A DNA stretch of 26,827 bases, taken from positions 1-26,827 of the IMG/VR virus record IMGVR_UViG_3300045996_002735, one strand, 5' to 3'. Positions 1-26,827 of the stretch are shown in pieces; within the stretch, counting starts at the first letter, position 1, and each line of letters begins with the position of its first letter. The stretch is from a virus. The notes beneath the pieces are model-generated. The model saw nothing but the letters and a program-made list of their open reading frames with translations. It was not told the origin of the DNA and did no database searches. The translations under genes and the position numbers were made by a program.

Positions 1-627
1 GAACGGGGTTACAAAGGTGACAAGGGAGACAAGGGCGATCCGGGGCGCGATGGCACGAAGGGTGACAAGGGAGACAAGGGCGATCCGGGGCGCGATGGCA
101 CGAAGGGTGACAAGGGAGACAAGGGCGATCCGGGGCGCGATGGCACGAAGGGTGACAAGGGCGATAAAGGAGACCAAGGCGATAAGGGTGACAAGGGAGA
201 CAAGGGCGATCCGGGCGATAAGGGCGAGCGTGGCACCGATGGAATCGGCATTGTTGGTGTCGAAAGTACGCCGCGTGAGGATCACACGGAACTGGTTTTG
301 TTCCTCAGCAATGAAGAGGAATACGTGATTAAAATTCCGCATGGCAAGCCCGGCCCTAGAGGGGCAAGGGGAGAGCGAGGATTTACGGGTATTGGTGAAC
401 GTGGCGAGCGTGGCGAACCCGGCTATACAAATACCAATTATCGCGGGAAATACGTCATGGGGGAGACATACCGGGCCGGGGATTTTGTCGCTTTGCTTAG
501 CGGGCTGTGGTTCGCTACAAAGGACACGAACGAACATCCGGAGCTTGCAGCCGCAGCCGGTTCCACAGCGTGGGAACTTATGGTTGGGACAAATCTGCAA
601 GCCATTAGCGATAGGAAAACGCACTAA
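1..627 (+). CDS. Collagen-like tail fibre protein with C-terminal carbohydrate-binding motif (5' partial)
   Basis: The reading frame is open from the first base, so the N-terminus lies outside the window; 208 residues are visible. Residues about 5-80 are uninterrupted Gly-X-Y triplets, rich in GDK, GDP and GER, which is the collagen triple-helix signature found in phage fibre shafts. A second short Gly-X-Y block (GKPGPRGARGERG) lies near residues 115-140. The C-terminal part (about 146-197) has the Y-R-G-x-Y, Y-x-x-G-D-x-V, L-W-x-A, W-E-L pattern of small CBM5/12-like carbohydrate-binding modules in virion proteins. It probably forms a trimeric rod with a glycan-binding tip. The stop codon overlaps the next ATG by one base, so the genes are coupled. 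Fibre role is confident; the exact ligand is unknown. Confidence 0.85.
   Translation, partial: ERGYKGDKGDKGDPGRDGTKGDKGDKGDPGRDGTKGDKGDKGDPGRDGTKGDKGDKGDQGDKGDKGDKGDPGDKGERGTDGIGIVGVESTPREDHTELVLFLSNEEEYVIKIPHGKPGPRGARGERGFTGIGERGERGEPGYTNTNYRGKYVMGETYRAGDFVALLSGLWFATKDTNEHPELAAAAGSTAWELMVGTNLQAISDRKTH
16..150 (+). repeat. Three exact tandem 45-bp repeats encoding a collagen block
   Basis: Three back-to-back identical 45-bp units (16-60, 61-105, 106-150) each encode GDKGDKGDPGRDGTK, five Gly-X-Y triplets. Copies then decay into related GDK triplets to about 230. Identity at the DNA level, including synonymous positions, points to recent duplication. Any change in copy number keeps the frame and only alters shaft length. 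Confidence 0.95.
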
Positions 628-1202
628 TGGCCGACAGAAAGCAGAGTCAGTTTACATCAGCTAGCGATTTCACGGATTCGGATGCGGTCGGAATCCTGAA
701 ACCTACTGGCGGTAGTCCCGCATGGGATAACTTTCTAGCGCCAGCAACAAAATTTTGGGATTGGATTGTTGGGAAAAGCGATCCGCCTAGCGCTCTGAGC
801 AGTGCTGGCACATTGGCTGATACGGATGAGTTGCTAATTCGTCAAAGCACAGACGAAATTGTGCGAGCACCACTTGGTGCGCGCTTGTCAACATGGATGC
901 AGTCGAATCTTCTCAGCTTCCGCCCGACTCCGGTTTATCTGAACACGAACACGACTCTTACCGCGACGGCGCATAACAACCGGACGATCATTTGCACGGC
1001 AGCGCTAACGTTGACCATGCCAACCACTGCGCAGGAAGGCTTTTCGTGCTTGGTAAAGAACCGCAGCACCGGAGTCGTGACTCTGAGCGGGCATTACAGC
1101 CCGGATAGCCATACACAGATTGCGGCGGGGCGTCGCGCTACGTTGTTCGGTTATTCGATCAGCGGGACTCTTTATGTCGAGGCAGCGGGGGAGACTTCGT
1201 AA
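627..1202 (+). CDS. Putative tail fibre / virion-associated protein, 191 aa
   Basis: No catalytic motif was recognised. The N-terminal part reads like fibre-attachment segments, with repeated S-x-x-D-F-x-D-S-D and L-x-D-T-D-E-L-L-I-R-Q motifs; the latter resembles phage fibre proteins that declare 'TDELLIVQ'-type beta segments. The second half (about 105-190) is Thr/Ser-rich and beta-strand-like, with a segment rich in T-L-T, such as TALTLTMPTTAQEGFSCLV, typical of small fibre-tip domains. It starts at ATG overlapping the previous stop (TAATG) and ends one base before the next ATG, so it is translated with its neighbours. The role as a fibre component rests mainly on context. Confidence 0.7.
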   Translation: MADRKQSQFTSASDFTDSDAVGILKPTGGSPAWDNFLAPATKFWDWIVGKSDPPSALSSAGTLADTDELLIRQSTDEIVRAPLGARLSTWMQSNLLSFRPTPVYLNTNTTLTATAHNNRTIICTAALTLTMPTTAQEGFSCLVKNRSTGVVTLSGHYSPDSHTQIAAGRRATLFGYSISGTLYVEAAGETS

Positions 1203-4200
1203 ATGTTGTTTCCCGCATTGAAGGCTGGATTCTTGAAGCGCGCGGTGGTGGGTCCGCCCCCGACTCCATCCGTGTGGATTGAAACCAATCGAAATGCGCT
1301 CTTTGATTTTTCAGACTCCAATAAGCGGACGCTATCAAGTTCGGCATTTTTCCGTGTAGAAGATGCTGGCGGTAACAACTACCATTTAGAGTCTGATAGC
1401 GGCGATACAGCGCATGCATCGTGGCCGAGTCTGGCGACTTTTGGCGCGCGTCAAGCCGGGTCGTTTGATGGCACTGATGGCATGTGGGGTGTGGATGAAA
1501 CATCTACCCCTAGAAATTTTACTGTTCTTATGTCAGGCAGCAAGCGCGCTCCGCGCACGCTGTATTTTCTGTTGCGCAATGCCGGGACAAATCCGACAGA
1601 ACGTAAAGTACTGATGGCTTATTATAGCTGGTCTAATCTGAATGGACTTTTGCAGTTTGGAATTAGCACGAACGGTAGACCTTACATCGTAAGCCGTTCT
1701 TTAGGTGGCGCGGAAGTCTTCTTAGAGGCACAAAACGGGACATTTACGAAAAACGGTGACAATCTTTTCGGCTATACGATCAAAGCAGATGGCACGGTTT
1801 CGTTTTCCCTCAATGGAACGATGCTGACCGTTCCGACCGGGACAGTACACAACGAAAATTTGCCAAGTGGTGGTGATTGGAACGTCTCCTTTGGTCATCA
1901 GCCATGGGCTGGCGGCATTGGTGGGGGTTCTTTTGTTGGTAGTATGTATATTGCTGCACTTTATGGCGCGGCGCACGCGTCTGCCGAACATACGCAGACA
2001 TGGAATGCAGCACAAACCTATCTTGGCACGTCTCCCGGTCCCGGCTTGCCGACAGAGACGATAACTCTAAATCCGACTAACCCCGGAACTTATACGGTGG
2101 AGACTGCCGGAACAACTGTGCAGTGGACAACGAACGTTGTTACGTCCGGTCTCTCCCAATTTCAATATGCGGTTTTTACCGCTTCGAATGTTGCTCGCGG
2201 TGGATGGGTCACGCAGAATATAGCCGCTGGTGCGACGACAACCGGAATTACTGTGACGTTTAGCGCTACAGGTGATTATGTTATTGTGCGCAAAGTGAAT
2301 GATGATACGCTACGTGCGCTGAGCAGTGGTGTCACAATCAACGTTCAAACTACCGGAAGCGGTGTGTCGCCTATTCCATCTGGTTGGGTAATAGATGTAA
2401 CCGACCATTTTGACGGGACTTCGCTGGACTCTTCTAAGTGGAAGCATGCCGGTTTCGGTGGTCCGGCTCACCGCGACGGCAACGGGAATCCGGCGGCAGA
2501 GTGGGATAATGGTGCCGGAATTAGCGTTCACGATAGCGTTGCTGAATTGCAAGTCTATCGTGGTGGTCCGTATGGCTGGATGGTGACAGGATGGTTGCAG
2601 GGGATCACGACTGACCCAAGCGCATCCTATGGTTATCATCCGGGGTACGGAGAATTCCATATCCGCATCCGTGCCCGTTGGTCGCATGCGTTTGCACCCG
2701 GCATCGGTGCGTATATGCTCATGTGGCCTGCCAATCAATCAATAGTACCGCATAGTGAATTTGATATCATGGAAATGCCTTCCGGTGATACCGGCGGCAT
2801 GAAGACGCGTCATGCGACTGCGATTCATTGGCTGTGGGAATCCGCTCAACATGATTCTTCGTCGGTTGATAAATATAACATTGATCTAACTCAATATCAT
2901 GTTTGGGATTTTCGTCGCACGTTTTCCACGGTAAATGGACAGCAAGTTGCGACATTCAATGTATGGATTGATGGCGTTGAATTGTCGGATAACGGAAATC
3001 GTCCATGGCGGTGGGATAATAACCCGGATACGCTTGACCGAGTGGTTTTTGGCCCGGCAACATTTGTCGGCAGTGAGTCCGGATGGTATGGATTCCCTAA
3101 CTCTAATTCTCCCTCTCCGGCAAGTCTTTACATTGATTATGTGACGATTTGGGTTCCGGGTTCTGGCACGCCTCCACCTCCGCAACGCAGTATGAGCTTT
3201 TCCCCTAGCAGTCCCGGCACCATTCAAGAACAGGTCGCGGGGGCTGGTGTGCAATGGACAACAACAATCACGAGTACGGGCTTAACAAGCGTGTCGTGGG
3301 TGGTTGTTGAAAACGGAACATGGGCATGGCGCGGCAGCCCGACAGCCGTTGCTACGAATGGCAGTGTTCAGATTACCGCTACGTTGTTGAAGAGTGGTGA
3401 TTTTATCAAGGTCATGGATACTAGCGACTTTAATTTTCAGGTTGATAGCGGACAGGTTACGATTCTGCCTGCGGCGGGTGGTGGTGGCGGTGGTACTCCG
3501 GGAGCAAATCCCGCACCCGCCGTGCATGTCGTTGGGCGCGGTCAATCCAATATGCTGATCATGGGTGAATCCGGTTGGGTGGATGGCGCGTGGTGGATGG
3601 TTTCTGATCTTGTGCGAGTGTTGACCGGTATTCCGGAGGTTATTAGCCATCTAGACCGGTGGGAGGATGACGGATCGTATACCGTTGCGAGTGGCACGGA
3701 TTTGTATACTTTTCGGAGTCCGGTTGATTATAGTCCATGGTTTGAAGCACGCGGCTTTAATCAAAGCGATCCGTCCTCTTGGCCGTTGGTCGCGCATGGG
3801 CTTGGTTTCCGTCAGTATGTTTTAAACAACATCGCATCCGATGGACGCGCTAACACGCCGGTTCTATTGGTGGATGGACACACAGAATATCCGCAGCAAA
3901 AGCCAGCAAATGAACTACCGGTTTGGCACGCTGCGCATACCAATTTCTTGGATCGCTACCGTTCATGGACCGGTCGCAGTGTAGCGCAAAGCCCGATCTT
4001 TCTTGCCTATATTCCATATAGGTGGACGCAAGGCGATGCGATTGATACCATACGGGCTAGTCACTTTGACCAAATTGCCAATGCCTCACGCAATACGCAT
4101 CGGGCGGAGGGTGGATGCAGCGATACCACAGGCGACGGTAGCCATTGGGACGGGCCGGGCAATGCGGTGGCAGCCCGGCGAATGGGGTTTGCCTTGTCGC

Positions 4201-4661
4201 GATGGCTGCATGATAATGGATATGCGCACAATGATTTGTCGTGGCTCCCAAAGACAGGACCGCGCATCAACACAGTGAATCGAACGTCAAACGGCAATCG
4301 TTTGCGCGTCAATGTGACGCATGACAAGGGTAGTAGCTTGGTTATGCCGGGGGCATTTTCAGCCGGTAATAATTTTTCTGTGTGGGATACCACAGGCTTT
4401 ACGGCTGCAACTGGTGCTTCAATTGTTGATAACAATAACATTGATATAACATTCATTAGAAATATAACAGGAACCAATTCAGAGGTTTGGTTTAGTTATG
4501 GAATGACTACGGATCATCGGGGTTTGGACTCGATGATTACAGACAATTGGCATACAGGGTCAGTAAGCAAACCGGCAGGGGCATGGAGCAGTAACGCACA
4601 ATTTAATGCGGCTAAGTTCCCTTTGAATACGACTCTTCGCTACATGAACCTTGTCGGGTGA
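1203..4661 (+). CDS. Large tail-associated glycan hydrolase: LamG-like, GH16 glycosidase and SGNH esterase domains
   Basis: A 1152-residue multidomain protein. Residues about 30-275 look like a LamG/concanavalin-like beta-sandwich. Two Ig-like domains of similar sequence (about 285-385 and 660-750; both contain NPxxPGT or SPSSPGT followed by V-Q-W-T-T) flank a GH16-type catalytic domain (about 395-650). That domain carries the GH16 signature E519-F-D521-I-M-E524, with E519 the expected nucleophile and E524 the acid/base. After a Gly-rich linker comes an SGNH-hydrolase-like domain: block I is G780-Q-S782-N with Ser782 the expected nucleophile, and block V is D978-G-S-H981. The protein may cut beta-glucan or galactan-type polysaccharide and deacylate it; the substrate cannot be read from sequence. 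The next gene encodes a further glycosidase. Confidence 0.85.
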   Translation: MLFPALKAGFLKRAVVGPPPTPSVWIETNRNALFDFSDSNKRTLSSSAFFRVEDAGGNNYHLESDSGDTAHASWPSLATFGARQAGSFDGTDGMWGVDETSTPRNFTVLMSGSKRAPRTLYFLLRNAGTNPTERKVLMAYYSWSNLNGLLQFGISTNGRPYIVSRSLGGAEVFLEAQNGTFTKNGDNLFGYTIKADGTVSFSLNGTMLTVPTGTVHNENLPSGGDWNVSFGHQPWAGGIGGGSFVGSMYIAALYGAAHASAEHTQTWNAAQTYLGTSPGPGLPTETITLNPTNPGTYTVETAGTTVQWTTNVVTSGLSQFQYAVFTASNVARGGWVTQNIAAGATTTGITVTFSATGDYVIVRKVNDDTLRALSSGVTINVQTTGSGVSPIPSGWVIDVTDHFDGTSLDSSKWKHAGFGGPAHRDGNGNPAAEWDNGAGISVHDSVAELQVYRGGPYGWMVTGWLQGITTDPSASYGYHPGYGEFHIRIRARWSHAFAPGIGAYMLMWPANQSIVPHSEFDIMEMPSGDTGGMKTRHATAIHWLWESAQHDSSSVDKYNIDLTQYHVWDFRRTFSTVNGQQVATFNVWIDGVELSDNGNRPWRWDNNPDTLDRVVFGPATFVGSESGWYGFPNSNSPSPASLYIDYVTIWVPGSGTPPPPQRSMSFSPSSPGTIQEQVAGAGVQWTTTITSTGLTSVSWVVVENGTWAWRGSPTAVATNGSVQITATLLKSGDFIKVMDTSDFNFQVDSGQVTILPAAGGGGGGTPGANPAPAVHVVGRGQSNMLIMGESGWVDGAWWMVSDLVRVLTGIPEVISHLDRWEDDGSYTVASGTDLYTFRSPVDYSPWFEARGFNQSDPSSWPLVAHGLGFRQYVLNNIASDGRANTPVLLVDGHTEYPQQKPANELPVWHAAHTNFLDRYRSWTGRSVAQSPIFLAYIPYRWTQGDAIDTIRASHFDQIANASRNTHRAEGGCSDTTGDGSHWDGPGNAVAARRMGFALSRWLHDNGYAHNDLSWLPKTGPRINTVNRTSNGNRLRVNVTHDKGSSLVMPGAFSAGNNFSVWDTTGFTAATGASIVDNNNIDITFIRNITGTNSEVWFSYGMTTDHRGLDSMITDNWHTGSVSKPAGAWSSNAQFNAAKFPLNTTLRYMNLVG

Positions 4662-4664
4662 TAC

Positions 4665-6251
4665 ATGACAGCCTTTAAGCAAACCCCTCTGCGGCCCGGA
4701 TTTAATATCCAGTTTGATGGCTGGTTTAATTCGAACGGTGCGCCCGGCAGTGCGTATCCGCTCGATGTGGCCGCACAAGTGGCTAATTCTCGTGGAACGC
4801 AAATGATTCGTAATCAATTTGCATTTCATTTGGCTCGGGGATGGTGGGGCTGGTTTGATAATAATATGTTTGATTGTCAGCTTGTGCGACGTACTGCGCA
4901 ATCAGACACGCTTGAATTTATCTGCGGCAGCACGACAACAACGGGAGCAGGACAGGCAAACAGCTATGTTCCTGCCGTTGGTGAATGGGTTGTGATGGCG
5001 TTTGAAGACGCTCAACCCGGTTCGTGGCCTAGTGGGTGGTTTAATGAAGCTGTAACCGCGACCATACTCGGGGTTACTATACCAATTTTTACGACAAAAT
5101 ATGCCGTGGTCAGCAGTGAACAGAGAAATGGCAACGGAATATCTTCCTTTCCTGTTGAGCGAAATAGGCATGATGTAATTCGGGTTCGTTTTCCGGGAAA
5201 AACCTTTCAATCCGGTGCCCAAGATATGGGAGTCGGATTTCGTGTGATTCATTGGAATTTTTATAAACAGGGAAGCGGAGCCTCAGCGATTTGGCGTTGG
5301 CAGTGTGAAGCTTCCGCTGACATGGGAGTGCATTTTGCCACGAATGGTGGAAAATATTTCCATGGTGGCAATCAAGGTCAACCGACTTGGCGAGATAATG
5401 CCTCGGAATTTGATGCGTTCGGTGATACGTTGGGTGCGGAGATGTATTCCGGATATATCGAAGGTCTTGCGAACAAGTTCAACAATGTTGATCCTGCGAA
5501 CATTCTTATCGCTTATGATAATGAAGCCACGCGCGATTGGTCTAGAATTAAGCAATTATTGAATGATTTTGTTTATCCAACCATGCGGTCCCATTTTCCT
5601 GATCATACGCTAGCGTTGCAAGGGCCGGGTTGGAATAATCCATATGACGCTTACACGCAGTGGACAGATTGGAGTCCACCGAATAACGACAGAAATTGGT
5701 TAATGGAGTTCCATTATTATCCGGCGCAAGTTACAAACCCGAATAACGATTCTAAAATGTGGGTCGTTAATCAAGCTGAGGCCGACATTGTAGCTAAAAT
5801 GTGCCGTGACGCGGCCGTTCGGCAGAATGCCGGTGGCTATATCGTGGGCGAGCACGGGGTTTATAAGGCAGGCACGGTTGATCCATCGTGGGGGCCTGCG
5901 CAAAATGATATTGAGCGGACCAACCGCACAAACTACAGCATTCGTGCGCATGCTCGTTACGGAGCGACAACGCTAATCTGGCAAGTTCGTTGGGGGTATG
6001 CGAACACTTATGGCGAAGGAGTCCAGCTTTCGCCCGGCAGCCAGATTCACCAAGTCTATTCCCAATATTCGGGTGTTTACGATACAACGGGCATTACGGT
6101 TGAGGCGTGGCCGTTGGATGACACGGAACCGCCTCCGCCCCCGCCACCTCCGCCCCCTCCGCCCCCTCCGGGACGAACGGCAACGTTGCTACACGGGAAG
6201 GCGGGGCCTAGACTGTTACGGCGCAATAGCAGTCGGTTTTTGCGAGGATAA
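4665..6251 (+). CDS. GH5-like (clan GH-A) glycosidase of the tail, polyproline C-terminus
   Basis: 528 residues. Residues about 1-200 form a beta-rich N-terminal part; about 205-485 look like a TIM-barrel glycosidase. The strand-4 type motif A-Y-D-N286-E287-A matches the Asn-Glu acid/base pair of clan GH-A enzymes, and I-V-G-E396-H-G matches the strand-7 nucleophile. W-G-W near residue 61 and H-Y-Y near 348 are typical aromatic and substrate-binding positions. A run of 14 prolines (489-502) links to a short basic tail ending LLRRNSSRFLRG. It starts at ATG 4665, three bases after the previous stop, with only a weak GGGTG upstream. GH5 is the best guess; other clan GH-A families are possible. 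It probably acts at the virion tail on cell-surface polysaccharide. Confidence 0.75.
   Translation: MTAFKQTPLRPGFNIQFDGWFNSNGAPGSAYPLDVAAQVANSRGTQMIRNQFAFHLARGWWGWFDNNMFDCQLVRRTAQSDTLEFICGSTTTTGAGQANSYVPAVGEWVVMAFEDAQPGSWPSGWFNEAVTATILGVTIPIFTTKYAVVSSEQRNGNGISSFPVERNRHDVIRVRFPGKTFQSGAQDMGVGFRVIHWNFYKQGSGASAIWRWQCEASADMGVHFATNGGKYFHGGNQGQPTWRDNASEFDAFGDTLGAEMYSGYIEGLANKFNNVDPANILIAYDNEATRDWSRIKQLLNDFVYPTMRSHFPDHTLALQGPGWNNPYDAYTQWTDWSPPNNDRNWLMEFHYYPAQVTNPNNDSKMWVVNQAEADIVAKMCRDAAVRQNAGGYIVGEHGVYKAGTVDPSWGPAQNDIERTNRTNYSIRAHARYGATTLIWQVRWGYANTYGEGVQLSPGSQIHQVYSQYSGVYDTTGITVEAWPLDDTEPPPPPPPPPPPPPPGRTATLLHGKAGPRLLRRNSSRFLRG
6129..6170 (+). repeat. Polyproline-coding tract (14 Pro codons)
   Basis: Fourteen consecutive proline codons with a short C/CT-rich period near the 3' end of the GH5-like gene. 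It probably forms a stiff polyproline linker. The near-repetitive DNA is prone to slippage, and a change that is not a multiple of three would move the C-terminus into the adjacent frame, which stays open to about 6261. Confidence 0.9.
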
Positions 6252-6265
6252 GGGGAGCTAGACCT

Positions 6266-6667
6266 ATGGCAAACAGCATTAACCCGAATTGGAAGGCTGC
6301 TATCATGCAGGCTTCCGCCAATTCGGCGCTTACTGGAAATATTAAGGTGGCGCTTTTGGCAGCGTCGCACGGCTATCTTGACTCGAAAACGTTCATTTCG
6401 GAACTTACCACTGCAAATATTGTGATTCGCAGCGGAAATCTTGCTGGCAAGACATTTACGGGCCGAACGTTTGATGCTGATGATATCAGTATTGCAAACG
6501 TGACGGGTTCGCAGGTGGTTGCTTTGCTTATTTACGTTGATACTGGTTCGGATGCTACTTCCCGCATGGTGGCATTTTTCGACACTGGCGTTGGTGGTTT
6601 GCCGGTCACACCAAACGGTGGTGCCATTAACCTTACGTGGGATGCGGCGGGTATCTTCGATCTTTAA
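6266..6667 (+). CDS. Small virion-type protein, 133 aa, function unknown
   Basis: It opens with MANSINPNWKAAIMQASANS and continues with alternating hydrophobic and Thr/Ser residues (NIKVALLAASHGY, SQVVALLIYVDT, LTWDAAGIFDL). This resembles short phage proteins encoded among fibre genes that are built as a single beta-sandwich ending in W-D-x-x-G-I-F-x-L. No active site is visible. A strong ribosome site (AGGGGAG, about 8 bases before ATG) supports the start. It is the last gene before a perfect hairpin at 6699-6724. It is probably a head decoration, tail or fibre component, and the assignment is weak. Confidence 0.65.
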   Translation: MANSINPNWKAAIMQASANSALTGNIKVALLAASHGYLDSKTFISELTTANIVIRSGNLAGKTFTGRTFDADDISIANVTGSQVVALLIYVDTGSDATSRMVAFFDTGVGGLPVTPNGGAINLTWDAAGIFDL

Positions 6668-6698
6668 TATTTGGTGCGGTGTAGCGCATTTTAAATTT

Positions 6699-6724
6699 TA
6701 GCGGGCAGGTATCTTTGCCCGCTA
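6699..6724 (+). terminator. Perfect 9-bp stem-loop between fibre genes, possible terminator or attenuator
   Basis: TAGCGGGCA (6699-6707), an 8-base loop, then TGCCCGCTA (6716-6724). The stem is perfect and GC-rich, and it lies in the only sizeable gap inside the late + strand operon, 32 bases after a stop codon. No clear T-run follows, so it is not a textbook intrinsic terminator. It could be a weak terminator, an attenuator or an mRNA-processing hairpin. Confidence 0.6.
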
Positions 6725-6764
6725 AGCCTTTGTCGGCTGGTCTCTTTCGTACTTTTAGGTAAGT

Positions 6765-6781
6765 GAGGGAGACGAAAAATA
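6765..6781 (+). promoter_or_regulatory. Shine-Dalgarno site placed for an ATA initiation codon
   Basis: GAGGGAG at 6765-6771 is followed by 7 bases and then ATA at 6779-6781. The spacing is ideal for initiation at this ATA. The in-frame TGA at 6764-6766 leaves only four codons between stop and ATA, and no ATG, GTG or TTG occurs in frame until GTG at 6962. Confidence 0.65.
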
Positions 6782-9673
6782 GCTACCCGGTTATACCTTA
6801 ACAGTACGGCAACATCCGGTATTGCGGGATACCGGGATGCTGACACGTCCCAACAAGGGGCGGATGAAGATTTTAGTAATGACTTCGGCTCAGGCTCGGA
6901 AGTTTTAATTGAGGATTTTGTCTCTGGTACGCTTGCCGCTGGTTTCACGTTATCCGGGTCAGTGTCATTTCGGATTTCTGGTGGTAATCCGAACAACGCT
7001 GATTGGAGATTTCGAGCAAAGGTCTACAAACGGGATTCCGGTGGTACAGAAACACTAGTTGTTACTGCCACTGATGATGCTCGGCTCGCGGTGTCTTGGT
7101 CCAATCACGATTTTAGTGCCACGCCGGGAGCCGGTGTGTCGTTTTCTAGTGGTGATCGAATCGTTGTCAAAGTTTATTTGGCTCCGGATACCGGCGGCAG
7201 TGTAGTAGGGGATTGGCTTGGCGTCTCTTTTGATTCAACCATCCCGTGGTATGTTGATTTCACTGAAAATTTTACGATTGCCGGGCCTCCATCATATCGG
7301 GCTGGCAGTGCGTCATTAACGGGTGTTGCCTCCGGAACAACGGTTACGCCTTCTCTACCTGTCGGTTGGCAGGCAGACGATATTGCATTGGCGTTGGTGA
7401 CTGTTGATGACGTTGATTCGAACATCACAGCTAGTGCCGGTTGGAACCTGATCGGAAATCAGACAGGTTCGGTATTTGCAGGCTCTTTGTTTTGGCGACG
7501 TTTGCAGGTTGGTGATGGTAATCCGACTTTCACCGCACCCTTGCGAAGTGGCACAGGCGAAAATCTATCTGCCTCAATAGCGGTTTTTTCGGGATGTGTC
7601 ACGAACGCGACTCCATACGAAGACGCGCGTTCAAATTCTGGCACCGGTACGCCCATGACGGGCAACGCTGCCGGTATTACAACAACCGGTGCAAATCGGC
7701 TGGCGGTGTCGTTTGCCGGTCGCGGTGATGATGATGCGATTTCAACAACGCCTTCAACCAGTTGGACTCACCGCTTTGCCCTTACGAGTACGGCAGGAAA
7801 TGATGCCGGGCATGCACTAGAGACGCGCGTTGTATCGTCTGCGACAACGATTTCGACAACTTCTCGTTCTGCCGCTGCGACTGATCCGTTTGTTGTCTTT
7901 ACACTCGCACTTTTGCCGGTTCCAAGTTCTGGCGACCAAGCCCTTACGCATGATAATATTGTTGATAGTGATACGCTGCGTGTCCCAACGGCTGCGGCAT
8001 CTTATACACTCACACTAACGAAGGAGACGGATGGCGATACGCCGACGGTTCCGACCGTTGCGGCGGGGGCGTATGGGCTGACGCTCACGAAGCTTGTTGA
8101 TGGCGATACGCTGACGGTTCCGACCGTGGTTCCGGGGAGCGTTACAGCTACCGCTCCGCGCATAGATGATGCAGACACGCCGCGTGTTCCGACCGCTGCG
8201 GCTGTTTATGCACTTACACCAGCCAAGGAAGTAGACGCTGACACGCTTTCAGTGCCTACGGTGTCGGCTTCTAAGACGTTGACGCATGCCAAGCATACGG
8301 ATTCTGATTTTGCTTATCCTCCGGTCGCATCTCTGGCACCCTATGTGCTTTCCTTCACAAAATATGATGATAGCGACTCGTTAAAGTCGCAAACGGTAGA
8401 AACTGCCAGCGTCATAGCTCCGGCGCATTATGTTGAAGATGAGTCGTTTTATTCCCCAACCGTAGTTCCGGGTGCCACGACTCTTACGGTAGCTCTGTAT
8501 GGTGACGGCGATAATCTGTTTGCGCCGAATTTTGAAGATACACAGTCGCTATTGCTTGATTCATATTCAGATGGTGATACGCTTCCGACTCCTACCGTAA
8601 TTCCCGGAGCGATTAGCGTTGCTCCGGCTTCGCTGAGTGATGGCGATACGCTGACGGTTCCGACCGTCGCGCCGGGTGCGGCGGTTGTCGCTCCCGTCAA
8701 GCTGACGGATAGCGATACGGTCCGTGGTCCGTCTAGCACGCGATTCATATCACATGCCAAGTTTGTTGATGGCGATACGGTGCGTGCTCCGTCCGTTTCG
8801 CAAATACTTGCGATTATAGCAACGATTCTCTCTGACTCGGATACATTTGGTACTCCCTATATTTACAAAGAGCCGGGCAATTACGCTAATAGTAGCGGAC
8901 CAGCAAATTCCGGCTTTGCGAATATACACAACGAAGATTTGGATGTTTTCTTTTCATCCGTGCATGATGACGGGGATACGGTTCGCGTACCCGCTGTTAC
9001 TCTCGATGCTGGCGACTCGCTTATTATCCTAAAGCTATCGGATGACGACACGCCGCGCGTACCAACAGTTAATTCAGTTGCCTCTATTTCTCCGCCGCTG
9101 CACGTTGATTCCGATTCCACTAAGAACCCGATTGCTTCGGCATCGGCTGTATTTGCACTGATAAAACACGTTGATGCGGACACCATCAGGGTTCCGTCTG
9201 TCACTGCGCATAAAACCCTTAGTCATGTAAAAGCAGTTGATATTGATACGCTCAAAATTCCAACGGTTTTGCCTGGAACGCGTATTTTTAGTATCCCGAA
9301 GCTTGTAGACGTGGATTCGGTCCCTGCGGTGTTCATTGCGCAGGGTAGTCCGCTTTTGCGCGCTCCGCACATCATATCAACGACTGTGCTGCGCGCACCC
9401 TATGTGCCAGCGCCAATTCCGCCAGGGCAGAACATCGCCCCGGCGCTATATCGTGTGAATTCAACGCTTCGGCCTCCGGGAGCCACACTCGGCCCGGCTC
9501 CCAAGTTTTTATTGCATACGAAGTATGTTGCCGATGAGCAATTACACGCACCAACCTTGTCTGAATTCGAATGGCGTTTCATCACGGCAACTGTTGCTCC
9601 GTACACCATGTTTACGGTAACAGAAGCCGCCGCACGCGTGCTGACCGTAGGGGAGGCAGATGGCAGTCAGTGA
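6779..9673 (+). CDS. Tail fibre protein with about 20 D-x-D-T-L-x-V-P repeats; probable ATA start
   Basis: From ATA 6779 the frame encodes 964 residues. The N-terminus would be M-A-T-R-L-Y-L-N-S-T-A, which matches the common 'MATRLYL' opening of phage fibre and head proteins. Residues about 1-170 and 175-385 look like beta-sandwich domains; the second has PVGWQADDIALALVTVDD and a later W-x-L-I-G, as in receptor-binding adhesin-like virion domains. Residues about 390-925 are tandem 22-23-residue repeats with consensus K-x-x-D-x-D-T-L-x-V-P-T-V followed by a short beta strand. The first canonical in-frame start, GTG 6962, would remove 61 residues that clearly look coding. The stop overlaps the next gene by 14 bases. 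A repeat shaft with Asp-rich, possibly Ca-binding turns is inferred. Confidence 0.8.
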   Translation: MATRLYLNSTATSGIAGYRDADTSQQGADEDFSNDFGSGSEVLIEDFVSGTLAAGFTLSGSVSFRISGGNPNNADWRFRAKVYKRDSGGTETLVVTATDDARLAVSWSNHDFSATPGAGVSFSSGDRIVVKVYLAPDTGGSVVGDWLGVSFDSTIPWYVDFTENFTIAGPPSYRAGSASLTGVASGTTVTPSLPVGWQADDIALALVTVDDVDSNITASAGWNLIGNQTGSVFAGSLFWRRLQVGDGNPTFTAPLRSGTGENLSASIAVFSGCVTNATPYEDARSNSGTGTPMTGNAAGITTTGANRLAVSFAGRGDDDAISTTPSTSWTHRFALTSTAGNDAGHALETRVVSSATTISTTSRSAAATDPFVVFTLALLPVPSSGDQALTHDNIVDSDTLRVPTAAASYTLTLTKETDGDTPTVPTVAAGAYGLTLTKLVDGDTLTVPTVVPGSVTATAPRIDDADTPRVPTAAAVYALTPAKEVDADTLSVPTVSASKTLTHAKHTDSDFAYPPVASLAPYVLSFTKYDDSDSLKSQTVETASVIAPAHYVEDESFYSPTVVPGATTLTVALYGDGDNLFAPNFEDTQSLLLDSYSDGDTLPTPTVIPGAISVAPASLSDGDTLTVPTVAPGAAVVAPVKLTDSDTVRGPSSTRFISHAKFVDGDTVRAPSVSQILAIIATILSDSDTFGTPYIYKEPGNYANSSGPANSGFANIHNEDLDVFFSSVHDDGDTVRVPAVTLDAGDSLIILKLSDDDTPRVPTVNSVASISPPLHVDSDSTKNPIASASAVFALIKHVDADTIRVPSVTAHKTLSHVKAVDIDTLKIPTVLPGTRIFSIPKLVDVDSVPAVFIAQGSPLLRAPHIISTTVLRAPYVPAPIPPGQNIAPALYRVNSTLRPPGATLGPAPKFLLHTKYVADEQLHAPTLSEFEWRFITATVAPYTMFTVTEAAARVLTVGEADGSQ
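7950..9560 (+). repeat. Array of 22-23-residue Asp-rich protein repeats
   Basis: About 20 recognisable units, with a few degenerate ones near the end, carry D-S/G/A-D-T-L-R/T-V-P-T-V. Some units are also nearly identical in DNA: 8099-8127 and 8639-8667 share 29 bases exactly, and 8030-8058 differs by one. This shows duplication and shuffling of units within the gene. One unit near 8820-8950 is followed by a non-repeat insertion of about 30 residues. Confidence 0.9.
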
Positions 9674-9962
9674 ATTTCTGATTGGCACTTCGGTAGTTCT
9701 CACTGCGACAGTGACGACTCCGGAGGGCACCCCCGAAAACCCAACCGGCATTCTGTTGACGGTTGAGCAGCCGGACGGCACGTTTCGGGATAGCGAAGGC
9801 GATTTGGTGGTTAACATCGCCGCAGCGCAGGGGAAGGCGTCTTGCACGTTTATGCCCGTGCAAGTTGGAGTTTATGCGTATCGTTGGGAATTTTCAGGCT
9901 TTCCGGGTGGAGCGGCGGAAGGACTCTTTCGCATCCGACCGAGCGCCATTGCGGGGGATTAA
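9660..9962 (+). CDS. Small Ig-like virion protein, 100 aa
   Basis: The whole protein looks like one Ig-like beta-sandwich: an opening strand (GTSVVLTATVTTPEG), a middle TVEQPDGTF, and a closing YAYRWEFSGFPGG. Small proteins of this kind accompany phage fibres and may be accessory or capping subunits. It starts at ATG with GGGGAGG just upstream, overlapping the repeat-fibre gene by 14 bases, so it is translationally coupled to it. No enzyme motif is present and there is no signal peptide. Confidence 0.75.
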   Translation: MAVSEFLIGTSVVLTATVTTPEGTPENPTGILLTVEQPDGTFRDSEGDLVVNIAAAQGKASCTFMPVQVGVYAYRWEFSGFPGGAAEGLFRIRPSAIAGD

Positions 9963-10271
9963 ATGGAAATGTCTGAATCGCAAAACTCAGGGGGGAAGGA
10001 TGTAAGGGAAATTTGGCAGGCGATTAGTAAGCTGCGCGAGGATTACGCAGTTGCTGTTAGCGAACGTCGCTATGCAACAGAGCGCATGGTTTCCATTGAA
10101 GGAAAATTAGAGCGGATGGAAGGCATGTTGCAGCGCGAGTTTGACGATCTAAGTAAGAACATGGTTTCTAAAGAGAGATACCAAAACGTTGAACGAATTG
10201 TATATGGAATCGTCGCTATTATTCTAACGAGTTTTTTGCTTGCGCTAGCAACAATGGTTATCAGCAAATAG
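9963..10271 (+). CDS. Small coiled-coil membrane protein, XhlA-like, in lysis cassette
   Basis: 102 residues: a charged heptad-like region (about 15-75, with ISKLREDYAVAVSERR and SIEGKLERMEGMLQREFDD) and a single C-terminal transmembrane helix (about 80-100, IVYGIVAIILTSFLLALATMV). This layout matches XhlA/haemolysin-type holin accessory proteins and small phage lysis regulators. It starts at ATG immediately after the previous stop with a G-rich ribosome site. It lies three genes before the holin. The role in lysis is inferred from layout and position. Confidence 0.7.
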   Translation: MEMSESQNSGGKDVREIWQAISKLREDYAVAVSERRYATERMVSIEGKLERMEGMLQREFDDLSKNMVSKERYQNVERIVYGIVAIILTSFLLALATMVISK

Positions 10272-10280
10272 GCGAGAAAA

Positions 10281-10778
10281 ATGTCCGCAAACGTGGTTAG
10301 ATCAAAGTCGCTTAGTTTTATCGTTCTTGCCGTCATGGTAAGTATAGCGGCGCTTGTATTATATTGGGCGATTATTGATCCTGTTAAGCCGTTTTATGAA
10401 GATCGTATTGAGCAAGTTTCGGTAGAAGATACGCCAACATATCACGTTCTACATATTGAACGATATATTTGTTCGGTAGAAGAAAATATTCCAATCGTGG
10501 TATACACTGAAATTTTTGGCAAGACGGTCCATACGATTCCACCAATTGAAGGTTTGACGCACGCAGGTTGCTATACGGAGAACCGCCGAAGGGAAATACC
10601 GCGCCTTTTGGATGGTGAATATACATGGAACACGTGGGTTCGGGCATGCAACCCATTGCGTTGTGTAAGTCATCCACTAGAGGCTTTCAGCTTTACGATT
10701 CAAGGCGGTAGACTAGCAACAACGGAAAAGTTGGCAGACTCTTCGCGCGCACGTCCGCGTACAGGACCAACACAGTAA
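10281..10778 (+). CDS. Membrane-anchored periplasmic protein of unknown function, 165 aa
   Basis: An N-terminal transmembrane helix (about 12-32, FIVLAVMVSIAALVLYWAII) precedes a hydrophilic domain with four cysteines (ICSV, AGCY, RACNPLRCVS), suggesting periplasmic disulfides. The arginine- and proline-rich tail (SSRARPRTGPTQ) looks disordered. It lies between an XhlA-like protein and the endolysin, where phages often encode spanins or lysis regulators, but it lacks the long coiled coil of an Rz-type i-spanin and has no lipobox. The ribosome site is weak (GCGAG). I do not recognise the family. Confidence 0.7.
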   Translation: MSANVVRSKSLSFIVLAVMVSIAALVLYWAIIDPVKPFYEDRIEQVSVEDTPTYHVLHIERYICSVEENIPIVVYTEIFGKTVHTIPPIEGLTHAGCYTENRRREIPRLLDGEYTWNTWVRACNPLRCVSHPLEAFSFTIQGGRLATTEKLADSSRARPRTGPTQ

Positions 10779-11357
10779 ATGACTCCTGTTCCCGGATTCG
10801 AATTTGCTTTTTGGATGGTGATTGGGCACGAGGGAAAGTTGTCGCTCAATCCAAGAGATGATGGCAATTGGACCGGAGGCAGACAGGGTGTGGGAGAGTT
10901 GAAGGGTACGAAATTTGGCATTAGTGCAGCTTCTTACCCGCACCTTGATATTCGTAACCTAACGCTGGAAGAAGCCAAGGCAATTTATTTACGGGACTAT
11001 TGGGGCAAAGGGAAATGTGAGCAGTTGCCACCTCCATTAGCACTCTTGTATTTTGATGCATGCGTTAATGCTGGTTTTGGCAGTATAGACAACCCACGCG
11101 CAACGATATGGCTGCAACGGTCACTTGGTGTAGCACAAGATAGCATAATTGGTCCGATAACGCTTGCTGCGGCACGGCGAGCGGTAGAAAACGAATCGAG
11201 GATAACAAGCACAGTTGCCCGGTATCAGAAAGAACGCACCTTTCACAACATGACGGCGAGACGTTGGGTTGAATTCGGCGAGGGGTGGACGATTCGAACA
11301 TATGCCGTAGTGATGATGGTTGGTCGTCTGTTTCAACAAATGCAGGGTTCTCGCTGA
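10779..11357 (+). CDS. Endolysin: GH108 N-acetylmuramidase
   Basis: 192 residues. The N-terminal GH108 domain has H17-E18-G19, matching the family's E-G-G catalytic motif with Glu18 the expected acid, followed by N-P-x-D-D-G-N-W-T-G-G and the K-G-T-K-F-G-I-S block that precedes the helical lobe. The second part (about 75-185) is the helical domain often annotated as PG_binding_3, with F-D-A-x-V-N-x-G and a Q-R-S-L-G helix. It would cut the glycan backbone of peptidoglycan to release phage. No signal peptide is seen, so export probably depends on the holin encoded next. Start and stop codons touch those of both neighbours. Confidence 0.92.
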   Translation: MTPVPGFEFAFWMVIGHEGKLSLNPRDDGNWTGGRQGVGELKGTKFGISAASYPHLDIRNLTLEEAKAIYLRDYWGKGKCEQLPPPLALLYFDACVNAGFGSIDNPRATIWLQRSLGVAQDSIIGPITLAAARRAVENESRITSTVARYQKERTFHNMTARRWVEFGEGWTIRTYAVVMMVGRLFQQMQGSR

Positions 11358-12163
11358 TGGCGATTCCGCTTCTCGCCTTATTGCCATTGATCACGGTCCT
11401 TGCTCCGCTTGCGGGCAAGGTGATTGGTAATGCTGTGGGTGGCGGCTCGGGCAAGGTCGCAGGGGAAGAGGTTGGTGAGCATGTTCAAGAAATTCTAGGC
11501 GACGTATTCGGCACGAGTGAGCCGGATGAAATCGAAAAGCTAGCGAGAACGAACCCGGAGAAGGCAGCGGAGGCGCGTGTTCGTCTGAATGAACTTGCGA
11601 CTTCCGTTCAATTGGAGACGCTTAAAGGCGAGGTTGAGAATTTGAAGTCGGCTCGGGAAGCGATGGTTTCGCTTGCCAAGTCTGGAAGTTCGTTGGCGTG
11701 GGGGCCGACAATCATCACAACCATAGTGACATGCGGGTTTTTCGGTATCCTTGGTGTCTTGGTGTTCTACCCGTTGAATTGGGATGAGCGGCAAGCCCGG
11801 CTGATTGACATGGCGCTCGGTGCGTTGATCCTTGCATTCGGTAATGCAACTAACTTTTGGATCGGCTCTAGCCACGGCAGCAAGCAAGCCGGGCAGACGG
11901 TCGCAGCACAGGCACAGCAAGCCGTTACGGCCCTTGCCACAAGCGTTCCGGCAGAAGTGGCTACATCGGCACAGCGAAATCTTGAAACCGCTCTGGCGCG
12001 GCCCGGAGGGCAAGCAGCGGGGCCTTCGGGGGTGTTCACTGCTCCGGCGGTGACTGTCACGCCAGCCGCGCCTCCCGCCCCGGCAAGAGCGCCAATGGAG
12101 GATGCACCGGGGGCCGCAGATAGGCTAAATGATGAAGCGTGGCGCACTGCGCGGGAGGGCTAG
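11357..12163 (+). CDS. Holin, GTA-type three-transmembrane family, with long Ala/Pro tail
   Basis: The start ATG 11357 overlaps the endolysin stop (TGATG) with AGGG upstream; upstream in-frame extension would lie inside the endolysin gene. 268 residues: a hydrophobic N-terminal helix (PLLALLPLITVLAPLAGKV), an amphipathic charged stretch (about 40-110), then two transmembrane helices (about 115-140 and 150-170) ending N-F-W-I-G-S-S-H-G-S-K. That closing motif is characteristic of the GTA holin family. A C-terminal extension of about 90 residues is Ala/Pro/Gln-rich and exceeds the usual family length. It would form membrane lesions that let the endolysin reach the wall. Confidence 0.87.
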   Translation: MAIPLLALLPLITVLAPLAGKVIGNAVGGGSGKVAGEEVGEHVQEILGDVFGTSEPDEIEKLARTNPEKAAEARVRLNELATSVQLETLKGEVENLKSAREAMVSLAKSGSSLAWGPTIITTIVTCGFFGILGVLVFYPLNWDERQARLIDMALGALILAFGNATNFWIGSSHGSKQAGQTVAAQAQQAVTALATSVPAEVATSAQRNLETALARPGGQAAGPSGVFTAPAVTVTPAAPPAPARAPMEDAPGAADRLNDEAWRTAREG

Positions 12164-12167
12164 AGCC

Positions 12168-12803
12168 GTGTTGATGCTTTTGAAAGAGCTAAAGGCGGCG
12201 TTGGACGTATCTAGCTCGGAAAGCGACGATGAATTGATGGTTGCGGGCAAGGCAGTAACGCGCCTGATGGAAAGTTATACGCAGCGCCCGCTTGAACGGC
12301 AGGTAGTGATTGAAAATTTTTATTCTCCGGTGGAATTTCCGCTCTTTCTGCGCGGGTTCCCGATCATATCCCTAAGTTCCGTCAGGTTGAATAACGGAAT
12401 TGATGACAAGAACTCATACAAATTAAATTTTCGAACCGGGCGACTTTGGTTGCCGGGGATCGGTGGATATACCACGAGCGAAGACGAGCTAGAAGTTATT
12501 TACGAAGCGGGATTCGATCCCGTTCCGGAGGATTTGTTGCATGTGTTTGTTGAAGCGGTAAAGATTACCCGCATGCAGCAGGATCGCACAAGCGCGGCGG
12601 CGTTGCCAACCGTCACGTCAAGCGCTCCAATCGTCAAGAGTGTTTCAATTCCGGACGCAATTTCCATTCAATACGAACAGACAGGCATTAGCAATTCGGC
12701 GGCGCTTAGCGCTGGTAGCTCTTGGGCTGATACTCCCATTGGTCCGTTTGTGGGAATTTTGGACTCGTATCGTAGTGCTCGCTCATATGGGAGTTTTGGC
12801 TAA
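12168..12803 (+). CDS. Head-tail connector protein, HK97 gp6-like
   Basis: The start is set at GTG 12168 because GGGAGGG at 12153-12159 lies 8 bases upstream; the further in-frame ATG (12129) lies inside the holin gene. 211 residues with the gp6-type pattern: an N-terminal helix (LLKELKAALDVSSSESDDELM), then V-T-R-L-M-E-S-Y-T-Q-R-P-L, then beta strands with G-F-P-I-I-S-L-S-S-V and L-E-V-I-Y-E-A-G-F, and a helix of the 'PEDLLHVFVEAVKI' type. In the family, twelve or thirteen copies form the ring under the portal to which stopper and terminator attach. This opens the conserved head-tail block. Confidence 0.85.
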   Translation: MLMLLKELKAALDVSSSESDDELMVAGKAVTRLMESYTQRPLERQVVIENFYSPVEFPLFLRGFPIISLSSVRLNNGIDDKNSYKLNFRTGRLWLPGIGGYTTSEDELEVIYEAGFDPVPEDLLHVFVEAVKITRMQQDRTSAAALPTVTSSAPIVKSVSIPDAISIQYEQTGISNSAALSAGSSWADTPIGPFVGILDSYRSARSYGSFG

Positions 12804-13126
12804 TGAGCGAGATATATGATCGGGTTCTGTATGATTTTCAAACTGCCATGGCGGCGCATGGCATTGAGTACGTGTTTTTTCCAAGAGATTCGCAGTCGTT
12901 TACGTCGAAAGGGTTCGCGCGAGGCATGAAACCGGCTGAATTGATTGGTGGCTTTGAACAAAACGACCTTGTGTTGACTATTTCAGCGCAGGGAGTCCCG
13001 GTACAGCCGAAGAAATATGACCGTGTGGAAATCCGTGGTCGGTCTCATTCGGTGATCTATTCTAATCCGCTGATGGCTGGCGATGCGGTTATGGGATATA
13101 AGGTGTTCGTGCGAGGGGGCAATTGA
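12803..13126 (+). CDS. Head-tail joining protein / head completion (stopper)
   Basis: 107 residues, overlapping the connector gene by one base (TAATG) with GGGAG upstream. The pattern I-x-R-x-L-Y-D-F-Q, E-Q-N-D-L-V-L-T-I-S, P-K-K-Y-D-R-V-E-I-R-G, V-I-Y-S-N-P-L-x-x-G-D matches phage head-tail joining proteins, which sit between the connector ring and the tail terminator and close the head after DNA packaging. Its position directly after the gp6-like gene and before the terminator supports this. The family call is based on pattern and gene order. Confidence 0.8.
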   Translation: MSEIYDRVLYDFQTAMAAHGIEYVFFPRDSQSFTSKGFARGMKPAELIGGFEQNDLVLTISAQGVPVQPKKYDRVEIRGRSHSVIYSNPLMAGDAVMGYKVFVRGGN

Positions 13127-13129
13127 CCC

Positions 13130-13543
13130 ATGAGCAGCGAGACAGTTAGAGCGGCAGTGGTGGCACGGATCGCGGAAGCTAACCTTGGGCATCCGTTGTA
13201 TGCGACGGCTGACGAACGCGCGGGGGCTACTGAGTTCCCCGAAATCTGGTTAACTCCGGTCTATACGGTTGATCGTCGTGAGCCGCTGAGCATGGGAAGC
13301 CGCCCATATTTCGAAGAGATTGGAAGCGTAACTATTGTGGCGTTCGGGCGGAGCGGTCAGCAAGGAACCCCCGCGAGAAACGCGGTTAATAGCTTGAAAA
13401 CTTGGTTCGATGGCTATAATCCATCTGTTGCACTTTCGTTCACTTCCGTAACGGGTCCGGTAGAACCCGATCCGGCGGCGGAGGGTGAATTCTATCCTGT
13501 TCAACTCGTGGTCAGCTACACGTTGCAGGAAAGGCAGCCGTAA
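13130..13543 (+). CDS. Tail terminator / tail-completion protein (gpU-like)
   Basis: 137 residues: an N-terminal helix (VRAAVVARIAEANLG), then strands with P-E-I-W-L-T-P-V-Y-T-V, T-I-V-A-F-G-R, a second helix including LKTWFDG, and closing YPVQLVVSYTLQER. The alpha-beta order fits gpU-like tail terminators and the DUF3168/DUF4128-type families. In lambda the terminator caps the tail tube when it reaches the length set by the tape measure. A GAGGGGG lies about 12 bases before the ATG. The neighbours are a joining protein and an HK97 gp10-like protein, the usual context. Confidence 0.78.
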   Translation: MSSETVRAAVVARIAEANLGHPLYATADERAGATEFPEIWLTPVYTVDRREPLSMGSRPYFEEIGSVTIVAFGRSGQQGTPARNAVNSLKTWFDGYNPSVALSFTSVTGPVEPDPAAEGEFYPVQLVVSYTLQERQP

Positions 13544-13545
13544 GG

Positions 13546-14028
13546 GTGGCAGAAGGAATTGAAATCCGGCTTGAAGGATTTGAGGAAATCAACAGGAAAC
13601 TAAATCTGTTGAAATCCAATATCCGCGAGCAAGTGATTCGCAAAGCCTTGCGGCAAGGGGCGTGGCAAATTGCGGCCGAAGCGAAGCGCAAAGTTCGCGC
13701 GGCGAATGTCTATGATACCGGAAGCACGCAGAAAGGCATTGCCGCTATTGCGCTGAGAAGTCGAGCCGGTATGTCGTCTGTGACAGCGAAAGTTGGTGTT
13801 CGCTCCGGTCGGCGTGCCTATACCGGCAAGGCTGGTAATCGAAAACTCCGTAAGGGGTTGGTGCGCGATCCTTTTTATTGGTGGTTCCATGAATTGGGAA
13901 CGGACAAAATTTCCGCACGCCCATTCATGCAACCGGCTCTTCCCTCCGCCTCGCAAAAGGCGATTGCCCGTATTCGAACCGTGGCGGAGCGGGAACTTGC
14001 AAAACTCGTGACAAAAGGAGCGCTCTGA
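13546..14028 (+). CDS. HK97 gp10-like tail-completion protein
   Basis: 160 residues starting at GTG 13546, with AGGAAAGG upstream at about 10 bases and one base pair of gap from the previous stop region. The protein shows the HK97 gp10 layout: a leader helix (EGFEEINRKLNLLKS), a basic helix (RKALRQGAWQIAAEAKRKV), a T-G-x-x-x-K-G-I region, and the family's closing motif W-W-F-H-E-L-G-T-x-x-x-x-A-R-P-F-M. This last motif is highly diagnostic. The protein takes part in head-tail joining and tail completion; copy number and exact location vary among phages. Confidence 0.9.
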   Translation: MAEGIEIRLEGFEEINRKLNLLKSNIREQVIRKALRQGAWQIAAEAKRKVRAANVYDTGSTQKGIAAIALRSRAGMSSVTAKVGVRSGRRAYTGKAGNRKLRKGLVRDPFYWWFHELGTDKISARPFMQPALPSASQKAIARIRTVAERELAKLVTKGAL

Positions 14029-14029
14029 A

Positions 14030-14692
14030 ATGGCACGTATTTCGTCCCAAGGCACGGTTGCCTTGCTGGAAATTGCACCGCGCAATGCCGGAGTAGCGGC
14101 AACCGCTGCAACGGCTGCCGCTCCGGCTGTGATTACGGTCGGCTCTGGAAACATGACCGATTTCACGGCGGGTGTTTGGGTTTACGTTGAGGCAGTCGGA
14201 TGGGATTCGGTGCATGGCAAGGTTTTCAAGGTGAAGAACCCGAGTGGCGCGGCTGGCACGTTTGAACTTGCGGGTTCAGACACTACCGGGGAAACGAATT
14301 GGCCTGCGAGTGCGAAAGTTTACGCGCTTGATTTTTCGGAAGTGTGTTTTAACCAGATTTCCCGTGATTCTCCGGCTTCCGCTACTGTGGACGTGACGAC
14401 GCTTTGCGATGAGGCGCGCGTTACGGTGTCGGGCATGCCCGCGCCGGGTACGATTACGTTTGGCGGATTCTATGACTCCGTTGATGAAGGCTACCAAGAA
14501 TTGCGTAATGCATATGAAGGTGGCGAAGATCGGTGGTTTGTTATCAATATGCGCGATGGTAGCGTTATTGCAATGCTGATTAATATCAACAGCCTTGGAG
14601 AATCTCTCGGCGTTGATCAGGGCGTTTCGTTTAGCAGCGGCGCGAATGTCTCCGGCCGTCCCATTTATTACACTGCGGCGGCGCTGGCATAA
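14030..14692 (+). CDS. tail tube: Major tail tube protein (gpV-like)
   Basis: 220 residues. It begins M-A-R-I-S-S-Q-G-T-V, a common opening of lambda-type tail tube subunits. The later pattern T-I-T-F-G-G-F-Y-D, then E-D-R-W-F-V-I, M-R-D-G-S-V-I, S-L-G-E-S-L-G-V-D-Q-G-V-S-F matches phage tail tube proteins, which polymerise in hexameric rings around the tape measure. A GTG-, gap-free junction follows: its stop overlaps the next gene's ATG by one base. AAAGGAG lies about 10 bases before the start. Placement just before the two overlapping chaperone frames and the tape measure is canonical. Confidence 0.85.
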   Translation: MARISSQGTVALLEIAPRNAGVAATAATAAAPAVITVGSGNMTDFTAGVWVYVEAVGWDSVHGKVFKVKNPSGAAGTFELAGSDTTGETNWPASAKVYALDFSEVCFNQISRDSPASATVDVTTLCDEARVTVSGMPAPGTITFGGFYDSVDEGYQELRNAYEGGEDRWFVINMRDGSVIAMLININSLGESLGVDQGVSFSSGANVSGRPIYYTAAALA

Positions 14693-15099
14693 TGAGCACA
14701 TATCGCAAAACGCGCAAGGTGCGTGTGAAGGCTTGGAGCGATGATCCAATCACGCTCCAAGAATTGAGTCTTGGCGATATCGGGGAAATGTCAGGGAAGC
14801 AGTTTGAACGCGTAGATTTTGCAATGGAATTGGTTGGAAGGTCGTTGCTAGATGAAGAAGGGCGAGCGGTAGGGGCGAATTGGCTACGGGAAAATGTGGG
14901 TGCCAGCAAGCTTCCCGGTCTGATGGAATTGGTTGATCACTGTCAGGATTTGAATGGCTTTAATAAGTCAGAAGAGCAAAAGAAGGAAGAACAGGAAAAC
15001 CCTCTCGGACGAGCGCCGGTTAAGAATGCGGCTCGCTCTGGCGCTCGGAAAAACGGTGGGGGAGTTGGAGAACCTGTTGACGCCGCGCGAGTGGAATGA
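14692..15099 (+). CDS. Tail assembly chaperone, gpG-like (upstream frame)
   Basis: 135 residues, between the tail tube and tape measure genes, exactly where lambda encodes gpG. The body (about 1-85) contains L-Q-E-L-S-L-G-D-I-G-E-M and a helical middle, followed by a lysine/glutamate-rich linker (KSEEQKKEEQEN) and a low-complexity, basic end after residue 100. The linker region overlaps the next reading frame, as in chaperone pairs joined by programmed frameshifting. The end after about residue 105 does not look conserved, as expected if part of translation leaves this frame. It would bind tape measure during tube assembly. Confidence 0.75.
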   Translation: MSTYRKTRKVRVKAWSDDPITLQELSLGDIGEMSGKQFERVDFAMELVGRSLLDEEGRAVGANWLRENVGASKLPGLMELVDHCQDLNGFNKSEEQKKEEQENPLGRAPVKNAARSGARKNGGGVGEPVDAARVE

Positions 15100-15316
15100 A
15101 TGGCTGCATTTTATGAAAACGGAGTTCATTGGGTATCAGCGGTTTGATTATGGTTTCGCGTCCATTACCGCAATGCTCTATAATATTAATAGGCCGCTGC
15201 ATAGTCCATTGAAAAATCCGGTTGATTTCATGCCGTTTCAAAAGAAAGGCGATGAAGAGCCAGAATCGACTCCGTTGGAATTTGCTAAAGCATTCGGCGC
15301 GGAGGTTATTGGATAA
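14954..15316 (+). CDS. Tail assembly chaperone, gpT-like (downstream frame, probably expressed by frameshift)
   Basis: The frame is open from just after TGA 14951-14953. The body has L-R-M-R-L-A-L-A-L-G-K-T-V-G-E-L-E-N-L-L-T-P-R-E-W-N-E-W, the hallmark of gpT/DUF4035-type tail chaperone C-terminal domains. It lies in the +1 frame relative to the gpG-like gene. Fusion would require +1 or -2 slippage before about 15025. A separate ATG at 14954 with AGGA at 14945-14948 could also start it independently. In other phages the fusion chaperone recruits tape measure to tail tube subunits. Confidence 0.72.
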   Translation: MALISQKSKRRKNRKTLSDERRLRMRLALALGKTVGELENLLTPREWNEWLHFMKTEFIGYQRFDYGFASITAMLYNINRPLHSPLKNPVDFMPFQKKGDEEPESTPLEFAKAFGAEVIG

Positions 15317-17965
15317 ATGGTCAGTCTGCCGCTTGGTACGTTAACCCTTGATCTAGTCGCTAATATTCAGCGGCTAACGGCAGGACTTGACCGCGCGCAA
15401 GCGCAGATGACTCAGTTTCAGGATAAAATTTCTACGGCAGCAAGTGCGTTTACTAAATTTGGCGCTGCCTATCTGACGTTCCAAACTCTTAGTACAGCGA
15501 TAAATACCGTAATCTCTTCGCTGGATAGACTTGGAAGTTTAGGGGAAATTGGGGAGCAGATAGGCGCGACTGCCGAACAATTACAGGCGTTGCGCGGGCT
15601 GGCTGTTGGTGCGGGCATCGAACCGCAGCAAATGGAACAAGCGTTTGGCAAATTGTCTACGGCGATAGGTGAAGCTGCCGCTGGATCGGAACAAGCACAA
15701 CAGAAATTCGAACGCTTAGGGGTGTCCTTTCGGACCGCGACCGGTGAGGTTCGCGATTCGTGGTCGGTGTTTATTGACGTTGCGCACCGCGCGGCGGAAG
15801 CCGGAACGGCAACTGAGGCTTTGCGCATTGCGGCGGAGGCGTTTGGAGAACGGGGCGGGCGGCGCATGGTGCCGCTCTTGCAGGAAATTGCTAACCAAAG
15901 TGGGAATTTGCGTCAGCGATTAATTGAAGCTGGTTTGATACTAGGCGATGATTTGGTTAAGGCGTCTGACGATGCCGGGGATGCAATTGCAAGGTTAGGT
16001 CTTGTAATTACGAATATGTTTGATTCCACGCTAGCTAATTTGGCTCCGTGGATTCAAAAAATGTCGGAAGGTCTCGAATCAGCCTTCCGAGATTTTGGAC
16101 AGCGTGCCCGTATTCTTCCGGTTCCAATAGAGTCGCAGCAAGATACAGCGCAATTCTGGTTGCAGCGTGAACTTGATAATGTTGCGGCGTATGATCGTCA
16201 GATTGCGGCGCTGCAAGAGCGGCTTGCGCAACTTAGCAATCAATACCGGGAAATGCAGGATGCGGGCAGAACCGGTTTGTTTGGCGGCACGGCGCAAATC
16301 CGCGACACAGAGAATCGAATCACGGCGATTACGCAAGAACTGGTAGAGTTGTTTAACAAGGCTGATCTTTCTACAGCTAAGATTCGCGAATTGATGCTTG
16401 AAGTTGGGCGCTTGTCCAGCGCTCGGATTCCAGATTTTCAGACGACTCCGGGTGCTGAACCGGAAGGACCATCGGACACGGGTGGACCTTCGCGCGTGCT
16501 ACAGGATTTGCGGGCACAGGCGGTAGAAGCAGAGCGAGAAGCGCGGGAGAGTGTTTCCGCCACTCTGCAAGCGCTCCGTTCTGATATGTCGGCGCGTGAA
16601 TCCGCTGCGCGTTCTCGTCGTCAAAGTGGCGAATCGGAAGCACAAAAGCGTCTTAACGAACAACAGCGCGAATTTAACGAATTGCTGCGCGAGATGGAGA
16701 CGCTTTATAAGGCGGCACGCTCACCAGCGGAAGAGTATTCAGCTACGCTTGGTCGCGTCTCAGAAGCAATTTCCAAACGCGCGTTCGCACCAGATATGGA
16801 AGGGGTGCGTAATTCCTTTGCGGCTGCGGGAAAGGCAAGCGCCGATTATCTGCAATCGGTTCTGCAAGCCGGAGACGCACCCGGTTCGGCTATGGACACC
16901 ATTCGGGAGCGCCTTGCGCAACTGCGTGATCAATGGGTTTCGGCGGGTGTTTCGGCGGAGGAAGCCGGAGCACGCATGGAAGGCGGGTTGCAAGCCGCCA
17001 TGCGGCCGTTCGAAGACGTAGCACGGCGAGTGTTCGAATCCACACGTGAACCCATGGAGGAATTTCGCAAGGCGGCGCAAGAAATCAATGATGCGTTCGC
17101 GGCCGGTGCGTTCACTGCGCAGCTTGGCGGCGGTGAAACGGCAATGCGGGGGCTTGCTGAGGCTGCCGGGCAGGCTGCGGCGGCGGTGGATCAGATCGGC
17201 GGAAATACCGGACCGATTGTAGAAGAGTTCCGCCAGCGAATTACGGAACTTGGACAGGAGATGATTCGCACGGGAGAACTCGCGGAAGAGAATTTCCCTC
17301 AATTTATTGAACGTGCCATGCGCAAGGCATCGGAAGCGATGCAGAATAGCCCCTATCAATTGCAGGTTCGTGCTATTCGTCAAGCAACTGACACCATCAT
17401 GCGCGATATTGAAGATGCGTTTCTTGATATGAGCGGCAATGTAATGGATACGGTTAATAATTTGCTTGAGTCTATTTTGAAGACTTTCCAGCGTTTGGCA
17501 TTTCGCACGTTTATTGAACCGGCTCTTCAAAATCTTCTTAACATCGGTATGAAGGCGTTAATGTCTGGCTTCGCGCCTTCTGTTGGAGGCGGGTTCAAGA
17601 GTGCGCACGGAAATATCTTTGCCAATCATAACGTAGTGCCATTTGCGCAAGGCGGTGTTGTTAGCTCCCCGTCTCTGTTCTCGTTCGGCAGCATCGCGGA
17701 AGCCGGTCGTCCGGAGATGATTGCCCCGTTGTTTCGCGATTCTGCCGGTGATCTTGGCGTAAAGGCGCGCGTTGACGCCGCGCCGGTAGTCGTCAACATC
17801 TATAACAATGGCGACAATCAAGTTCGGACAGAGACACGCGACGGCGCGAATGGTCGGGAGATTGACGTTTACATTGAGCGTGCCGTTGATCGCGGGCTAG
17901 TCGAGGGGCGGTTTGATCGCTCTCTCGGTACGTCGTTCGGCTTGCGCCGTTCGGGGGTTCGGTAG
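15317..17965 (+). CDS. Tape measure protein
   Basis: 882 residues, helical and Gln/Ala-rich over most of the length, as typical for tape measure proteins that set tail length and enter the host envelope. The N-terminus (LGTLTLDLVANIQRLTAGLD) matches phage tape measures. Amphipathic segments (about 280-520) carry coiled coil. The hydrophobic block near 700-755 is followed by the conserved C-terminal F-A-Q-G-G-V-V-S-S-P-S-L-F and E-A-G-R-P-E-M-I-A-P-L motifs (about 775-815), which are highly diagnostic. From the usual ratio of about 0.15 nm per residue, the tail should be near 130 nm; this is an inference. GGAGG lies 11 bases before the ATG. Confidence 0.93.
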   Translation: MVSLPLGTLTLDLVANIQRLTAGLDRAQAQMTQFQDKISTAASAFTKFGAAYLTFQTLSTAINTVISSLDRLGSLGEIGEQIGATAEQLQALRGLAVGAGIEPQQMEQAFGKLSTAIGEAAAGSEQAQQKFERLGVSFRTATGEVRDSWSVFIDVAHRAAEAGTATEALRIAAEAFGERGGRRMVPLLQEIANQSGNLRQRLIEAGLILGDDLVKASDDAGDAIARLGLVITNMFDSTLANLAPWIQKMSEGLESAFRDFGQRARILPVPIESQQDTAQFWLQRELDNVAAYDRQIAALQERLAQLSNQYREMQDAGRTGLFGGTAQIRDTENRITAITQELVELFNKADLSTAKIRELMLEVGRLSSARIPDFQTTPGAEPEGPSDTGGPSRVLQDLRAQAVEAEREARESVSATLQALRSDMSARESAARSRRQSGESEAQKRLNEQQREFNELLREMETLYKAARSPAEEYSATLGRVSEAISKRAFAPDMEGVRNSFAAAGKASADYLQSVLQAGDAPGSAMDTIRERLAQLRDQWVSAGVSAEEAGARMEGGLQAAMRPFEDVARRVFESTREPMEEFRKAAQEINDAFAAGAFTAQLGGGETAMRGLAEAAGQAAAAVDQIGGNTGPIVEEFRQRITELGQEMIRTGELAEENFPQFIERAMRKASEAMQNSPYQLQVRAIRQATDTIMRDIEDAFLDMSGNVMDTVNNLLESILKTFQRLAFRTFIEPALQNLLNIGMKALMSGFAPSVGGGFKSAHGNIFANHNVVPFAQGGVVSSPSLFSFGSIAEAGRPEMIAPLFRDSAGDLGVKARVDAAPVVVNIYNNGDNQVRTETRDGANGREIDVYIERAVDRGLVEGRFDRSLGTSFGLRRSGVR

Positions 17966-18346
17966 ATGAGCGGCAGCATAATTTTACACTGGCCTATATC
18001 GTTACCACAATGCCCAACGTCTTGGATGGAACGTCCAATTTCCACGACGCTGCGGAGCGAAGTTCAGGTTGGAGTTGCTAAAACACGTAGACGTTATACG
18101 CGCACGCGCGTAACCGCGCAGTCACGATTCTTGTTGGTGCGTGGACCGTCTAACAAGCTCTCTAGCCCCGGCTATGTTTCTTTCATTCAATTTTATCAAG
18201 CCGATTGTTTAGGCGGAGCGCGTCCATTTTATTTCACGCACCCTTTCTCTAAAATCCTGAAAGCGTGGCGTTGGACGGAAGAGCCTCAACTTTCAGATTA
18301 TGAAGGGAAGTTTATTCAGGTAACTTGCGCATGGGAAGAAATGTGA
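17966..18346 (+). CDS. Minor tail protein, gpM-like
   Basis: 126 residues, beginning directly after the tape measure stop. The order gpM-, gpL-, gpK-, gpI/J-like after the tape measure repeats that of lambda. The sequence has W-P-I-S-L-P-Q-C-P near the start, I-Q-F-Y-Q-A-D at about 78 and T-H-P-F-S-K, with an ending (EEPQLSDYEGKFIQVTCAWEEM) that reads like the closing strand of distal tail proteins. Tyr- and Trp-rich strands suggest a beta-rich tip protein that docks on the end of the tube. The family call rests on position plus general fold, as no single motif is decisive. Confidence 0.75.
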   Translation: MSGSIILHWPISLPQCPTSWMERPISTTLRSEVQVGVAKTRRRYTRTRVTAQSRFLLVRGPSNKLSSPGYVSFIQFYQADCLGGARPFYFTHPFSKILKAWRWTEEPQLSDYEGKFIQVTCAWEEM

Positions 18347-18826
18347 ATGGCGCGCACGATTTCGCTTGCGGCGCGCAACACAGCCGAAGCGCTACATTCT
18401 GATGACGGATTTTTATTGCTGCTCACTGCGTGGCCACAGGATGGAGAAACGGCAGCGATTCGCGTCGTTAACAATAACGAAGATATAATTAGTCGTGGTG
18501 TAACCTATGTCGCATATCCGTTTGAAATCACCTTGCCCGGTGATGATGACGAACGCGTTTCACAAGCCACCATCACGATTGATAACGTAACCGGAGATAT
18601 CCTAGACACGCTTCGGCAAATTAACGGAGACGTGAATATACTTTTGGAAGTCGTGTTGATCAGCAATCCGAGTGATGTGGTTATGGCCACCAATGGATTG
18701 AAATTACGCCGAATAACGGTTTCTGATACCACCATATCTGGTGATATTTTAACGGATACTATTTATCAGGTGACGTACCCGGCTGAGGATTATACGCCAG
18801 CTTCAACGCCAGGAATTTTCCGGTGA
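18347..18826 (+). CDS. Minor tail protein, DUF1833 family (gpL-like)
   Basis: 159 residues starting at ATG that touches the previous stop (TGAATG). The pattern F-L-L-L-L-T-A-W, R-V-V-N-N, G-V-T-Y-V-A-Y-P-F-E-I-T-L-P, then Q-A-T-I-T-I-D-N-V-T and I-Y-Q-V-T-Y-P-A is that of DUF1833, a tail-tip family that occupies the gpL position in alphaproteobacterial and other siphoviruses. It is probably part of the baseplate hub near gpJ. Its stop overlaps the GTG of the next gene by four bases (GTGA), a sign of coupling. Confidence 0.85.
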   Translation: MARTISLAARNTAEALHSDDGFLLLLTAWPQDGETAAIRVVNNNEDIISRGVTYVAYPFEITLPGDDDERVSQATITIDNVTGDILDTLRQINGDVNILLEVVLISNPSDVVMATNGLKLRRITVSDTTISGDILTDTIYQVTYPAEDYTPASTPGIFR

Positions 18827-19299
18827 ACGAATTTAATGTTGTTCCATATTTGCGTATTCCGTGGAAGTCGCACGGTCGAGATTGGAACGGTTGTGACTGT
18901 TGGGGGCTGGTTAGATTAGTAATGAAAACAGAACTTGGAATCGAATTACCTAGTTTTGCAGATGAATATAACGATGCATCGGATGTACGTGCAACAGCCG
19001 CAGCTTATAAATTACATACCAGTGAATTAGCACAGCGAATCCGGTTGGAAGATGTGGAGACGTTTGACGCGCTGCTTATGAAAACCGAAACCGAGCCTGT
19101 ACATATAGCCCTCTGTTCTGGCATAGGGTATGGTTGGCAACGGACGATGTTGCACATGCGGCCTGAGTTTGGGCCTGCGAATGTGCCTATCAAGTCGGTG
19201 TCAACGGAGTATTTCATAACGGGAGCGTATAGGTGGACGGCACTGCGCAGCTTCCGGGACCGGTCGGGCAAGATGACGAACCCGTTGCCAATGCGCTAA
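18823..19299 (+). CDS. Tail tip NlpC/P60 family protein (gpK-like peptidoglycan peptidase)
   Basis: 158 residues starting at GTG 18823, with AGGAA at 18811-18815 giving 7-base spacing. The NlpC/P60 core shows G-R-D-W-N-G-C-D-C26-W-G-L-V-R with Cys26 in the catalytic position and H94 in E-P-V-H-I-A-L as the partner histidine. Lambda gpK also carries an N-terminal metalloprotease-like domain; here only the NlpC part is present. It probably cuts peptide cross-links as DNA enters, or acts in tip assembly. It overlaps the next gene by 67 bases, which is unusually long. Confidence 0.85.
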   Translation: MNEFNVVPYLRIPWKSHGRDWNGCDCWGLVRLVMKTELGIELPSFADEYNDASDVRATAAAYKLHTSELAQRIRLEDVETFDALLMKTETEPVHIALCSGIGYGWQRTMLHMRPEFGPANVPIKSVSTEYFITGAYRWTALRSFRDRSGKMTNPLPMR

Positions 19300-22200
19300 C
19301 CGTTCAAACACGCCCCCGGCTGCTCAGTAGTGAGGGGGCGGAGACATTCGCGATAGGCGAAGGTCTCACCATCACTGAAATTTTGGAAAAGGCGCGTTGG
19401 CAGTCGGCGTTTTGGCCCTATACGGCTGTGAGCGTCAATGGGCACGTGGTGCCGCGCGAGCGTTGGCACCGAGTGCGCCCGCGCGCCGGAAGCACGCTAG
19501 TTATAGCTGTGGTGCCGCAAGGGGGCGGGCGGGGCAAGCAGTTGCTTGCTATCGTCGCGTCAATTGCAATCATGGCGTTTGCATGGTGGGCCGGTACAGC
19601 ACTTGCTGGTTCATTGTTCGGTGCGGCTGCCGGTTCGTGGCAAGCCAACATGCTGATTGCCGGTATTGCGCTAGTCGGCAATCTCGGCCTGTCGGCGTTG
19701 GTTCGTCCAAAAGTGCCGCGCGCGGATTTGGGGGCGGCTGGTGCTCTTGGCATCAGTGCAAGCGCCTCACAGTCTGAACCGACATATTACACGATTGGTG
19801 GTCAACGGAACCAAGCCAAGCCTTATGCGGCCATGCCGCGCTTGCTTGGTTCGGCACGGATTGCGCCGAATCTGGTTGCTGAGCCATATGTTTTATCGAT
19901 CGGGCGGGATAGTTATTTATTTGCAGTTTACGATTTTGGTTATGGTCCGTTGGATATTTCTGATATCCGAGTTGGTGACACGCCTATTGGTTATCTTCGT
20001 GAAGTTGACATTAGAATACACCACTTTTTTGAAGCTGGCGATGCGTTGCAGCTTTACAACGGAGATGTGCAAACCACTTCGGTTGGAGCTACCCTTAGTC
20101 GGTCATATCAATTTATTCAAGCTGACACCAATGCGCAGGGTGTTACGCTTGAATTTGTATTTCCCGGCGGGTTGTTTACGATAGACCGTCGTTCTCAACC
20201 AGCGTCGCATGAAGTATGGATTGATATCATTTGGCGCTATGTGGGTGACACTACGTGGAATACGCTGGATTCTGTGCCTGCTAAATGGATTAGTTGGGAC
20301 AGTAACGCCTCAGCGTCTAATTCTGTCTCAGTAAGTGGCGGCACGGTACGGCAAAGGTTTGAAGCTTGGGCGTCCCCGATTCATTCGTTTAGATTCGATG
20401 CCGCTGGAAATATAACACAAACCTTTGAACCAGATGAACAGGTATGGGTCTACGGTGATCAGAGTATTTCCGCTTGGCTCAAACCCGGTTGGTTCATCGT
20501 GTTTCCCGGTTCACGTGCAGTTAAAATTCTTGAAGTGTTTAATTGGTGGCCTGATGATACAACCGGAAGGCGCGGCACCGATGTAAACGTAATTCGTGCT
20601 CACTTTAGAGTTTACGTGACTAGTCGCGCCGCTGTTGGTATCCCTGACGGTGAGATTAATGTCGTTGGCATAGTCGAACCCTTCGATGGGCCTCCGGGGC
20701 AATTGCAGGTTCGCGCGGCAACACGTCAAGCTTTGACGGTTCAGCTATGGATGGAAGGTTTTCCCGGTAATCGGACAGTTGAATTTGCCTATCGTCGCAC
20801 GAGTGATGAAGCTACGATTACAGAGTTGGTGGACAAAGTTTCACTTAGTTCGATATCTTCCCGCTATTATCGCCAGCCATTTTTCCCGTCTCAGGGGCAT
20901 TCGATTCTGGAAGTTCGAGTCAAGGCGAATGACCAACTTTCCGGACCGCTTGATACGCTTACCGCATATTGCACGAGTTGGCACACAGAACCGCATTCGG
21001 TTGGTTTCGGCGGCTGGCAATGGAAGCCGAGTCGAAACCCGGCGGCACATTATTTGGAAGTGCTGCGCGGAACAGCGAACCCGCGCCCGGTGCCGGATTC
21101 TCTGATTGACTTTCCGCAATTCGAACGTTGGGCAGACGTGTGTTCCTCCACATCCCCACAGGGGGATGTGTATTATATGTGTGATCTGTTCATTGAAGGG
21201 CGCGTCACTATTGGTGAATTGCTTACTGATATAGCGCGGTGCGGTCGGGCTATTCCTACCATTCGTGATGGAAAATACTCTATTATTATGGAGGATGAGG
21301 CACGCGTTCCAGTACAGATGTTTACGGTTAAAAACACAAAAAGCATGCAGTTTGAGCGCATCTGGCGGAGACAGCCGCATGCGCTGCGCATGCGTTTCCT
21401 TAGCGAGCAATCCAACTTGCAGGAAGAGTTGACCGTTTACGATGACGGTTACAACGGGTGGAACGCGACGGAATTTGAAACCGTCGAAGAATCGCCCGGC
21501 ATGACTCGGTGGTGGCAAGTTTGGCGTTCTGGTCGGCGCATGCTTGCTGAGGGTAAATTGCGCCGTGAGAATTGGACAATTAGCACTGATATTGAAGGGT
21601 TAATTTGCCAGCGGGGCGATTTGGTGTTGGTGGCTAGCGACTCGTTGCGTGCCGGTGGTGAGGCAATGCGTATTGCTAGCGTGGAGGGGGAAGATATTTG
21701 GCTTGATGAATCTATTGATTCCCTGAATGGTAATGACACACTGCGCGTGCGGTTGTCAGATGGAGCATATTTATTAGTCGCGGTGGATTTGTCGCCAACT
21801 CGCCCCGGTGCGGTTCGTGTGACTCCGGGTAACGCACAAAATCTAAAGCCGGGTATGCTTTGCGTTCTCGGTGTTACAACAAACACCACGATTCCATTGA
21901 TCGTCACCAGAGTCACTCCCGGCCCGGATTTTACGGCAACCATTGAAGCTGTTGAGGAAGCTTCCGGGATTAGGCAAGCAGAATACACGGTAATTCCAGA
22001 TTATGCGCCACCAACATGGGTGCCATCTCGGCGGGTTCTTGTAGACTCACCGCGCAGCTTCGTAGTGACTCCACACTATACGTATGAAAATCGTTATCCG
22101 TTTATAACTCTTCGCTTCACGTGGATTGCTCCGCCGCGCGTTACGTTTCAGCGTTATATTTTGTATGAAATTGTAGCTGGAAATTGGACTCCTATAGCTG

Positions 22201-24305
22201 ACACAACCATGGCTAGTTATGAGTTAACGCTTTCCCGGTTGACTGTTCCACGGGAAGGCGTTGAGCGGACGTTTGCTGTGCTTGGCGTCACGCCAACCGG
22301 TTCTGTGTCGAACCCGGTAATAATAAACATTTTGCTAACGCGTGACAATGAACCACCGGGACCGGTGGCGTCGTTTTCGGCAAATATCCTGTCTGAAACA
22401 ATCTTGTTGATGTGGGAACCTCCGCTGAATGCTATTGACATTGAGCGGTATGAGCTACGGTTTGCAAGTCGGGATACTATCGTTGATTTTCTTGGTAACA
22501 ACATCAACGATTGGAATAATATGACGTTGCTAGCGGATTCGATTCCGTTCCACGCAACGCAGTTCACCACAAGTGCGCGCACTGGTCTGTATGCGATCAG
22601 TGCAGTTGATACGTCTGGTAATTATGGTCCTCCGTCCTTTACGAGAACTTATATTGAAGATTTGCCGAATCTAGATGTGGTGATTGTTCTTGCGGCTGGC
22701 GGTGGTCCGCTTGACGTGGAAGAGCAATTTACCACTCTTTCCAAAATCAGTGATTCGGATACGTTGCGTGTTCCAAGTCTTTCGCCTTCCGCAATTACGT
22801 TGTCGATTAGCAAATTCACTGACTTCGATTTCGCCAAGCCTCCCAATGCGCTTCTTTCTGGTCTAGTGAGTCATGCAAAGGTGGTTGATGCGGATTCGTT
22901 GAAGCCGCCTATTGTATCCCGCGTTGCTGCTCCGGGTGCGCTACAGGTCGCGAAAATCATTGATGTGGACACGCTGCGTGTTCATATCGTGCAGCGTGAC
23001 TCGGGAATTGGTGGCAAGATTCTTGTTGAAACTGCTGATGGTTCTCTACTTCAAGAGAGCAACGCACAGCCCGGCTACATTTTGCAGGAAGCCGAAACTT
23101 CCGTCGTTCCAACTTTGCAGACGGTGTTCCCGCAAAAGTTGGTTGACGCTGAAAACATGCGTTCTCCAAATGCCGCCAACATTACGGCTGGTAATTTGGT
23201 GTTTTCCAAATACGTGGATACGGACACGTTGCGCGTTCCAACCGCGTTGCGTGGTCCGGTGAATGTTGGTGCGCCAAGGATCACGAACGCGAACACAGTT
23301 CGGGGGCCGATTGTCACGATTGGCACGGTGGTTCCGGGCGGCTATTACATACTGACGGAAAACGGGCTTGAATGGATCGCGCTTGAAGACGGAAGCGGCC
23401 TGATCTTACAGGAAGGTTCTCCGCCTCAACTGCGGCAGCTTCCCCCGCCATCCTTGAAAGCACAGGCTGAGGCAAGACGGAAAAACGGTCGTCGCATTGC
23501 ACCACGTGCGAATCCCGGTGCCGTTAGGCCAGTCATGCGCCCCGGCCCGTTTCGGGATGTGCCAACGCTTCCCGGTCCCGGCTGGATCGGGGATTTTATC
23601 GGCACCACGCGTCTGTCTGCGGAATTGCGTCTACAGCGCAACACAGATGGTACATACGAACAAGAGGGCTGGTTTTATAGCGCTGTTGAGTTCGAAACTG
23701 TGACTCCACTGCGCGTGCGCATGTCCAGCATGATTGATGCCTATGGGTATGCCGCCGGTCGCACGATGGCGGGTTGGGTGCCACTCGCTAGTGCGGTGCC
23801 GCTTGACGACACGCAACGCGGCCGGGATTGGGATGCGGAGGTGCATGTTCGGGTTCTGCGCGATCCGCCGACTCTTGGCTCAGCATGGTTCACGCCGCTC
23901 GCCAATGCCGCGCCGCTGGCCGGAGATTTAGCCAACCAAACCCAATGGACACGGTTGATCGTGGGGGATTGGGACGCTACGATTGTGCAATGGGCAATCC
24001 GGTTGTGGAGCCGTGAGCCGAACATAACTCCGTCTGTGCGATGGGCTGAGGTTCGGGTTGATGTGGTCGAGCGACGGGAATCCGGGCAAGACGTGGCGAT
24101 TGATGGTGACGGAACGCGCATCCTATTTGAAAACGGGTTTTGGGAGCCACCGGTTTTGTCGCTCACGTTGGCGAACGCTCCGGAGGGAACCAAGATCGTG
24201 CGAGCGGTTGACCGCAACGGATTTGATGTGACGTTGATTAGCAACGGCGTTCCCACTAGCGGAATCATTGATTGGTTCGCAATGGGTTACGGCAAATCTA
24301 GCTAG
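19233..24305 (+). CDS. Central tail tip/host specificity protein: gpI-gpJ fusion with repeat insertion
   Basis: 1690 residues from GTG 19233, supported by GGGAG at 19221-19225, 7 bases upstream. Residues about 25-90 are a ThiS/MoaD-like ubiquitin-fold segment (AVSVNGHVVPRERW, VVPQGGG), followed by two hydrophobic helices (about 105-155), the gpI layout. From about 180 it continues as gpJ: strands of the central hub (YAAMPRLLGSARIAPNLVAE, YLFAVYDFGYGPLDI) to about 850, then fibronectin-type-III-like domains (about 930-1150). Residues 1165-1360 hold seven D-x-D-T-L-R-V-P repeats shared with the 6779-9673 fibre. After a linker rich in Gln/Pro, residues about 1440-1690 form a C-terminal domain. 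It binds receptor and closes the tube. Confidence 0.88.
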   Translation: MDGTAQLPGPVGQDDEPVANALTVQTRPRLLSSEGAETFAIGEGLTITEILEKARWQSAFWPYTAVSVNGHVVPRERWHRVRPRAGSTLVIAVVPQGGGRGKQLLAIVASIAIMAFAWWAGTALAGSLFGAAAGSWQANMLIAGIALVGNLGLSALVRPKVPRADLGAAGALGISASASQSEPTYYTIGGQRNQAKPYAAMPRLLGSARIAPNLVAEPYVLSIGRDSYLFAVYDFGYGPLDISDIRVGDTPIGYLREVDIRIHHFFEAGDALQLYNGDVQTTSVGATLSRSYQFIQADTNAQGVTLEFVFPGGLFTIDRRSQPASHEVWIDIIWRYVGDTTWNTLDSVPAKWISWDSNASASNSVSVSGGTVRQRFEAWASPIHSFRFDAAGNITQTFEPDEQVWVYGDQSISAWLKPGWFIVFPGSRAVKILEVFNWWPDDTTGRRGTDVNVIRAHFRVYVTSRAAVGIPDGEINVVGIVEPFDGPPGQLQVRAATRQALTVQLWMEGFPGNRTVEFAYRRTSDEATITELVDKVSLSSISSRYYRQPFFPSQGHSILEVRVKANDQLSGPLDTLTAYCTSWHTEPHSVGFGGWQWKPSRNPAAHYLEVLRGTANPRPVPDSLIDFPQFERWADVCSSTSPQGDVYYMCDLFIEGRVTIGELLTDIARCGRAIPTIRDGKYSIIMEDEARVPVQMFTVKNTKSMQFERIWRRQPHALRMRFLSEQSNLQEELTVYDDGYNGWNATEFETVEESPGMTRWWQVWRSGRRMLAEGKLRRENWTISTDIEGLICQRGDLVLVASDSLRAGGEAMRIASVEGEDIWLDESIDSLNGNDTLRVRLSDGAYLLVAVDLSPTRPGAVRVTPGNAQNLKPGMLCVLGVTTNTTIPLIVTRVTPGPDFTATIEAVEEASGIRQAEYTVIPDYAPPTWVPSRRVLVDSPRSFVVTPHYTYENRYPFITLRFTWIAPPRVTFQRYILYEIVAGNWTPIADTTMASYELTLSRLTVPREGVERTFAVLGVTPTGSVSNPVIINILLTRDNEPPGPVASFSANILSETILLMWEPPLNAIDIERYELRFASRDTIVDFLGNNINDWNNMTLLADSIPFHATQFTTSARTGLYAISAVDTSGNYGPPSFTRTYIEDLPNLDVVIVLAAGGGPLDVEEQFTTLSKISDSDTLRVPSLSPSAITLSISKFTDFDFAKPPNALLSGLVSHAKVVDADSLKPPIVSRVAAPGALQVAKIIDVDTLRVHIVQRDSGIGGKILVETADGSLLQESNAQPGYILQEAETSVVPTLQTVFPQKLVDAENMRSPNAANITAGNLVFSKYVDTDTLRVPTALRGPVNVGAPRITNANTVRGPIVTIGTVVPGGYYILTENGLEWIALEDGSGLILQEGSPPQLRQLPPPSLKAQAEARRKNGRRIAPRANPGAVRPVMRPGPFRDVPTLPGPGWIGDFIGTTRLSAELRLQRNTDGTYEQEGWFYSAVEFETVTPLRVRMSSMIDAYGYAAGRTMAGWVPLASAVPLDDTQRGRDWDAEVHVRVLRDPPTLGSAWFTPLANAAPLAGDLANQTQWTRLIVGDWDATIVQWAIRLWSREPNITPSVRWAEVRVDVVERRESGQDVAIDGDGTRILFENGFWEPPVLSLTLANAPEGTKIVRAVDRNGFDVTLISNGVPTSGIIDWFAMGYGKSS
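22740..23310 (+). repeat. Block of seven D-x-D-T-L-R-V-P repeats inside the gpJ-like protein
   Basis: Units read K-I-S-D-S-D-T-L-R-V-P, K-F-T-D-F-D-F-A-K-P-P, K-V-V-D-A-D-S-L-K-P-P, K-I-I-D-V-D-T-L-R-V-H, then after a roughly 45-residue break (GKILVETADGSLLQESNA, YILQEAE) K-L-V-D-A-E-N-M-R-S-P, K-Y-V-D-T-D-T-L-R-V-P and R-I-T-N-A-N-T-V-R-G-P. They match the repeat family at 7950-9560 in length and consensus. The protein also repeats an L-x-E-D-G-S-x-L-L/I-L-Q-E motif before and after the block. Confidence 0.88.
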
Positions 24306-24316
24306 GGGCAACGATA

Positions 24317-26068
24317 ATGACTCAATATGTGCTGCCTACCATTGACGCGAGCACGCACACAGGAACGCAGCTTGCCGATTTTCTAAATCAATGGGCACTG
24401 GCGACGTTGACCAATCATTCCGGAACCGCTCGGCCTAGCTACGTGCAGCGTGGTTCGAAATGGGTTGATATCGGCTCGTCCGGAGCAACCATTCTCTATC
24501 TCTATGACGGCGCGGGGGATCGTGAAATTGGCCGCGTAGAAAATGGGGTGTGGAAACCGGCCGGAGCGGTTCCAAGTTCCGGAGGCTCAATTGGCGGTGA
24601 AGTTACGGTTGCTCGTCGTGTTTCGGTTACTCCGTATGCCAGTGCCGCACAAACCGGTGGACAGCTTATTTTGCAAAGTGGTGGTGGTGCTGGTGGTGAC
24701 GCGGTTATTGAGAAGCAAGGCGGAGTATTTCGTATTTACACCTCACCCTCTGCAATGTTGCAAATGGATGCGGTGACAGGATTTCTCACCACGATTGCTG
24801 CTTTTTTGGCTGGTCCGCAGCGCTCGGAAGTTAATGCGCTGACGCGCAAGGATTATGTTGATGCTCAGGTTGCAACTCGGCTGGCAATAAACGCCAATTG
24901 GGTAACAACAACCGCGTTCGGTGTATACAATGCCACGCCGGAGCAAGGTGCAGAATTAAAGATGGTTGTGGCAAACGTGCGTGAATGGTCGTGGCAAGTT
25001 ACGGGATGGAGTGGAGACTACGGGAATTTTCGTCTTATAGATGCGTCAGCGGGGGCTGAGCGTCTACGCTTTGATACAATTGGCCGCGCTTCCTTTGGTG
25101 GTGGTTCACCCATTGGACAAGTAACAATTACTAGTCCTTCTGATCGAAACTCCATGGTGTTATCTAGAACGGATGGTCAGCCCGTTATTCAATTTCAAGG
25201 GGATAGAACGTGGCTTTTGATGGCGGGTACGGGAGCGCGATTCCATCTCTGGAATCAAAGTGTTGGTTTTTCTCCCCTCTCTGTTGGTGATAATCATGTT
25301 TATGCATCTGCAAATCTTTGGGTAAATACGAACAGCGTACAACCCCATACAACAATTACAATGGCTAACACTAGCGGTGTTAATTATTATTGTGTTTCAA
25401 CAAGTGATGGTCAATATTACCTTGCAAATGAATTAGGTTTTAACTATTTGGCGCGCCATCGTGGATATCACGAACGATTCGAATTTAAAATCGGTTCCGA
25501 GGATCAGGGATCGTTTAGAGGTGATAATAACGGTAATGTCTACACGACATGGAATGGTTCTATCACATGGGTTGGTGGCCTTTCTGCTTCCGATGGCAGA
25601 TTGAAAAATGTTTTGGGCGCATCCAAGATTGATGCAACTAAAATTTTAAAATCTATTCAAGTTAAGGATTACGAATATACAGAACCTTCGCTGCGTGAAT
25701 TTGCACCGGGTAAACGCTCTGGATTTGTGGCGCAAGACGTTGAGAAATATCTACCGCAAGCAGTGCGTAGCGTTGAATGCGTCGATACGCGAAATATGAA
25801 GCCTATTATCCCGGAAGAATCTAGCGTACCAACAAGTGAATCCGGCGAATCTGCCCCTCCGCCGCTGCCGCGAGCGAGTGATAAGTCTACAAAATTTGAA
25901 GGCGTAGCTCGTGAAACCAAGCAGTTGCTAAAGGACGAGATGATTCCTGTCCTTTGGCGTTCACTGCAACAGGCTTGGGCGAAAATTGAAGAACTAGAGG
26001 GTGATTTAGAAGATTTGCGATTGCAGGTAAAAAAGGCTACCACTGATAATCCACGCAAAAGGAGCTAG
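24317..26068 (+). CDS. Tail fibre/spike with C-terminal peptidase S74 intramolecular chaperone
   Basis: 583 residues; ATG 24317 has AGGGG 8 bases upstream and follows the gpJ stop by 11 bases. An N-terminal attachment part (about 1-200, with P-T-x-D-A-S-T-x-T-G-T-x-L and L-T-R-K-D-Y-V-D-A-Q-V-A) leads to beta-rich shaft and receptor-binding regions. From about residue 420 the C-terminus is a peptidase S74 chaperone: S425-D-G-R-L-K430 is the catalytic Ser-Lys site, followed by V-K-D-Y-E-Y and G-F-V-A-Q-D-V-E. It trimerises the fibre, then cleaves itself off just before S425. A Ser/Pro-rich insertion (about 495-530) interrupts the chaperone, and the last 45 residues form a coiled coil. Confidence 0.9.
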   Translation: MTQYVLPTIDASTHTGTQLADFLNQWALATLTNHSGTARPSYVQRGSKWVDIGSSGATILYLYDGAGDREIGRVENGVWKPAGAVPSSGGSIGGEVTVARRVSVTPYASAAQTGGQLILQSGGGAGGDAVIEKQGGVFRIYTSPSAMLQMDAVTGFLTTIAAFLAGPQRSEVNALTRKDYVDAQVATRLAINANWVTTTAFGVYNATPEQGAELKMVVANVREWSWQVTGWSGDYGNFRLIDASAGAERLRFDTIGRASFGGGSPIGQVTITSPSDRNSMVLSRTDGQPVIQFQGDRTWLLMAGTGARFHLWNQSVGFSPLSVGDNHVYASANLWVNTNSVQPHTTITMANTSGVNYYCVSTSDGQYYLANELGFNYLARHRGYHERFEFKIGSEDQGSFRGDNNGNVYTTWNGSITWVGGLSASDGRLKNVLGASKIDATKILKSIQVKDYEYTEPSLREFAPGKRSGFVAQDVEKYLPQAVRSVECVDTRNMKPIIPEESSVPTSESGESAPPPLPRASDKSTKFEGVARETKQLLKDEMIPVLWRSLQQAWAKIEELEGDLEDLRLQVKKATTDNPRKRS

Positions 26069-26070
26069 GC

Positions 26071-26181
26071 ATGAAGCGCAGTCTAACGAAGGGTGAAATT
26101 GCGGCTCTAGTCATTGGAGTCGTGGTGGTGCTAATTCTGATCTTCACTTTCGCAACTCCGTATGTGGAGCCGGTGCCGTAA
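26071..26181 (+). CDS. 36-residue single-span membrane peptide
   Basis: Start ATG 26071 sits two bases after the fibre stop, with a strong AAGGAG ending 6 bases upstream. The peptide has a basic N-terminus (MKRSLTKGE), then a hydrophobic helix (about 10-28, IAALVIGVVVVLILIFTFA) and a short tail ending YVEPVP. It is the last + strand gene of the tail block. Positive residues before the helix suggest an N-in orientation. Such small peptides act as pinholins, anti-holins or regulators in some phages, but nothing in the sequence assigns a function. Confidence 0.7.
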   Translation: MKRSLTKGEIAALVIGVVVVLILIFTFATPYVEPVP

Positions 26182-26222
26182 AGCTGCATGCGGAATTGGT
26201 ATCGGCAGCCTTGGCGACGCAT

Positions 26223-26239
26223 GCCCCCGTCTCGGGGGC
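26223..26239 (+). terminator. GC-only hairpin at end of late operon, possible terminator
   Basis: GCCCCCG (26223-26229), loop TCT, CGGGGGC (26233-26239): a perfect 7-bp stem 41 bases after the last + strand stop. A CTTT but no long T-run follows. It probably limits read-through into the opposing genes; its strength cannot be judged by eye. Confidence 0.5.
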
Positions 26240-26298
26240 GGCTTTGGCAGCCTAGGCCGCGTTGCCGTCGCCAATAGGCCAGGGAGCCGCAGGGAGCG

Positions 26299-26325
26299 GG
26301 TTGCCGGGTTTCCGGCCGGGCAACC
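26299..26325 (-). terminator. Second hairpin, facing the - strand gene
   Basis: GGTTGCC (26299-26305) pairs with GGCAACC (26319-26325), with two further G-C pairs possible across a one-base bulge. It lies 45-71 bases beyond the stop of the - strand gene and could end its transcript. A T-run is not seen on the - strand. Confidence 0.45.
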
Positions 26326-26369
26326 TCGCTTGCGTGCCCTCGGGGGCGGTTCCTAGGGCCGTACAGAGG

Positions 26370-26732
26370 CTAATGCAGAACCGGGCTGCTTTGCTCACAC
26401 GGCGGGGTGTCGGTTGCCCCTCGGCCGTTCTCTTCCCAATGTTGGAACATTTGATGTGCAGTCGCACATATGTTGGCGATGAATACCGGAGAGCAGCCAA
26501 GCGCGAAAAGCTCACCAACGGCATGTTCAAGAATCATTACCAGCGCGAATTCCTTTGAGTCGGGCAGATTTGCCGCCTTCAATTCTGCCGGGTCGCAAAG
26601 TCGCATACTCTCTTGCACCATCTTATCAAATGGTGCGAAGATTTGCCGTGACAGGGTGCAGGCTTGGCAATCGCACGTGGAACCATCCACCACGACACCA
26701 TGTAGAACGTGCTTTTCTGTGTCATCTGCCAT
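26370..26732 (-). CDS. Conserved-looking hypothetical protein, 120 aa, opposite strand
   Basis: The frame reads like a real globular protein: balanced residue use, a cysteine cluster near the N-terminus (STCDCQACTL, C20, C22, C25), then helical stretches (SKEFALVMILEHAVGELFALG and SPVFIANICATAHQMFQHWEEN). The family is not recognised. The three-cysteine group might bind a metal. The ribosome site is weak (GGAA, 8 bases before ATG), and the ATG lies within the end of a - strand frame upstream, suggesting coupling. The opposite orientation to the late operon suggests an early or accessory gene. Confidence 0.65.
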   Translation of the reverse strand: MADDTEKHVLHGVVVDGSTCDCQACTLSRQIFAPFDKMVQESMRLCDPAELKAANLPDSKEFALVMILEHAVGELFALGCSPVFIANICATAHQMFQHWEENGRGATDTPPCEQSSPVLH

Positions 26733-26827
26733 TTAAAATTTCCGTTTGCCTGTGCTGACGCAGACGTTGCATAACGTACCCGTCTTCGCCTTGGTGCGTG
26801 TTGGGAGATTTCCCTGTTTGTGGAAAC
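26722..26827 (-). CDS. C-terminal end of a - strand gene of unknown function (5' partial)
   Basis: From the window edge the complementary strand stays open and ends at TGA 26724-26722, giving at least 34 residues with a natural-looking end (YVMQRLRQHRQTEILNGR). The stop lies 11 bases inside the start of the next - strand gene (ATGGCAGATGA), a common coupling arrangement in phage operons. Too short to assign a function. Confidence 0.45.
   Translation of the reverse strand, partial: FPQTGKSPNTHQGEDGYVMQRLRQHRQTEILNGR

Follow-up and report, generated by a model that had tools for sequence, protein, structure and literature searches.

The window analysed here, 26,827 bases long, is an entire virus record. 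It encodes, in order, a collagen-like protein, a large adhesin-like ORF, a phrog_644 protein, a repeat fibre, an endolysin and head-tail connectors, followed by the major tail protein, the tape measure, a phrog_384 protein, a DUF1833 protein, an NlpC/P60 protein, a gpI-gpJ fusion and an S74-type tail fibre. No capsid gene was matched in the window by Phage_capsid (PF05065). The best matches of the window gpJ among annotated phages are in Bradyrhizobium, Rhizobium, Rhodovulum and Rhodobacter phages (rhizobial and rhodobacteral), which suggests that the host is probably alphaproteobacterial. By eye, the large adhesin-like ORF at 1203-4661 shows a GH16-like EFDIMEMPSG motif and an SGNH-esterase-like GQSNM ... 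HWDG pattern; it gave no Pfam match up to E=1 and no PDB relative, and may, on these motifs, encode a polysaccharide-degrading appendage. Two overlapping ORFs at 14692-15316 (phrog_344 and phrog_337) occupy the tail assembly chaperone slot, the second in a different frame, resembling programmed-frameshift G/GT genes.

The repeat fibre ORF (6779..9673, plus strand; 964 aa counted from the ATA at 6779) consists of a non-repeat N-terminal part of ~385 aa, 20 coil units and degenerate C-terminal units. Its frame is open from 6779 through the stop codon at 9671-9673; the codon at 6779-6781 is ATA, lies 7 nt after GGGAG and is followed by ATRLYL, and the first ATG, GTG or TTG in frame is the GTG at 6962. 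The ATA may serve as a rare start, or an ATG may have been lost there by mutation or misread in sequencing. The 20 in-register units (7931..9340, plus strand; aa 385-855) are 22-23 residues long and, for the most part, spaced 22-23 aa; after them, at 9341..9560 (plus strand; end approximate), the translation shows two or three degenerate units, for example NIAPALYRVNSTLRPPGATLG and FLLHTKYVADEQLHAPTLS. The original prediction of about 20 units in this protein is borne out by these counts, with degenerate copies continuing to about 9560, and its consensus, K-x-x-D-x-D-T-L-x-V-P-T-V, is correct. The fibre DNA also holds a 30-nt internal repeat. No Pfam-A or NCBIfam model matches the repeat region at its curated cut-off, and the earlier statement that the unit has no named domain holds for both collections.

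The second unit-bearing protein is the gpI-gpJ fusion (19233..24305, plus strand; 1690 aa), the central tail-tip protein. Its parts are, in order, a gpI-like N-terminus, the TipJ core, an FNIII part, the unit insertion and a C-terminal domain. The TipJ core is matched by phrog_31 at 5.6e-83 and by PF13550 above its cut-off; the score of gpJ against NF040662, 101 bits, is below that model's cut-off of 140. A weak ThiS match in the gpI-like part (TIGR01683, 2e-4, below cut-off) is in line with a beta-grasp fold. The seven units predicted for this protein were recovered as two blocks ~13 kb distant from the fibre array: block A with four units (22719..22994, plus strand; aa 1163-1254, spacing 23, 22 and 25 aa) and block B with three (23112..23318, plus strand; aa 1294-1362, spacing 24 and 23 aa).

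That these units are inserted in gpJ, as had been proposed, is evident from alignment with the gpJs of the rhizobial phages RHph_Y3_1 and ppBdUSDA122-1 (27-28% identity), relative to which the window gpJ has ~300 additional residues containing the units; the two homologues are without a unit block. The insertion borders are uncertain because the homologues are this distant. The last ~120 residues of the window gpJ, its C-terminal domain (23937..24293, plus strand), are homologous to the C-terminus of the gpJ of Rhizobium phage RHph_Y3_1 (i-E 2.9e-7). The array, lying between the FNIII part and this domain, is therefore internal and no terminal extension. The window protein is like the lambda gpJ/TipJ tail-tip proteins in being a gpI-gpJ fusion with a TipJ core, and unlike them in carrying a coil-unit insertion ahead of the C-terminal domain.

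The two arrays consist of one repeat, as the original prediction held. An HMM of the 20 fibre units detected gpJ with 56.6 bits, whereas 1,000 shuffled versions of the gpJ segment gave no score above 8.4, and a tblastn search of the record with its own fibre recovered both gpJ blocks (1e-9 and 2e-7); on these comparisons the units are homologous. The arrays also share a subtype. Fibre and gpJ units have in common K9, D12, D14, [LV]16, R17 and V18, in place of which ~1,000 other units carry L9, N12, N14, F16 and Y17, and the mean gpJ-fibre unit score is 22.4, whereas the runner-up among the collected proteins reaches 17.6. This resemblance bears on whether the units were instead taken separately from one phage pool and made alike by composition and host-surface selection. 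Such independent acquisition or convergence, to which we give only a small share of the probability, would account for arrays without shared DNA or colinearity, but K9, R17 and V18 occur in both arrays and are rare among the ~1,000 other units, and a K-type pattern scan of IMG/VR returned isolated chance matches only, with a K-type array in no other contig. As for exchange by recombination, which the original prediction had offered as one reason for the shared module, the sharing of a subtype fits it; against a recent exchange, the longest DNA stretch common to the two arrays is 11 nt, the same as in codon-shuffled controls, and the order of units shows no significant colinearity (p 0.27-0.62). 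Block transfer between fibre and gpJ is unsupported on both counts, and copying between the arrays is old or never happened.

The unit is not unique to the window phage: a repeat widespread among phages includes it as a divergent subtype rich in Asp and Lys. Scanning IMG/VR with motifs and then iterating profiles collected 98 ORFs with ~1,033 units at 22- or 23-residue spacing (near-duplicate contigs included; 727 distinct unit sequences), with the consensus TLTPALYTNTNTFYAPTVT. Pam2_68, a hypothetical protein in the tail gene region of Pseudanabaena phage Pam2, adds 13 units, and some units are also found in a Microcystis phage. The hydrophobic positions 5, 16 and 21 are retained throughout the family, and the window units agree with it in their 22-23-residue tandem spacing, in L5, F/L16 and V21, and in D/N at 12 and 14. 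The search with a profile of the units that had been proposed as a check yielded relatives, and no Pfam or NCBIfam family for the repeat region: a window-fibre profile scored 349, 313 and 273 bits against the family members L036, L061 and L098 (shuffles at most 9), and in the reverse direction a profile built from the other members only scored 18.1 bits against the window fibre (shuffles at most 6.7). The latter profile gave 1.5 bits against the gpJ array alone, while shuffles reach 5.1; it misses that array, and the family membership of gpJ accordingly rests on the fibre.

Pam2_68, L036, L061 and L098 resemble the window fibre in the tandem unit, the three hydrophobic positions, the D/N-x-D/N-T motif and the linkage to phrog_644 described below. 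The window differs from these otherwise unnamed TFYxPTV repeat proteins in having K9, L/V16, R17 and Asp (there L9, F16, Y17 and Asn), and in having a second array, in gpJ. Several family members gave weak PHROGs matches to phrog_8501 ('minor tail protein', 133 aa) and to a few unknown families; the window's own proteins gave no match to phrog_8501 up to E=1. Neither tblastn with the fibre and gpJ arrays in phage records nor single-protein IMG/VR scans returned unit-bearing relatives; the motif scans did. A genome scan with an Asp-only pattern gave six matches, all by chance. In the literature, no description of the motif, the repeat or phrog_644 was found.

The phrog_644 gene (6266..6667, plus strand; phrog_644 at 6332-6667) lies directly upstream of the repeat gene. 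Of 38 unit-bearing records, 32 contain it, and of the six without it most are short contigs; none of 38 control contigs contains it, these controls having been taken from scans with other patterns and being of different origin. In every record for which both positions are listed, the gene and the array share a strand, with the gene 1-6 kb upstream. According to PMC13148394 and PMC13243192, PDB 9D93 is the tail of mycobacteriophage Bxb1. In that entry, 'Tail wing arm, gp31' is matched by the window phrog_644 protein at 2.2e-6, by another member of the phrog_644 family at 2.5e-5 and by a five-sequence phrog_644 profile at 3.4e-11. The Bxb1 tail wing comprises a base, an arm (gp31) and a brush (gp33), and it is the homologue of the arm that adjoins the window repeat gene. 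The brush reportedly holds polyproline-II helical bundles (PMC13243192), which are unlike the coils described here. From this neighbour we infer that the repeat fibre probably sits at the tail tip, in agreement with the host-facing location that the original prediction gave it. The alternative is that the repeat protein belongs to the head, as a fibre or decoration, leaving the gpJ copy as the only one at the tail tip. This would suit the position of the gene, which in L167, L166, L106 and the window is flanked by portal/capsid genes and head closure. We think a head fibre unlikely, given the constant linkage to phrog_644, which is homologous to the Bxb1 tail wing arm, and the Pam2 cassette, which comes after the distal tail protein gene.

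Structure prediction for consecutive units, the other check that had been suggested, gave a solenoid-like repeat. With AlphaFold2, seven window units reached pLDDT 65.4 and pTM 0.50, and nine L036 units pLDDT 74.9 and pTM 0.64, with short strands recurring in each ~22-residue coil. Foldseek returned no significant PDB or viral match for the coil models; the closest PDB entries, non-significant, are mostly beta-helices, the top neighbours being the parallel beta-helix tailspikes of P22 and HK620 (E > 1). These tailspikes have no sequence relation to the window unit, whose coils are short and near-identical. On these models we regard the unit, with moderate confidence, as one coil of a beta-solenoid, and the homology of their units suggests that the fibre and gpJ arrays would have one fold.

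The paired Asp residues had been taken as a sign of calcium stabilisation. Asp stands at both 12 and 14 in 13 of 87 relatives; the other 74, in which Asn is the commonest residue at these positions, speak against that view for the repeat as a whole. Calcium is possible in the Asp subtype and is not required by the results. A Ca-stabilised adhesin rod, in which D12 and D14 would bind metal in every coil, draws on the two Asp per unit in both arrays and on the 13 relatives, yet it appears highly improbable: the preference for Asn in relatives better fits a turn-capping role, Lys or Arg stands at position 9, near the Asp pair, in the majority of gpJ units and in roughly half of those in the fibre, and a Pfam search of the fibre up to E=1 returned no RTX, EF-hand or dockerin family. 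The RTX-type GGxGxD nonapeptide is absent from the unit sequence. Across the family, Arg/Lys9 accompanies Asp/Glu11 (170/208 vs 20/809), an association that suggests in-unit salt bridges between positions 9 and 11; in the window units Lys9 is common and position 11 usually holds Val, Ser or Thr.

A second double placement is found in L106, whose synteny is that of the window (repeat fibre, head closure, terminator, major tail protein, tape measure, phrog_384 protein, NlpC/P60, gpI-gpJ). Here the phrog_384 protein, of 206 aa, has three units at its C-terminus; its counterpart in the window (17966..18346, plus strand), after the tape measure gene, has no units, nor has that of L167. The L106 phrog_384 units score highest with the fibre units of their own contig, by a narrow margin (40.7 vs 40.1), and Pro13 is common to both sets (2/3 and 8/11, respectively). 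L106 alone has a second unit-bearing ORF among ~50 other unit-bearing records searched whole, many of which are fragments. At 5788-6783 of L106, an adjacent pair of ORFs follows the tape measure gene; their N-termini are alike by eye, and only the first has units.

Same-subtype units in a fibre and in a tail-tip-region protein of two phages, together with the linkage of the fibre to a tail-wing-arm homologue, may be read as docking: the solenoid of a wing fibre would pack on the gpJ coils (in L106, on the phrog_384 coils) and anchor the fibre to the tail tip, and the contact between fibre and gpJ would keep the subtypes matched by co-evolution. The rarity of a second array among the unit-bearing records implies, however, that the fibre does not as a rule need a partner array to function, and we consider docking distinctly unlikely. 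Still bolder, and very unlikely in our estimate, is the idea that matched coil arrays in the wing fibre and in a tail-tip protein form a heterotypic solenoid-solenoid joint. This would be a new means by which siphophages attach receptor-binding fibres to their tail tips, one that evolved two or more times and with different tip proteins.

The reading that we prefer, and to which we give an even chance of being right, is that the repeat is a phage solenoid spacer, the shaft of a fibre at the tail tip, that was copied into the tail-tip protein. The ~20 coils would form the shaft of an adhesion appendage, encoded in an adsorption cassette beside the tail-wing-arm homologue, and the seven coils of the same subtype, an interrupted array in gpJ, would act as a spacer extending the tip. 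Both arrays would most likely have one intragenomic origin, the coil DNA having been copied between the genes and then having diverged for a long time; the spacer function and the direction and mechanism of copying are what we infer from the arrangement.

A common phage repeat that is undescribed in Pfam and NCBIfam now has a profile-level definition, and its tie to phrog_644, whose Bxb1 homologue has been solved as a tail-tip wing arm, suggests where dozens of hypothetical proteins may be located. The window and L106 are two natural cases of a fibre module inside a core tail-region protein, and offer a way to test how phages assemble their host-binding devices and rearrange them. Between and after the gpJ units, at ~23016-23102 and ~23340-23420, a small motif occurs twice (ILVETADGSLLQE..YILQE and YYILTENGLEWIALEDGSGLILQE), and a unit-bearing ORF of L076 contains YLLTENGDFLITENGQYLVTE, which is similar to it.
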